Shown: piece after piece, positions 1-64,000 of the stretch | Position numbering within the stretch: the first letter of the stretch is position 1 | Layout of the letters: each line of letters starts with the position of its first letter | Source of the DNA: a gamma proteobacterium symbiont of Ctena orbiculata | GTDB lineage: Bacteria; Pseudomonadota; Gammaproteobacteria; Chromatiales; Chromatiaceae | Direction of reading: 5' to 3' | NCBI GenBank assembly: GCA_003058495.1 | Contig: QBVC01000012.1 | Location: forward strand, 1-64,000 | Length of the DNA stretch: 64,000 nt | Made by a program: the position numbers and the translations under genes | The notes under the pieces: model-generated | What the model was told of the DNA's origin: nothing | Database searches by the model: none | What the model saw: the letters and a program-made list of their open reading frames with translations, nothing else

Positions 1-80
1 CTGAAATCACAGAGATCTTTCTCGGTCTTGATGCTTTTTGCCGCTTGCGCGGCCAGGGCCTGCAGTTCCTTCTTGTTCAT
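1..80 (-). CDS. IS256-family transposase, N-terminal fragment
   Basis: Only the first 26 codons are present, because the frame runs off the left edge. The peptide begins MNKKELQALAAQAAKSIKTE and continues KDLCDF, which matches the N-terminus typical of IS256 (mutator-type, DDE) transposases, where a conserved alanine/lysine-rich helix precedes the 'LTVEAAL' region. An AGGGAG ribosome binding site lies 8-9 bases upstream of the ATG at 78-80. The family call rests on this short stretch alone; the DDE catalytic core is not visible. Confidence 0.6.
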   Translation of the reverse strand, partial: MNKKELQALAAQAAKSIKTEKDLCDF

Positions 81-140
81 ATGCCTATCTCCCTTCAGAG
101 GTTAATGATAGGCAGATACACAATCTAATTTACAGTCCCA
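1..140 (-). mobile_element. IS256-family insertion sequence, 5' end only
   Basis: This is the upstream end of an insertion sequence whose body lies left of the window. The transposase reading frame begins at 80. The element's terminus is placed near 140 because the disrupted helicase frame keeps a plausible sequence up to there and then turns into GGGACTGTAAATTAGATTG on the minus strand, which resembles IS256-type termini (an A/T-rich stretch with TTGTGTA). The exact end and the target duplication cannot be fixed without the other end. Confidence 0.6.
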
Positions 141-368
141 TTGAGCAATCAATAGTCCTACTAACGTCTTTCCTGCGCCTGTGTTGAGAACAACACCTAT
201 ATCTGGTTTTGAACGAGAATCATGCCACTGTCTTAACGCATCACCCTGTGCTAGCCATAGATCGTTTATTCCTGGATCTGTAACCTTGAGTTTTTGGAAA
301 AGCTTAATAGGGTCAACAGCAAGTGCCCCTTTCCTTTTTGATCTTACTTTCGTGAAATCAAATGCCAT
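141..368 (-). pseudogene. DEAD/DEAH-box helicase, truncated by IS256 insertion
   Basis: About 76 N-terminal residues of an ATP-dependent helicase are left. The fragment begins MAFDFTKVRSKRKG and contains a clear Walker A motif (NTGAGKTLVG) at roughly residues 64-73, but no DEAD/DEAH box or later motifs. After GLLIAQ the frame enters the insertion sequence and stops at 102. The start at 368 is preferred over the ATG at 374 because GAGGG sits 7 bases before it. N-terminal segments of this kind ('tDP...W...R...D.vvLNTGaGKT') occur in helicases of defence islands. It lies downstream of hsdR with a 157-base gap and is very probably inactive. Confidence 0.7.
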
Positions 369-525
369 AATCATTCCCTCGTCAGCATAACTTTAATATA
401 ATAGCCAATGCTGAATTAGTTGTTCAAAATCATCCTTAGTGCCTAGTCTTGCAAAATAGTGGATTGTTATTCGGCTATCGATTCAGACTGTTTCTGTCAG
501 ATTAGAATTTTAATGCTGAGCATTA

Positions 526-3500
526 TCATTTCTGAGAATTTTCTGAGGTGAGCCCTGAAAAATTAGATCGCTTCAACATCTCGTAAAGCAACCCCAGAAA
601 AATTCCTCTAGCTCCTTCATCAGACAGCAGCCGTGTGGCCATTTTCTCGTGGGAAGTCATAGCTTCTACTATGGCCTCAATAGCAGCATCTGGGAGGTCG
701 GCCTTGAGTGCCTGCTCCTTAGTGTTGTTCAGTACCTGGGCCATCACTGTTTCGTTACCACGCAGTTTTTCGCTGATGTGGGTAGCGAACATCACTTTAT
801 CATCCTCGGTGATCTCTTCGCCGAACAGGTCGTTCAGTTTTTCAATCAGTTCAGAAAGGAAGGCACGCTCCCTGTCACGACCCTCGGCAGTACCAACACC
901 GGTTGCGGGTCGCAGTGACTTATATTCGCCAGTTTCTTCACCGATGCCTTGGAGTTGACCCTTGGATTTAATTCCGAAATGGGTCATCTGAAGACCCTTG
1001 AGGTCGATCTCTTCAGGATTGATGCCTTTTAGTCTATTGCGTAGCAGACGGGCATAGCCGGCAAAAGCCTCCAGGTCGGGGTCGCTGAACTCGATGAGTT
1101 GGGAGATGTATTCGTACATGCGCACGAATTTGGTGAGTCCTTCCTTGAACTTGAGCAGGCTGTCGCGCTCCTTGGCTTGTTCGGCGCGGTTCAGATCGGC
1201 TTGCTGTTTGCCCTGTTCATCTCCTGCCTCATGGCAGCGTTGAAACTCCCGTTCCCAGCGCTCGATTGCTTCGTTGAGGGATTTCAGGCGTGAGTTGAAG
1301 CGCTCCGTGGCTGGGTCGGTGATCGACAACAGCTTAGCCTGGCGCGGCTCCTGTCGGGTTACCTCTTCGCCGAACTGGCGAATTTCTTCGGGGCGGTAGA
1401 TGAACATCTGGTCTAGATGCTCCTTGATGTCATAGACAATATTGGGGTCCTGGACATCTTCAATGCTGGCATCCCGGTAGAAGAGGCGGAAGGCGTCGAG
1501 GATCTCTTGGGGCTCGTTGACGAAGTCGATGACGTAGGTTCGGTCCTTGCCCGCATAGGTCCGGTTGAGGCGAGAGAGAGTCTGCACCGCATCGACCCCG
1601 GAGATCTTCTTGTCCAGGTACATGGCCACCAGCTTGGGTTGGTCGAAACCGGTCTGGAACTTGTTGGCCACCAGCATCACCCGATACTGTTGGGTATCGA
1701 ACACCTTACGCAGATCCTGTCCCTTTACATCGGGGTTGAGGTTGTTCTCGTCGAACTCCTCGCCTTCCAGTGCCGGGTCTACATCGGCGCCGGGCACCTT
1801 GCCTGAAAAGGCGACCAGGGCATGGATGCCTTCAATGCTGTGATCTTTCATATAGCGGTCGAAAGCGAGCTTGTATTTCACCGCCGACGCGCGGGAGGAG
1901 GTGACCACCATCGCCTTGGCCTGGCCATTGAGCAAATGGGCGACAGTGGTGCGGAAGTGTTCGATGATGAACTCCACCTTCTGGGTAACGTTGGTGGGGT
2001 GCAGGCTCAGCCAACGGGCCAGGGATCGCTTGGCCTGCTTGCTGTCTACCCGCTCGTCGTCCTCCACCGCCTGGCCCAGGCGGAAGGCGGTCTTGTAAGC
2101 GGTGTAGTTCTGCAAAACATCGAGGATAAAGCCTTCCTCAATCGCCTGCTGCATGGTGTAGATATGGAATGGCTTGGGGGGATTGTCCTTACTCACTGGC
2201 TGGGTCGGGTCAGCCGGCCGGCCGAACAGGGTCAGGGTTGAGTGCTTGGGAGTGGCGGTAAAGGCAAAGTAGGAGACGTTAGGGGGAAACTTGCGTACTG
2301 CCTGTAACCGCTCCAGGATCTCCTCGGCGGTCATGCTCGCCATCTCCTCCTCCTTGTCCAGGGCCAGCACCGCTCGCAGCTTGCTGGCCGATGCGCCTGT
2401 CTGGGAGGTATGGGCCTCATCGATGATGACCGCGAAGCTGCGGTCCTTCAGCGAGGTCTCGGCGAGGATCGCCTCCATGGCGTAGGGGAAGGTCTGCAGG
2501 GTCACCACCACGATGGGGGTGTTGCTCAACAGGGCCTCGGCCAACTGCTGGCTCTTGGGCAGGGGGCTGGTCTCCCGGTCGATGGCCTTGACCACGCCGG
2601 TCTGGTGATCGATCTGCTGGATGGCGTCCTGCAACTGGGCGTCGAGCACCGTGCGATCGGTGATGACGATGACCGTGTCGAAATACTTCTCCCCCTCAGG
2701 TTGGCGCAGCCGGATCAGCTCGTGACAGGTCCAGGAGATGGAGTTGGTCTTGCCGGAACCGGCGCTGTGCTGAATCAGGTAGCGCTGCCCCGGTCCCTCT
2801 TCACGTACCGTGCCGATCAGGTTGGTCACCGACTCCCACTGATGGTGGCGGGGAAAGATCATGGTCTCCGCCCAGTAGGAGCGGCCATCGGCGTGCTGCT
2901 TCTCCTTGCGCTCCAAAAGCATGAAGCGGTGGAGAATACGCAGCCAGTTGTCCGGCGCCAGGATCTGCTCCCACCAGTAGGCTACCGAATACCTATCATC
3001 CTGGGCGGGCGGATTACCCGGCCTGCCGTCGTCACCCTGGTTGAAGGGCAGGAAGAAGGTCTTGGCCCCTGACAGCCGGGTGGTCATGAAGATCTCGGAG
3101 GTGGAGACGGCGAAGTGGACCAGGGCCCCGCGCTTGAAGGTGAGCAGGGGAAAGGTGAGCCCGGTTTGCTTATCCTTGGGTTGGCGGTCGGCGCGGTATT
3201 GGTGGATGGCCGAATTCACCGATTGGGTAAAGTCCGACTTCAGCTCCGCCGTGGCCACCGGGATGCCGTTGATGAAAAAGGCCAGGTCCAAGGCCCACTC
3301 CCGGTCCGGCGCATACTTGAGCTGGCGCACCACCCGCAGGCGGTTCTTGCGGTAGCGATCGATCACCCGCTCGTTGCGCGCGTCCTCCGGCAGGGATTGG
3401 CAGAGGGTCAGCTTGCCGCTACCGACGACATTGATGCCGCGACGAATCACCTCCAGAGTGCCTTGGGTTTCCAGGGCCTTCACCAATCGGTCGAGGACGA

Positions 3501-3699
3501 TCTTCTCGGTCGCCGCGCCGTTAAGCTTCTCCAGCTTGGCCCAGGCCTCCGGTTGGGCGGATTGGAGATAGCCGATGACATCTTCGGCGTAGAGCGCCCG
3601 TGGACGGTCGTAGCGGTCGGCTTCACCTACCAGCCAGCCGTGGTTGCCTAGGTAATCGACGATGAAGTCTTCGAAGTGGTATTCCTTGTGTGCGTCCAT
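526..3699 (-). CDS. hsdR: Type I restriction enzyme, R (endonuclease/translocase) subunit
   Basis: This is the motor and nuclease subunit of a type I restriction-modification complex (R2M2S), which translocates and cuts unmodified DNA. At 1057 residues it is full length. An N-terminal PD-(D/E)XK nuclease is visible (D138, then AELK with E152 and K154). It is followed by a superfamily 2 helicase with Walker A HSAGSGKT (about 311-318), DEAH (427-430) and TATPK (about 481-485), and by a C-terminal helical region that binds the methylase core. AAAGGA precedes the ATG by 8 bases. Only 11 bases separate it from hsdS, so the two are co-transcribed. All key motifs are intact. Confidence 0.95.
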   Translation of the reverse strand: MDAHKEYHFEDFIVDYLGNHGWLVGEADRYDRPRALYAEDVIGYLQSAQPEAWAKLEKLNGAATEKIVLDRLVKALETQGTLEVIRRGINVVGSGKLTLCQSLPEDARNERVIDRYRKNRLRVVRQLKYAPDREWALDLAFFINGIPVATAELKSDFTQSVNSAIHQYRADRQPKDKQTGLTFPLLTFKRGALVHFAVSTSEIFMTTRLSGAKTFFLPFNQGDDGRPGNPPAQDDRYSVAYWWEQILAPDNWLRILHRFMLLERKEKQHADGRSYWAETMIFPRHHQWESVTNLIGTVREEGPGQRYLIQHSAGSGKTNSISWTCHELIRLRQPEGEKYFDTVIVITDRTVLDAQLQDAIQQIDHQTGVVKAIDRETSPLPKSQQLAEALLSNTPIVVVTLQTFPYAMEAILAETSLKDRSFAVIIDEAHTSQTGASASKLRAVLALDKEEEMASMTAEEILERLQAVRKFPPNVSYFAFTATPKHSTLTLFGRPADPTQPVSKDNPPKPFHIYTMQQAIEEGFILDVLQNYTAYKTAFRLGQAVEDDERVDSKQAKRSLARWLSLHPTNVTQKVEFIIEHFRTTVAHLLNGQAKAMVVTSSRASAVKYKLAFDRYMKDHSIEGIHALVAFSGKVPGADVDPALEGEEFDENNLNPDVKGQDLRKVFDTQQYRVMLVANKFQTGFDQPKLVAMYLDKKISGVDAVQTLSRLNRTYAGKDRTYVIDFVNEPQEILDAFRLFYRDASIEDVQDPNIVYDIKEHLDQMFIYRPEEIRQFGEEVTRQEPRQAKLLSITDPATERFNSRLKSLNEAIERWEREFQRCHEAGDEQGKQQADLNRAEQAKERDSLLKFKEGLTKFVRMYEYISQLIEFSDPDLEAFAGYARLLRNRLKGINPEEIDLKGLQMTHFGIKSKGQLQGIGEETGEYKSLRPATGVGTAEGRDRERAFLSELIEKLNDLFGEEITEDDKVMFATHISEKLRGNETVMAQVLNNTKEQALKADLPDAAIEAIVEAMTSHEKMATRLLSDEGARGIFLGLLYEMLKRSNFSGLTSENSQK

Positions 3700-3710
3700 G
3701 TCGGGTTCCT

Positions 3711-5003
3711 TTAGGCGAGGTTTCGGACGTCGATTTGGCCGGTAACGGCGGCGGTGATGAGGGTAGAGCGGTACTCTTGTAGTAATTCGATACTTTTTTC
3801 TGCTCCGCGAATTATTTTAAAAACATTTGCCAGGAAGTTATCCAAGTACTTACGTATCAAAAGCCTTTCTTCAAAGGGCGGGCAAGCAAAACATATATTC
3901 TCGATGCTTTCTGGCGAGATATTTGGCTGGTTTGTAGCAGTCAGGCTGTTTTCAAAAGCTGAAACAAAAGGCGTTGACCGGGCCACATACGACAAGTACT
4001 CATTCTCAAAATTGCATGTCGGAGGGATAAAGCCAACTCTTTGGTTAACTAAGCATGCCTCTTCACGATCAAGAATCGCCACTTTCACACCGCCACTAAT
4101 GATTGGTCGAGTCATCGCAAACACCAAGGCCCCTGATGGTGCAATAAACTCTTTGTGCTCAGTTAGATAGGTCACCGGTAAAAACGACGAGTCAGACCAA
4201 TCGAAATGGAGATGACTAACATTTGTTATTTTAATTACAGGGACACCCTCATCAGTGAAATCAGTACTCTTAAACGCATACCCACCAATTACTTTCCCAT
4301 AATGCTTTACTCTTTTGATATCCCAATGCTCCGGCACCTCCCCCAACCACTCAACGCCGGAGTCCTTCATCGGCACATTAGGATCGAGGCCCTTGGTCAC
4401 CGCCTGGGTAATCACCGCCTGCCGCTTCTCCTTGAGCAGCTCGATCAGGTGCTGCTTCTTCTCGATCAGCGCGTCGATGCGGGTGGTTTCGCGGTCGAGG
4501 AAGGTGGAGATGGCCTGTTGTTCATTAAGCGAGGGTATGGGAATATTGATGGACTTCATGTCCGAATACTTTGTACTCCATAGGTCATCAACAATACCCT
4601 TACCAAAACGATAGAACTCCTCCTGAAACCACTTACTTCTAAGTAGATGGTGGATATATGCTCCATCTAGACCGTTTGGCTTAAGTACAATACTGATTAG
4701 CGATACTGACCCGTCCAACGTCGATAATCCTGATGAACCTTTGCGGTCTGACCGACTGTTGATAACGAAGTCGCCTTTACAGACTTTTTTACGATTGTCC
4801 CCGGCATCTGTCTTCGCTGCAGTCTCCAATTGAGGAACAATCCCATTCATTGTCACAGAAAGTGGCGGATAGTCCTTATCACTGACTTTTTCATTTCTTT
4901 CTGAAAAGAACTGACCTAATCGAACGTATTGCCAGGACTTCGGTATCGAAGGAAGCCATTTGCTATATGTGTCTTGATAAGTTGAATATTTATTGTATTC
5001 CAT
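3711..5003 (-). CDS. hsdS: Type I restriction enzyme, S (specificity) subunit
   Basis: The protein recognises the bipartite DNA target for both methylation and restriction. Its 430 residues show the usual layout. Target-recognition domain 1 covers about 1-165, and a conserved helical spacer follows (LNEQQAISTFLDRETTRIDA through LIELLKEKRQAVI, about 160-200). A linker ending in PEHW leads to target-recognition domain 2 (about 225-375), and a second conserved helix region ends in LITAAVTGQIDV. The recognition domains are more AT-rich than their neighbours, as is common for exchanged modules. It starts 9 bases after the nuclease gene, has no strong ribosome binding site and is likely translationally coupled. 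The sequence recognised cannot be predicted by eye. Confidence 0.93.
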   Translation of the reverse strand: MEYNKYSTYQDTYSKWLPSIPKSWQYVRLGQFFSERNEKVSDKDYPPLSVTMNGIVPQLETAAKTDAGDNRKKVCKGDFVINSRSDRKGSSGLSTLDGSVSLISIVLKPNGLDGAYIHHLLRSKWFQEEFYRFGKGIVDDLWSTKYSDMKSINIPIPSLNEQQAISTFLDRETTRIDALIEKKQHLIELLKEKRQAVITQAVTKGLDPNVPMKDSGVEWLGEVPEHWDIKRVKHYGKVIGGYAFKSTDFTDEGVPVIKITNVSHLHFDWSDSSFLPVTYLTEHKEFIAPSGALVFAMTRPIISGGVKVAILDREEACLVNQRVGFIPPTCNFENEYLSYVARSTPFVSAFENSLTATNQPNISPESIENICFACPPFEERLLIRKYLDNFLANVFKIIRGAEKSIELLQEYRSTLITAAVTGQIDVRNLA

Positions 5004-5012
5004 ACTATATTT

Positions 5013-5915
5013 CTACGCAGATTCGTAGCTTTTAAGGAAGAGTGACTTTGCCTTCTCAAGCTCTTCGCTATTACGAATCTTGATCTCCAGCTCCCCGGTG
5101 CCATAGTGGCCTATATTACGCACGTCGCGAGTGAAACCCTTTTCCAAGGTGATGCTATCCGGATTTACATTGATATAGCAGGTGATGCACCCTTTGTTAG
5201 GATGGGGTTCCAGGCAAGTGAAGTTCTTGATGCGCTTGAAGGCGACATAGTGCTTGAGGGTCTTTACCTGAATATCGTCGCCAAGTGCCAGCAGGTAAGC
5301 GCGTAACTCTTCATATAGATCGGCAAGCGATCCTGTCAGTTCCTCGACAGTCTGGCTGACGGTTTTGGTCAGAACGGTTGTTCCGCCCTCGGTGACTACT
5401 GTGGGTGCTGCACTGATAGCATTGACTAGCTCCAGTAGAAGCAGCTCGTCACCAAAACGGCGGTAGCGCATCAGCTCAATATTGCGGTTGATCTGCTGCA
5501 CGGCGTGCTCGTCATATCGGGTATAGCCACCCGCAATGCACAGCAGACGCGGTGCGGACCAGTCGATGGCGTCGGCCGCCTCCTGCCCCAGTTGTTTCAT
5601 TACCATCAGCTCGAACTCCGCCCTGTGGTCGAGCAGCCAGTCGAGATAGTAGAGCCCCTGGTTGATGACGTTCTCGTTGGTGGTGCGCTTGTACTCGATG
5701 ATGACCGGGTTGCCGTTCTCATCCAGCCCCAGGGTGTCGATACGTCCCCCGTGCTTGGGGCCGGTGCTGTATTCGCTGGCGAGGAAGCGGATGCCCAGCA
5801 GGGTCTCCAGGTTCTGTTCCATCTGGGTCTGTAGGGACTTCTCCAGCGCCACGGCGGTGCCTGGGATTTCCTCAGCCTGTTGGCCACTCATGCGGAAGAG
5901 TTTGATGTCGCTCAT
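5013..5915 (-). CDS. PD-(D/E)XK nuclease-like protein with DUF5655 C-terminal domain
   Basis: A 300-residue protein embedded between abi and hsdS. The N-terminal half carries a nuclease core: GGRIDTLGLDENGNPVIIEYKR-type spacing gives D60, E74 and K76, the classic D...ExK triad. The C-terminal 90 residues (AFKRIKNFTCLEP ... TRDVRNIGHYGTGELEI) match the DUF5655 pattern found in many predicted nucleases. The start at 5915 has AGGAG five bases upstream and overlaps the abi stop in an ATGA. An in-frame ATG at 5930 has no better signal. Its role is unknown: it may be an accessory nuclease of the restriction system or a partner of Abi. Confidence 0.8.
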   Translation of the reverse strand: MSDIKLFRMSGQQAEEIPGTAVALEKSLQTQMEQNLETLLGIRFLASEYSTGPKHGGRIDTLGLDENGNPVIIEYKRTTNENVINQGLYYLDWLLDHRAEFELMVMKQLGQEAADAIDWSAPRLLCIAGGYTRYDEHAVQQINRNIELMRYRRFGDELLLLELVNAISAAPTVVTEGGTTVLTKTVSQTVEELTGSLADLYEELRAYLLALGDDIQVKTLKHYVAFKRIKNFTCLEPHPNKGCITCYINVNPDSITLEKGFTRDVRNIGHYGTGELEIKIRNSEELEKAKSLFLKSYESA

Positions 5916-6847
5916 GGGGTCTCCTGCCATACAGGCGCCCAGATCGATCGGTCGGCAAAATCTTCGGGAAAGCCCATATGCCGGGTTCTGATGCCATGGT
6001 GTTCTATCAAGGCTTTAAGGCGGTGCTTCCATCGATTACCGGGGCTGATCAGGTCCATTAGATAGGCTAGCATGACCAGTGTGTTATAGATTCGGCGTGG
6101 TGCCTGGTTCGGGTCTGGTCCGAAATCGAAACACCCGGTCAGCTCTGGTGGTTTGGTGCGCGGCAGTTGCATGGTTAATGTTAACTCACTGTTCCACAGG
6201 CGGCCATGATGGGCGCAGAGGTTTCGAATCACTGTGAGGTGGTGCAGAAATGAAGTCAGTACGCCTTCGTCCAGGCCATAGACTTTGGCGATTTTTGCCT
6301 TGGTAGATATGTGCTTCAGATTGGATAGCCAATGGGAGAACTGACCGAGTGTCATGATTCCCACGATGGCCCAGATGGGTGGCAGGTCAGGCTCTTTGTA
6401 TTTCTTTTTATAGTGGCGTATGTAGCGCTCTTTACTTCGTTCAAACTCGCTGGCGATTTCAGCCAGACTGCGGCCATATTGGCGATGGCCTTGGAACAGA
6501 CCTGACTTTAGGTAGGCATGGGGACCATCACTATGGGCGAGCACATCGACCCATTGGTTACGAATTGAAATCTCAATCCGTTCGATCGCATCGTTGATGA
6601 GGAGTCGCAGTTCCCGATCGAAGGTGTAGAGGTTCAGTACCTGGTCGAATGTGGTTCCCGGCTTAAATAGGTGTTGGCCATTGGATGATGGGTCGGCCTC
6701 GAAGGGCATCCAATAACCGCGAAGTCGATAGTAGCCGATATGCGTGAGATAAAAGCGGGTTGTATCGGGATCGGGGATTTCCATACCCCGGGTTGATAGT
6801 TGGTCGAGCTGTTGCTCAATGGTGGTCGGCGTCTTTTCGAACTTCAT
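5912..6847 (-). CDS. Abi_2/AbiF-type abortive infection protein (HEPN)
   Basis: A 311-residue member of the AbiD/AbiF (Abi_2) family, whose members block phage growth and are thought to be HEPN ribonucleases. Family hallmarks are visible: IGYYRLRGYW near residue 37, YTFDRELRLLINDAIERIEI near 74-93, and RNLCAHHGRLWN at 208-219, which supplies the HEPN R-x4-H motif (R208, H213). Its upstream region holds a promoter and a structured RNA with a terminator-like end, so its expression may depend on read-through. The stop overlaps the next gene's ATG by four bases. Its precise target is not visible. Confidence 0.9.
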   Translation of the reverse strand: MKFEKTPTTIEQQLDQLSTRGMEIPDPDTTRFYLTHIGYYRLRGYWMPFEADPSSNGQHLFKPGTTFDQVLNLYTFDRELRLLINDAIERIEISIRNQWVDVLAHSDGPHAYLKSGLFQGHRQYGRSLAEIASEFERSKERYIRHYKKKYKEPDLPPIWAIVGIMTLGQFSHWLSNLKHISTKAKIAKVYGLDEGVLTSFLHHLTVIRNLCAHHGRLWNSELTLTMQLPRTKPPELTGCFDFGPDPNQAPRRIYNTLVMLAYLMDLISPGNRWKHRLKALIEHHGIRTRHMGFPEDFADRSIWAPVWQETP

Positions 6848-6858
6848 GCCGGCCCCGG

Positions 6859-6919
6859 AAAAAAGTAACCCGCCGGTTTGAGGGTACTCCGAAGAGCATA
6901 GCCTTGGCGGGTGTTGTTG
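6859..6919 (-). ncRNA. Candidate structured RNA upstream of abi (abiF-RNA-like)
   Basis: On the minus strand an outer 7-bp stem pairs ACCCGCC (6912-6906) with GGCGGGT (6874-6868). Inside it a hairpin TGCTC-TTCG-GAGTA carries a classic C(UUCG)G tetraloop, with single-stranded flanks AAGGC and CCCTCAAACC. The outer stem is followed by TTAC and six T (6864-6859), so the RNA ends like a rho-independent terminator. A sigma70-type promoter ends 6 bases upstream. An 'abiF RNA' motif located upstream of abiF-type genes is known from comparative genomics, and position and shape agree. The covariance match itself is not tested here. Confidence 0.65.
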
Positions 6920-6925
6920 ATTTTA

Positions 6926-6954
6926 ATGGTAAGCAAACTTACCCATGGCGTCAA
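6926..6954 (-). promoter_or_regulatory. Sigma70-type promoter for the abi RNA/operon
   Basis: On the minus strand TTGACG (6954-6949, 5 of 6) is followed after 17 bases by TACCAT (6931-6926, 4 of 6). The predicted start falls near 6919, just at the first base of the structured RNA. It lies downstream of the hsdM stop and can drive RNA, abi, nuclease, hsdS and hsdR. Confidence 0.6.
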
Positions 6955-7038
6955 GTGGACTTTACAAATCAAGGTAGTGTCAGCAAAATGAGCCATTAAT
7001 ATAATCCTTTGTTTTATAATGATAATTCCATAACTAAA

Positions 7039-8994
7039 CTATGTAGTCACCTCACCCAGAAGCGACATGATTTCCTGCTCCACCTGCTTCAGCTCGGCGT
7101 CGATCTCGGCCAGGGGGCGGGGTGGCTGGTATTTGTAGAAGTAGCGGTTGAAGTTAATTTCATAGCCGACGATGCCGACCTCGCCGTCCTTTTCATCCCG
7201 CTTGCCAGTGTCAATCCAGGCGTCGGGTACATGGGGGGTAACCTCACGGGCAAAGTAAGTCTCTATGTCTTCGTTTAGGGGGACATTTTCGTTGTCGCGT
7301 AGGTCTGGGTTGGGATCAATGGCGCCCTTGGTCATGCAGACCTCGGCTTCAGGATCGTGCTCGCTGAGGTGCTTTTGCAGGATCTTCTTCTCGGGTGCGC
7401 TGAGCTTGCTGCTGAGTTGTTTGTTGACTGCCATGAAGAAGTCACTTCGCGAGGGATGTTTCTTCTTTCTCATGTTGGCTAAAATTGCCAGTATCTCTTC
7501 TTGGCGCTCTCCACTGAGTTTGCTCCACCCCTTATCTGCCTGAAGCGCGTCGCGGCGCAACTTGTCCTTCGGATAGAAGGCAAGCTGCAGGGGGCGTTCG
7601 ACGGTGATGCGCCGATAGCCGAAGTCGGTAGTGGCGAAGATCTTTGAGGTCTCGGTTTTTTTGAAGGCATCGCGCTTACGTTCGATGTCTGCGATCTGTT
7701 TGTCTGTGATATAGCGGCGTTTGCTGCCGAGGCTCTTGCGCATGGAGGTCCACTGGCTGGTGGCGTCGATCAGCTGCACCTTGCCTTTGCGGCGCTTCTC
7801 CTTGTGGTTGCTGAGAACCCAGATGTAGGTGGCAATGCCGGTGTTGTAGAAGAGATCGGTGGGCAGCGCGACGATCGCTTCCAGCCAGTCGTTCTCCAGA
7901 ATCCAGCGACGGATCTCGGATTCACCGGAACCAGCCCCACCAGTGAAGAGGGGAGAGCCGTTGAGGACGATGCCGATACGGGTGCCGCCTCCGTTGTCGC
8001 TACGTTTGGAGAGCAGGTGCATGAGGAACAGCAGGGAGCCGTCGGAAACCCTCGGCAGGCCGGGGCCGAAACGGCCGTCATGCCCTTTGTAACGGTGTTC
8101 GTCGGAGACGGCCTTCTGGACCTTCTTCCAATCTACGCCGAAGGGCGGATTGGCGAGGCAGTAGTTGAACTGCTCGAAGGGCAGTTGGTCATCACTCAGG
8201 GTGTTACCGAAATGGAGATTCTTGGGGTCGTACCCTTTGACCATCATATCTGCCATGGCGATGGCAAAGGACTCCGGGTTGAGTTCCTGGCCGAAAGGGA
8301 CGATGCGTGCCTTGTTGGTCCATTCGTGAACCTGCTCGATGCCGGAGGCGAGGAATCCGCCTGTGCCGCAGCAGGGGTCGTATATGGTGCGCACCACACC
8401 TTCTCCAGTTAGTACCTCCTGATCAGGGGCAAAGATCAGGGTGGTAGCCAGGCGCACAACGTCGCGGGGGGTGAAGTATTCACCTGCGGTATCGTTTGCA
8501 CTCTCGGCAAAGCGCCGGATCAGCTCTTCGAAGACCAGGCCCATTTCATGGTTCGAGATGGCCTGGGGGTGGAGGTCGATTCCGGCGAACTTCTGCACCA
8601 CTAAGTAGAGCAGGTTGGCATCGACCAGTCGGTCGAGCCAGATGGGGAAGTTGAAATAGTCGAAGATCTGGCGGGTGTTTTCGCTGAATTTGGAGAGGTA
8701 GTCCTCTAGATTTGCCCGGGTCTCGGTTTCGCCTAGATTGGATAGTTGGTATTTAGAAGTGTTGTAGTAGCGATGGCCTGAAACTTTCGGCAGAACGGTG
8801 TCGAGCTCAATACTGGAGTCCTTCAGTTTGGTGTGGCGTTTGAGCACGGCTTCCCGGGTGGGTTCCAATACACACTCAAGACGCCTTAATAAGGTAAACG
8901 GCAGGATTACCCTGCCAAATTCGGATCGCTTGAAATCGCCGCGCAGAAGGTCGGCCACCGACCAGATGAAGCCGGCAAGGTTCTGCTGATTCAA
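7039..8994 (-). CDS. hsdM: Type I restriction enzyme, M (adenine-N6 methyltransferase) subunit
   Basis: S-adenosylmethionine-dependent N6-adenine methylase that protects host DNA and forms the M2S core with HsdS. It has 651 residues. The N-terminal helical domain ([35 protein letters not shown]) precedes the catalytic domain, with AdoMet motif [11 protein letters not shown] (206-215) and catalytic NPPF (282-285). The start is TTG at 8994 with GGGAG seven bases upstream. A 191-base gap containing the promoter-RNA module separates it from abi, and hsdS lies two genes further on. That separation of M from S is unusual. Confidence 0.95.
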
Positions 8995-9701
8995 ACCTTA
9001 TCTCCCATAAACTAGATTCGATTGCCTGATTAGGGTCTAAAGTGAAAAGTCAGTTATTATGCCCATAAATTCAATAAGATACAGAAGGAAAGGTAGAATG
9101 TCCATGTGGCCCGGAAATCAGTTTGGGTATAGTGGGTGTGTGTTATACACAGATCCTTCAATAGATGGGTGTTCTACTCAGTTAGTGACCAGATCTTGTT
9201 GATGAACCGACCGATATGTTTGACGAAAAAACCTATGTCAGGTCTATCAAGCGGGTTTCCAAGGTCTATTCAGACTTGACATAAAGTAGGCACGTATTCC
9301 ACTTGTCTGTATAACTGTAGTTCCAAGTTTTCACCTTGTATTGAAGAACTCTATCCTGTCTCTAAATGGATCACCATCGCTTGGTTGAGTAGATCTGGTA
9401 TTGTGTGGATCTGATAATTGGTCATTTGCAGCACGCTACTGGACGAAACCTGTTTGTAACATTCTAACAACAACTAATGAGAGCCTTTGGGATTGACCAA
9501 AAGGTATAGACCACCACCATCAAAAAGCTTATATGCCATCTCTTTTGGGTTTGGCGTTTCTAACTACTGTGTCTGTAAGAACCATTCTCCCACCATTGGG
9601 GTATAGTCCCCTTGAGGGAGGAGGGGTACCTCGAGAACTACCCCCGGAATGGCCAGGGTGTGGGTGTATGTTATTGAACCTTGCTTGACACGGTATATTA
9701 G
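8995..9701. other. Non-coding stretch between hsdM and ssrA
   Basis: I find no convincing gene in about 700 bases. Composition is more AT-rich than the core genes. The only clear structure is the folded element at 9593-9652, described separately. It is the junction between the island and the conserved ssrA locus, so it may hold decayed integrase or attachment remnants, none of which I can recognise. Confidence 0.5.
9593..9652. other. Multi-stem inverted-repeat element
   Basis: CCATTGGGGTA (9593-9603) pairs with TACCCC plus AATGG (9639-9652, three-base bulge CGG), making an 11-bp outer stem. Inside, CCCC (9608-9611) can pair with GGGG (9623-9626). No T-run follows on either strand, so it is not a simple terminator. 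It may be a structured RNA, a mobile-element end or a protein site. Confidence 0.4.
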
Positions 9702-9726
9702 AAAAAAGCCCGTTTTATGCGGGCTT
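9702..9726 (-). terminator. Rho-independent terminator of ssrA
   Basis: On the minus strand AAGCCCG (9726-9720) pairs with CGGGCTT (9712-9706) around a 7-base loop, followed by a T-run to 9702. It lies 34 bases beyond the tmRNA 3' end. Confidence 0.9.
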
Positions 9727-9759
9727 ATGGATGATATTGGACTTGATTGGATGGTGATT

Positions 9760-10125
9760 TGGTGGAGGCGGGCGGATTTGAACCGCCGTCCGCGAGTCCT
9801 CTGCCTATAGCTCTACATGCTTAGCCCTGTCTATTATGTTTAACCGATCACTACCCGACGAGCAGGGTATGTGACAAGCGATCCCGGTAAGGTTTTAACA
9901 TCTCCGCCCCGGTCGAGCTTCAATGCGATCCCATGAGATATGACGCCTGAAAAGCTGGACGCATAGGCACGGCTCCAGTCAGACGGCACCCTACTGGGTA
10001 TTAAGCAGCGAGTGCGTAGTTGTCGTCGTTGGCAACTATAAGTTTGCAGCTGGATTTACGAGGTTCTCTGCCCCTCGACATGCACTTTAGGTTTTGTAAC
10101 CCCCGTCGAAGCCTACGTCGCCCCC
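9760..10125 (-). ncRNA. ssrA: tmRNA (transfer-messenger RNA)
   Basis: Rescues ribosomes stalled on broken mRNAs together with SmpB. The tRNA-like ends are clear: 5' GGGGGCG at 10125 pairs with CGCCTCC before ACCA. The T arm GGTTCAAATCC lies near the 3' end and CCA is encoded (9762-9760). The mRNA-like part at 10033-10001 reads ANDDNYALAA then TAA, with resume codon GCC. That differs from the E. coli tag ANDENYALAA by one residue. At 366 bases the length is normal. smpB lies just upstream on the same strand. The 3' end is a common integration site, and the defence island starts right beyond it. Confidence 0.97.
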
Positions 10126-10144
10126 AAACGGTAAGTGAATAGAC

Positions 10145-10174
10145 ATTATAGGGGAGAGATAGGTTCCCGGACAA
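10145..10174 (-). promoter_or_regulatory. ssrA promoter
   Basis: On the minus strand TTGTCC (10174-10169) and a perfect TATAAT (10150-10145) are 18 bases apart. The predicted start is a dozen bases before the mature tmRNA 5' end, consistent with a processed precursor. Confidence 0.65.
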
Positions 10175-10230
10175 ATTGAGGAGTATCGGGGGAGCTTAAT
10201 TCAGAGGAGATTGCAGTGATCGACAGTTTC

Positions 10231-10290
10231 GGTGGGGCAGGGCCCCACCCTACAGGCTGATCATAGGGTAGGGTGGGGCCCTGCCCCACC
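10231..10290. repeat. REP-like perfect inverted repeat (type B)
   Basis: A 22-bp perfect inverted repeat: GGTGGGGCAGGGCCCCACCC plus TA (10231-10252) against its complement at 10269-10290, with a 16-base loop. Each arm is itself nearly palindromic. It sits between smpB and ssrA. A related single copy lies at 60492-60518. It may act as a processing or termination structure. Confidence 0.75.
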
Positions 10291-10297
10291 GGTAAGC

Positions 10298-10777
10298 CTA
10301 ACCGTGCTTGAACAGGCGCTCCTTCTCCCGTTTCCAGTCACGATCCTTGTCGCTGGCCCGCTTGTCGTGCTGCTTCTTGCCCTTGGCGAGGCCGATCTCC
10401 AGCTTGGCCATGCCTCTTTTCCAATACATGGCGGTGGGAACCAGGGTGTAGCCCTTGCGCTCCACCAGACCGATCAGTTTGTTCAGCTCGCTGCGGTGGA
10501 GCAGCAGTTTCCTGGTTCGGGTCGGATCGGGATGGATATGGGTCGATGCAGTGCTGAGGGGCACGATATGGGCGCCGAAGAGGAAGGCCTCGCCCTCCTT
10601 GAGGGTGATATAGCTCTCCTTGATCTGTACCCGGCCCTCGCGCAGGCTCTTCACCTCCCAGCCCTGCAGGGCGATACCCGCCTCGTAGCGTTCTTCGATG
10701 AAAAAGTCGTGGCCGGCCTTTTTGTTGAGCGCAATCGTGGCGCCGCCGGCGTTTTTCTTTTTTGCCTTTTTTGCCAT
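10298..10777 (-). CDS. smpB: SsrA-binding protein SmpB
   Basis: Small basic RNA-binding protein (159 residues) that delivers tmRNA to stalled ribosomes. The family core is visible: [33 protein letters not shown], and the lysine/arginine-rich C-terminal tail [13 protein letters not shown] that probes the empty mRNA channel. The N-terminal AKKAKKKN extension is usual. It lies upstream of its RNA partner ssrA on the same strand, separated by the inverted repeat at 10231-10290. Confidence 0.97.
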
Positions 10778-10913
10778 CCGGCCATTCTAATCGCCATCCA
10801 AGCCGCTCACCAGAGGCGGCTTGTTAAACGGCGGTATTTTACGGAAAATGTAGCACTTTCATGCTTATGGCATGGTGTTGCATGGCATTACATCCGATAC
10901 AAGGCGGGTTTTT

Positions 10914-12314
10914 ATGGCTGAAAGACAATCGATCCATGGTCAATGGTCCTCGAGGCTGATATTCATTCTTGCCGCCACCGGTTCGGCCGTGGGTCTGGGT
11001 AATGTCTGGAAGTTTCCCTATATAACCGGGGAGAACGGCGGCGGCGCCTTCGTCCTCTTCTATCTGCTCTGCATCGCCATTGTCGGACTCCCCATCATGA
11101 TGGCGGAGATCATGCTTGGGCGGCGGGGCAGGCAGAGCCCGATCAACACCATGACCACACTCAGCGAGGAAGAGGGGGCCAACAGGCAGTGGTCCCTGGT
11201 CGGTTGGAGCGGCGTCCTCGCCGGTTTTCTGATTCTCTCCTACTACAGTGTCATCGCGGGATGGGCGCTGGCCTATGTGGTCAGGGCGGCGGGCGGTGAG
11301 TTCAGCGGTGTGGACGCGGGGGGTATTCAATCCCTGTTCAACGGTTTGGTGGGGGACCCCGAGCGGCTGTTGGCCTGGCATACCATGTTCATGCTGATGA
11401 CCATGTTCGTGGTCGCCAAAGGGGTCAAGGCCGGCCTGGAGCGGGCGGTGACCTATCTCATGCCCGCGCTCTTCATCCTCTTGGTCGTGCTGGTCGGCTA
11501 TGCGATGAATACGGGCTTTTTCGCCCAGGGCATCGAATTTCTGTTCACCCCCGATTTCTATAAATTGGTGCACAGCTGTGAAGTGGTGGACGGCCTGGAA
11601 CAGTGCGAGGTGAGCGGCACGCCACTACTGGTCGCCATGGGGCATGCCTTCTTTACCCTCAGCCTGGGGATGGGTGCGATCATGGTGTATGGCTCCTATA
11701 TGCCGAAAAAGTCCTCGATTGCGGGCTCCGCCATTTTGATCGCCCTGCTCGATACCCTGGTGGCCCTGGTCGCCGGGATGGCGATATTCCCGATTGTCTT
11801 CGCCAACGGCCTTGAACCGGGCGCCGGTCCAGGCCTGATCTTTCAGACCCTGCCCATCGCCTTTGGCGCCATGCCGGGTGGCCAGTTTTTCGGCACCCTC
11901 TTCTTTGTCCTGCTCGTCTTCGCCGCCTGGAGCTCGGCGATCTCCCTGATAGAGCCCGCGGTGGCATGGCTGGTGGAAAATCGCAATATGACCCGGGTCA
12001 GGGCAGCGGTCTGGCTGGGGGCGATAACCTGGCTTTTGGGCCTCGGCTCGGTCTTCTCATTCAATATCTGGTCAGAGGTCAAGATCTTCGAGAAGACGTT
12101 CTTTGATCTGCTCGATTACCTGACTGCCAATATCATGCTGCCGTTGGGCGGTCTGCTGATCGCCATATTCAGCGGCTGGCTGATGAAGACGGCGTCCAGC
12201 AAGGATGAGTTCGCGATGCGTCCGGTCGGCTACCGGATCTGGTGGAATCTTATTCGATACATCTCACCGCTTGCGGTGATCGTGGTATTTCTGAATGCGA
12301 TAGGAATAATTTAG
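10914..12314 (+). CDS. Sodium-dependent transporter, NSS/SNF family
   Basis: Inner-membrane LeuT-fold symporter of 466 residues, probably carrying an amino acid or similar small solute with sodium. The family signature GSAVGLGNVWKFPYITGENG lies in the first membrane segment, followed by about eleven further hydrophobic segments. The start at 10914 is chosen over an in-frame upstream start because AAGGCGGG precedes it by five bases and MAERQSIHGQWSSR is the usual family N-terminus. The stop is directly followed by the ratA start. The substrate cannot be told from sequence. Confidence 0.9.
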   Translation: MAERQSIHGQWSSRLIFILAATGSAVGLGNVWKFPYITGENGGGAFVLFYLLCIAIVGLPIMMAEIMLGRRGRQSPINTMTTLSEEEGANRQWSLVGWSGVLAGFLILSYYSVIAGWALAYVVRAAGGEFSGVDAGGIQSLFNGLVGDPERLLAWHTMFMLMTMFVVAKGVKAGLERAVTYLMPALFILLVVLVGYAMNTGFFAQGIEFLFTPDFYKLVHSCEVVDGLEQCEVSGTPLLVAMGHAFFTLSLGMGAIMVYGSYMPKKSSIAGSAILIALLDTLVALVAGMAIFPIVFANGLEPGAGPGLIFQTLPIAFGAMPGGQFFGTLFFVLLVFAAWSSAISLIEPAVAWLVENRNMTRVRAAVWLGAITWLLGLGSVFSFNIWSEVKIFEKTFFDLLDYLTANIMLPLGGLLIAIFSGWLMKTASSKDEFAMRPVGYRIWWNLIRYISPLAVIVVFLNAIGII

Positions 12315-12758
12315 GTGCCGGTCGTGAGCAAAAGCGCACTGGTGCTACACTCGGCGCAAGAGATGTATGAGCTGGTCTGTGACTTCGAGTCCTATCCCGA
12401 TTTTCTCCCCTGGTGCAGCAACAGCCGCCTGATCTCGCGGTCGGAGGAGAAGCTGTGTGGCGAACTCGAGGTTTCAAGGATCGGCATTCGGCAGCGTTTT
12501 GCCACCTGTAACCAACTGGTGAAGAACCAGCGCATGGAGATTGCCTTGCTGGAAGGACCGTTTCGCAAGCTGCACGGGGCCTGGCAGTTCACTGAGCTGC
12601 AGCCCGGGGCCTGCAAGGTGGAACTGCTGCTGGAGTTCGAATTTGCGGGCAAGATGATCGATGCCGCATTTGGACGGGTATTCAGCCAGGTTGCCAACAG
12701 CCTGGTGGATGCATTCTGTAAACGGGCGGACGAAATCTACAGAAAGGGTGCGGAATGA
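12315..12758 (+). CDS. ratA: RatA/CoQ-binding START-domain protein
   Basis: A 147-residue protein of the polyketide cyclase/START fold (YfjG/RatA, also related to mitochondrial Coq10). E. coli RatA was reported to block 70S ribosome association, while related proteins bind ubiquinone. The conserved start SALVLHSAQEMYELVCDFES and the YPDFLPWC motif are present. It starts with GTG right after the transporter stop, with a second GTG at 12324 as an alternative. It overlaps rnfH by four bases (ATGA), the standard ratA-rnfH pair. Confidence 0.9.
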   Translation: MPVVSKSALVLHSAQEMYELVCDFESYPDFLPWCSNSRLISRSEEKLCGELEVSRIGIRQRFATCNQLVKNQRMEIALLEGPFRKLHGAWQFTELQPGACKVELLLEFEFAGKMIDAAFGRVFSQVANSLVDAFCKRADEIYRKGAE

Positions 12759-13057
12759 AATTCGAAGTCGCCTTTGGCACGCTCGACGAACAGGCCTTGT
12801 TGACCGTTGAATCGGCAGAACCGCTGACCGCGAAACAGGCCATCGAGGCCTCGGGCATCCTGGAGCGGTTTCCCGAGATCGATCTCAAGACCAATAAGAT
12901 AGGGATCTTCGGCAAGGCTACCAAGCTCGATGCGCTACTCTCGGAAGGGGATAGGGTGGAGATCTATCGGCCGCTGATTGCCGATCCCAAGGAGGCGCGC
13001 AAAAAACGGGCAGCCGAGGGCAAGTCGATGCGTAAAGGGGGCGGGGGGAAAAACTAG
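12755..13057 (+). CDS. rnfH: RnfH family ubiquitin-like protein
   Basis: A 100-residue beta-grasp protein of unknown biochemical function, almost always paired with ratA. FGTLDEQALLTVESAEPLTA, the central EIDLKTNKIGIFGK and the YRPLIADPKEARKKRA tail are family features. The start ATG overlaps the ratA stop, suggesting translational coupling. Confidence 0.9.
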   Translation: MKFEVAFGTLDEQALLTVESAEPLTAKQAIEASGILERFPEIDLKTNKIGIFGKATKLDALLSEGDRVEIYRPLIADPKEARKKRAAEGKSMRKGGGGKN

Positions 13058-13131
13058 TCAGCCAGTCGCCGCGACCCCGCTGTTCGTCTCGGACCCGTCA
13101 ACAGGCCTGGCTGGGCGGCGCCCGGCGATGA

Positions 13132-13581
13132 TCAGTCGTCGGCGCCGAATCCCAGCGAGTACCAGAGCCGTTCCAGTATCCCAAGGTCGCCATCGTAATC
13201 GGGGACGCTGACCAGCAGCTCCTTTTTCTCCTGGTTCGATTCCACCGTTTCGGCAGGTTCGATCTCTCCGCCGAAGCGCGCCAGGCTGTCACCTTCGAAG
13301 TAGAGGCTGAAGCGCTTGATTTCCATGGGCTCATTTCGCCGTTTGACTGCGAACAGGTAGTCCCAGCGCTGCTGGTGAAAGACATCGATCAGCATCGGCG
13401 TGCCGAGGGCGAAGCGTACCTGGCGCTTACTCATGCCCGGTTCCAGCAGGGCGACCATTTCAGGGGTGATGATGTTACCTTGTTCGATATCCGGCGAGTG
13501 GACCAGGGAGAACTCCTCCCAGGAACTGCAGGCGCTCAACAGGGGGAGGATTGAGAAAATGATGATGAGAATCTTTTTCAT
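13132..13581 (-). CDS. bamE: Outer membrane assembly lipoprotein BamE
   Basis: Lipoprotein of the BAM complex that inserts beta-barrel proteins into the outer membrane. At 149 residues it is longer than the E. coli form because of a C-terminal extension. A signal peptide ends in the lipobox LLSAC (modified cysteine about residue 18). The SmpA/OmlA fold motifs QGNIITPEMVALLEPGMSKRQVRFALGTPM and VFHQQRWDYLF are clear. It is divergent from fur, as in many gammaproteobacteria, and its first codons overlap a Fur-box-like sequence. Confidence 0.95.
   Translation of the reverse strand: MKKILIIIFSILPLLSACSSWEEFSLVHSPDIEQGNIITPEMVALLEPGMSKRQVRFALGTPMLIDVFHQQRWDYLFAVKRRNEPMEIKRFSLYFEGDSLARFGGEIEPAETVESNQEKKELLVSVPDYDGDLGILERLWYSLGFGADD
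13561..13579. promoter_or_regulatory. Possible Fur box between bamE and fur
   Basis: GATGATGAGAATCTTTTTC matches the 19-base Fur consensus at 15 of 19 positions. It overlaps bamE codons 1-7 and lies 87 bases before fur. Because it also encodes MKKILII it could be coincidence; autoregulation of fur would explain it. Confidence 0.35.
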
Positions 13582-13665
13582 TACAAGTACAATCTGGGTT
13601 CAGCCACAATAGTAACTCATTCACCGATTATCGGCAGCCCCGATTTTTCCGGCTGGAGAGCACGG

Positions 13666-14085
13666 ATGGATAACCAGGATATACGCAAAGCGGGACTCAA
13701 GGTCACCCACCCCAGGATCAAGATCCTGGAGTTGCTTGAGAACAGCAGTCAACGCCATGTCAGTGCTGAAGATGTCTATAAGATGCTCCTCGATAACGGG
13801 GAGGAGATCGGTCTTGCCACCGTGTACAGGGTATTGACCCAGTTTGAGACCGCGGGTTTGGTCACGCGTCACAATTTCGAGGGGGGGCATGCGGTTTTCG
13901 AACTGGACCGGGGAGGCCATCATGACCATATGGTCTGCGTGGTTTGCGGTAAGGTGGAGGAGTTCATCGATCCCACGATCGAGAAGCGTCAGCGGGAGAT
14001 CGCCAAGTCCCACGGTTTTGAAATGGTGGACCATTCACTGATTATCTATGGTCACTGCAGCAATCCCAAGTGCAGTGTGGGATGA
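13666..14085 (+). CDS. fur: Ferric uptake regulator Fur
   Basis: Iron-responsive repressor of 139 residues. The winged helix covers roughly 1-80 (LKVTHPRIKILELLE, GLATVYRVLTQFETAGLV). The metal-binding region contains HHDHMVCVVCGK with C91 and C94, and a second pair C131/C136 near the C-terminus. It is divergent from bamE and converges on recN, with only 9 bases between the stop codons. Confidence 0.97.
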   Translation: MDNQDIRKAGLKVTHPRIKILELLENSSQRHVSAEDVYKMLLDNGEEIGLATVYRVLTQFETAGLVTRHNFEGGHAVFELDRGGHHDHMVCVVCGKVEEFIDPTIEKRQREIAKSHGFEMVDHSLIIYGHCSNPKCSVG

Positions 14086-14094
14086 GAATTTACC

Positions 14095-15771
14095 CTAGTT
14101 CGGGCTCGATGCGAGGTTGATCATCTCCTCGGCATGGGCCAGGGTCTGTTCGGTGATCCGGACGCCTCCGAGCATCCGCGCTATCTCCTGAATCCGCTCC
14201 TCCTGCTGCAACTCGGCGATTGCTGTCCAGGTCCTCTTCTTCTCGGTTGTTTTCTGCACCTGGAAGTGGTGCATCGCCTGGGATGCGACCTGGGGCAGAT
14301 GGGTGACACAGAGTATTTGCCGGTTTCCGGCGAGGGTACGCAGCATCTGGCCGACGATCTCGGCAACACCGCCGCCGATGCCCACGTCCACCTCGTCGAA
14401 AACCAGGGTGGGGGTCGAGCCGCAGCGAATGGTCGCAACCTGGATGGCAAGGCTGATGCGCGACAGCTCGCCGCCGGAGGCGACCTTGCTCAAGGGTTGC
14501 AACGGCATGCCCGGGTTGGCCGACACCATGAATTCCACCTGTTCCAATCCGTTTGCCCCGGCCCGTGTCTCCTCGAGCCTATGCAGCGAGACGCTGAAAC
14601 GCCCCCCCGGCATGCCGAGCTTGCCCATGGCCCCGGTGATTTCGCTGTCCAGACGCTGCGCGGCATCCTGGCGTTTACCGCTTAGCTTTCCCGCCGATTC
14701 CAGATAGGCGCTGCGCCGTTGATCCACCAGGCGGGTCAACTCATCCAACTCGAGATCACTGTTTTGCAGCAGCTTAAGCTCCTCTTCGAATTCGGTTTGT
14801 TTATCCGCCAGCTGTTCAGGTTTGACGCGGTATTTGCGGGCAGTTTCGTGTATCGCACTCAATCGCTCTTCCACCTGCTGCAGGCCTGCCGAGTCGAGTT
14901 CCATCCCGTTGAGGTAGTCACGCAGATGCGCCAGGGTTTCATCCACCTGTATCAGGGCGCCATCGAGCATCTGCTGAGGCTGGTTGAGCCTGCCATCCAG
15001 TTCTGCCGCCTCGTTGAGGCGATCCACATAACTCGAGAGGCGGCTGCGCAGCGCCAGCTGCTCCTCATCCAGACCATTGATCACGCTGCTGCAGGTATCG
15101 GCCAACTGCTCCTGGTGGCTGAGACGCCGCTGTTCCTGCCCCAGGCTGGTCCATTCATCGGCGGTGATATTCAAACCCTGTAATTCGTTGACCTGGAAGC
15201 TCAGCAGGTCCAGGCGGGAGGCCCGATCCGCGGCGGAGGCGGTGAGGCTCTCGAGCCGTGACTTATCGTTCCGATAGAGCCGGTAGTCCTCTTTAACCTG
15301 TTTCGCAAGATCCTGAACACCCCCGTAGGCATCCAGCAGATCGCGCTGGTGTCCGCTTTTGAGCAGCGACTGGTGGGCGTGCTGGCCGTGTATCTCCACC
15401 AGGTGGCCGCCCAGCTCCTGCAGCTGCTGCAGGGGAACCGCGCGGCCGTTGATAAAGGCCTTGGAGCGGCCTTGCTGGGAGAGGCTGCGGCGCAGGATGC
15501 ACTCATCCGCTTCATCCAGCTCCTGTTGCCGCAGCCAGTCGGTCGCTGCCGGGAGGCCTCTCAAGTCGAACACGGCGGTGACCTCGGCGCGATCGCTCTC
15601 TGCTCTGATCATGCTGTTGTCCGCGCGATCGCCGAGGGCCAGTCCCAGGGCATCGATCAAGATCGATTTTCCCGCGCCGGTTTCACCCGTCAGCGCGGTC
15701 AGGCCATCCAGCAGTTCGAGTTCCAGGCTGGAGACTATGGCCAGATTGCGGATCTGTATCTCGGTCAGCAT
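14095..15771 (-). CDS. recN: DNA repair protein RecN
   Basis: SMC-like ATPase acting in double-strand break repair, 558 residues. Walker A GETGAGKSILIDAL lies at 29-42, long coiled-coil segments fill the middle, and the C-terminal half has the ABC signature region (SKVASGGELSRISLAI) and Walker B LVFDEVDVGIGG. The start overlaps the end of nadK by 7 bases, the common nadK-recN pairing. RecN is usually under LexA control, but no clear SOS box is visible because the promoter is probably upstream of nadK. Confidence 0.97.
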   Translation of the reverse strand: MLTEIQIRNLAIVSSLELELLDGLTALTGETGAGKSILIDALGLALGDRADNSMIRAESDRAEVTAVFDLRGLPAATDWLRQQELDEADECILRRSLSQQGRSKAFINGRAVPLQQLQELGGHLVEIHGQHAHQSLLKSGHQRDLLDAYGGVQDLAKQVKEDYRLYRNDKSRLESLTASAADRASRLDLLSFQVNELQGLNITADEWTSLGQEQRRLSHQEQLADTCSSVINGLDEEQLALRSRLSSYVDRLNEAAELDGRLNQPQQMLDGALIQVDETLAHLRDYLNGMELDSAGLQQVEERLSAIHETARKYRVKPEQLADKQTEFEEELKLLQNSDLELDELTRLVDQRRSAYLESAGKLSGKRQDAAQRLDSEITGAMGKLGMPGGRFSVSLHRLEETRAGANGLEQVEFMVSANPGMPLQPLSKVASGGELSRISLAIQVATIRCGSTPTLVFDEVDVGIGGGVAEIVGQMLRTLAGNRQILCVTHLPQVASQAMHHFQVQKTTEKKRTWTAIAELQQEERIQEIARMLGGVRITEQTLAHAEEMINLASSPN

Positions 15772-16658
15772 CGGTTGTTCTTCGGACTCTCCGACCAGCC
15801 GAGTTTGGCGCGCAAGATACTGTAGTAGTCGTAGCCGTGGGGATGGATCAGTCGCACCTGGTGTTCAGCCTTGCGTATCCGTATCACCTCTCCCGGCATG
15901 GCCGGGAGGCTGGTCTGTCCGTCGCAGGTGATCTGCACATCCTCCGCATGGGAGGGGTGGAGATGGATCTCGATTTCGCTGTCGCCATCGACTACGATCG
16001 GGCGGTTGCTGAGGGTATGGGGGCAGATCGGTACCATCACGATGGCGTTCAGCGAGGGGTGCAGCAGCGGGCCGCCGCCGGAGAGGGCATAGGCGGTCGA
16101 TCCCGTTGGGGTGGAGACGATCAGTCCGTCGGAGCGTTGATCATTGACCAGCAGTTCATCCACATAGGTCTCGAACTCGATCATGCGGGCGATATTCCAC
16201 TTGTGCAGCACCACATCGTTGAGGGCGAGAATCTTCTGCTGCGAGGAGGATTCATCTCCCATGCTGACTTCGAGGAGAAATCGTCCCTCCTGTTCGTAGT
16301 GGCCGTTAAGGATCTCCGCAAGCCGGTTTGTCATCTGGTCAGGGGAGAGATCGACCAGGAATCCGAGGCGTCCCAGGTTTATGCCCAGGATGGGTATATT
16401 CTGGCTGGCCAGCGTCCGTGCGGCATGCAGCAGGGTGCCGTCGCCGCCAACCACGATGACCAGTTCACTCTGTCTCGCCATTTCGATATCGGGAACACCG
16501 CTGACCGGTTTACCTTCCAGCAGGCGGCAGGTGGCCTCCTCGAATATAACCTCCCGCTTCTGCTCGATGAGAAAATCATAGAGCCGCAGCAGCGTCTCCT
16601 TGACCATCGGGTCGCCATGCTTGCCGATCAATCCGATCTGTTGAAAGCGTTTATGCAT
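15765..16658 (-). CDS. nadK: NAD kinase
   Basis: Phosphorylates NAD to NADP. GGDGTLL, LGRLGFL, LNDVVLHK and the glycine-rich GLIVSTPTGSTAYALSGGGP are all present. The start at 16658 (MHKRFQQIGLIGKHGD) gives 297 residues, close to the family norm. A longer in-frame start at 16724 adds 22 residues that do not resemble the family. No strong ribosome binding site is visible at either. It precedes recN and is divergent from hrcA. Confidence 0.95.
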   Translation of the reverse strand: MHKRFQQIGLIGKHGDPMVKETLLRLYDFLIEQKREVIFEEATCRLLEGKPVSGVPDIEMARQSELVIVVGGDGTLLHAARTLASQNIPILGINLGRLGFLVDLSPDQMTNRLAEILNGHYEQEGRFLLEVSMGDESSSQQKILALNDVVLHKWNIARMIEFETYVDELLVNDQRSDGLIVSTPTGSTAYALSGGGPLLHPSLNAIVMVPICPHTLSNRPIVVDGDSEIEIHLHPSHAEDVQITCDGQTSLPAMPGEVIRIRKAEHQVRLIHPHGYDYYSILRAKLGWSESPKNNRC

Positions 16659-16779
16659 GCCGTAGGGTATCGAATCAAAGTAGTGCTTGAGTCTGGCGAT
16701 AGGGATAAGGGTGACTAAAAACAAACGTTAGCATGCCGAAAAGGGCATTCCAAGCATCCCAATATCGCTATCACGATGC

Positions 16780-16808
16780 TTGACTAGCCAGAGGCAAGTT
16801 GCTAATTT
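16780..16808 (+). promoter_or_regulatory. Possible hrcA operon promoter
   Basis: TTGACT (16780-16785) and TAATTT (16803-16808) are 17 bases apart and end ten bases before the CIRCE operator, so a bound HrcA would cover the start site. The -10 match is poor. Confidence 0.35.
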
Positions 16809-16817
16809 TCTAATCAA

Positions 16818-16844
16818 TTGGCACTCAACTTGACAGAGTGCTAA
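16818..16844 (+). promoter_or_regulatory. CIRCE operator (HrcA-binding)
   Basis: TTGGCACTC, 9 bases, GAGTGCTAA: the controlling inverted repeat of chaperone expression with one mismatch from the consensus TTAGCACTC-N9-GAGTGCTAA. It lies 24 bases before the hrcA start, which implies HrcA represses hrcA-grpE (and perhaps dnaK). Confidence 0.95.
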
Positions 16845-16868
16845 TAATCATCCCGGAGATTCCCTCAG

Positions 16869-17924
16869 GTGACTAAGAAATCGGTCAGTGAAACTGTCGT
16901 CAACGAGCGCGCCCAGCACTTTCTCAAAGCGCTGATCGAACGCTATATCCGTGACGGCCAGCCGGTTGGATCACGGACCCTGGCCAAGGATACCGGTCTT
17001 GATCTGAGTCCCGCGACCATCCGCAATGTGATGGCGGACCTGGAGGACATGGGCTTGGTCTCGTCGCCGCACACCTCGGCCGGCAGGGTGCCGACCATCA
17101 CCGGATATCGCATGTTCGTCGACTCCCTGCTGACGGTGCAGGACCTGAATAAACAGCAGGTCGAGAAGATCCGCAATCAGCTGATGATGGGCGGGGATGA
17201 GAGTGCGGATGTGCTGAAGTCGGCCTCCAAGCTGCTTTCGGGCGTCACCCACATGGCCGGGGTGGTGACCCTGACGCGGCGGGACAAGACCACCTTTCGC
17301 CAGATCGAATTTCTCCCTCTCTCCGATCGCCGCGTACTCGCCATTCTGGTAACCGAGGATGGTGAGGTGCACAACCGGATATTGCATACCCACCGCGACT
17401 TCAACCGCGCGGAGCTCGACCAGGCGGCCAACTTTCTCAATAAATCCTTCGCCGGCTTTGACATGGAGGTGGTGCGACAGCGGGTGTTGCAGCAGCTCAA
17501 CGACGCAAGGGAGCATTTCGATCAGGTCATGACCAACGCCCTGACCATGGCGGGTGAGATCGTCAATGCCAGCGAAAGCAAGGAGGATTGCGTCATTGCC
17601 GGGCAGACAAACCTGATGGAGTTCGCCGAGCTCTCCGGCCTGGAACAGCTGCGCAAGCTGTTCGATGCCTTCACCGAGAAGCGGGAGATACTCCATCTGC
17701 TGGATCAGTTCCTGGATGCGGAGGGGGTGCAGATATTCATCGGCGAGGAGTCGGGATATCAGCTGCTCAACGGCTGTTCCGTGGTGACCGCGCCCTACCA
17801 GGTCAACGAAGAGGTGGTCGGGGTTCTGGGCGTCATCGGCCCCACCCGCATGGATTACGAGCGTGTTATCCCGGTGGTGGATATCACCGCGAAAATTCTC
17901 GGCGCCGTCTTGAAAAAACACTAG
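16869..17924 (+). CDS. hrcA: Heat-inducible transcription repressor HrcA
   Basis: Represses chaperone genes by binding CIRCE; its folding depends on GroEL. At 351 residues it is complete. The N-terminal winged helix contains RYIRDGQPVGSRTL and LSPATIRNVMADLEDMGLV, followed by HTSAGRVPT and the HrcA C-terminal domain with GEESGYQLLNGCSVVTAPY. It starts with GTG. It is first in the order hrcA-grpE-dnaK-dnaJ. HrcA plus CIRCE is absent from enterobacteria but known in other gammaproteobacteria. Confidence 0.97.
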   Translation: MTKKSVSETVVNERAQHFLKALIERYIRDGQPVGSRTLAKDTGLDLSPATIRNVMADLEDMGLVSSPHTSAGRVPTITGYRMFVDSLLTVQDLNKQQVEKIRNQLMMGGDESADVLKSASKLLSGVTHMAGVVTLTRRDKTTFRQIEFLPLSDRRVLAILVTEDGEVHNRILHTHRDFNRAELDQAANFLNKSFAGFDMEVVRQRVLQQLNDAREHFDQVMTNALTMAGEIVNASESKEDCVIAGQTNLMEFAELSGLEQLRKLFDAFTEKREILHLLDQFLDAEGVQIFIGEESGYQLLNGCSVVTAPYQVNEEVVGVLGVIGPTRMDYERVIPVVDITAKILGAVLKKH

Positions 17925-17992
17925 CCAACCCCATCTATAGGGATTACCCACAGCAGGTGTATCCCAATCTATCCATTCAGAGGTCAAACGAA

Positions 17993-18610
17993 GTGAGTGA
18001 AAAGGATCAAGCGCAGAACCAAACAGAGCCCGTCGATGAGGCTGACGCGGACGAGATCGAGTCGGGCGGCGAGGCGGAGGTCGAGGAGGCGACGGAGAGC
18101 GCGCAACAGGATGGTCAAGAGCTGACCAAGCTGCTGGAAGATGCGCGGGCCAAGGCGGATGACCATTGGGATCAGCTGATGCGCACCCGGGCGGAGCTGG
18201 AAAATATCCGCAAGCGCAACCAGCGGGATCTGGAAAATGCGCACAAGTTCGCGCTGGAGAAGTTCTCCATGGACCTGCTGCAGGTTTGGGACAGCCTCGA
18301 GCTCGGGCACCAGGCCGCGCAGGATGAGCAGGTCGATGTGGATAAGCTGCGGGAGGGCACGGAACTGACCCTCAAGCTGTTGGTTGATGTGATGCAGAAG
18401 CACGGCATTGAACAGGTGAATCCCGATGGTGAAGCCTTCAATCCGGAGTTTCATCAGGCGATGTCGATGCAGGAGCGCGATGACGTCGCGCCCAATACGG
18501 TGGTGGCCGTAATGCAGAAGGGCTATCTGCTTAACAGCCGCCTGCTGCGCCCGGCCATGGTAATGGTCTCAAGAGCCGGATCCGGGGCCGCAATCGACGA
18601 AGAGGCTTGA
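17993..18610 (+). CDS. grpE: Nucleotide exchange factor GrpE
   Basis: Releases ADP from DnaK during the chaperone cycle. It has 205 residues when started at the GTG at 17993, which has AGAGG eight bases upstream. Further upstream in-frame starts lie inside hrcA and are rejected. An acidic N-terminus precedes a long coiled coil ([20 protein letters not shown]) and the C-terminal beta domain with [11 protein letters not shown] and [20 protein letters not shown], the GrpE signature. Confidence 0.96.
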
Positions 18611-18689
18611 ATCACAGGCACTTGACCCCACATTAGGATCAATCAGTCAAGAAACTCGGTTTTTACAAGATTTCGGAGAGATAAATATC

Positions 18690-20636
18690 ATGGGCAAGAT
18701 CATCGGTATCGACCTGGGAACCACCAACTCCTGCGTAGCCGTGATGGAGGGAAGTTCCACCAAAGTCATTGAAAACAGCGAGGGTGACCGCACCACGCCC
18801 TCCATCATTGCCTATGCCAATGATGGTGAGATCCTGGTCGGCCAGTCCGCCAAACGCCAGGCGGTGACCAATCCGCAGAATACCCTGTTCGCCATCAAGC
18901 GCCTGATTGGACGCATGTTTAACGACGATGTGGTACAGCGCGATGTGGACATGGTGCCCTACAAGATCGTCAAGGCCGACAACGGTGACGCCTGGGTCGA
19001 GGTGAACGGCAAGAAGATGGCGCCGCCGGAGATCTCCGCCAAGATCCTGCAGAAGATGAAAAAGACCGCTGAGGACTACCTCGGTGAAGAGGTGAAAGAG
19101 GCGGTCATCACGGTGCCGGCCTACTTCAACGACTCCCAGCGCCAGGCCACCAAGGATGCGGGCCGCATCGCCGGGCTGGATGTGAAGCGCATCATCAACG
19201 AGCCGACCGCCGCGGCGCTCGCCTACGGCATGGACAAGAAGCGGGGCGACCAGACCCTGGCGGTCTACGACCTGGGCGGCGGCACCTTCGATATCTCCAT
19301 CATCGAGATCGCGGAGATCGATGGCGAGCACCAGTTCGAGGTGCTCTCCACCAACGGTGACACCTTCCTCGGCGGTGAGGATTTCGACATGCGCATCATC
19401 GACTACCTGGTGGATGAGTTCAAAAAGGATCAGGGTTTCGATCTGCGTAACGATCCCCTGGCCCTGCAGCGTCTGAAGGAGGGCGCCGAGAAGGCCAAGA
19501 TCGAGCTCTCCTCGAGCCAGCAGACCGATATCAATCTGCCCTACATCACCGCCGATGCCAGCGGTCCCAAGCATCTCAACATCAAGCTGACCCGCTCCAA
19601 GCTGGAGTCGCTGGTGGAGGATCTGGTGACCCGCACCATCGAGCCCTGCAGGATCGCCCTCAAGGACGCCGGTATCGACGCCTCCAAGATCGACGAAGTG
19701 ATCCTGGTCGGCGGCCAGACCCGGATGCCGAAGGTGCAGGAGGCGGTGAAGGCGTTCTTCGGCAAGGAGCCGCGCAAGGACGTCAACCCGGACGAGGCGG
19801 TGGCCATCGGCGCCGCGATCCAGGGCGGCGTGCTGGGCGGCGACGTGAAGGATGTGCTGCTGCTCGACGTCACCCCCCTCTCCCTCGGTATCGAGACCCT
19901 GGGCGGCGTCATGACCCGACTGATCGAGAAGAACACCACCATCCCGACCAGTGCCTCCCAGGTCTTCTCCACCGCGGACGACAACCAGACCGCGGTCACC
20001 GTGCATGTGCTGCAGGGCGAGCGGGAGCAGGCGGGCGCCAACAAATCCCTCGGCCGCTTCGATCTCAGCGACATCCCCCCCGCCCCACGCGGCGTGCCGC
20101 AGATCGAGGTCAGCTTCGATATCGACGCCAACGGCATTCTCAATGTCTCCGCCAAGGACAAGGCGACCGGCAAGGAGCAGTCGATCGTCATCAAGGCCTC
20201 TTCCGGCCTCAGCGATGACGAGGTCGACCGCATGATCAAGGATGCCGAGGCCCACGCGGACGAGGATCGCAAGTTCCATGAACTGATCGGCGCCCGCAAC
20301 CAGGCGGATACCATGATCCACGCCACCAAGAAGTCGATGGAAGAGCTGGGCGAGGATAAGCTCGAGCCCGGCGAGAAGGAGGCGATCGAGAGCGCCATCA
20401 AGGAGCTTGAAGAGACCATGAAGGGCGACGACAAGGAGGCCATCGAGGCCAAGACCAAGGCCCTGGCCGAGGCCTCTGGTAAGATGGCGGAGCGACTCTA
20501 TGCCCAGAAGGGTGCGGACGAAGCGGGTGCTGAGGCCGGGGCAGCCGGTGCGGCCGAAGGGGAGAGCAGTTCGGGGGCGGCCGATGATGATGTGGTCGAT
20601 GCCGAGTTCGAAGAGGTCAAGGACAACAAGAACTAG
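18690..20636 (+). CDS. dnaK: Chaperone DnaK (Hsp70)
   Basis: ATP-dependent chaperone of 648 residues. The ATPase domain begins [20 protein letters not shown] and includes the three Hsp70 signatures (the N-terminal one, [14 protein letters not shown], and [14 protein letters not shown]). The substrate domain carries [14 protein letters not shown], and the C-terminus ends in the acidic EEV-type tail [18 protein letters not shown] precedes the start. A strong terminator follows, so dnaJ probably has some expression of its own or depends on read-through. Confidence 0.98.
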
Positions 20637-20655
20637 TCTGAGACCCTAGTCGGAT

Positions 20656-20693
20656 AAACCGCGCATTGGTCGCCAGACCGATGTGCGGTTTTT
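20656..20693 (+). terminator. Rho-independent terminator after dnaK
   Basis: A 16-bp stem with two G-U pairs runs from AAACCGCGCATTGGTC to its partner across the loop GCCA, and five T follow the base of the stem. It separates dnaK from dnaJ. Confidence 0.9.
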
Positions 20694-20785
20694 GGCGTTA
20701 TACGGGCTGATAACAGAGAACGGGGATTATGGCAGTCGGGTGGGTGATCTGTGACAACAATTAACGGTAGTAAAAGACAATAACC

Positions 20786-21925
20786 ATGGCTAAACGCGAT
20801 TATTATGAAGTTCTCGGCGTCAGCAAGAATGCCAGTGAGGCCGATATCAAGAAGGCCTACAGACGCCTCGCCATGAAATACCATCCTGACCGTAATACGG
20901 GCGATGCCGCCAGCAATGCCGAAGAGAAGTTCAAGGAAGCCAAGGAGGCCTACGAAGTATTGACCGACGCGCAGAAGCGCGCAACCTATGACCAGTTCGG
21001 ACATGCCGGCGTGGACCCGAGCATGGGTGGCGGCTTCGGCGGCGGCAGCGCCAATTTCTCAGACATTTTCGGCGATGTATTCGGCGATATCTTCGGTGGC
21101 GGACGCGGCCCGGGTGGTGGATCACGGGTGCATCGCGGCGCCGATCTTCGTTACAACCTGCAGCTTTCTCTGGAGGACGCGGTAGCGGGCACCACCGTCA
21201 AGATCAGGGTGCCGACCCTGGTGAAGTGTGATACCTGCGGCGGCAGCGGCGCCAGAAAGGGCTCTACACCCAAGACCTGCGATACCTGTGGCGGTCATGG
21301 CCAGGTGCGTATGCAGCAGGGCTTCTTCTCGGTCCAGCAGACCTGTCCGCGTTGTCACGGCAAAGGGACCATGATCGAGGATCCCTGTCCCAGCTGTCAT
21401 GGCCAGGGGCGCGTTCAGGAGCACAAGACCCTCTCGGTCAAGGTGCCCCCCGGGGTCGATTCCGGGGACCGGATCCGTCTCGCCGGCGAGGGTGAGGCGG
21501 GGGAGAGCGGCGGACCGCCGGGGGATCTCTATGTACAGGTTGCGGTGAAACCCCATGAAATCTTCTCCCGTGAGGACAACCATCTCTATTGCGAAGTGCC
21601 GATCAGCTTCGCCGTCGCGGCCTTGGGGGGTGAGCTGGAGGTGCCCACCCTGGATGGCAAGGTGATCCTGAAAATCCCGGCGGGTACCCAGACCGGGCGT
21701 CTGTTCCGCATGCGCGGCAAGGGGGTCAAACCGGTGCGCGGCGGTCCCGTGGGTGATCTGCTGTGCCGGGTATTGGTGGAGACCCCGGTCAAATTGACAG
21801 CCGAACAGGAAGAGCTTTTCAAACGCCTGGACGAGAGTATGAAAAAGGGTGGTGCAAAGCACAGTCCCCACTCCACCACCTGGGTCGACGGGGTAAAAAA
21901 GTTTTTTGAAAACATGGGCTTTTAA
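20786..21925 (+). CDS. dnaJ: Co-chaperone DnaJ (Hsp40)
   Basis: Delivers substrates to DnaK and stimulates its ATPase. It has 379 residues. The J domain (1-70) contains the HPD tripeptide in MKYHPDRN. A Gly/Phe-rich linker ([17 protein letters not shown]) and four zinc-finger repeats ([32 protein letters not shown]) follow, then the C-terminal substrate domains. dapB starts 22 bases after the stop. Confidence 0.98.
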
Positions 21926-21935
21926 AGATCTCTAA

Positions 21936-22751
<816 letters not shown>

Positions 22752-22753
22752 GG

Positions 22754-23242
22754 GTGGCCGTTTCCTCACCCAGTCGCCTCGCCGCTCTGCTGCCGCTTCT
22801 CATCAGTCTAATGTATGGCGGTTGCAGCGACCGGCCGCCGAGTGTGGAAGAGCAGCTGCAGCAGCTGCTGAATCAGGCGGAGACCCATCTCGAAGCCCGC
22901 GATCTCTCCTCGGCCATGGCCTTTGTTGATCCGGCATACAGCGACGGCGATGGACGTGACTTCCGGGCGCTGCGGGCGATGCTGGTCGGCTACTTTCTGC
23001 GACATAAATCGATCCATATCCTCTCCAAAGTCGATCAGATCGAGTTGCTTCCCGAAGGCGATGCCGAAGTCGTGGTTTTCGCCGGACTCGCCGGATCACC
23101 GCAGCAGGTGGAGCAGGGGCTTTCCCAGTGGCGGGGAGACCTGCTTCGGCTCAAGCTCCTCTTCGTGGCCCAGGGCGATGGGGAGTGGCGGCTGCGCTCG
23201 GCGGAGTGGCGCCGTGCCGCGCCTCAGGACTTTTCCCTGTAA
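22754..23242 (+). CDS. Putative lipoprotein of unknown function
   Basis: I do not recognise this 162-residue protein. It starts with GTG two bases after the dapB stop. The N-terminus is signal-like (RLAALLPLLISLMYGGC) and could end in a lipobox with cysteine near residue 25, although tyrosine at -3 is unusual. A helical stretch SVEEQLQQLLNQAETHLEAR is followed by an alpha/beta part ending in GEWRLRSAEWRR, a pattern reminiscent of small NTF2-like or lipid-exposed periplasmic proteins. No catalytic motif is visible. Confidence 0.6.
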   Translation: MAVSSPSRLAALLPLLISLMYGGCSDRPPSVEEQLQQLLNQAETHLEARDLSSAMAFVDPAYSDGDGRDFRALRAMLVGYFLRHKSIHILSKVDQIELLPEGDAEVVVFAGLAGSPQQVEQGLSQWRGDLLRLKLLFVAQGDGEWRLRSAEWRRAAPQDFSL

Positions 23243-23303
23243 CAAACTGGCCCGGAACCTGCATTCCTATTGTCGACTGGATGCGACAACGACAGGTCTA
23301 GCC

Positions 23304-24296
23304 ATGATACAAATTGAACTCATGCCCCAGGTTAAAGGGGATAAGCCAACATCCGCCAACCCGGCCGAAGCAGGTGATCTGTTCGCCCAGATCACGGCAG
23401 ACGGGGAGATAATCGGGGTGACCTTCGATCAGGCCCTGAGCGAGCTGCTGATGGCCGAGGGCGAGGAGGCGGTACTGCTTCTCTCCCTCCCGGCCGGGGC
23501 TGCGGATTCCCTGCAGGGGCAGGCGATTGGGCCCCGCGATGGCAGGGTCTTGCCGCTCTCTCTCCTCGTGGACGGCAAACCCTTGCCGTTACCGCCGCCG
23601 CAGCAAGCTCCCTTGACCGAGTCCGGGACGGCGGCGAGCCTGTTGCTTAAGCCCCAGCAACCGCAACTGCAGTCGATGGAACCGGCGTTGCTGATCCAGA
23701 AACTGGCTGATCCGGGGCAATCCCAGGAACTGAAACTGCAACTCACTGAGCTGGGTAGACAATTCGTTGAAGCGGGAAGGTCCGCCGAGCCCACGGGGCA
23801 GCTGACCCTCACCTCGCTCCAGTCAGTGGTCAATACGGCCAGCGGAATAAGGCCATCGATCGTCATGCCCTTGGATACTCCCCTGGGCCAGCCCGGTTGG
23901 GACAGGGCGGTGGGAGAGCGGATCCAATGGATGGTCGGTCACAATATCCAACACGCCGAGATCAAGCTCAATCCTCCCAATCTGGGGCCATTGGAGATAA
24001 GGATTTCGGTGCAGAATGACCAGACCAGCGTCACCTTTGTCGCCGCGCAAGCCCCCACGCGAGAGGCCCTCGAGGCCTCGATACCCCGCCTGCGGGAGCA
24101 GTTCGGGGAGATCAATCTCAATCTTGCCAATGTGGATGTGGGCCAACAGCAGGCCGGCGGGTCTGCGCAGGACGAAAAGACCCGGTTCGGCGGCAGCGGC
24201 AACATCAGCGGCGAGCCCTTGAGCCATGAGCAGGGGCCGGCCTCCCGACAGATCTGGGTAGCAGGTAGCGATGGCCTGTTGGATATCTACGCCTAG
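23304..24296 (+). CDS. FliK-like flagellar hook-length control protein
   Basis: A 330-residue protein whose C-terminal 130 residues match the Flg_hook domain (WDRAVGERIQWMVGHNIQHA, EIKLNPPNLGPLEIRISVQN, then an EASIPRLREQF helix). In FliK this domain switches the export gate from hook to filament substrates. The N-terminal 180 residues are proline/glutamine-rich and poorly structured, as in FliK. The start at 23304 is used because upstream codons overlap the lipoprotein gene. No other flagellar gene lies nearby, so it is an isolated copy or a diverged paralogue. Confidence 0.75.
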   Translation: MIQIELMPQVKGDKPTSANPAEAGDLFAQITADGEIIGVTFDQALSELLMAEGEEAVLLLSLPAGAADSLQGQAIGPRDGRVLPLSLLVDGKPLPLPPPQQAPLTESGTAASLLLKPQQPQLQSMEPALLIQKLADPGQSQELKLQLTELGRQFVEAGRSAEPTGQLTLTSLQSVVNTASGIRPSIVMPLDTPLGQPGWDRAVGERIQWMVGHNIQHAEIKLNPPNLGPLEIRISVQNDQTSVTFVAAQAPTREALEASIPRLREQFGEINLNLANVDVGQQQAGGSAQDEKTRFGGSGNISGEPLSHEQGPASRQIWVAGSDGLLDIYA

Positions 24297-24602
24297 CATC
24301 CAGCCATTGCCGGATGGGGGGCTGGAACCGGGTCTCACTTTCCGGTTACGCACCGGCCGGACCGAACCGGCGGTGATCCTGTCATGACGCGGCAAGAGCG
24401 TCGTCGGATATCTGCAATCTCTCCGCGTTTTCGCTTCCGGCCAGGCCGGGCTGTCGATAGCACAAGGCGTCTATCGATGAAAACAATTGTGATCTAGGCA
24501 AAAAACTCCGCTTTCTCTACCCCTGTTCTTCCATTTTGGCTATTTCAAACTGGACGGCAGTAGGCGAGAATGGGCGCCTGAGAGTGGAATACGGAACGTC
24601 TG
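24297..24602. other. Intergenic stretch before lapA
   Basis: About 300 bases without a gene. I see short GC-rich inverted segments around 24350-24375 (ACCGGC...GCCGGT type) but no convincing terminator or promoter. Confidence 0.4.
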
Positions 24603-24890
24603 ATGCGATTCATAAAACTCGTAGTTGTCATTCTGATCATGATTGTGGGCGCGGTCTTTGCTGTCCTCAATGCGGATCCAGTTGGGTTTAACTACTATTT
24701 CGGCAGTCGGGATCTTCCATTGTCGTTAATCGTGACAATCGCCTTGGGCATGGGTGTGGTGCTGGGGGTTTTGGCCGGCACCGGAAAGGTGTTGGCGCTG
24801 AAAAGGGAGATCCACAGCCTCAAACGGCGCAGTCAAATGGTGAGTGAAGAGGTTAATAACCTTCGCGCCCTGCCATTGAAGGAGCAGTGA
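24603..24890 (+). CDS. lapA: Lipopolysaccharide assembly protein LapA
   Basis: A small inner-membrane protein (95 residues) with two membrane helices (LVVVILIMIVGAVFAVLN and LIVTIALGMGVVLGVLAG) and a cytoplasmic coiled-coil tail (LKREIHSLKRRSQMVSEEV), the DUF1049/LapA layout. It works with LapB in LPS assembly and LpxC turnover. lapB follows after 90 bases. Confidence 0.93.
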   Translation: MRFIKLVVVILIMIVGAVFAVLNADPVGFNYYFGSRDLPLSLIVTIALGMGVVLGVLAGTGKVLALKREIHSLKRRSQMVSEEVNNLRALPLKEQ

Positions 24891-24980
24891 GAGTTTTAAT
24901 GTGCGTTTCATGCCCTATCACGATCACAGTCGCTGCAGTCGATCGACCTTGCTCGAAGGGGGTAGCTGTCGAGGTGACGG

Positions 24981-26168
24981 GTGATTGAGTTACTGCTCCT
25001 GCTGTTGCCTGTGGCTGCCGCATCCGGATGGTATACGGCTAGGCGCGGGATGGTGAGAAACAAGCAGAAGCAGCCGCAGCAGATCGCACCCGTCTATTTC
25101 AAAGGGCTCAACTATCTGCTCAACGAACAGCCGGACAAGGCAATCGATCTGTTTATCGAACTGCTGGATGTGGATAGCGACACGGTGGAAACCCATCTTG
25201 CCCTGGGTAATCTCTTTCGCCGGCGGGGCGAAGTCGATCGCGCCATCCGGATCCACCAAAATCTGATCGCCAGACCCAGCCTGAACCGCGAACAGCGTGC
25301 ACAGGCGCTGCTCGAACTGGGTCAGGACTATATGCGGGCCGGACTCTTTGACCGCGCCGAAAACCTGTTTCTCGAATTGACCGAGCTGAGACTCTATAAC
25401 GAACAGGCCTATACCTACCTGCTGGAGATCTACCAGCAGGAGAAGGAGTGGCAGCGCTGTCTCGACGTCGCCGAGAAGATCTCCGAATCCCACTACCCTT
25501 CACTGCCGAATGCAGTCGCCCATTTCTACTGCGAACTGGCTGAACAGATGTTGAGCGAGCAGAATATCTCGGCCGCCGAGGGATATCTGAAACGGGCTCA
25601 GCAGGTCCAGCGGAGCAATGTGCGGGCGCTGCTGCTGCAGGCGGAGATCGATTACACCCGGGGGGATTGCCGATCGGTGGTCAGGCTGTTGCAGCAGGTG
25701 GAGGACAATGATCCCATCTATCTGTCGGAGGTTCTGCCCAGGCTGGTGGAGTGTTACCGGAAACTCGGCAGGCAGCCGGAACTGTTCGAATATTTGCAGC
25801 AGTTGTACCAGCGGCACCACTGCACGGAAGCGATGATGATACTCTCCGAGATGATTGTGGAAAAAGAGGGTGCGGGGGCGGCCGTGGACGCCATGCTCAG
25901 ACACCTGGAAGAGGCACCTGATTTAAAGGGTCTGGAACGCCTGGTCAGACTGAATCTGCAACGTAGCGAAGAGAGTCCCAGGGAGGCCTTGGAGGTGCTG
26001 CTGCAATCAGTGATGAAACTGCTGGAGAGGCAGCCGGCCTATCAGTGCGAGCACTGCGGCTTTACCGCGAAGAAGCTGCACTGGCACTGCCCGAGCTGCA
26101 AGACCTGGGGCGAGATCAAGCCCCAGCAGGGACTTACCCGAAGCATCAAGGCTAATGCATTGACATGA
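24981..26168 (+). CDS. lapB: Lipopolysaccharide assembly protein LapB
   Basis: Membrane-anchored TPR protein of 395 residues that regulates LPS synthesis through FtsH-mediated LpxC degradation. One N-terminal membrane helix (ELLLLLLPVAAASGWY) is followed by TPR repeats from about residue 40 to 350 (FKGLNYLLNEQPDKAIDLFI, LALGNLFRRRGEVDRAI and others). A C-terminal rubredoxin-like metal site has two CxxC pairs (CEHCGF, CPSCKTW). It starts with GTG. The order lapA-lapB-pyrF is the common gammaproteobacterial one. Confidence 0.96.
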   Translation: MIELLLLLLPVAAASGWYTARRGMVRNKQKQPQQIAPVYFKGLNYLLNEQPDKAIDLFIELLDVDSDTVETHLALGNLFRRRGEVDRAIRIHQNLIARPSLNREQRAQALLELGQDYMRAGLFDRAENLFLELTELRLYNEQAYTYLLEIYQQEKEWQRCLDVAEKISESHYPSLPNAVAHFYCELAEQMLSEQNISAAEGYLKRAQQVQRSNVRALLLQAEIDYTRGDCRSVVRLLQQVEDNDPIYLSEVLPRLVECYRKLGRQPELFEYLQQLYQRHHCTEAMMILSEMIVEKEGAGAAVDAMLRHLEEAPDLKGLERLVRLNLQRSEESPREALEVLLQSVMKLLERQPAYQCEHCGFTAKKLHWHCPSCKTWGEIKPQQGLTRSIKANALT

Positions 26169-26220
26169 CGCTGGATCCGAATCCTTGAAATCCAGATAAC
26201 AACAAAAGGTAGAAACAGAG

Positions 26221-26928
26221 ATGAACTCCAGTGATTCCAGGGTCATTGTCGCGCTTGACTATCCAGATCAGGGGAAGGCCCTGGCCCTCGTCGAGCGCCT
26301 CGATCCCTCGCTCTGCCGGCTCAAGGTGGGCAAGGAGATGTTCACCCGTCTCGGCCCTTCCTTCGTCGAGTTGCTGAGAGGCCGCGGCTTCGATCTGTTT
26401 CTCGATCTGAAGTTTCACGATATCCCCAATACCGTGGCCGCGGCCTGTGATGCGGCCGCCGATCTCGGTGTGTGGATGATCAATCTGCACGCATCCGGCG
26501 GCCGCAGAATGATGGAGACAGCCCGCGAGCGTCTGGAGGCCAGAACTCAACGACCGCTGCTGGTTGCCGTTACCATACTGACCAGTCTCACCGACGAGGA
26601 GATCCATGAGATCGGTTTTGCCGGTGATCCGGCCGACAACGTCTCCCGACTGGCAAGATTGACCCGACAGGCGGGCCTGGACGGGGTGGTCTGTTCCCCC
26701 AGGGAAGCGCAGATGTTGCGCCGGGATCTGGCGGATGAATTTCTCCTGGTGACGCCCGGTGTCCGCCCCAGGCAGGCAGCCCGGGACGACCAGCGCAGGG
26801 TGATGACACCGGCAGAGGCAATCAGGGCGGGTTCGAGTTATCTGGTTGTTGGCAGACCGATTACCGGGGCAGCCGATCCCGTGGCGGCACTGCAGTCGAT
26901 CAATCAGGAGATCGCCGCCAATTTATAA
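26221..26928 (+). CDS. pyrF: Orotidine 5'-phosphate decarboxylase
   Basis: Final step of UMP synthesis. The 235-residue barrel contains the catalytic [11 protein letters not shown] (D-K-x-x-D charge network) near residue 62, VNLHASGG-like MINLHASGG, and the phosphate-binding LLVTPGVRP and [10 protein letters not shown] near the C-terminus. It is preceded by lapB. Confidence 0.97.
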
Positions 26929-27014
26929 GTATGTCGGAATCCGCCTCAGCGGATCGAATAAAGGTAGGGATCTCGATCGGGGAACCCTGTATGCTGGTTG
27001 GATAGAACTTCGAG

Positions 27015-27053
27015 GGTGCCGAAACGCCTTGAGGCGGGCAGCATGACGGCACC
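27015..27053 (+). other. Nested stem-loop in the galU leader
   Basis: GGTGCCG (27015-27021) pairs with CGGCACC (27047-27053) and encloses a second hairpin CGCC-TTGA-GGCG (27025-27036). It ends 28 bases before the galU start, without a T-run, so it is more likely a leader structure than a terminator. Confidence 0.4.
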
Positions 27054-27081
27054 ATTGGTATAAGGCTTGATAGGAGCGGTA

Positions 27082-27966
27082 ATGGTTAAAAAGATAAGAA
27101 AGGCAGTCTTCCCCGTTGCAGGTATGGGCACCCGGTTTCTACCTGCAACCAAGGCCAATCCAAAGGAGATGCTGCCGATAGTTGACAAACCCCTTATTCA
27201 GTATGCCGCGGAGGAGGCGGAAGAGGCGGGTGTTACGTCGCTGGTATTTGTTACCGGCCGAAATAAACGCTCCATACCCGATCACTTCGACAAGGCCTAC
27301 GAGCTGGAGAGTGAACTCAAGGAGGCCGGTAAGACTGCCCTATTGCAGAAGGTGCAAAATGTCCTGCCACCTGACGTCAGTTGTATCTACTTGAGGCAAG
27401 CGGAGGCCTTGGGGCTGGGACATGCGGTGCTCTGTGCCGAAGCGGTGGTGGCGGATGAACCCTTTGCGGTGATCCTTGCCGATGACCTGATCCGCGGTGA
27501 GGGCGGCGTCGGCGCCATCGCGCAGATGGCCCAGGTCTACGAACGCTATCAATGCAGTGTGATACTGGTTGAAGAGGTGCCGCACGAGGAGACAGGCAAA
27601 TACGGCATCGTCGAAGTGGAGGATGATGATGGCGAGACGGCGGTCATAACCTCCATCGTGGAAAAGCCGAAACCGGAGGATGCACCCTCCAATCTCGCGG
27701 TGGTGGGCCGCTATATCCTGACGCCCCGCATTTTCCAGCTGATCAAGCAGACAGGGCGGGGTGCCGGCGGCGAGATTCAGCTCACCGACGCCATCGCTGA
27801 GCTGCTGAAGTATGAGAAGGTCAGGGTCTATCGGGTAAAGGGCAAGCGCTACGATTGCGGCAGCAAGCTCGGTTATCTCGAGGCGACCGTTGAATACGGC
27901 TTGTCACATGAGGAACTTGGAGAAGATTTTCGTCGATATCTCAGCGAGTTATCCGACGAACTATAA
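27082..27966 (+). CDS. galU: UTP-glucose-1-phosphate uridylyltransferase
   Basis: Makes UDP-glucose for envelope polysaccharides. It has 294 residues when started at the ATG at 27082, preceded by AGGAG; an upstream TTG would add five residues. The nucleotidyltransferase signature [20 protein letters not shown], the metal-binding ILADDLI, and [20 protein letters not shown] are all present. A terminator directly follows the stop codon. Confidence 0.97.
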
Positions 27967-27990
27967 AAAAAGGCCGCGCTCCTGCGGCCT
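27964..27990. terminator. Bidirectional terminator between galU and tRNA-Glu
   Basis: AGGCCGC (27971-27977) and GCGGCCT (27984-27990) form a 7-bp GC-rich stem. On the minus strand seven T follow, terminating the tRNA transcript. On the plus strand it follows galU but with a weak T-run. Confidence 0.85.
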
Positions 27991-28000
27991 CTTCTCGATC

Positions 28001-28075
28001 TGGTACTCCCTAGGGGATTCGAACCCCTGTTACCGGCGTGAGAGGCCAGCGTCCTAACCACTAGACGAAGGGAGC
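28001..28075 (-). tRNA. tRNA-Glu (anticodon CTC)
   Basis: 75 bases including an encoded CCA. The acceptor stem pairs GCTCCCT with AGGGAGT. The D arm TCTAGTGGTTAGGA, the T arm GGGGTTCGAATCCCC and the anticodon loop CCTCTCA with anticodon CTC identify tRNA-Glu reading GAG. It uses CTC rather than the more usual TTC, so a second tRNA-Glu(TTC) should exist elsewhere. Confidence 0.95.
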
Positions 28076-28095
28076 AGTTTCTCACGAAAGGCGGT

Positions 28096-28123
28096 ATTAT
28101 ACTGACTTGGTTGCCAGGCTCAA
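28096..28123 (-). promoter_or_regulatory. tRNA-Glu promoter
   Basis: On the minus strand TTGAGC (28123-28118) and a perfect TATAAT (28101-28096) are 16 bases apart and 21 bases from the tRNA 5' end. It overlaps the pcnB leader on the opposite strand. Confidence 0.7.
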
Positions 28124-29547
28124 TCACCTGGTTAAAAAATAGTTCAGTGGTCGTACCTTTGAAACAGACTGCCAAGTGGCTGAAAACGAAATTCTCAGGA
28201 TTGATCCGTAGTTCCACTCCCCATGGCGGATCGGCAAGACAAAACGCTGTAGCGCCCACCGTCATCGCGCGGGATGGGCACACAATCTCCCGTGCCAACA
28301 TCAGCAGAAACGCGATTAGGGTCCTCACCAGGCTGAACAGCACCGGGCACGAGGCCTACCTTGTGGGCGGGGGTGTGCGCGACCTGCTGCTTGGCCGCGA
28401 ACCGAAGGACTTTGACGTGGCCACCAGCGCCCTGCCGGAAGAGGTCAAGTCGGTGTTCAGAAACTGCCGCCTGATCGGCAGGCGTTTTCGCCTCGCCCAT
28501 GTCTTCTTCGGCCGGGAGATCATCGAAGTCGCGACTTTTCGCAGCAACAAACATGCGACGGAGGAGGGGGAGCGCCATGTAGAGAACGGCATGATCCTGC
28601 GTGACAACGTATACGGAACGCTGGAGGAGGATGCCCAGCGAAGGGACTTCACCATCAATGCCCTCTATTACAATGTCAGTGATTTTACGGTAATCGATTT
28701 CGCCGATGGCATGTCGGATCTGCGCAACGGGGTGATCCGGCTGCTGGGTGACGTGGAGAGCCGCTTCAGGGAGGATCCGGTGCGTCTCTTGCGGGCCGTT
28801 CGCTTTGCCGCCAAGCTGGGTTTCATCATCGAGCCGGAAACGGAGTCGCCGATGCAGCGCCTGGCGCCGCTGCTCGGCGAGGTACCCTCGGCCAGGCTCT
28901 ACGAGGAGGTGCTGAAGCTCTTTCTCGGCGGCTCGGCCCTGGAGACCTTTGAGAAACTGCGACACTACGGCCTCTTCGGACAGCTCTTTCCGGCCACCGA
29001 AGAGGCGCTCTCCCATGAAGACCACGACTTCCCCATCACCTTCGTCAACCGGGGATTGGCCAATACCGATGCGCGCCTGCAGCAGGATAAATCGGTCACA
29101 CCGGCATTTCTTTTTGCGGTGCTGTTATGGGAGCCGGTAAGACTCGGCTACGAGGCGCTGCTGAAACAGGATGAACAACCCATCGAGGCGCTGCAGAGTG
29201 CGGCCAGCGATGTCTTGAGCGGGCAGAGCAGGCACATCTCTATTCCGAAGCGGTTCAGTTATCCCATGCGTGACATCTGGCAGCTGCAGCCGCGCTTTCA
29301 GCAGCGCCAGGGTAAAAAACCCTATCGTTTGCTGACCCATCCCCGGTTTCGTGCCGCCTATGATTTTCTCCTGCTGCGTGCCGAGGCGGGGGAGGTGGAG
29401 ACTGAACTCGCCAAGTGGTGGACCGATTTCCAGCAGGCCAACAGTCAGCAAAAGCAGGGTATGACCGAACAGGGACGCCGCGGCAGAGGACGTCGCCGGA
29501 GGAGGCGCAGCAGTAAAAACAAGAGCAAAAATCCGAGCGATGAGTAA
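28111..29547 (+). CDS. pcnB: Poly(A) polymerase I
   Basis: Adds poly(A) tails that mark RNA for decay. The nucleotidyltransferase core reads AYLVGGGVRDLLLGREPKDFDVAT with the catalytic DxD, followed by RRFRLAHVFF, RRDFTINALYY and DPVRLLRAVRFAAKLGF. The C-terminus ends in a highly basic tail (RRGRGRRRRRRSSKNKSKN). The start is uncertain: the longest frame begins at a TTG at 28111, and a GTG at 28150 or later is possible, since no start has a clear ribosome binding site. folK overlaps its last codons. Confidence 0.93.
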   Translation: MPGSITWLKNSSVVVPLKQTAKWLKTKFSGLIRSSTPHGGSARQNAVAPTVIARDGHTISRANISRNAIRVLTRLNSTGHEAYLVGGGVRDLLLGREPKDFDVATSALPEEVKSVFRNCRLIGRRFRLAHVFFGREIIEVATFRSNKHATEEGERHVENGMILRDNVYGTLEEDAQRRDFTINALYYNVSDFTVIDFADGMSDLRNGVIRLLGDVESRFREDPVRLLRAVRFAAKLGFIIEPETESPMQRLAPLLGEVPSARLYEEVLKLFLGGSALETFEKLRHYGLFGQLFPATEEALSHEDHDFPITFVNRGLANTDARLQQDKSVTPAFLFAVLLWEPVRLGYEALLKQDEQPIEALQSAASDVLSGQSRHISIPKRFSYPMRDIWQLQPRFQQRQGKKPYRLLTHPRFRAAYDFLLLRAEAGEVETELAKWWTDFQQANSQQKQGMTEQGRRGRGRRRRRRSSKNKSKNPSDE

Positions 29548-30043
29548 GGATCGATCGTTGACTGTCTATGTCGGTTTGGGCAGCAACATGGATAATCCCC
29601 GACGCCAGGTTGAAACCGCGCTGCAGGAGCTCGGGGCGTTGCGCCATAACACCCTGCTCAAGCACTCCTCCCTCTATCGAACCCGACCCCTTGGCCCGCA
29701 GAACCAGCCGTACTTCATCAACGCCGTCGCATCCCTTGCGACAAGCTTGGATGCCGAGGCACTGCTGGATCAGCTCCAGGCCCTTGAACAGGCCCACCGG
29801 AGGGAGCGCACGAGCCTGCGCTGGGGGCCGCGCACCCTCGACCTCGACCTGCTGTTATATGGCGGGATGTCGATCGACACGCCGCGGCTCTCCGTACCAC
29901 ACCCCGAGATGACCAAGCGGGCATTTGTGTTGCTGCCCCTGAGCGAGATCGCCCCGCCCGATCTGGAGATCCCCGGCATGGGTAGGTTACGGGATCTGTT
30001 GCCGAATCTGTCGGGAGAGGGTATTGAGCGAGTCGACCGATAA
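29540..30043 (+). CDS. folK: Hydroxymethyl-dihydropterin pyrophosphokinase
   Basis: Activates 6-hydroxymethyl-dihydropterin for folate synthesis. Its 167 residues include VYVGLGSNMDNPRRQ at the N-terminus, the signature LRWGPRTLDLDLLLYG and VPHPEMTKRAFVLLPL. It overlaps pcnB by 8 bases and the nucleoside kinase by 20, a tightly packed operon. Confidence 0.97.
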   Translation: MSKDRSLTVYVGLGSNMDNPRRQVETALQELGALRHNTLLKHSSLYRTRPLGPQNQPYFINAVASLATSLDAEALLDQLQALEQAHRRERTSLRWGPRTLDLDLLLYGGMSIDTPRLSVPHPEMTKRAFVLLPLSEIAPPDLEIPGMGRLRDLLPNLSGEGIERVDR

Positions 30044-30683
30044 GCCGAACTTCATCGTTGTGGAAGGGCCGATCGGGGTTGGAAAAACCAGCCTTGTGCA
30101 TCGTCTGGCGAACCACTTCGGCAGTGAGGTGCTGCTGGAGGGGGCGGAAGAGAATCCCTTTCTGCAGCGTTTTTACGCCAACCCCCGGGAAGCCGCGTTG
30201 CCGGCGCAGCTGTTTTTCCTGTTTCAGCGCAGCCGTCAGTGGAACGACCTCTCCCAGGGCGATATGTTCAGACAGCACCTGATCGCCGATTTCATGCTGG
30301 AAAAGGATCGTCTCTTCGCCCAGATCAATCTCGACGCCGACGAGATGCGGCTCTACGAGCAGGTCTACGAGCACCTGACCCTGGAGGCGCCGCTGCCCGA
30401 CCTGGTGGTCTACCTCCAGGCGCCGGTCGATGTCTTGATGAAACGCATCAAGCGGCGTTCGCGGCCGGTGGAACGCAAGATCGAACCCGGGTATCTGCAG
30501 CAACTTTGCGATGCCTACGCCGACTTCTTCCACTATTACGATCGCTCACCACTGTTGATCGTCAATGCGGCGGAGATCGATCCGCTTAAGCGGGAGGAGG
30601 ATTTCCAACTGCTGCTTGCGCATATCTGTGATCGGAGTGTTCAGCGACGCCGCTATTTGAATCTCACAGGCTTTACCCTCTGA
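30024..30683 (+). CDS. Deoxynucleoside kinase (dGK/dCK family)
   Basis: Phosphorylates a deoxynucleoside for salvage; the substrate is uncertain. It has 219 residues with P-loop VVEGPIGVGKTSLVHRLA near residue 12, ENPFLQRFYANP, an FQRSRQW segment and the lid region RIKRRSRPVERKIEPGYL. The start is TTG at 30024 with GGAGAGGG just upstream, overlapping folK. A folK-kinase-panB order is common in this group. A REP-like repeat follows. Confidence 0.88.
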   Translation: MSESTDKPNFIVVEGPIGVGKTSLVHRLANHFGSEVLLEGAEENPFLQRFYANPREAALPAQLFFLFQRSRQWNDLSQGDMFRQHLIADFMLEKDRLFAQINLDADEMRLYEQVYEHLTLEAPLPDLVVYLQAPVDVLMKRIKRRSRPVERKIEPGYLQQLCDAYADFFHYYDRSPLLIVNAAEIDPLKREEDFQLLLAHICDRSVQRRRYLNLTGFTL

Positions 30684-30715
30684 ACTTATTACATGGCAAC
30701 GAAATAGCAAATTCC

Positions 30716-30772
30716 GGTGCGGCAAGCCGCACCCTACGCCTTAATAAAATACAGGGTGCGGCTTGCCGCACC
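30716..30772. repeat. REP-like perfect inverted repeat (type A)
   Basis: GGTGCGGCAAGCCGCACCCT (30716-30735) is the exact complement of 30753-30772, with a 17-base AT-rich loop. Each arm is itself palindromic. A single copy recurs at 60418-60440. It lies between the kinase and panB. Confidence 0.8.
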
Positions 30773-30873
30773 GTATCACTCAAACCCTTCGCGAATAGTA
30801 TTAACAAGCCCTAACAGACTATATACTGTGCATGACTTTCCGGTTGACCACAGATGCAATACGTCGAGACACT

Positions 30874-31674
30874 ATGAGTAAAAGAAATATTACCGTCAGA
30901 AGCTTGCTGGAGATGAAGTCCGCTGGTGAGAAGATCTGTGTCTTGACCAGCTACGATGCCAGCTTTACCCGCATGATCGAAGCGGCGGGAATCGAGGTGA
31001 TTCTTGTCGGCGATTCGCTGGGGATGGTGATTCAGGGTCAGGAGAGCACCCTGCCGGTCACCCTGGAGGAGATGATCTACCATACCCGCAACGTGGCCAG
31101 AGGCAGGGAGAGTGCCCTGCTGGTGGCGGATATGCCGTTCATGAGCTACCGCTCACCGAGTCTGGCCATGGAGTCGGCAGGCAGGCTGATGAAGGAGGGC
31201 GGCGCCCACATGGTCAAGCTGGAGGGTGGGGCGGCCCAGCTCGAGGCGATACGCCAGCTGGCCTCCCAGGGGATACCTGTCTGCGGCCACCTGGGTCTGC
31301 TGCCGCAATCGGTCCACAAGCTTGGGGGCTACCGGGTCCAGGGACGGGAGCAGCGGGACGCCACCCTGATCCGCGAAGACGCCAGACTGCTGCAGGAAGC
31401 AGGGGTCGATATGCTGGTGCTGGAGTGCGTGCCGAATCAGCTGGCTGCCCAGATCACGGCCGAGTTGTCGATCCCCGTGATCGGTATAGGCGCGGGTCCC
31501 GATTGTGACGGCCAGGTGTTGGTGCTCTACGACATGATCGGACTCAACCCCAATCCGCCCCGTTTCGTGAAGAACTTTCTGCAATCGGGCAGAACCATCC
31601 AGGAGGCGCTGCAGGCCTACGCGGATGCGGTAAGATCGGGCGCATTCCCCACCGCCGAACACGGTTTTGAGTGA
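30874..31674 (+). CDS. panB: 3-methyl-2-oxobutanoate hydroxymethyltransferase
   Basis: First committed step of pantothenate synthesis, using methylene-tetrahydrofolate. The 266-residue barrel shows [33 protein letters not shown] with the metal-binding aspartate, HMVKLEGG and [17 protein letters not shown]. The start at 30874 is preferred to an upstream in-frame ATG because [15 protein letters not shown] is the usual N-terminus. panC overlaps its stop. Confidence 0.97.
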
Positions 31675-32528
31675 GACCGGGCATGGAGACGATTGCCGAT
31701 GTTGCGTCTCTTCGCCAGCGCGTCAGCGGCTGGCACAGAGCGGGTGAGAGGATTGGACTGGTACCGACCATGGGTAATCTCCATGAGGGCCATCTGGCGC
31801 TTGTGGAGGCGGCCAGGAAACGCTGTGATCGCTGCGTGGTGAGTATCTTCGTCAATCCGATGCAGTTTGGAGCGGGTGAGGATTTTGCAAGCTATCCGCG
31901 TACCCTGGATGCGGATCAACGCAAGCTGGAGGCTGCCGCTACCGATCTCCTCTTCACGCCCACGGCGGCTACCGTCTACCCCCAGGGGGATCAGGCCCAG
32001 ACCCGGGTCGAGGTACCCGGGATCTCCGATATTCTCTGCGGTGCCAGCCGACCTGGCCATTTTGCCGGCGTCGCCACAATTGTTTGCAAACTCTTCAACT
32101 ATGTACAGCCCGATCTGGCGCTGTTCGGGGAGAAGGACTACCAGCAATTGATGGTGATCCGTCGCATGGTGGACGATTTGGCAATACCCATTGAAATCAT
32201 AGGGTTACCCACCGTCAGGGAGGCGGACGGCCTGGCGAAAAGCTCCCGCAACGGCTACCTCAGCGCCGCGGAGAGGCGACAGGCGCCAAAACTCTATGAA
32301 ACCCTCAGGGCCACAGCCAGGGCACTGAAGTCGGGTGAGCGCGACTATGCGCTGCTGGAGGCAAAGGGCCTGGAAATGCTTCGATCCGCCGGTTTCACAC
32401 CGGACTATTACGCCATCCGTCGGGCAGAGGATCTGCAGCCACCGGACCCAGACGCGCGGGACCTGGTGATATTGGCGGCTGCCTTTATGGGAACTACGAG
32501 GCTGATAGATAATCTAAATGCTGCATAG
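31671..32528 (+). CDS. panC: Pantothenate synthetase
   Basis: Joins pantoate and beta-alanine with ATP. It has 285 residues from the GTG overlapping the panB stop; the ATG at 31683 ([14 protein letters not shown]) is an equally plausible start giving 281. The adenylation motif [24 protein letters not shown] and [16 protein letters not shown] are clear, with a late SSRNGYLS. Confidence 0.97.
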
Positions 32529-32660
32529 CAACATTTTTTTGTTGCTAGACTGGCGAAGATCACGGATAATCGGCTGTTACATCGTCTGGCTGACCGATCA
32601 CCGGTCAGTTTCATGACAAGGCTCAACCGCGTCATCCATCCAAGATAGGGCAAGATATCC

Positions 32661-33041
32661 ATGCAGCTGACAGTACTCAAGTGCAAGCTACATCGAGCAT
32701 GTGTGACTCACTCCGAGCTTGATTATGAAGGCTCCTGCGCCATTGATGCCGAGTTGATGCGTTTGGCTGGAATCCATGAGTACGAACAGATCCAGATCTA
32801 TAACGTGACCAACGGGGAGCGTTTCACCACCTACGCCATATTGGCGGAGGCTGGATCCCGGGTGATTTCTATCAATGGTGCCGCGGCGCACAAGGCCGAT
32901 CCCGGTGATCGGATCATCATCTGCGCCTATGCCGGCCTGGACAGCAGCGAGATGGAGAGCTTCAAGCCCTCCCTGGTCTATCTGGATGAAGAGAACAGGG
33001 TCATAGGGACCGGCGACGCCATCCCGATTCAGGCCGCTTGA
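32661..33041 (+). CDS. panD: Aspartate 1-decarboxylase
   Basis: Makes beta-alanine for pantothenate. The 126-residue proenzyme cleaves itself at Gly24-Ser25 in YEGSCAID to form the pyruvoyl cofactor. [20 protein letters not shown] is conserved. A 132-base gap separates it from panC. It is convergent with glgA. Confidence 0.97.
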
Positions 33042-33088
33042 TTCCATCAACAGCCGATCTTGCCCGGGGGTTCCCCTCCACAGGCTGG

Positions 33089-34549
33089 CTACAATCCCGG
33101 TTCGTCGAGGGCCGTCTGGTAGAGTTCCAGGTAGTGCTGGGCGCTGGCCTCCCAGCTGAAATCCTGCTGCATCCCGGTACGCGCGAGGATCTCCCAGTCG
33201 GTCTGGGAGCGCCGATAGAAATTGATGGCATGCTCCACCGCTCCCCAGAGGCTTTCCCCATCCGCATTGTCGAAGACGAATCCCGTGGCGCTGCCCTGGG
33301 CGAGGGTTGATGGCGTTACGTCGACCACCGTGTCCGCCAGGCCGCCGGTTCGCCTGACGATGGGGATGGTGCCGTATCTCAGGCTGTACATCTGATTCAA
33401 TCCGCAAGGTTCGAAACGGGATGGCATGATGAAGCAGTCGCACCCCGCTTCAATGCGGTGCGAGAGGCCTTCGTCGTAGCCGATGTAGACGCCGACGCGG
33501 CTGTGGTAACGGTTGCTTATCTTCTCCAGCGCATGTTCAAGGTCCTTGTTTCCCGATCCCAGCATCACCATCTGCGCCCCTGAATCCATGATCCCGGGAA
33601 GCACCTGCAGGATCAGGTCGACGCCCTTCTGATCGACCAGGCGCCCGATATAACCGAACAACTGGATGTGCTCATCCTCGGGGAGGCCGTATTCACGCTG
33701 CAGGGCCAGTTTGTTGTTGCGCTTTTCGGCGAAGCGTTCGCTTGAGTAGGGTGCGCTGATATGACGATCGGTGAGCGGGTCCCACTCGTGGTAGTCGATG
33801 CCGTTGAGAACACCGCTGAAGTGGTCTTTGCGATGGCTCAACAACCCCTCGAGGCCATACCCGAACTCCGCGGTCTTCACCTCGTTGGCGTAGCTCGGAC
33901 TGACCGTATTCACCCGGTCCGAGAGCGCGATCCCACCCTTGATGAATGAGAGCTGGTCGTGAAACTCCAGGTGGTGGTAGGACCAGAGGTGATCGGGTAG
34001 GCCCAGGCGCAGGAATGTCGCATGGTCGAAGAGTCCCTGATAGGCCAGATTGTGGATCGTGAACAGGGTTGCGGGTCGATCGGTTTCATCGGAGAGCAGG
34101 GGGGCGATGAGGCCGGTCTGCCAGTCATTTGCGTGCACCACATCGGGCTGCCAGTCGATCCCGATGCGCTTCATGGCCAGTTCCGCCACCGCCCGGCAGA
34201 AGAGGCTGAAGCGTTCCGGGTTATCGGGCCAGTTGGTGCCTTCGGGTGAGAGATAGGGGTTCCCCGGGCGATTGAACCTGCGGGGCGCATCGACCACGTA
34301 GAGCGGTACCTTGTGCGGGCCGCAGCTACCCTGTAACAGATGGACCGCTGAAGTTTGACCCGGGATTTCCAGTTTTGCCAGGCGCTTCAGGTCGTCTGCT
34401 TTTTCCAGAACGTCTGGATAACCAGGCAGAATCAGGCGACAATCCTGGCCGATGTGATCGAGGGCGACAGGCAGGCTGCCTGCAACGTCGGCCAGGCCAC
34501 CGGTTTTAATCAACGGTGTAGCTTCGCTGCTGGCAAAGAGGATTTTCAT
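33089..34549 (-). CDS. glgA: Glycogen synthase (ADP-glucose)
   Basis: GT5 transferase that extends alpha-1,4-glucan from ADP-glucose. It has 486 residues from the ATG at 34549 (MKILFASSEATPLIKTGGLA); the longer upstream frame lacks family similarity. The KTGGLADV substrate motif lies at residues 15-22 and the C-terminal catalytic region FIMPSRFEPCGLNQMYSLRY is intact. It is divergent from pgi and convergent with panD. Confidence 0.96.
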   Translation of the reverse strand: MKILFASSEATPLIKTGGLADVAGSLPVALDHIGQDCRLILPGYPDVLEKADDLKRLAKLEIPGQTSAVHLLQGSCGPHKVPLYVVDAPRRFNRPGNPYLSPEGTNWPDNPERFSLFCRAVAELAMKRIGIDWQPDVVHANDWQTGLIAPLLSDETDRPATLFTIHNLAYQGLFDHATFLRLGLPDHLWSYHHLEFHDQLSFIKGGIALSDRVNTVSPSYANEVKTAEFGYGLEGLLSHRKDHFSGVLNGIDYHEWDPLTDRHISAPYSSERFAEKRNNKLALQREYGLPEDEHIQLFGYIGRLVDQKGVDLILQVLPGIMDSGAQMVMLGSGNKDLEHALEKISNRYHSRVGVYIGYDEGLSHRIEAGCDCFIMPSRFEPCGLNQMYSLRYGTIPIVRRTGGLADTVVDVTPSTLAQGSATGFVFDNADGESLWGAVEHAINFYRRSQTDWEILARTGMQQDFSWEASAQHYLELYQTALDEPGL

Positions 34550-34729
34550 GGACGTTATTATCCTTATTTTTCGAGCATGAATGCGCAGAATCTGAATCTG
34601 CATTCGGGTACGCGGGCTATTTTATCATTTACTTACGCAGCTGTACGATAGGTTATGTGGTATCTTGCACCCGCTGCAGCCTATTTTTATAAGAACTGTA
34701 ATCAATATTCAAACATACCTATTCGAGCC

Positions 34730-36376
34730 ATGACCGAGATAGACCAGACAGAAGAATGGATGGCCCTTGCGAACCACTGGGCCGAGGTCGAACCCCTGCA
34801 GATGCGTGATCTGTTTCAGCAGAGTCCGGAGCGCGTCGAGCAGATGTCGATTCGCCAGTGCGGCATCATGCTCGACTATTCGAAGAACCGGATAACCGGG
34901 AGATCGATGAACCTGCTTCTGGAGTTGGCCCAGGCGGTGGATGTGGACGGCTGGCGCCGTCGCATGTTTTCCGGCGAACGCCTGAATATCACCGAGAACA
35001 GGGCCGTGCTCCATGTGGCTTTGAGAAACCGCTCCAACCATCCCATCTGGTACGACGGCGAGGACGTGATGCCGGGTATCAACGCGGTGCTGAAGAAAAT
35101 GGAGGCGTTTTCCGGGTCGGTGCGGAGTGGCGATTGGAGAGGCTATACCGGAAAGCCGATCAGTGATGTGGTGAACATCGGAATCGGTGGCTCCAACCTG
35201 GGTCCGCTGATGGTCTGCGAAGCGCTCAAGCCATACCAGAAGGCCGATTTACGCATGCATTTCGTCTCCAACGTGGATGCCACGCATATCCTCGAGACGC
35301 TGCGGGAACTGGACCCTGAAACCACCCTCTTCATCGTCGCCTCCAAGACCTTCACCACCCAGGAGACCCTGACCAATGCGCACACCGCGCGCAACTGGCT
35401 GCTGGAGAAACTGGTGGATGAAAAGGCCGTGGCGCGCCACTTTGTCGCGGTTTCGACCAATGGGGAGCTGGTCTCCCAATTCGGTATAGATACGGAAAAC
35501 ATGTTCGAGTTCTGGGATTGGGTCGGCGGCCGTTACTCCCTCTGGTCCGCCATCGGTTTGCCAATCGCAATCGCCATCGGCATGGACAACTTCTCTCAGC
35601 TGCTGCAGGGCGCACATGAAATGGATCAACATTTCCTGCATGCCGATCTCTCGGAAAACATGCCGGTGATCATGGCGCTGCTGGGTATCTGGTATGTGGA
35701 TTTCGCCAGGGCCGGCACCCACGCCATTCTCCCTTACGATCAGTACCTCCGCTTTCTGCCCGACTATCTGCAGCAGGCGGATATGGAGAGCAACGGCAAG
35801 CGCGTGACCCGCTTCGGCCGCCCCGTGGACTATCCCACCGGCCCTGTGATCTGGGGCACCGCGGGTACCGATGGGCAGCACGCCTACTACCAGCTCATCC
35901 ACCAGGGCACACAGCTCATTCCCTGCGATTTCATCATCCCGGTCAACAGTCACAACGAGTCAGGGGATCACCACGAAAAGCTGTTCGCCAACTGTCTGGC
36001 GCAAAGCGAGGCATTGATGCGCGGCAAGACGCGGATCGAGGCGCGCGAGGAGATGGTGGCGTCGGGCATGGATCCCGATCATATCGTCGATCTGCTACAC
36101 CATCGTATCTTTCCCGGCAACCGGCCCTCGAACACCCTGTTGGTGGATAAGATAACCCCGTCACGCCTGGGTTCTCTGATCGCCTTGTATGAGCATAAGA
36201 TCTTCGTCCAGGGCGTCATTTGGCGGGTCAACTCCTTTGACCAGTGGGGTGTGGAGCTGGGTAAACAGCTGGCCAGTGTGATCCTCCCCGAGCTGAGGGA
36301 GGAGCAGCAGGCCACCAATCACGATAGTTCCACCAGCGGCCTGATCACCTACTTTCATCGCCACCGGAAGCGGTGA
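34730..36376 (+). CDS. pgi: Glucose-6-phosphate isomerase
   Basis: Interconverts glucose-6-phosphate and fructose-6-phosphate. It has 548 residues from the ATG at 34730, matching the family norm; an upstream in-frame extension of 25 residues is rejected. The PGI signatures [17 protein letters not shown] and a C-terminal [11 protein letters not shown] are present. Its place inside a glycogen cluster links glycogen carbon to glycolysis. Confidence 0.97.
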
Positions 36377-36464
36377 CGCCTTTGCGCAATCCGGTAATCC
36401 GTCTCGCTCAACCATCGTATACGTGATTAGTTGATGTTTTTAATTCCTGTCAGGCGGTTTCGAC

Positions 36465-38639
36465 TCAACCTTCTTCCCTGCGCAGCATGATCGCAGCCAG
36501 CGGCGGCAGGGTCAGGACGATGGATTGGTCACGTCCCATCCATGGCTTCTCTTCCGCGACCAGCCCATTGCCATTGCCCATGTTGCTGCCCCCGTAAAAC
36601 TCCGAATCGGAGTTCAGGATCTCCCAATAGCTGCCGGGACGATTGACGCCGATGCGATAGTTGGCACGGGGTACCGGGGTGAAGTTGAGGATGATCAGCA
36701 GCTCATTGCCTTCCCGGTCCTTACGCAGATAGCTGAGAATCGACTGGGAGCTGTCATGACAGTCGATCCAGTCGAATCCCGGATATTCGAATTCGATCTG
36801 GTGCAGTGCCGGCAGCTCCTTGTAGAGGCGGTTCAGATCGGTCAACAGCGTGGTGACACCGAGGTGAAAGGGGTGATCCTCGAGGATCCAGTCGAGGGCC
36901 TCGCTGTCGTTCCACTCCCGGCCCTGGGCGAACTCGCCCCCCATGAAGAGCAGTTTTTTCCCGGGATAGGTGAACATATAGCTGTAGAGGAGGCGCAGAT
37001 TGGCGAACTTCTGCCAATCGTCACCCGGCATCTTGTCGATCATCGAGCCTTTGCCATGGACAACCTCATCGTGAGAGAAGGGCAGGACGAAGTTCTCGGT
37101 AAAGGCATACAACAGGCCGAAGGTGAGCAGGTCGTGGTGATAGTGACGGTAGATCGGATCCTGGGAGGTGTAGGAGAGGGTATCGTGCATCCAGCCCATG
37201 TTCCATTTCATGCTGAAGCCGAGGCCGCCCAGCCAGGTCGGCCTTGACACCTGGGGCCAGGCGGTGGACTCCTCCGCGATCATCAGGGTCCCGGGATGGA
37301 AGTCGTGGGTGACGCTGTTGAGTTCGCGCAGGAAGTCGACCGCCTCCAGATTCTCCCTTCCACCGTATTGATTGGGGATCCAGTCCCCCGGATCACGGGA
37401 GTAGTCGAGGTAGAGCATGGATGCCACTGCATCGACCCGCAAACCGTCGATATGGAACTCTTCGAGCCAGTAGATAGCGCTTGAAATCAGGAAGTTGCGC
37501 ACCTCGTTGCGGCCGAAGTTGAAAATCAGCGTACCCCAGTCACGATGCTCGCCCTTGCGCGGATCCTCATGCTCGTAGAGGGCGGAGCCGTCGAATCTGG
37601 CCAGGGCGTAGCGGTCCCGGGGGAAGTGGGCGGGTACCCAGTCGAGAAGGACACCTATGCCGTTTTGATGCAGATAGTCGACAAAATAGCGGAAGTCATC
37701 GGGGTTGCCGAAGCGGCTGGTGGGGGCGAAATAGCCGGTGGTCTGGTAGCCCCAGGAGCCGTCCAGGGGGTGCTCGGTGATGGGCAGCAGCTCGATGTGG
37801 GTGAATCCTATCCCCTTGACATGGTCGGCGAGCCGATGGGCGAGGTCCCGATAGTTGAGGAAGCCGCCATCTTCATCCCTGCGCCAGGAGCCGAGATGGA
37901 CCTCGTAAATGGACATCGGCTCCTGTTGCCAATTCGCCGTGGAGCGGTGGCCGATCCACTCACCGTCGTCCCATTGATAGTCGCTGTCCGAGACCACGAT
38001 CGCCGCGGTCTCGGGCCGGCATTGAAAATAGTTGCCGTAGGGATCGGTGCGCAGGGAGACCTCCCCCTCCTGGGTGCGGATCTCGAATTTGTACAGGCTG
38101 CCGTTATCCAGCTCGGGAATGAAGAGCTCCCAGACACCTGAACCGCCCCGGGAGCGCATGGGGTGAGTCCGTCCATCCCAGTTGTTGAAATTTCCGACCA
38201 CGGACACCCGGGCGGCGTTCGGCGCCCAGACCGCGAACAGCACGCCTTTGATGGCAGCCGTTTCATGGAGATGAGCGCCAAAAAACCGGTAGGCGTGCCT
38301 ATGCCTGCCTTCGCTGAAGAGGTGGATGTCAAATTCGGGCAGCTGCGGCGGAAAACAGTAGGGATCGTAGCTGTAGCGGGTATTTCCCGATTTATCCTTC
38401 CATTCGATCCGGTAGTGCTCGCTGACCTTGTCAGCGGCAACCTCCAGTTCAAAAAAGTCACTGCCCTCGATGCGCCTGAAGGGGAGCTGGCCCCTTTCCA
38501 GGGTCACGCTCTCTGCCATGGGCATGAACACTCTGATCCGGCAGTCATCCCCATGGAGGTGACGGCCCAGTACTTCGAACGGGTCGTGGTGGCGGGCATC
38601 GATGATCCGCTGCAACGCCTCTGGAATTTTACTTATCAT
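36465..38639 (-). CDS. glgB: 1,4-alpha-glucan branching enzyme
   Basis: GH13 enzyme that creates alpha-1,6 branches in glycogen. It has 724 residues from the ATG at 38639; an in-frame ATG at 38702 would add 21 atypical residues. An N-terminal domain is followed by CBM48 ([20 protein letters not shown]) and the catalytic barrel with [17 protein letters not shown] (nucleophile aspartate), [11 protein letters not shown] (acid/base glutamate) and [14 protein letters not shown]. It is convergent with pgi and divergent from glgC. Confidence 0.97.
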
Positions 38640-38932
38640 AGGTTGGGGCCTGCTAAACACTAATCCAATTGGCTCTGCAGGGACTCTTATTTCGTTCAGC
38701 AATATTGCATCAACGAGCGAAAACGCCGCGCGGCGGAAAACGGGTGCGGTGTCCCCAAAGAAACCCTCTTAGAACGGTACGCCTTGAAGGGTACATGATG
38801 TTAACATACCAACACACCCGCCTCATGAACAGGCTCCGCCTCAAATGAGAAGGGACAACATAACTAATCTGTCTACTCCCAAGTAGAGTTTATTGTGGAA
38901 TTTGGCCAGTTTTGGCCGTGGAGGTGTGTTCA

Positions 38933-40198
38933 ATGACTGACCAGAGTCCGCGTTTCGTCAGCCGGCTGACACGCAATACCCTTGCCCTGATATTGGCAGG
39001 TGGGCGCGGTTCCCGACTCAAACACCTGACAAAATGGCGTTCAAAGCCCGCCGTCCCCTTCGGCGGCAAATTCAGAATCGTCGATTTTCCACTCTCCAAC
39101 TGCATCAATTCCGGCATCCGCCAGGTTGGCGTACTGACCCAGTACAAGGCCCACTCCCTGTTGTTGCACATTCAGCGCGGATGGGGCTTTCTGCGGGGGG
39201 AATTCGGTGAGTTTGTGGAGTTGCTGCCGGCACAACAGCGCATCGAGAGCAGCTGGTACGAGGGGACCGCGGATGCGGTCTACCAAAACCTGGATATCCT
39301 GCGCAGCCACAATCCGGACTATGTCTTGGTCCTCGCGGGAGACCATATCTACAAGATGGATTACGGCACCATGATCGCCGAACATGTCGAATCCGGCGCC
39401 GACATGACGGTCGGCTGCCTGACGGTCGACCTGGAGAGCGCCAAGGAGTTTGGCGTCATGACCATGGACAGTGATGGCTGGGTGGTCGATTTTCATGAAA
39501 AGCCCGCCAATCCAAAGCCGATCCCCGGCAAGGAGAATGAGGCCCTGGCCTCGATGGGCATCTATGTCTTCAATCGCAAGTTTCTGTTTGAACAGCTGAT
39601 CAAGGACGCGGACACGCCCAACTCATCCCACGATTTCGGCAAGGACATCATCCCCAAGGTGATCGAGCGCTACCGGGTGCTCGCCTACCGCTTCAGGGAT
39701 GCCACCAGCGGCAAGCAGGCCTATTGGCGGGATGTGGGCACCATCGACGCCTTTTGGACGGCGAACCTGGAGCTGATCGGTGTCACCCCACCACTCAACC
39801 TCTATGACCGGAGCTGGCCGATCTGGACCTATCAGGAGCAGTTGCCGCCCGCCAAGTTCGTCTTCGATGACGATGAGCGCCGGGGGATGGCGGTCGACTC
39901 CATGGTCTCGGGGGGCTGCGTCATATCCGGCGCCAAGGTGACCAACTCCCTGCTGTTCTCCAATGTGCGAGTCAACTCCTACAGCGAGGTGATCGAAACC
40001 GTGGTCTTGCCGGATGTGAACATCGGACGCAACTGCAAGATCAGCAAGGCGGTGATCGACCGCGGTTGCGATATCCCGGAGGGTACCATCATCGGCGAAG
40101 ATCCCGCCCTCGATGCGGAGCGCTTTTATGTCAGTGAGAAGGGTGTGGTTCTGGTGACACCGGAAATGCTGGGTCAGGTTATCCACCATGTCCGCTAG
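38933..40198 (+). CDS. glgC: Glucose-1-phosphate adenylyltransferase
   Basis: Makes ADP-glucose, the committed glycogen step, and is usually allosterically controlled by glycolytic intermediates. It has 421 residues from the ATG at 38933, with GGAGGTG seven bases upstream. [40 protein letters not shown] and [12 protein letters not shown] are present, followed by a left-handed beta-helix C-terminus. The GH57 gene overlaps its stop by 11 bases. Confidence 0.97.
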
Positions 40199-41903
40199 GT
40201 CCGACAGGGACAGCCGTCTGCAGGTTGTCCTCTGCTGGCATATGCACCAGCCCTACTATAAGGGGCCGGAGGAGAGCGAGTATCTGCTGCCCTGGGTCTA
40301 TCTGCACGGGATCAAGGACTATGCCGACATGGCGGCGCACCTGGAACACACCCCGGCCGCCAAGGCGGTGGTGAATTTCGCCCCGGTCTTGCTGGAGCAG
40401 ATCGACGACTATGCCAAACAGATCGAGGCCTGGCTGAAGCGGGGCGCGCTGATTCGGGATCCGCTGCTGGCGGCCCTCGCGGGCCCCGGGCTTCCCGTGG
40501 ACATCGAGTCTCGCAGTGCGATCATTTCGGCCTGTCTGAAGGCCAATGAAAACCGCCTGATCAGCCGCTTCAAACACTTCAAGGAGTTGGCGGTGCTGGC
40601 CAAGCATGCCTTGGAAAACGAGGCCATGCTCCCCTATTTCAATGATCAGTATCTGATCGACCTGTTGATCTGGTACCACCTGGCCTGGGTCGGCGAATGC
40701 CAGCGCCTGAACGACATCCGGATAAGATCCCTGCAGGCCAAGGGACACGCATTCGATCAGGATGACCGTCGCCGCATGATGGAGATGATCTGGGAGACTT
40801 TGAGCGGCCTTACGCAACGCTACGCCAAGCTGGCAAAGAGCGGGCAGGTGGAGCTCTCGGTGACACCCTACGCCCATCCGATCATTCCCCTGTTGGCCGA
40901 CATGAATGCCGCCAGGGAGGCCTTGCCCACGATCAGCATGCCCGACCTTGAGGAGTATCCGGGGGGCGAATCCCGCGCCCGCTGGCATATGCGCAAAGGC
41001 ATCGAGGTGTTCAAGAAATATTTCGGTTTTACCCCCAAGGGGTGCTGGCCCTCCGAGGGCGGGGTCAGTGAAGCGACGCTGAAGATGATGGAGGAGGAGG
41101 GGTTCGAATGGGCCGCCACCGGCCAGCAGGTCTTGAACAACAGCCTGATGGCGGGCGGCGGCGACTCACCGCTTCCCGACAATTGGGTGCATACGCCCTA
41201 CTGCGTGCAGGAGGGCCATCTCAACATGTTTTATCGCGACGATGGACTCTCCGATCTGATCGGTTTCACCTACGGCGAGTGGCACTCCGACGATGCGGTG
41301 GGCGACTTGATCAATCATCTGGTGAATATCGCCGATGCCTGCGTGGAAAACCCCGACGCCGTGGTCTCGATCATCATGGATGGCGAGAATGCCTGGGAGT
41401 ACTACCCTTACAACGGCAGCTATTTTCTCCACGCCATGTATCAGCGGCTCAGCGACCATCCCCGGCTGAACCTCACCACCTTTTCCGAGGTGTTGGGCCG
41501 CCAGCAGCAGCCGCCGCCCAGGCTCTCGAAACTGGTGGCCGGCAGCTGGGTTTACGGTACCTTCACCACCTGGGTGGGCGACAAGGACAAGAACCGCGCC
41601 TGGGAGCTTTTGAGTGAGGCCAAAAAGGTCTACGACGAGGTGGTGGCCAATAAAAAGTTCAGCAAAAGGAAGCTCATGGAGTTGGAGAAGCAGTTGGCAA
41701 TCTGTGAAGGATCGGATTGGTTCTGGTGGTTTGGGGATTATAATCCGGGTGATACGGTGAGTGATTTCGAACAGCTGTTTCGCAGCCAGCTCTCCCACCT
41801 GTTCGATCTGCTGGGTGAAACCAAACCCGACTATCTTTCAGAAGTCTTTGCCGTGGGCAGTGGAAATCCATCCCTGGGCGGAGTGATGAAGAAAAATGAG
41901 TAA
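40188..41903 (+). CDS. Glycoside hydrolase family 57 (alpha-amylase/glucanotransferase type)
   Basis: A 571-residue cytoplasmic GH57 enzyme acting on alpha-glucans. Family motifs are [11 protein letters not shown] at the start, [21 protein letters not shown] with the nucleophile glutamate, and [17 protein letters not shown] with the acid/base aspartate. It overlaps glgC and is followed 17 bases later by malQ, so it is probably co-expressed and used to trim or remodel glycogen. Whether it is an amylase, a debranching enzyme or a branching enzyme is not decided here. Confidence 0.92.
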
Positions 41904-41920
41904 TGCGGTGAGATACGCGG

Positions 41921-43417
41921 ATGAATGAAGCCACAGGCAGAGACTTTCGTTCGATCCATCAGCTCTTGACCCGTCGCCGTGCAGGTATTCTGCTCCATAT
42001 CACATCGCTTCCCGGACCGGGTGAAGCCGGAGAGCTGGGGAGTGACGCCTATCGCTTCGTCGACTTTCTGGTCTCCACGGGGATGAGTGTATGGCAGATT
42101 CTTCCGATCGGTCCGACCATGCACGACAATTCCCCCTATCAGAGCAGTTCCGTCTATGCCGGCAATCCCCGTCTGATCAGTCTTGAATTGCCCCTGCAAA
42201 AGGGTTGGCTGGAGGCCATGCCCGAGTATAAGGGCAGCATGAGCGACCCCATCAAGCGCTACGCCATCAAGCTTGCCTGGGAAGGATTCAAGGATCGGGC
42301 CGATGAGGCGGACAGGGACGCCTATCAGCGCTTCGTGGCGGAGCAGAAGCACTGGCTGGAGGATTACGCCCTGTTCCAGGCACTGCGCAATCGCGATGGC
42401 GGCTGCTGGTGGGAGTGGCACCCCACCCTGCGGGACAGGGAGCCACAGGCAGTAGCGGAGACGCGGGCCCGCTTCACCGAGGCGATCGAAGAGATCCGCT
42501 TCGAACAGTTTCTCTTTTTCACCGAGTGGATGAATCTCAAGCACTATGCCAATGAGCGCGGCGTGCTGCTGTTTGGCGATCTTCCCATCTTTGTCGCCCA
42601 TGACAGCGCTGAAGTCTGGGCCCACCGGGAGTTCTTCGATCTCCATGCGGATGGCCATCCCAGGGTGGTGGCCGGTGTGCCGCCCGACTATTTTTCCGCA
42701 ACCGGTCAGCGCTGGGGGAATCCGCTCTATTGCTGGGACAGGCTGGAGGCGGATGATTTTTCCTTCTGGGTCGAGCGCCTCCGGGCCCAGTCAACCCTCT
42801 TCGATTTTCTGCGCATCGACCACTTCCGGGGTTTCGAGGCCTACTGGGAGATTCCGGCTGAAGAGCAGACGGCGGAGAACGGTCAATGGGTGGAGGCGCC
42901 GGGTGAAAAGCTGTTTCAACGGCTCTACCGGGCGCTCCCCGAGCTGGAACTGGTGGCGGAGGATCTAGGTGTGATCACGCCGGAAGTGGAGGCGCTGCGC
43001 AAGGCCTATCACCTGCCCGGCATGAAGATCCTGCAGTTCGCTTTTTCCGGGGGCGCCGACAATCCCTATCTCCCGTTTCATCATAGCCGTGACTCCGTGG
43101 TCTACACCGGCACCCACGACAACGACACCACCCTCGGCTGGTACAAGGGGCTTGACGATACGACCCGTGAATTTGTCGATGACTACCTGGGCAAGCCGCG
43201 CGAGGTGATGCCATGGCCGCTGATCCGTACCGCCCTCGCGTCGAGGGCAAATCTGGCGATTCTCCCATTTCAGGATGTACTGGGACTGGACAGTACGCAC
43301 CGAATGAACACCCCCGGCACAACCGAAGGCAATTGGGGCTGGCGCTTCGAGTGGAATCGGATAAAACATGGAACCACGGAGCGCCTGCTACGGTATGTCA
43401 AAATGTATGGCCGCTAG
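41921..43417 (+). CDS. malQ: 4-alpha-glucanotransferase (amylomaltase)
   Basis: GH77 enzyme that transfers maltodextrin segments between chains. It has 498 residues. RRAGILLHITSLPGPGEAGE, SVYAGNPRLISLELP, RIDHFRGFEAYWEIP (nucleophile region), LVAEDLGVITPEVEALR (acid/base region) and GTHDNDTTLGWY are all present. It is the last gene of the glgC-GH57-malQ run. Confidence 0.96.
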   Translation: MNEATGRDFRSIHQLLTRRRAGILLHITSLPGPGEAGELGSDAYRFVDFLVSTGMSVWQILPIGPTMHDNSPYQSSSVYAGNPRLISLELPLQKGWLEAMPEYKGSMSDPIKRYAIKLAWEGFKDRADEADRDAYQRFVAEQKHWLEDYALFQALRNRDGGCWWEWHPTLRDREPQAVAETRARFTEAIEEIRFEQFLFFTEWMNLKHYANERGVLLFGDLPIFVAHDSAEVWAHREFFDLHADGHPRVVAGVPPDYFSATGQRWGNPLYCWDRLEADDFSFWVERLRAQSTLFDFLRIDHFRGFEAYWEIPAEEQTAENGQWVEAPGEKLFQRLYRALPELELVAEDLGVITPEVEALRKAYHLPGMKILQFAFSGGADNPYLPFHHSRDSVVYTGTHDNDTTLGWYKGLDDTTREFVDDYLGKPREVMPWPLIRTALASRANLAILPFQDVLGLDSTHRMNTPGTTEGNWGWRFEWNRIKHGTTERLLRYVKMYGR

Positions 43418-43462
43418 CTGACACAACCCGTTAATTGTTTGCAGCCTTTCTCCCGAGCGGAC

Positions 43463-43497
43463 AAAAAAAAGACCACTTCGACACCCGGTCGAAGTGG
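43463..43497 (-). terminator. Rho-independent terminator, minus strand
   Basis: CCACTTCGAC (43473-43482) and GTCGAAGTGG (43488-43497) form a 10-bp stem with a five-base loop, and on the minus strand eight T follow (43470-43463). It faces the wrong way for malQ but suits the small minus-strand gene at 43640-43765. Confidence 0.85.
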
Positions 43498-43639
43498 CTA
43501 TACCAAAGGAGGATGGAGGAGATAAGCCGCCGTCACAATTAAGTTTCGGCTGACTTGTGATTATTCCATCATTCCCAGGTACAGGTTTCATTGAGAAATA
43601 TCAATCTAATTGAAAAAGTCAAAAGTCGTCATCTACGAA

Positions 43640-43765
43640 TTACTGCTCATCATCTGTGGGGTCGTCCGCGGAAGCGGATTTGTGGCTGCTGCCAGCCAGC
43701 AGGAGGGCAGCCACGCCAAGGGCAAGAAGTAGGATCAGCGAGATGGCTATCAGGAGGCTACTCAT
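43640..43765 (-). CDS. Small single-pass membrane protein, unknown function
   Basis: A 41-residue reading frame: [20 protein letters not shown], then a short leucine/glycine stretch and a polar acidic tail [15 protein letters not shown]. One membrane helix covers about residues 4-27, with the charged tail outside or in the cytoplasm. AGAGAG lies about 9 bases upstream, and a good terminator lies 140 bases downstream on the same strand. It is divergent from purL. I do not recognise a family. The organised hydrophobic-polar composition and the matching terminator argue that it is a real gene. Confidence 0.55.
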
Positions 43766-43837
43766 GGTTTTCAGCTCTCTATATTGGCTTTTTTCGCGTA
43801 TCATTGTGCTTTTTCCGACCTGCAGGATAAAGGGCCA

Positions 43838-46800
43838 ATGTTGATTCTCCGTGGCGCGCCAGCTCTCTCCGACTTCCGTCTCAAGAAACTCGCGAGGCGT
43901 CTCTCCGATCGCCTCGACGGAAGCGTTACGGTCACGTCGGAGTATCTCCACTTTGCCGATATCGACCAATCCCTCGACGAGGCTGAGCGTGGTGTGCTTG
44001 ATGATCTGCTGCGCTATGGTCCCGCGATGCCCGACAGCAGGCACGAGGGTACACTGCTGCTGGTGGTCCCGCGGCCGGGCACGCTCTCGCCCTGGTCGAC
44101 CAAGGCCACCGATATCGCCCACCACTGCGGATTGGGCAAAGTAGAGCGCCTGGAGCGCGGCCTCGCCTACTATTTGACCCGGGATGGAGCGGAGCTCGAT
44201 AGCGAACAATATCGGGCGGCGGCCGGGCTGCTGCACGACCGGATGACCGAAACCGTGCTCGCGGACGCGGAGGATGCCGCCTGTCTCTTCAGCAGGGCTG
44301 AGCCCACCCCCTATATCCAGGTGGACATCCTGGGTGGCGGGATTGAGGCATTGCGAAACGCCAATTCGGAGTTGGGCCTTGCCCTCTCCGATGACGAGAT
44401 CGAATACCTGGTGGAGAGCTTTCGATCCCTGCAGCGCAATCCCACCGATGTGGAATTGATGATGTTTGCCCAGGCCAACTCGGAGCACTGCAGACACAAG
44501 ATTTTCAACGCCGACTGGATCATCGACGGTGAACATCAGGCGCTCTCCCTGTTCGCGATGATCCGCAACACCACCACCAGCTCCCCGGACGACGTCCTCT
44601 CCGCCTACAAGGACAATGCCGCGGTGATTCGCGGTCCCAGCGCGGAGCGCTTCGTGCTCGATCCGCAGACCAATGTCTACAGTTTCGGGCAGGAGGATAT
44701 CCATATCCTGATGAAGGTGGAGACCCATAACCATCCGACCGCGATCTCTCCGGATCCCGGTGCGGCGACGGGCTCGGGGGGGGAGATACGCGATGAAGGG
44801 GCGACCGGAAAGGGTGCCAAACCGAAGGCGGGGTTGTGCGGTTTCTCGGTCTCCAATCTGCGCATCCCCGGATGGGAGATGCCCTGGGAGGTCGATTACG
44901 GCAAGCCCGGACGCATCGTCTCCGCCCTGGATATCATGCTGGAGGGCCCGATCGGCGCCGCCGCATTCAACAACGAGTTCGGGCGCCCCAATCTGTGCGG
45001 CTATTTCCGCACCTATGAGGCCGAGGTGCCCGGTCCGGATGGCTTGGAACTGCGCGGCTATCACAAACCGATCATGCTGGCCGGCGGTGTGGGCAACATC
45101 CGCGCCGAACATATCGAGAAAAACGGCTTCCCCAGCGGCTCGCCGTTGATCGTGCTGGGCGGGCCGGCGATGTTGATCGGTCTCGGCGGCGGCGCGGCGT
45201 CGAGCATGGCAAGCGGCACCTCTGCGGAGGATCTCGACTTCGCCTCCGTGCAGCGCTCCAATCCCGAGATGCAGCGCCGCTGCCAAGAGGTGATCGACGC
45301 CTGTTGGGCGCGGGGCGACGCCAATCCGATCCTTTTTATCCACGACGTGGGGGCGGGCGGGCTCTCCAATGCCTTGCCGGAGCTGGTTCATGACGCCGCC
45401 CTCGGCGGGCGCTTCGAACTGCGCACGGTGCCGAACGACGATCCCGGGATGTCGCCGATGGAGATCTGGAGCAACGAGTCCCAGGAACGCTATGTGATGG
45501 CCGTCGACATCGACCGGCTGGATGAGTTCAAGGCGATCTGTGAACGGGAGCGCTGTCCCTACGCCATTGTCGGCGAGGCCACCGACGACGAGCAGCTGGT
45601 CCTGGGGGATGCCCATTTCGACAACAATCCCATCGATATCCCGATGAACCTGCTGTTCGGCAAACCCCCCCGCATGCTGCGCGATGTCAGGCGCAAGACC
45701 TTCAAGAAGCAGGCGCTCGATTTCGCTGCGGTGAGCATCAAACAGGCGGCGCTGCGGGTATTGCGGCTGCCGACCGTCGCCAACAAGACCTTTCTGATCA
45801 CCATCGGGGATCGCTCGGTCACCGGGATGGTGACCCGGGATCAGATGGTGGGGCCCTGGCAGGTCCCGGTTGCCGATCTCGCGGTGACCGCTTCCGGCCT
45901 CATGGGATATACCGGCGAGGCGATGGCGGTGGGGGAGAGGACACCGCTGGCACTGCTCGATGCACCCGCCTCGGGGCGGATGGCGATCGGCGAGGCGATA
46001 ACCAACCTCGCGGCGGCAAGCATCGACCGATTGTCCGACATCAAGCTCTCCGCCAACTGGATGGCGCCGGCTGGACACCCGGGGGAGGATGTCAAACTCT
46101 ACGAGACGGTCAAGGCAGTGGGCATGGAGTTGTGCCCCGCATTGGGTATCGCCATCCCGGTGGGCAAGGACTCGATGTCGATGAAGACGGTGTGGCAGGA
46201 GGACGAACAGCCGCGCGCCGTGACCGCCCCCCTATCACTGATCGTCTCCGCGTTCGCCCCGGTGAAGGATGTCAGATCGACCCTGACGCCGATGCTGCGC
46301 GACGACGCCGGGGATTCCGATCTGATTCTGATCGATCTGGGTAAGGGTAAGAACCGCCTGGGTGCCAGTGCGCTGGCCCAGGTCTATCGACAGATCGGTC
46401 ACCATGGCGCCGACCTGGACGATCCGGATGCCCTGCGGCGCTTTTTTGCCCTGATCCAGGAGCTCAACCGGAGTGAGCTGCTGCTGGCCTATCACGACCG
46501 ATCGGACGGCGGCCTCTTCACCACCCTCTGTGAGATGGCCTTCGCCGGCCGTCGCGGTGTGAGCGTGGAGATCGATGATCTCGGGGAAGACGATCTCTCC
46601 GTACTCTTCAACGAAGAGCTGGGCGCTGTGATTCAGGTGCGCCATAACGACACCGATGATGTCTTGAAGATGTTGAACGACGAGGGTCTCGGGCGCTGCA
46701 GTCACGTCATCGGAACCCTCAACAGCGACGATCGCATCGAGATCATACGCGCGGGGAAGGAGGTATTGAGCGGCAGTCGTGTCGAATTTCAGCAGGCCTG

Positions 46801-47725
46801 GTCGGAGACGACCCGGCAGATGCAGGCAATGCGCGACAATCCAGGCTGTGCCCAGGAGGAGTTCGATCGCATTGCCGAGGATGATCCGGGAATCCAGGTT
46901 GCGCTCAGCTTCGATGCCGATGAAGACATCACCTCGCCGATGGTCGCCAGTGGGATAAGGCCCGCGATGGCGATCCTCCGCGAGCAGGGTGTCAATGGCC
47001 AGCTCGAGATGGCGGCGGCATTCCACCGCGCCGGTTTCGAATGCGTGGATGTCCATATGTCGGACATCATCGAGGGACGGATCAGCCTGAGCCGCTTCAA
47101 AGGCCTGGTTGCCTGCGGCGGATTCTCCTATGGGGACGTACTGGGTGCGGGGGAGGGCTGGGCAAAGTCCGCCCTCTTCAACAGCCGGGCAAGGGACGAG
47201 TTCGAGGCCTTCTTCAACCGCCAGGAGAGCTTTGCCCTGGGGGTATGCAATGGCTGCCAAATGCTCTCCAATCTGCATCAGTTGATTCCCGGCGCCGAAC
47301 ATTGGCCGCACTTCGTGCGCAACCGCTCGGAACAGTTCGAAGCGAGGCTGGTCACGGTGGAGGTCTGTGAGTCGCCGTCGATACTGATGAGCGGCATGGA
47401 GGGATCGCGACTGCCCATCGTGGTGGCCCATGCAGAAGGACGCGCGGAGTTCAGCGAGCAGGCCCAGCAGCAAAGCGTCGACGAATTGACCCTGTTGCGC
47501 TATCTGGAAAACAGCGGCGAGGTGGCGACACGCTATCCGGCAAACCCGAACGGATCTCCGCTAGGTATTGCGGGGCTCTGTAACAGCGATGGCCGGGTGA
47601 CCATCATGATGCCGCACCCGGAGCGTGTGACCCGGACGGTGCAGCACTCCTGGCACCCCGAGGGGTGGGATGAGGACGCCCCCTGGCTGCGCCTGTTCCG
47701 CAATGCGCGTGTCTGGGTGGATTGA
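43838..47725 (+). CDS. purL: Phosphoribosylformylglycinamidine synthase
   Basis: Large single-chain purine enzyme (1295 residues, the same as E. coli) converting FGAR to FGAM with ATP and glutamine. The start at 43838 ([13 protein letters not shown]) is used; a longer frame from 43784 is atypical. The N-terminal PurS-like region, the two synthase halves ([36 protein letters not shown]) and the C-terminal amidotransferase with [10 protein letters not shown] (cysteine nucleophile) are intact. Confidence 0.97.
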
Positions 47726-47784
47726 CGCCCCTGCCGTAACCTGCCGATGCAGAGCCGTTGGATTGTATGGGTTTGTTTATTGAT

Positions 47785-48429
47785 TCAACGTGAATCCTTA
47801 TCGCCAAGCTCACGTGCTGTTTTATGCGTCAATCCCGGGTGATTCTTCAACGCATACCCGGCGGAGTGAAGATTCAATATCGCATCCTGGAGGCTGTTGC
47901 GCAGTGAGGGATTGGGTGAGTCCAGGTGTTGCGCCAGCGCCTTCAAGGGAACCTCCAGGTGATGGGTATGTACCGCCACCGGCAGGTTGAGACGGCTGGC
48001 GAGATTGAGGAAGGGATCGAGCGGTGCGACATCGGGTTGGTGATGATGATGCGTTCGGTCGGAGTAGACGAGTTCGACATCATCCGGTATGACCTTCAGA
48101 TGCTCGCGATAGTTTTCGGCAAGGGTCTCACTGATCTTCGATTCGCCGTTTATCACCGCACGTACAATCTGGGTGATAGCGCGGGCTGACTGGATATTCG
48201 GTTCGCAGGCGAGAATCGCGGCCATCAGGTGGCGCTGCTCTTTGCTCAGCCTGTTGGCCTGATAGCCTGACATGTTGAATTGGCGTTGGTCCGCCAGGTT
48301 CCTCAGAAACGCCTCGGTACAGGTGAAATACCTCGATGTATAGTGGAACAACTCTTCGGCACAACCACCCCAGCCGGCATGGAATTCCGGATAGTAGAGT
48401 CCATCAACACATTTCAAGCTACCATTCAT
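47785..48429 (-). CDS. Hypothetical protein, unrecognised
   Basis: A 214-residue soluble protein with no signal peptide or membrane segment. I cannot assign a family. It begins MNGSLKCVDGLYYPEFHAGW, contains an FNMSGYQANRLSKEQRHLMA helix, then SDRTHHHHQPDVAPLDPFLN with four consecutive histidines near the middle, and a C-terminal helical part. The first 60 residues hold several aromatic and cysteine residues (C7, C23). It is convergent with purL (60-base gap) and stands alone between gaps. No strong ribosome binding site is visible. Confidence 0.6.
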   Translation of the reverse strand: MNGSLKCVDGLYYPEFHAGWGGCAEELFHYTSRYFTCTEAFLRNLADQRQFNMSGYQANRLSKEQRHLMAAILACEPNIQSARAITQIVRAVINGESKISETLAENYREHLKVIPDDVELVYSDRTHHHHQPDVAPLDPFLNLASRLNLPVAVHTHHLEVPLKALAQHLDSPNPSLRNSLQDAILNLHSAGYALKNHPGLTHKTARELGDKDSR

Positions 48430-48976
48430 TTTCTATCAATCCTGCACAGCTCGGGATCAATCGATGGGCATGTAATGCCAGATTCTTCTCCACAAAATGG
48501 GGGTTTGCAAGCCGCCCCGGCCTTTCAAAATCAGCGAAATGCCTTGTGGGAATAAAAAAATAGTCCTTTAAAAACAATAATATATCTATTGATCGGTGAG
48601 TTGGATTCACTTCCACCAATACTATAGCTCAAACCGCGGCCTTGACTTGGTGGACAAAACTTGACATCACCGGGTAAATTCTCCCAACTAATTGATTATT
48701 AAATAATTCGTGCGGTTGACAGTCAGGTCTGCCAGGGTCTGGTCGGTGGTGCTGAAGGCTGACCGCATGGACTCGATTTCATGCCGATTGGCCGATCTGT
48801 GGGAAGGCCCGGTAAGCGAAAGCTGGATTAGCTGTGGTGGAGTATATAGACTGAATACATGCAGTGGATCTAAGCCCTCTAGGAACGGTAGCTCGGAAGG
48901 GAACCATATATACTATAACCATTCTCCTGTGGTCGATTCTCATCACCATCAGTGACAGCCAATTCCAGTCAAATAA
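48430..48976. other. Long non-coding gap
   Basis: About 550 bases without a convincing gene, AT-rich around 48550-48720. It separates the unknown minus-strand gene from the chain-length determinant and must hold both promoters. TTGACA at 48662 is a possible -35 but lacks a good -10 partner. Confidence 0.4.
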
Positions 48977-50596
48977 ATGAACGATATTATTTTACAGATC
49001 AAGAACTACATCCGCTCGGCATGGCGCTTTAGATGGGCGGCGGTTGCACTTTCATGGGCCATAGCATTAGCGGGTTGGGCGGTGGTCTTCGTCATGCCCG
49101 ACAAATATGAATCCGAGGCCAAGGTCTATGTCGACACCGAGAGCGTGCTCAGACCGCTCCTCGAAGGATTGGCGGTGCAGAACGACATGAACCAGCGCCT
49201 GCATCTGATGACCAGGACCCTGCTCAGTCATGAGAATCTGCAGAATCTGATCCTGCAGACAGACCTGGACCACCTCGCCACAACCCGTCTGGAACGGGAG
49301 CAGCTCATCGATTGGCTGAGGGAGACCATCATCATCGATGTGGACCGGCGAAGTATTCCAGGCACCCAGGAGACGGAGAACTTCTACACCATCCGATACG
49401 CCTATCACGACCGTTTTCTGGCGCAAAAGGTGGTGAAGGTGCTGCTCGATATCTTTGTCGAGAGCGCCCTGGGTGACACCCGCATCGAGTCGGATGCGGC
49501 ACAGAAGTTCCTGCAACAGCAGATTCGCGAGTATGAGGCAAGGCTCGTCGAGGCTGAAAACCGACTCACCGAATTCAAGCGCAAGAATGTCGATACCCTG
49601 CCCCGGGATGGCGTGGGGGTATTCCAGCGCCTCGAAGAGGCGAGATCGGGACTCGAAGAGATTCAACTCCAGCTGAAAGAGGCGCGGATCCGTCGCGATG
49701 AGCTGAAACGGCAATATACGACGACCCTGGCGGAAGAGGAGAGGAGAATCGCCAGTCTTGGTATCACCGCCAATGCGGATACCCCGACTGGACAGCGCAT
49801 CCTTGCGATGCAGACCCGGCTGGATGACCTGCTGCTGCGCTATACCGATGAACATCCCGATGTTCGGGAGTTGAGGGAGACCATCGAGGATTTGAAAAGG
49901 CAGGCCGCCGCCGCACCCCCCACGGTGACAGCCTCGCTACCTTCAACCAGCACCGGCACATCGGCCCTGGAGCAGTTGAAGCTCTCCTATCGCCAATCCG
50001 AGGTCGAACTGAGAACGATCCGGCTGCGCCACGATGAATACAAGTCCCGGATCGACCAGCTGAAAAAGAAACTGGATACATTGCCCCAGGTCGAGGCGGA
50101 GCTGACCCGTCTCAACCGTGACTACAACATCAACAAGGAGAACTACCAGGAACTGGTTCAGCGGCTGGAGTCGGCAAGGATGTCCGAACAGGCCGACGAG
50201 GCCGGCGACAACCTGAAATTCAGAATCGTCGAGCCTCCCAAGGTACCGATACTGCCGATCGGCCCAAGACGCCTCTTATTGAGTGGATTGGTGCTTATCG
50301 TCGCATTGGGAATAGGCGGCGGGCTGGCGTTTATGCTGTCGAACATCAAACCGGTCTATTTCGACATGCGAACGCTCAGATCAGAGCTGGAGTTTCCGGT
50401 TCTGGGACAGGTGACACGTCTGATGACGGATGATGTAAAGGTCAAGCGACGTCTTGAAATCGGCGGCTTCGTCTCTGTCGTTCTGCTCCTGTTTCTGCTG
50501 TTCGTCGGCTTTATCCTCATCCATGTCATGGGAATGAGGGAAGACATCATTCTGATGTTCAAACAGTCGGGTATTCTCTCTCTATTCAGCGAATGA
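48977..50596 (+). CDS. Polysaccharide chain-length determinant, XrtA/PEP-CTERM type (Wzz family)
   Basis: An inner-membrane protein of 539 residues. A first membrane helix at about 18-40 (AAVALSWAIALAGWAVVFVM) is followed by a Wzz motif (PDKYESEAKVYVDTESVLRP) and long periplasmic coiled coils (180-420). Two C-terminal helices follow (LLLSGLVLIVALGIGGGLAF and VSVVLLLFLLFVGFILIHVM). The length and layout match the chain-length protein of exosortase-associated exopolysaccharide loci. Here it stands alone, with glyA following, so the rest of that system must be elsewhere or is lost. Confidence 0.85.
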   Translation: MNDIILQIKNYIRSAWRFRWAAVALSWAIALAGWAVVFVMPDKYESEAKVYVDTESVLRPLLEGLAVQNDMNQRLHLMTRTLLSHENLQNLILQTDLDHLATTRLEREQLIDWLRETIIIDVDRRSIPGTQETENFYTIRYAYHDRFLAQKVVKVLLDIFVESALGDTRIESDAAQKFLQQQIREYEARLVEAENRLTEFKRKNVDTLPRDGVGVFQRLEEARSGLEEIQLQLKEARIRRDELKRQYTTTLAEEERRIASLGITANADTPTGQRILAMQTRLDDLLLRYTDEHPDVRELRETIEDLKRQAAAAPPTVTASLPSTSTGTSALEQLKLSYRQSEVELRTIRLRHDEYKSRIDQLKKKLDTLPQVEAELTRLNRDYNINKENYQELVQRLESARMSEQADEAGDNLKFRIVEPPKVPILPIGPRRLLLSGLVLIVALGIGGGLAFMLSNIKPVYFDMRTLRSELEFPVLGQVTRLMTDDVKVKRRLEIGGFVSVVLLLFLLFVGFILIHVMGMREDIILMFKQSGILSLFSE

Positions 50597-50709
50597 CCCT
50601 GGAATCGCTGACAGGCGCGATCCGCTCTGATTGAGATCCGTACAGCACAGGACTCGGCTCCGATATTTTGATATATTTCCGCCCTTCCACTATGGCCGGA
50701 GAGAGCGAG

Positions 50710-51966
<1,257 letters not shown>

Positions 51967-51977
51967 TCGTGAACTAT

Positions 51978-52089
51978 GAATTTTGAATTATCAATTAAAT
52001 CCGTCCGTTTCAGTTGAATATCTACGGTTTGAGGGTGTGTAAAAAGTGAGCATTCAAATTCAAAATTCAAAATTCAAAATTCAAAATTC
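51978..52089. repeat. 7-bp tandem repeat with inverted copy before nrdR
   Basis: ATTCAAA is repeated about 4.5 times at 52058-52089, with a degenerate first unit at 52052. GAATTTTGAATT at 51978-51989 is complementary to it, allowing an AT-rich hairpin. The array ends 7 bases before the nrdR ATG. Confidence 0.8.
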
Positions 52090-52096
52090 TTAAAAG

Positions 52097-52609
52097 ATGC
52101 GCTGTCCATTCTGCGGAGCTCAGGATACCAAGGTAATCGACTCCCGCCTTGCAGGCGAGGGTGACCAGATTCGCCGGCGACGCGAATGCACGGTCTGCAA
52201 GGAGCGTTTCACCACCTACGAGACGGCGGAGCTCAATCTTCCCTGGGTGGTGAAGCAGGATGGCAGCCGGGTCCATTTCGATGGCCGTAAACTGCGGGCG
52301 GGGATGACCCGTGCCCTGGAGAAGCGCCCGGTGAGTGCCGATCAGGTGGACAGCGCCATCAATCACATAACCCGCAAACTGATGGCGGGGGGTGAGCGAG
52401 AGGTGGCGTCGCTGGCGATCGGCGAACTGGTAATGGAGGAGTTGAAACGCCTGGACCAGGTCGCCTATGTCCGCTTCGCATCCGTCTACCGCAAGTTCGA
52501 GGATGTCAACGCCTTTCGCGAAGAGATCGAAAGACTCGAACAGCAGCCCAGCCCGGAACAGCATCGACGTCAACTTGACCTGTTGAACGATAAGGAAAAG
52601 AAGCGTTGA
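52097..52609 (+). CDS. nrdR: Transcriptional repressor NrdR
   Basis: Zinc-ribbon and ATP-cone repressor of ribonucleotide reductase genes. It has 170 residues. [17 protein letters not shown] and [12 protein letters not shown] form the zinc site, and the ATP-cone follows ([20 protein letters not shown]). Its spacing from the tandem repeat leaves only a weak ribosome binding site. It overlaps ribD by four bases, the common nrdR-ribD order. Confidence 0.97.
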
Positions 52610-53724
52610 ATCCTGTCGTACCCGATCGGCGCTTCATGGCGCGGGCGATTCAGCTCGCGCGGCGAGGCTGGTACACGACTCACCCGAATCCCCGGGTCGG
52701 TTGCCTGCTTGTCAAGGATGGCGAGATCGTCGCGGAGGGATTTCATCGCCGGGCTGGAGAGCCCCATGCGGAGCGCAACGCCCTGGCCATCGCCGGCGCC
52801 TCGGCCAGGGGGGCGACGGCCTATGTGACCCTCGAGCCCTGCTGCCATCACGGCAGAACGCCGCCCTGCACCGACGCCCTTATCGAGTCCGGCGTGGTAC
52901 GCGTCGTGGCGGCGATGACCGATCCGAATCCAAGGGTGGCGGGGCAGGGTTTGGCACGGTTGCGCGAGGCCGGCATCGAGGTCGCTGAAGGGGTGATGCA
53001 TTCCCAGGCGGAGGCACTCAATCCCGGTTTCATCAAGCGTATGACCCGGGGGTTACCCTACGTACGGTGCAAAATGGCCATGAGTCTGGATGGACGGACG
53101 GCGATGGCCGATGGAGAGAGTCAATGGATCACATCCCCCGCCGCGCGCGCCGATGTTCAAAGACTGCGTGCCCAGAGCGCGGCCATACTCACCGGCATCG
53201 GTACCCTGCTCGCCGATGATCCGTCCCTCAATGTTCGCTTGTCCGCCGCAGCGTTGGGGCTCGAGGAGGGTGTGCCCGTACCCCATCCGGTGCGGGTGGT
53301 GCTGGATCCTGAACTGGCAACCCCTGTGGATGCCAAGATGCTGGGACTGCAGGGACCGACGCTGATCGTATGCAGTGACGAGCAGCCGGTCCACGGTGCT
53401 GCGCTGGAGGCCGCGGGGGCGCAAATTGCCATCCTTCCGGGGGACAGTCAACGACTCGATCTGCATCAGGTGCTGCAGTATCTGGGGGAGCAGGAGATCA
53501 ACGAGGTCCTGTTGGAGTCGGGGGCGACACTGGCGGGTGCGATGATGGAGCAGGGACTGGTGGACGAGTTGATCATCTATCAGGCGCCCCACTTGATGGG
53601 CAGCGAAGGCCGGGGCCTTCTGCTGCTTCCCGGCATATCGCAGATGTCAGATCGGATCGACCTCCAGGTCACCGACCTGCGCCAGGTGGGTCAGGACATC
53701 CGCATCACTGCGAAACTTAGATAG
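52606..53724 (+). CDS. ribD: Riboflavin biosynthesis deaminase/reductase
   Basis: Bifunctional enzyme of 372 residues for the second and third steps of riboflavin synthesis. The deaminase domain (1-145) has the zinc motif HAE and [11 protein letters not shown]. The reductase domain (about 150-370) begins [20 protein letters not shown]. The start is TTG overlapping the nrdR stop (TTGA). A 450-base repeat-rich gap separates it from ribE. Confidence 0.96.
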
Positions 53725-53783
53725 CCTCGATAGCGAGATCACGAATTACCGGGTTTGATCGGTTTGAAATGAGAAAAACAGGG

Positions 53784-54106
53784 CGCGAATGAACACAAAT
53801 CACCGCAAATGGCTGATGGTAATTACTCTTTTTTCGAAGTTAATTCGACGCCTGTAATTGAACCGGTTTGTTCTATGCAAAATGGTTGAGATTGTCTAAG
53901 GAAACCCTGATCAGCTCGACATTCCGGCGAAAGCCGGAATCTGTCTGTTTGATATTTCTGGATCCCGGCATACGCCGGAACGACGATGAACAGATTTATC
54001 AGACCTTCCCCAATAGATTCGTGGTATCGATCTGGTCAGGAGTGGTTGCCGAGTGGAATAACAATGATATTAGCGTATATTTCGCGGTGATTTGCGTTCA
54101 TTCGCG
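53784..54106. repeat. MITE-like element with nested palindrome in the rib gene series
   Basis: Terminal inverted repeats of 27-28 bases: 53784-53810 (CGCGAATGAACACAAATCAC...) and 54079-54106 are complementary with one mismatch and one indel. Inside, ATTCCGGCGAAAGCCGGAAT (53921-53940) and a partner CCCGGCATACGCCGG (53964-53978) form the dispersed palindromic repeat found in many proteobacteria. No transposase lies within, so it is a non-autonomous or decayed element. It fills the gap between ribD and ribE. Confidence 0.65.
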
Positions 54107-54173
54107 GCTTCTCTTATTAATACCCACATATCTTTGAGTGGCAGGTCATGAAACGTGTAGATGGGAGCTGATT

Positions 54174-54836
54174 ATGTTTACCGGAATCATCCAGGCTGTA
54201 GGGACTGTCGCCGGTATGGAGTCCAGGCAGGGCGATCTGCGTCTGACGATAAAGGGCGGTCGGCTCGGGATGGGCGGCGTGTCATTGGGTGACAGTATTG
54301 CCACCAACGGCGTCTGCCTGACGGTGATCGATCTGTCGGCGGATGGCTTCAGTGCCGACGTTTCCCGGGAAACCCTCTCGCTGACGACAATGCAAAAGCT
54401 CAAGCCGGGGAGTCGGGTGAACCTGGAAAAGGCGTTGACACTGAACACGCCTTTGGGCGGGCATCTGGTAAGCGGACATGTGGATGGCGTGGGTCGTGTC
54501 GTCGATCGGCGTGACGATGCCCGGTCGATCCGTTTCAGCATCGAGGCGCCGGCGGCCCTGGGGAGATATATCGCCCACAAGGGTTCGATCTGCGTCGATG
54601 GCGTGAGCCTGACGGTCAACGGGGTGGAGGGCGCCGGATTCGAGTTGAATATCGTGCCCCATACGCTGCGGCAGACGATTATGGACGACTACCGGGCAGG
54701 CAGCGAAGTAAACCTGGAGGTCGATTTGATCGCCCGCTACCTCGAGCGGCTGGTGTTGGCCGACGAGGAAACAGGCAACAGTGCCTCGGCGGTCACCGAG
54801 GCACTGTTGCGGGCGCGCGGTTTTATAAAGGATTAG
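54174..54836 (+). CDS. ribE: Riboflavin synthase, alpha chain
   Basis: Dismutates two lumazines to riboflavin. It has 220 residues from the ATG at 54174 (MFTGIIQAVGTV) preceded by GGGAG. Two lumazine-binding repeats (GDSIATNGVCLTVIDL and GSICVDGVSLTVNGV) mark the family. The stop overlaps the convergent Spondin gene's stop by three bases, and a strong hairpin lies inside its last codons. Confidence 0.96.
   Translation: MFTGIIQAVGTVAGMESRQGDLRLTIKGGRLGMGGVSLGDSIATNGVCLTVIDLSADGFSADVSRETLSLTTMQKLKPGSRVNLEKALTLNTPLGGHLVSGHVDGVGRVVDRRDDARSIRFSIEAPAALGRYIAHKGSICVDGVSLTVNGVEGAGFELNIVPHTLRQTIMDDYRAGSEVNLEVDLIARYLERLVLADEETGNSASAVTEALLRARGFIKD
54775..54810. other. Perfect 15-bp hairpin inside the ribE 3' end
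   Basis: GCAACAGTGCCTCGG (54775-54789) is fully complementary to 54796-54810, with the loop CGGTCA. It lies within codons for NSASAVTEALL, about 25 bases before the overlapping convergent stops. On the plus strand GGTTTTATAA follows some 10 bases later; on the minus strand no T-run follows. It may stop both transcripts or limit their collision. Confidence 0.6.
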
Positions 54837-55549
54837 TCGTCATTCACCCGAATCACCAGACGGGCGACCGGTCCCTGCCAGGTATGTACCCTGGCATCGA
54901 GGTCGCTCTCTCCCCCGTTAGGATCGTTATCTCCTGAATTTCCCCGATGGATATGGACGGTCTGGTTGTGATCGGCACCCACGGTGGCAGTTCCGCCACT
55001 GCCGGCGTTACCACCGGGATCTGCCGGTATTCCAGGGGCGCCGGGAGCACCGCCGCCGGTTATGATCTCGTCGTTCGCCTCGGTGCCGGCATCATAACCA
55101 TGCAGATAGTAGGTGTATGTCCCCTTCTTCTTGGGGATCCTCAAACTGTCGAGGCCGACAAATCCGTCATTGGTGGGAAGCAGCATGGCCACGATCGAGA
55201 GATAGCGGTTTCTCTTTCTGGGTCTGTCGATCATCGCCTCGGCGCTGGCACCCGGCGCCAGCAGGCCGGAAGCCGGGTCGGCAACGACCTCACCGCCTGC
55301 GGCGATAACATCATCCATCAAACCGCTGATGCTGCCACCCTCGGCCATCGCCTGCAGATTGGCCGAAGCCTCTGTGCTCAGCTCGAACAGATGGGTACGG
55401 CGGTCGTGGGTTGCCACCAGCAGGGGGGTGAAATAGATGGCATTGGTCAGATTGGTGATCTCCACGCTGATATCCCGGTCGCTCGCCAGGCTGTTTGCCG
55501 AGAAAAGCAAACTCACGGATGCCGCCAATGCAGTCAGGCTCTTTTTCAT
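54833..55549 (-). CDS. Secreted Spondin_N domain protein
   Basis: A 238-residue exported protein. The start at 55549 is preceded by AGGAG at six bases. A signal peptide ends SANSLASDRD. The body matches the bacterial Spondin_N type: SVEITNLTNAIYFTPLLVAT, HLFELSTEASANLQAMAEGG, then LAPGASAEAMIDRP and YLSIVAMLLPTNDGFVGLDS. A glycine/proline-rich loop (GGGAPGAPGIPADPGG) and a histidine pair (TVHIHRGN) precede the final strand LVIRVNDD. Its function in bacteria is unknown; surface adhesion or matrix binding is an inference. Three 11-bp repeats lie upstream. Confidence 0.85.
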   Translation of the reverse strand: MKKSLTALAASVSLLFSANSLASDRDISVEITNLTNAIYFTPLLVATHDRRTHLFELSTEASANLQAMAEGGSISGLMDDVIAAGGEVVADPASGLLAPGASAEAMIDRPRKRNRYLSIVAMLLPTNDGFVGLDSLRIPKKKGTYTYYLHGYDAGTEANDEIITGGGAPGAPGIPADPGGNAGSGGTATVGADHNQTVHIHRGNSGDNDPNGGESDLDARVHTWQGPVARLVIRVNDD

Positions 55550-55627
55550 GATCATCTCCTCATTTGGATGTTGCGGTTGGTGATTCTTACTGTGAAGGTG
55601 AGTCTGAACCGTCAACCTCTCTTTCCG

Positions 55628-55654
55628 ATCACGAAATCATCACAATTGCATCAC
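55628..55654. promoter_or_regulatory. Three 11-bp-spaced ATCAC repeats
   Basis: ATCAC occurs at 55628, 55639 and 55650, exactly 11 bases apart (GTGAT on the minus strand). Direct repeats at one helical turn are typical of OmpR/PhoB-type response regulators. They lie 79-105 bases upstream of the Spondin gene and about 100 before ribBX. Confidence 0.4.
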
Positions 55655-55753
55655 ACTCGGTCGGGCTTGAATCCTTGATGAATTTCAGATGCCCTGAGCA
55701 AGTAGCTCTGTTACAATAAACGGTTAACTTTGAACATAATTCATGGGAAGTAC

Positions 55754-56869
55754 ATGGCGCTTAACACCACAGAAGAGATCATTGAAGACCTGAGGCAGGG
55801 GAAGATGGTCATCATCATGGACGATGAAGATCGCGAAAACGAAGGCGACCTGGTCATGGCGGCGGAGTGCGTAACCCCCGAAGCCATCAACTTCATGGCC
55901 CGCTACGGGCGCGGTCTGATCTGTCTCACCCTGACCAAGGAACACTGCAGTCAACTGCGTCTGCCGTTGATGGTGACCACCGATGATGAGCTCTCCGCCA
56001 CCAACTTTACTGTCTCCATCGAGGCGGCAGAAGGGGTTACGACAGGCATTTCGGCAGCCGATCGATCCACCACCATACTCGCCGCCGTGGCCCCGGAGGC
56101 AAGGCCCCAGGATCTGGTCCAGCCTGGACATATCTTTCCCTTGATGGCGCAGCCCGGGGGTGTATTGGTGCGTGCCGGACACACCGAGGCGGGTTGCGAT
56201 CTGGCACGTCTCGCGGGTCACTCGGCGGCGGCGGTGATCGTTGAGATCCTCAACGAGGACGGCAGCATGGCCCGCCGTCCCGATCTGGAAAAATTCGCCG
56301 CGGACTTCAATCTGAAGATCGGTACCATCGCCGATCTGATCCACTACCGGGTCAAGAACGAGACCACCATAGAGCGTGTGAGCGAATGCAACTTTCCCAC
56401 CCGGTTCGGTGATTTTCGTCTGGTTGCCTACCAGGATATGGTGGACAACGAACTCCATCTGGCGCTGGTCAAGGGCCACCCCTCCGCTGACCGCCCCACC
56501 CTGGTCAGGGTGCATATGCAAAACAGCCTCTGTGACCTCTTCGAGGCCAAATTCAACGAATGCGGATGGCCGCTGCGCAACGCCATGACGATGATCGGCA
56601 AAGAGGATGAGGGTGTTATCGTGGTATTGAGGAATCACGATACAGCGAGGGAGATCGTGCAGCGAATGATCGACATGCAGACCGCCGAGGCCTCGCAAAA
56701 AAAGTTTGTCAAGCGAGATAACAGCAAGGAGCTGCGGACCTATGGTGTGGGGGCGCAGATCCTGTTTGATCTCGGGGTCAGGAAAATGCGCGTGCTCAGT
56801 GCGCCAAAGAGCATCCATGCCCTGTCGGGCTTCGATTTGGAAGTGACCGAGTACGTGGCGGGTGTATAG
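55754..56869 (+). CDS. ribBX: DHBP synthase with degenerate GTP cyclohydrolase II-like domain (RibBX)
   Basis: The first 200 residues form 3,4-dihydroxy-2-butanone-4-phosphate synthase, with [19 protein letters not shown] and [14 protein letters not shown] intact. The 170-residue C-terminal part follows the cyclohydrolase II fold but has lost its zinc ligands: cysteines align with N257 and N268, and only C270 remains. The EGRGIGL segment is replaced by NHDTAREIV. It is therefore probably RibB only, as for the RibBX hybrids described in Shewanella. The start at 55754 has GGGAAG upstream. 371 residues. Confidence 0.92.
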
Positions 56870-57029
56870 CTTGTGCTGACAGGAGCATGGCTGCAGATTC
56901 GCGGCCGCGCTTGCAGCGGCCCGGCCATGCGGCGCAATGGATTGACCTATCGGCGGTGTAATGAGCGGGACACTGGCTATAGTTAATGTTAAGTAAGCAA
57001 CATCGGTATTAATTTCAGGGTAGTGATAG

Positions 57030-57500
57030 ATGAGTATGAAGACAATCGAAGGGGCCATGACGGTCAGTGATGCACGCTTCTGCCTGGTGACGGCGCGTTT
57101 CAACAGCTTCATCGTTGAAAGCCTGCTGCAGGGGGCGCTGGACACCCTGAAGCGGCATGGCGCCCGCGAGGATGATATTACCCTGGTGCGGGTACCGGGT
57201 GCATTCGAGATGCCGCTGGCATTGGAGAAGCTGGCGGCGAAGGGTGAATATGACGCGATTATCGCATTGGGTGCGGTGATCCGCGGCGGCACGCCCCATT
57301 TCGACTATGTCGCCGGTGAGTGCGTAAAGGGCATGGCGCAGGTGACACTGAAGCACGGCGTTCCGATCGCGTTTGGTGTCTTGACCGTGGACACCATCGA
57401 GCAGGCCATTGAACGCGCCGGCACCAAGGCCGGCAACAAGGGTGCGGAGGCAACCCTCTCAGCCATTGAGATGGTCAATCTGTTACGCCAGATCGGTTGA
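57030..57500 (+). CDS. ribH: 6,7-dimethyl-8-ribityllumazine synthase
   Basis: Penultimate riboflavin step, making the lumazine used by RibE. The 156 residues include [36 protein letters not shown] and [20 protein letters not shown] with the catalytic histidine. nusB starts at its stop codon. Confidence 0.97.
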
Positions 57501-57934
57501 TGAGTGAAAAACGCAGCCAGGCGCGCAAGCATGCCGTACAGGCTATCTACCAGTGGCAGATGGCGGGCCAGGATGTGGCCGACATTATCAACCAGTTTCT
57601 CGAGGAGCAGGATCTCGGCAGCTTTGAAATTCCCTACTTCCGGGAGCTGATGAAGGGCGTGCCGGGTCACCTTGGGGAGCTTGACGAGCTGCTCAAGCCA
57701 ACCCTGGACCGGGCCATCGAGAGCGTGGACCCCGTGGAGCGCGCAATCCTGCGTTTGGGGGCGTACGAATTGAGCCACAAGCCGGAAGTCCCCTACCGGG
57801 TGGTGATCAATGAGGCGGTGGAGTTGGCCAAGGTGTTCGGCGCGGAGCAGGGCCATAGGTTTGTCAATGGCGTGCTCGATCAGGTGGCGAAAAAGGTGCG
57901 CCCCGCAGAGGTTGGTCTTGGCCACAGGGGCTAG
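57500..57934 (+). CDS. nusB: Transcription antitermination protein NusB
   Basis: Binds boxA RNA with S10 (NusE) in rRNA antitermination. Its 144 residues are all-helical with RSQARKHAVQAIYQWQM, VDPVERAILRLGAYEL and YRVVINEAVELAKVFGAEQG. The start overlaps the ribH stop by one base. Confidence 0.97.
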   Translation: MSEKRSQARKHAVQAIYQWQMAGQDVADIINQFLEEQDLGSFEIPYFRELMKGVPGHLGELDELLKPTLDRAIESVDPVERAILRLGAYELSHKPEVPYRVVINEAVELAKVFGAEQGHRFVNGVLDQVAKKVRPAEVGLGHRG

Positions 57935-58170
57935 TCTCGGTTGACCCTGAATCCGCGTTTTCAATATTGACTTTTTTCACATCAGTCAGAGGCTTGTCTT
58001 CTGTTATTAATCCATCCCCGCAGCCTTGGCAGGCACCCAGGCCGGGACTTCCGGATGATACCCGCCCCGGTGTCGGATGCGATCCCATGGGAGTCGGAAA
58101 ACGACCGGCTTTCTCTTCAACGGCTTGCCAGTTACACTGGCGAAAGACACGGGATAGCGTCAGTGATCCA

Positions 58171-59166
58171 ATGAGCAAGGGTAACAACATCACTGAATTC
58201 GATCTGATCAACGACTACTTTAGCGGCATGACCCGACGGCGTCGCGATGTCCTGTTGGGAATCGGCGACGATGCCGCCCTGATCCGGGTGCCCAAGGGGA
58301 TGGATCTGGCACTGAGCGTGGATACGCTGGTTGCCGGGGTCCACTTCTTTCCCGAGATCCCGCCGGCGGATCTCGGTTACAAGGTGCTGGCCGTCAATCT
58401 CAGCGATCTCGCGGCGATGGGGGCGGAACCGGCCTGGGTCACCCTGGCGCTGACGATTCCGCAGATCGATGATCAATGGATCGCCGGGTTTTGCAGCGGC
58501 TTTACCGAGCTTGCAACCCGCTTTGATCTACAGCTGGTGGGAGGGGACACCACGGCGGGCCCCCTGAGCGTCACGGTACAGGTTCAGGGCCTGATACCCG
58601 CGGGCGAGGGGCTGCGCCGCAGCGGTGCGGTTGCCGGGGACGATATCTATGTCACCGGCGGCCTCGGGGACGCCGCCCTGGCGCTGCGATGCAAACAGCA
58701 AGGGACGGATCAGCGGGAGGATATGGAACAGCTCAGCATGCGCCTCGACAGGCCCGTCCCCAGGGTCGAGGCGGGGATCGCCCTGCGCGGAATCGCCTCG
58801 AGTGCGATCGACATCTCTGACGGCCTGGTTGCCGACCTGGGGCATATTCTGAAGTCGAGCGGCGTCGGTGCCAGGGTGACCCTCGACAACCTGCCCATGT
58901 CGCCCGCGGTTGCGGCCGCGCTGGAGGAGAGCGGTGATTGGGCGATGGTCGTCGCCGGCGGCGACGACTATGAGCTCTGTTTCACCGTCCCCCCCGAGCG
59001 CAGGGATCAACTGGCAGGGATAGAAAAGCAGGCCGGGGTGGCGATCACGCGGATCGGGGTTGTCGAAGCACGAGCGGGGTTGCGTTGTCTGCACGGGGAC
59101 GGCTCGCTGTGGCAGCCGGATCGTGGCGGTTTTGAGCACTTTGCAAACGGGAGCGGTCAATATTGA
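58171..59166 (+). CDS. thiL: Thiamine-monophosphate kinase
   Basis: Final step to thiamine diphosphate. It has 331 residues from the ATG at 58171 (MSKGNNITEFDLINDYF); a longer frame from 57967 is rejected. GIGDDAALI, DTLVAGVHFFP, DLAAMGAEPAWVTLALTIP and LVGGDTTAGPL are AIR-synthase-fold motifs. The ribosome binding site is weak. nusB-thiL-pgpA order is typical. Confidence 0.96.
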   Translation: MSKGNNITEFDLINDYFSGMTRRRRDVLLGIGDDAALIRVPKGMDLALSVDTLVAGVHFFPEIPPADLGYKVLAVNLSDLAAMGAEPAWVTLALTIPQIDDQWIAGFCSGFTELATRFDLQLVGGDTTAGPLSVTVQVQGLIPAGEGLRRSGAVAGDDIYVTGGLGDAALALRCKQQGTDQREDMEQLSMRLDRPVPRVEAGIALRGIASSAIDISDGLVADLGHILKSSGVGARVTLDNLPMSPAVAAALEESGDWAMVVAGGDDYELCFTVPPERRDQLAGIEKQAGVAITRIGVVEARAGLRCLHGDGSLWQPDRGGFEHFANGSGQY

Positions 59167-59205
59167 GAGTGCCGATGGCGAGGCGAGCGGCGATGAATTG
59201 GGCCG

Positions 59206-59688
59206 ATGAGTGAAGGGGGGGGAGTACCGGACATGCGCAAGCCGACGCATCTGCTTGCGTTTGGCTTCGGCAGCGGCCTGCTGCCGAAGGCACCGGGCAC
59301 TTACGGGACCCTGGTCGGCGTACCCCTCTATCTGTTGATGCAGCCGCTGCCGCTGCTGTCCTACATCCTGCTTGTGGCGCTGGGATTTGTCGCCGGTCTC
59401 TGGCTCTGCCAGCGCGCCGCGGAAGATCTGGGGGTGCATGATCACAGCGGTATCGTATGGGATGAGATGGTCGGATACCTGGCTGCAATGGCATTTGCCC
59501 CCCCCGGCTGGATCTGGATCGTGATCGGTTTTCTGCTGTTCCGGCTGTTTGATATCTTCAAGCCATGGCCGATCCGCTGGATCGATCGCAGGGTGAAGGG
59601 CGGATTGGGTATCATGCTGGATGACCTGGCGGCGGGGATCTACAGCGCGGGCGCTATCTCACTGCTCAACCTGACAGGGTGGATTTAA
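59206..59688 (+). CDS. pgpA: Phosphatidylglycerophosphatase A
   Basis: Inner-membrane enzyme that dephosphorylates PGP to phosphatidylglycerol. It has 160 residues with three to four membrane segments, the N-terminal GSGLLPKAPGTYGTLVGVPL, DHSGIVWDEMVGYL and PWPIRWIDRRVKGGLGIMLDD, which holds conserved acidic residues. The next gene starts within its stop codon. Confidence 0.95.
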   Translation: MSEGGGVPDMRKPTHLLAFGFGSGLLPKAPGTYGTLVGVPLYLLMQPLPLLSYILLVALGFVAGLWLCQRAAEDLGVHDHSGIVWDEMVGYLAAMAFAPPGWIWIVIGFLLFRLFDIFKPWPIRWIDRRVKGGLGIMLDDLAAGIYSAGAISLLNLTGWI

Positions 59689-60335
59689 TGAGAAAAGGCA
59701 TTGTTATCTTGTTGTTACTGGCCCTCATCTCCCAAGGCCGGGCCCTTGCCGTTGAGCGTATTGTGGTGGAGGCGCTGTTCACCGACAAGGCGATGGTCTC
59801 CATCGACGGCGTGAGGAGACTGCTGAAGCTCAATCAACCCTCTCCCGAGGGTGTGCTGCTCATCTCCGCGAGCAGCAGCGAGGCGGTACTCGAGGTGGAC
59901 GGTGAACGCATGAGCTATCCCCTGGGCGGGCATATCACCACCCGCTTTTCCAAGCCTGAAGCGATCACCGCCAAGGTCTGGCGAAATCAGGCCGGGGCCT
60001 ATACCACCGTGGGAACCATCAATGGACGCACGGTCAATTTTCTCGTCGATACCGGCGCCACCGCCGTGGCCATGCATGCCAACCAGGCAAAGCGCCTTGG
60101 CATATCCTACCGCCTGGAGGGCGCGCCGATCTATGTCAACACCGCCAGCGGCACCGCGGCGGCCTATGACGTGGTCCTCGACAGGGTTCAGGTCGGGGAA
60201 ATCACACTCAACAATGTCAGGGGGTTCGTCATCGACAGCAACGGCCCCGCCCGCGTATTGCTGGGTATGAGTTTTCTCAACCGGGTCAAGATGGAGGATC
60301 AGGGTTCGGTGCTGATCATGGAGAAGAAGTTCTGA
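59688..60335 (+). CDS. Retropepsin-like (clan AA) aspartic protease, exported
   Basis: A 215-residue protein with an N-terminal signal or anchor (KGIVILLLLALISQGRALA) and a C-terminal clan AA domain with the catalytic FLVDTGATAVAMHANQAKRL and the later RVLLGMSFLNRVKME. One Asp-Thr-Gly per chain implies a homodimer. A preceding 90-residue beta domain is of unknown role. It is typical of a bacterial family with TIGR02281-like domains. The start at 59688 overlaps the pgpA stop; an upstream GTG at 59679 is possible. Confidence 0.88.
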   Translation: MRKGIVILLLLALISQGRALAVERIVVEALFTDKAMVSIDGVRRLLKLNQPSPEGVLLISASSSEAVLEVDGERMSYPLGGHITTRFSKPEAITAKVWRNQAGAYTTVGTINGRTVNFLVDTGATAVAMHANQAKRLGISYRLEGAPIYVNTASGTAAAYDVVLDRVQVGEITLNNVRGFVIDSNGPARVLLGMSFLNRVKMEDQGSVLIMEKKF

Positions 60336-60417
60336 ACTGGTGACTCGACTCCACGATTAATCAGTAAACGAGGCTGATGGTTAGATCTATTGGTCATGAG
60401 GGTTGTGGTCAGGACAT

Positions 60418-60440
60418 GGTGCGGCAAGCCGCACCCTACG
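60418..60440. repeat. REP-like palindrome, type A single copy
   Basis: GGTGCGGCAAGCCGCACCCT followed by ACG, identical to the left arm of the pair at 30716-30735. Confidence 0.8.
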
Positions 60441-60491
60441 CGGGTGATTGGTCTTGGTGCTGTCACTTGGGGGAGTTGTTTTGTTAACCGC

Positions 60492-60518
60492 GATTGGTGG
60501 GGCAGGGCCCCACCAATC
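60492..60518. repeat. REP-like palindrome, type B; possible terminator
   Basis: GATTGGTGGGGC (60492-60503) pairs perfectly with GCCCCACCAATC (60507-60518). It shares its core with the arms at 10231-10290. It lies between the convergent protease and folE2 genes. Confidence 0.75.
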
Positions 60519-60523
60519 ATCCA

Positions 60524-61348
60524 CTACACGGGGTCTTTCGTCTTGTCGCGCTCGATCAGGGCGTAGGCGGAATGGTTGTGAATCGATTCGAAGTTCTCGG
60601 ACTCCACGATGTAGGCGCTGATCCGCGCTTCCCGGTTCAATTGCACCGCGATGTCCCGCACCATGTCCTCGACGAACTTGGGATTGTCGTAGGCGTGTTC
60701 GGTGACGAATTTCTCGTCCGGTCTCTTCAGCAGGCCGAACAGTTCGCAGGAGGCCTGCTCCTCGACCAGATCGATGATCTCCTCGATCCAGATGAAATCC
60801 CGGGTCCTAGCCTGAACGGTGACGTGGGAGCGCTGGTTATGGGCGCCGCGGTCTGAGATCTTTTTCGAGCAGGGGCAGAGGCTGGTCACCGGAACCACCA
60901 CTTTGATATCGATGACCGGTTTGCCTCCGTGGATCTCGCCAATCAGGGTGACATCGTAATCGAGCAGGCTCTTAACCCCCGATACCGGTGCCGTCTTGTT
61001 GATGAAAAAGGGGAAATTCATCTCAATATGGCCGGATTCCGCCTCCAGCCGTTCCGTCATCTCGGCCAGCATATCCTTGAACGATTCAACCGTAACCTCG
61101 GTCTCATGGCTGTTCAGGATCTCCACGAACCTGGACATGTGAGTGCCCTTGAAATTGTGCGGCAGGTTGACGTACATATTGAAGTTGGCAATCGTATGCT
61201 GTTCGCCCTCACTGCGGTCCCTGATCCTCATGGGATGGCGAATGTCTTTGATCCCCACCTTGTTGATGGCGATCTGGCGCATATCGGCGCTGTTCTGCAC
61301 ATCAGCAATCTGTGAGCCGCTAAGCGGTGTCTTGTCGAGCATGTTCAT
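60524..61348 (-). CDS. folE2: GTP cyclohydrolase FolE2 (type IB)
   Basis: First step of folate synthesis from GTP, using the metal-flexible type IB enzyme rather than FolE. It has 274 residues with IGIKDIRHP-type [33 protein letters not shown] (catalytic cysteine and metal site) and [20 protein letters not shown]. The start is ATG at 61348 with AGGA upstream; an ATG at 61342 is possible. In several bacteria folE2 is induced by zinc shortage through Zur; no Zur box is obvious. Confidence 0.95.
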
Positions 61349-61650
61349 CTTTCCTGCCCACCCCGCTGGGTATGGGCGCGTAATGATCTATCGGTCCAAG
61401 GGTATCGCCAGCGCAGATCGGGGACAACTGATAGAACTTCAGGTATTTACAGCTGAATCATCGGATTCCTGGCCGGCCTGTGATCGTACCCCTGAAATCA
61501 ACCGGGTCGAACAATCAATTATCTCCAAAACAGCCTGTCGGAGTCAATTAAAGGTGGCCGGAATGGCTGCCTTAGTTTTTTTGATAGTTGAATAAAAACA
61601 ATTGGTTACTATCGAGCAGGATGGTCCCCGGAGGTGCGAGCCGAAGCCGG
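61349..61650. other. folE2 leader and ispA-folE2 gap
   Basis: About 300 bases without a gene. On the minus strand it contains the folE2 promoter at 61518-61547 and a leader of roughly 160 bases. I see no other signal. Confidence 0.45.
61518..61547 (-). promoter_or_regulatory. Probable folE2 promoter
   Basis: On the minus strand TTGACT (61547-61542) and GATAAT (61523-61518) are 18 bases apart, with 5 of 6 matches each. The start would be about 160 bases before folE2. Confidence 0.5.
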
Positions 61651-62553
61651 TCAGTGATTTCTGTCGGTTATGTAGCGGGCAATCCAGCGCAGGGGATCGG
61701 CCTCGTCACTGAAGCTGTCCAGGCTCTGGATGGCCTCATCGACGAGAAGGGACGCCTTCTCCTTCGCCCCGGCCAGGCCGAGCAGGGAGGGGTAGGTCGG
61801 CTTTTCCTGGGCCAGATCCTTGCCCTTGGTCTTGCCCAGGGTCTCCGTGTCGCCTTCGATATCGAGGATATCGTCCTGAATCTGGAACGCCAGTCCAATG
61901 CATTTGGCATAGTGATCGAGGCGATGGGTCAGCCCCTTGTCGGCATCTGGATCGAGCAGCGCGCCCAGGCGCACCGCGGCGCGGATCAACGCGCCGGTCT
62001 TGTGAATGTGCAGGTTCTCCAGCTCGGCCAGGTTGAGCTCCCTGCCCACCGCCAGCAGGTCGAGCGCCTGTCCACCCGCCATGCCGCGGGAGCCGCTGGC
62101 CCGGGCCAGGGCCTCGACCATGGTGAGCCGGATCTCGGCGTCGGCCTGCATGCACGGGTCGCAGCAGAGGGATTTGAAGGCCAGCGACTGCAGCGCGTCG
62201 CCCACCAGGATCGCCGTCGCTTCATCGTAGGCGCGATGACAGGTGGGTTGGTTTCGCCTCAGATCGTCATCGTCCATCGCCGGCAGATCGTCATGCACCA
62301 GGGAGTAGGCATGGATCAGTTCAACGGCGCTGGCGGGGGCATCGAGCCTTTCCCAAGCGATATCAAGGGCCTGGCCGGAGCCGTACACAAGCATCGGCCG
62401 AATGCGCTTGCCGCCGTTTAGGGTGGCGTAACGCATCGCCCCGTGCAGCCTTGTGGGGCGGGTTGTGGGGGGAGGGAGGAGCCGGTCAAGCGCCTGTTCG
62501 ACACGCGCCTGGCACTCGAGGGTGAACGCCTTCAGGGCATCATTCATTGTCAT
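61651..62553 (-). CDS. ispA: Farnesyl diphosphate synthase
   Basis: Builds C15 farnesyl diphosphate for undecaprenyl and quinone chains. Its 300 residues contain NGGKRIRPMLVYGSGQAL, the first aspartate-rich motif DDLPAMDDDDLRR and the second DDILDIEGD. The start at 62553 overlaps xseB by 14 bases; an ATG at 62547 is the alternative. The common partner dxs does not follow here. Confidence 0.95.
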   Translation of the reverse strand: MTMNDALKAFTLECQARVEQALDRLLPPPTTRPTRLHGAMRYATLNGGKRIRPMLVYGSGQALDIAWERLDAPASAVELIHAYSLVHDDLPAMDDDDLRRNQPTCHRAYDEATAILVGDALQSLAFKSLCCDPCMQADAEIRLTMVEALARASGSRGMAGGQALDLLAVGRELNLAELENLHIHKTGALIRAAVRLGALLDPDADKGLTHRLDHYAKCIGLAFQIQDDILDIEGDTETLGKTKGKDLAQEKPTYPSLLGLAGAKEKASLLVDEAIQSLDSFSDEADPLRWIARYITDRNH

Positions 62554-62779
62554 CGGAGAAGGGTATCAGCTCGGATGCCTGGGTGTCGCCGTTGAGCATG
62601 CGTACCTTCTGTTCCGCGTCTTGCAGCGAGGTTTGGCAGATCCGGGTCAGGGCCACACCACGCTCGAATGATTTCAACGACTCCTCGAGGGAGAGGTCGC
62701 CCTGTTCCAACGACTCAACGAGGGCCTCCAGCTCCTTCATCGCCTCTTCAAAGGGGGGTGTCTTCTGTTTTCTCGGCAC
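62540..62779 (-). CDS. xseB: Exodeoxyribonuclease VII small subunit
   Basis: Accessory subunit of exonuclease VII. Its 79 residues are highly helical with PPFEEAMKELEALVESLEQG, LSLEESLKSFERGVALTRIC and a final acidic tail, matching the family. Translationally coupled to ispA. It is divergent from parE. Confidence 0.95.
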   Translation of the reverse strand: MPRKQKTPPFEEAMKELEALVESLEQGDLSLEESLKSFERGVALTRICQTSLQDAEQKVRMLNGDTQASELIPFSDDNE

Positions 62780-62978
62780 TTTTTCAGTCGCTTTTTCGTG
62801 GCTTGCGGAATCTGTTGAGTAAACTAACCTACCCCCGATGCGCCGGTCAATGACGGCGGCGAATCCGGTTGGCTGCAGAGGCTGTGGCGGGGGTGTGACG
62901 GGAGACTCGCCAGCTCTCTCCCAGGTGTGTAAACTCCCCGCCGTTGAAAACCCAAATGCATAGGATCGACAGAGTAAG

Positions 62979-64000
62979 ATGAGTGGCAGTTACGACGCTT
63001 CTGATATCGAAGTCCTCAGCGGACTGGAACCGGTGCGCAAGCGACCCGGGATGTACACCGATACGTCCCGGCCCAATCATCTCGCCCAGGAGGTCATTGA
63101 CAACAGCGTGGATGAAGCCGTTGCCGGCTATGCCAAGTCGATCGAGGTTACCCTGCATATCGATGGCTCGCTGGAGGTGGTGGACGATGGTCGCGGCATG
63201 CCCGTGGACATCCATCCCCAGCAGGGCGTGCCGGGGGTCGAGGTGATCCTCACCAAGCTCCATGCCGGGGGCAAGTTTTCCAACAAAAGCTATCGCTTCT
63301 CCGGCGGTCTGCACGGGGTGGGTGTCTCCGTGGTGAATGCCCTCTCCAAGCATCTGGAGGTGTGGGTGCGGCGGGATGGCAAGGAGTTCAATATGGCCTT
63401 CGCCAATGGTCATAAGGTCTCCGATCTCGAGGTCGTGGGTAAGGTGGGGCGCAACAATACCGGCACCCGGCTGCGCTTCTGGCCCGATGCGAACTATTTC
63501 GACTCGGCGCGCTTCTCCACCCGCCAGCTGCGCCATGTCCTCAGGGCCAAGGCGGTGCTCTGTCCGGGGCTGAAGGTCTCTTTCCACGATGAGAAGAGTG
63601 GTGAAAAGGAGGCCTGGGTCTACGAGGACGGCTTGAGAGACTATCTGCTGGATGCCTTGCAGGGGCTCGAGAAGATACCTCAAGAGGCGTTTGTCGGCGA
63701 GATGTCGGGGAATGCCGAAAGTGCTGCCTGGGCCGTGGTCTGGCTGCCCGAGGGCGGAGAGCCGGTGACCGAGAGCTATGTCAACCTGATTCCCACCTCC
63801 CAGGGCGGAACCCACGTGAATGGACTGCGCACCGGTCTCACGGACGCGGTCAGGGAGTTCTGCGAATTCCGCAATCTACTTCCCCGAGGCGTCAAGCTGA
63901 CGCCGGAAGATGTCTGGAACCGCGTCTGCTTCGTGCTCTCCGTCAAACTCCAGGATCCTCAATTCTCCGGCCAAACCAAAGAGCGTCTCTCTTCAAGGGA
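62979..64000 (+). CDS. parE: DNA topoisomerase IV subunit B, 5' part
   Basis: ATPase subunit of topoisomerase IV, which separates daughter chromosomes. The frame is open from the ATG at 62979 to the window's right edge (about 340 codons of roughly 630). VRKRPGMYTDTSRPNHLAQE, the Bergerat ATP-binding VIDNSVDEAVAG and DDGRGMPVDIHPQQGV, and the GGLHGVGVSVVNALSK lid are present. NHLAQEVIDNSVDEA fits ParE rather than GyrB. Divergent from xseB. Confidence 0.95.
   Translation, partial: MSGSYDASDIEVLSGLEPVRKRPGMYTDTSRPNHLAQEVIDNSVDEAVAGYAKSIEVTLHIDGSLEVVDDGRGMPVDIHPQQGVPGVEVILTKLHAGGKFSNKSYRFSGGLHGVGVSVVNALSKHLEVWVRRDGKEFNMAFANGHKVSDLEVVGKVGRNNTGTRLRFWPDANYFDSARFSTRQLRHVLRAKAVLCPGLKVSFHDEKSGEKEAWVYEDGLRDYLLDALQGLEKIPQEAFVGEMSGNAESAAWAVVWLPEGGEPVTESYVNLIPTSQGGTHVNGLRTGLTDAVREFCEFRNLLPRGVKLTPEDVWNRVCFVLSVKLQDPQFSGQTKERLSSR

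What the first reader, a model, noticed from the sequence alone, without database searches (positions are those of the whole stretch)
5013..8994. Type I restriction locus split by a promoter-RNA-Abi-nuclease cassette
hsdM is separated from hsdS by a promoter, a structured RNA, an Abi_2 HEPN gene and a DUF5655 nuclease. abi and the nuclease overlap (ATGA), and gaps to hsdS and hsdR are 9 and 11 bases, so RNA, abi, nuclease, hsdS and hsdR form one unit. Restriction, abortive infection and a nuclease therefore look co-regulated. One idea is that Abi is a back-up triggered when restriction fails; that is inference.
Basis: partly seen in the sequence, partly recalled or inferred. Interest (0 to 1): 0.8.

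Follow-up and report, generated by a model that had tools for sequence, protein, structure and literature searches.

The report
RNA-guarded toxin inside restriction operon
A bacterial DNA-restriction operon carries, between two of its own genes, a compact RNA-guarded toxin unit of a known kind plus a likely DNA-cutting enzyme; such toxin units sit inside restriction operons of many other bacteria too, so this is a clear example of a known trend rather than a new kind of defence.

Summary
In detail: on the minus strand hsdM, 191 bp, abi, DUF5655 gene, hsdS, hsdR, with the ATGA overlap and 9- and 11-base gaps. The "structured RNA" is an abiF RNA (Rfam RF03085, E 0.0027, below the curated cut-off), about 60 nt, with its own promoter-like site and a U-run. 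The Abi protein is an AbiF homologue (PDB 8vz6, E 3.7e-50). So the insert is an AbiF RNA-antitoxin/HEPN-toxin cassette, followed by PADLOC candidate PDC-S18, a NucS-like PD-(D/E)XK protein. The full order is not unique: two other genomes of the family, one from another genus, have it. Among near relatives of this AbiF, 20 of 67 assessable loci have it between hsdM and hsdS and 6 between hsdS and hsdR; 33 show no hsd gene. The RNA precedes abi in 84 of 88 loci with or without hsd, so it belongs to abi, not to restriction. AbiF "embedded in R-M operons" was listed in 2013. What I did not find in print is the promoter-RNA-U-run anatomy inside the hsd operon and a lean towards the M|S slot. Abi as a back-up to restriction is plausible (PrrC precedent) but untested; an autonomous cassette fits better.

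The parts
7039..8994 (-). hsdM, methyltransferase subunit of the type I R-M system (TTG start)
   Evidence: HsdM_N 2.8e-25 and N6_Mtase 7.9e-57; PADLOC MTase_I 2.3e-272
6926..6954 (-). promoter-like site TTGACG-17-TACCAT of the RNA/abi cassette
   Evidence: 9 of 12 consensus bases, 7 nt before the RNA; sites of at least 9 of 12 at this place in 33 of 66 loci, shuffled mean 1.9, maximum 7; not tested in the cell
6859..6918 (-). abiF-type RNA, likely RNA antitoxin: outer stem 6912-6906 with 6874-6868, inner helix, U-run 6864-6859
   Evidence: Rfam RF03085 29.2 bits, E 0.0027, below gathering score 37; alignment of 66 with compensatory changes; fold z -2.96
5912..6847 (-). abi, AbiF/Abi_2 HEPN protein, likely RNase toxin (RNLCAH motif)
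   Evidence: PF07751 3.9e-58, PADLOC AbiD 4.4e-73, PDB 8vz6 E 3.7e-50, R208 N209 H213 invariant in six proteins
5013..5915 (-). NucS_C-like PD-(D/E)XK + DUF5655 protein, PADLOC candidate PDC-S18; start overlaps the abi stop (ATGA)
   Evidence: PDC-S18 6.2e-148, DUF5655 6.6e-10, model matches EndoMS/NucS, D60 E74 K76 conserved
3711..5003 (-). hsdS, specificity subunit
   Evidence: Methylase_S 2e-18, two stretches
526..3699 (-). hsdR, restriction subunit
   Evidence: HSDR_N 2.2e-13, SWI2_SNF2 1e-23; HsdR subfamily model 8.3e-49, below its cut-off

Best explanation
A type I restriction-modification operon carries two embedded defence modules. The first is a self-contained AbiF toxin-antitoxin cassette between hsdM and hsdS. 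Its own promoter makes a ~60-nt structured RNA whose stem and U-run end much of the transcription (inferred). The RNA binds and silences AbiF (shown by others for relatives, inferred here), and read-through makes AbiF. When a phage shuts off or degrades host RNA, the RNA is lost before the toxin, the AbiF HEPN RNase is freed, and growth and phage production stop (inferred from type III toxin-antitoxin systems). The second module is the PDC-S18 nuclease, translationally coupled to abi, which probably cuts DNA (inferred). hsdS and hsdR lie downstream and share the read-through transcript, so expression is partly shared, but the modules most likely act in parallel as layered defence, not as one machine.
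For: AbiF homology to 8vz6, named in PMC12737573 as the PbAbiF-ncRNA structure (passage). RNA: Rfam match; abiF RNA in 5 of 8 further loci, 2 above the gathering score; RNA before abi in 84 of 88 loci; covariation; L225 and L255, not used to build the model, score 69.5 and 73.1 bits. Promoter-like site at a fixed place. Same layout as RCd22-abiF of C. difficile, where the RNA neutralises the toxin (PMC12373285, abstract and sections 6 and 7). RNA travels with abi rather than with hsd. Other toxin and defence genes use the same slot. Nuclease fold and residues.
Against: The Rfam hit is under the gathering score and the whole gap does not fold unusually. abi and hsd distances correlate weakly but above chance (r 0.32 with hsdM, p 0.013; 0.46 with hsdR, p 0.0006), so the cassette is not wholly independent. 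In this family M, abi, DUF5655 and R stay together while hsdS is exchanged, which allows a functional tie. Neither toxicity, RNA binding nor transcript ends were tested. The sequence evidence does not tell parallel action from a trigger.
Confidence: 0.6

Rival explanations
1. PrrC-like guard: AbiF is kept silent while the type I enzyme works and is released when a phage anti-restriction protein disables it.
For: PrrC is a HEPN nuclease embedded in a type I operon, held by the type I enzyme and released by T4 Stp (PMC3710099 and PMC3874165, passages). AbiF lies inside hsd operons in 26 of 67 assessable loci (20 M|S, 6 S|R).
Against: 33 of 67 assessable loci show no hsd gene within reach; the RNA present in 84 of 88 loci supplies a control of its own; AbiF lacks the ATPase part of PrrC (single Abi_2 match); abi and hsdM distances correlate far less (0.32) than hsdM and hsdR (0.89).
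Confidence: 0.15
2. Chance cargo: the junction between hsdM and hsdS is merely a tolerated insertion site, and neither expression nor function is linked.
For: In 10 of 37 hsdM-anchored loci at least 500 bp lie between hsdM and hsdS, with Fic (2), RhuM, PIN, SIR2, GmrSD, YhcG, PRTase-CE or abi genes (the tenth, L235, judged RhuM-like by eye). The M|S state changes at least 12 times on the abi tree.
Against: The cargo identified is made of toxin or defence families; all hsd genes found were on the strand of abi; the abi-DUF5655 junction is kept in L248 at 73-78% protein identity; M|S is clustered on the abi tree (12 changes against 20.4 in shuffles, 0 of 1000 as low).
Confidence: 0.13
3. Operon switch: the RNA's stem and U-run act mainly as an attenuator of hsdS and hsdR, and the toxin adjusts its strength.
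For: The RNA and U-run lie before hsdS and hsdR in 20 M|S loci plus the window, L014, L017, L225 and L248. AbiF leans to M|S (20 to 6) where other inserts lean to S|R (9 to 17), Fisher p 0.005, uncorrected for relatedness.
Against: U-runs in M|S cassettes (19) do not differ from those without hsd (29), p 0.49; the RNA is equally present without hsd genes.
Confidence: 0.1

Closest known systems
AbiF-RNA toxin-antitoxin units (RCd22/AbiFCd, PMC12373285; PbAbiF, PDB 8vz6 as named in PMC12737573)
   Same: Promoter, abiF RNA with U-run, then the Abi_2 HEPN gene
   Different: One abiF motif here against two in RCd22, where the terminator is a separate hairpin; here the unit sits inside an hsd operon, not in a prophage lysis module
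Abi2/AbiF/AbiD proteins embedded in R-M operons (PMC3710099, Table 1, passage)
   Same: Same protein group, embedded in R-M operons
   Different: The passages seen do not mention an RNA, a slot or a second nuclease
PDC-S18 (PADLOC-DB), from the guilt-by-embedding candidates
   Same: PADLOC model matches over the whole protein, 6.2e-148
   Different: Here it follows AbiF between hsdM and hsdS; in the plasmids viewed it follows hsdS. The original preprint was not seen
EcoprrI-PrrC and RRDM (DarTG2) type I operons with embedded toxins (PMC3874165, PMC12255303, passages)
   Same: Toxin gene inside a type I operon as a possible second layer
   Different: Other toxin families; PrrC is held by the type I enzyme; DarTG2 lies between hsdS and hsdR and has a protein antitoxin
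TgvAB in the V. cholerae VPI-2 type I operon (PMC11411939, passages)
   Same: Two embedded genes that add a second defence
   Different: TgvAB is a GmrSD-like type IV restriction system; [quoted passage not shown]

Membership tests
AbiF (Abi_2) HEPN toxin | Abi_2 domain and homology to a proven AbiF | tested here: met
   PF07751 3.9e-58; 8vz6 E 3.7e-50 over residues 3-303
AbiF (Abi_2) HEPN toxin | Rx4-6H HEPN motif | tested here: met
   RNLCAH; R208, N209, H213 invariant in six proteins; motif as given in PMC3710099
AbiF (Abi_2) HEPN toxin | Toxicity and RNase activity | not testable with these tools
   needs the bench
abiF RNA (Rfam RF03085) | Score at or above the gathering score | tested here: not met
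   29.2 bits against 37; L005, L006 and L048 pass it
abiF RNA (Rfam RF03085) | Consensus stem and position before an Abi_2 gene | tested here: met
   full-length alignment to the model; covariation with related RNAs; 11 bases between U-run and abi start
Type III toxin-antitoxin system | RNA antitoxin gene with promoter and terminator before the toxin gene | tested here: inconclusive
   promoter-like site and U-run seen; the terminator scan does not list the stem (its loop limit is 3-8)
Type III toxin-antitoxin system | RNA neutralises the toxin by direct binding | not testable with these tools
   shown by others for RCd22 (PMC12373285 abstract)
PDC-S18 | Match to the PADLOC model | tested here: met
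   6.2e-148, residues 1-299
PDC-S18 | Antiphage activity | not testable with these tools
Type I restriction-modification system | hsdM, hsdS and hsdR present and open | tested here: met
   three full open frames
EcoprrI-PrrC type | HEPN nuclease with ABC-ATPase domain in the hsd operon | tested here: not met
   embedded HEPN protein, but only an Abi_2 match and no ATPase
EcoprrI-PrrC type | Silenced by the type I enzyme and released by anti-restriction | not testable with these tools
   needs the bench

The most novel reading that the evidence does not exclude
The AbiF cassette is selected for the hsdM|hsdS slot because its promoter, RNA and U-run form a switch inside the operon: one RNA both silences the toxin and throttles hsdS and hsdR, so that loss of the RNA during infection at once frees the toxin and raises restriction.
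Probability: 0.12. Interest if true: 0.75.

Novelty: new member of a known kind. Interest (0 to 1): 0.42.

Why it matters
It turns a short remark in the literature (AbiF genes are embedded in R-M operons) into an anatomy: promoter, RNA and U-run travel with the toxin into the hsdM-hsdS junction in several bacterial groups, with a second nuclease beside it in this family. That makes it directly testable whether an RNA antitoxin couples abortive infection to restriction.

Tried and rejected
RNA as a regulator native to hsd: not supported; of 46 hsdM-anchored and 15 DUF5655-anchored regions, model R1 hits only L225 (has abi) and weakly L213. The 46 leave out G020 and G024, which one search also matched but which were already held through abi (L014, L017, both with the RNA). 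The whole 191-nt gap as a structured RNA: no better than shuffles. Embedded cassettes with weaker U-runs: no difference. Island integrated at tmRNA with a duplicated 3' end: only the tmRNA itself matches exactly, plus one 3-mismatch match on another contig, so no support; the far end of the island may lie off the contig. The abi+DUF5655 pair outside the family: among the 80 genome-contig loci DUF5655-like hits occur only in L087 and L101, in other contexts, and none of the 15 DUF5655 regions shows abi; of 41 plasmid records with DUF5655 only two were viewed, both without abi in the stretch shown.

Rows dropped and limits: one search gave 10 of 93 genomes (own included) and 13 match rows; 8 further loci were studied, L009 and L010 (short or broken matches) were left out, and L011/L013 and L008/L012 are pieces of one gene each. 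Of these 8, five lie by hsd genes and three are too short to tell. In one search, 13 of 80 genome-contig loci were set aside as short. L063 and L064 are identical, L069 near-identical, and L062, L071 and L072 are close; the counts 20 and 6 are not corrected for this. One search also gives p 0.0009 for 24 to 6 (window, L014, L017, L225 added) and 0.0001 for 22 to 3 (a thinning that I chose by hand). The other inserts in that test are gaps of at least 500 bp, not all checked as genes. The hsd profiles were seeded from the window proteins, so distant hsd families may be missed. The covariation rows were found through complementarity of the outer stem, so the outer stem's full pairing is partly built in; the inner helix was not chosen for. 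The distance test used 15 of the M|S loci; L014 and L064 were left out as near-copies and loci without long enough hsdM and hsdR were dropped. The shuffles keep base content only. Papers: searches; in their listings and in the passages viewed I found no description of the RNA inside an hsd operon, but most subscription papers and the guilt-by-embedding preprint are not held.
Full report
What is there. On the minus strand: hsdM (8994-7039), 191 bases, abi (6847-5912), a DUF5655 gene (5915-5013), hsdS (5003-3711), hsdR (3699-526). Profile searches confirm each gene. tmRNA lies upstream at 10125-9760. The window begins at the start of its contig, so what lies beyond hsdR is cut.

The RNA. Rfam abiF RNA (RF03085) matches 6911-6868 with 29.2 bits, under the gathering score of 37, E 0.0027. 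The family is also found ending 20-31 bases before the abi match in 5 of 8 loci of relatives, two of them above the gathering score. In 88 loci of AbiF relatives (8 from relatives; 80 from genome contigs) the motif lies before abi in 84: 76 by the stem search and 8 more by model R1 (one of them, L050, cut by the contig end); it was not found in L019, L020, L021 and L120. It is present in 20 of 20 M|S and 6 of 6 S|R loci and in 32 of 33 without hsd. 66 distinct rows, the window included, were aligned. Seven of ten pairs show changes on both sides; 98.8% of cells pair, against 82.9% in shuffles and 29-52% when the partner is slid. Rows were found through complementarity of the outer stem, so only the inner helix (columns 15-17 with 45-47; 34, 0 and 20 double changes) is free of that choice. 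L225 and L255, not used in the model, score 69.5 and 73.1 bits; a wide Rfam search did not list these two at E 0.1. The whole gap does not fold unusually, the 60-nt element does.

Promoter and U-run. A sigma-70-like pair ends 7 nt before the RNA's AACAA in the window; pairs with at least 9 of 12 bases occur at that place in 33 of 66 loci, shuffled mean 1.9 and maximum 7. The stem is followed by UACUUUUUU. This is the layout of RCd22-abiF in C. difficile, where the short form predominates and the terminator limits read-through (PMC12373285; abstract, sections 6 and 7, passages).

The protein. The nearest solved structure is 8vz6, an Abi family protein, E 3.7e-50; PMC12737573 names 8VZ6 as the PbAbiF-ncRNA structure (passage). 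RNLCAH fits the Rx4-6H motif (as given in PMC3710099), with R, N and H invariant in six proteins.

The nuclease. The DUF5655 protein is PADLOC PDC-S18. Its model (mean pLDDT 83, pTM 0.53) matches EndoMS/NucS (E 1e-4 to 8e-4) and more weakly Shedu; D60 is invariant and E74 and K76 are kept in at least 9 of 10 homologues. An hsd match of some kind occurs in 9 of 15 DUF5655 regions, and in four of these (L142, L152, L153, L156) the gene lies directly beside hsdS. Of five more regions two (L248, L249) are inside hsd operons and three show no hsd gene. Plasmids of Cupriavidus oxalaticus (M-S-DUF5655-R) and Staphylococcus nepalensis (R-S-M-S-DUF5655) are named examples; an Acetobacter vaccinii plasmid has M-S-two genes-Abi-R with the RNA.

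Is the order unique? No. L014 (same genus) has hsdM-RNA-abi-extra ORF-DUF5655-hsdS-hsdR; the extra ORF has no Pfam match. L248 (same family, other genus) has hsdM-RNA-abi-DUF5655-hsdS-hsdR, its hsdM interrupted by about 2.5 kb with an ORF that looks to me like an IS21-type transposase (recalled, by eye). Identity to the window: L014 hsdM 85, abi 93, DUF5655 95, hsdS 37, hsdR 97; L248 hsdM 86 and 70 in two pieces, abi 73, DUF5655 78, hsdS 37 over part of it, hsdR 83. abi and DUF5655 meet at the same base in L248 as in the window. So in this family the set stays together while hsdS is exchanged. It is rare: abi in 10 of 93 relatives and DUF5655 in 5 of 116 family genomes, the window's own genome counted in both; G020, which has DUF5655, is not among the five and was presumably not drawn.

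How common is AbiF in hsd operons? Of 80 genome-contig loci 67 could be judged: 20 between hsdM and hsdS, 6 between hsdS and hsdR, 8 near other hsd genes, 33 with none found. The M|S loci include alpha-, beta- and gammaproteobacteria and MAGs labelled Desulfuromonadales and Nitrospinota (titles). All hsd genes found were on the strand of abi. Starting instead from hsdM, 46 regions were fetched; 37 show M and S, 10 of them with at least 500 bp between, one being abi (L225). With L014 and L017, held already, abi is in 3 of 39. Other inserts with a Pfam match are Fic (2), RhuM, PIN, SIR2, GmrSD, YhcG and PRTase-CE. Between S and R 17 of 31 have such a gap. AbiF thus leans to M|S (20 to 6) against other inserts (9 to 17), Fisher p 0.005, uncorrected for relatedness.

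History. On the abi tree (quick method, 90 rows) the M|S state needs 12 changes among 74 labelled rows, fewer than any of 1000 shuffles (mean 20.4) yet many: the link arose or was lost repeatedly. In 15 M|S loci abi distances correlate with hsdM at 0.32 (p 0.013) and hsdR at 0.46 (p 0.0006), hsdM with hsdR at 0.89. AbiF looks like cargo that changes operons now and then.

Reading. Best supported is a layered defence: restriction, an RNA-guarded RNase toxin and a nuclease in one operon. Shown: identities, RNA, order, recurrence. Inferred: RNA-toxin binding here, termination at the U-run, release of the toxin upon infection, DNA cutting. A PrrC-like trigger is possible without specific support. 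U-runs of M|S cassettes do not differ from those without hsd (p 0.49), which speaks against tuning of the operon by the RNA.

Known or new. Anantharaman et al. 2013 list Abi2/AbiF/AbiD as embedded in R-M operons (PMC3710099, passage). DarTG2 and TgvAB inside type I operons are published (passages). So this is a new member of a known kind. The RNA cassette inside hsd and the slot lean are what I did not find in print.

Noticed in passing
L213:2582-2634 (+): A weak abiF-like RNA (26.1 bits) lies between hsdM and a Fic gene in a locus without AbiF: perhaps a stranded RNA whose toxin was replaced.
   Followed up: partly
L078, from 4624 to the abi start: Two abiF-like motifs in a row before abi (seen by eye), as in RCd22 of C. 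difficile.
   Followed up: no
L083:9923-9978 and 11463-11518 (+): Two strong abiF-type RNAs about 1.5 kb apart, with a second abi match at 13898-14218.
   Followed up: no
window 8995-9759 and L014:5003-5865: Both hsd islands start less than 0.9 kb downstream of the 3' end of a tRNA-like gene, tmRNA in the window and tRNA-Pro in L014, which suggests mobile islands at different sites; no repeat of the tmRNA end was found.
   Followed up: partly
window 102-374 (-): The frame after hsdR matches the start of PADLOC candidate PDC-S28 (1.5e-28); it is 90 aa long and ends at a stop, close to the contig start.
   Followed up: no
L107:12186-13412 (+): The insert after hsdS there has NucS_C + DUF4268, the same plan as NucS_C + DUF5655 in the window.
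   Followed up: no
L248:4457-6985: hsdM interrupted by about 2.5 kb with an IS21-like ORF (by eye), while the RNA-abi-DUF5655-hsdS-hsdR part is kept.
   Followed up: partly
L014:5121-5385: Long inverted repeat (GGGCCTGTTAACACTAATCC at both ends) between tRNA-Pro and hsdM, like a MITE (by eye).
   Followed up: no
L016 and L116: L016, from a genome of the window's family, equals L116, titled Sedimenticola sp.; this suggests that the window comes from the Sedimenticolaceae (inference).
   Followed up: partly
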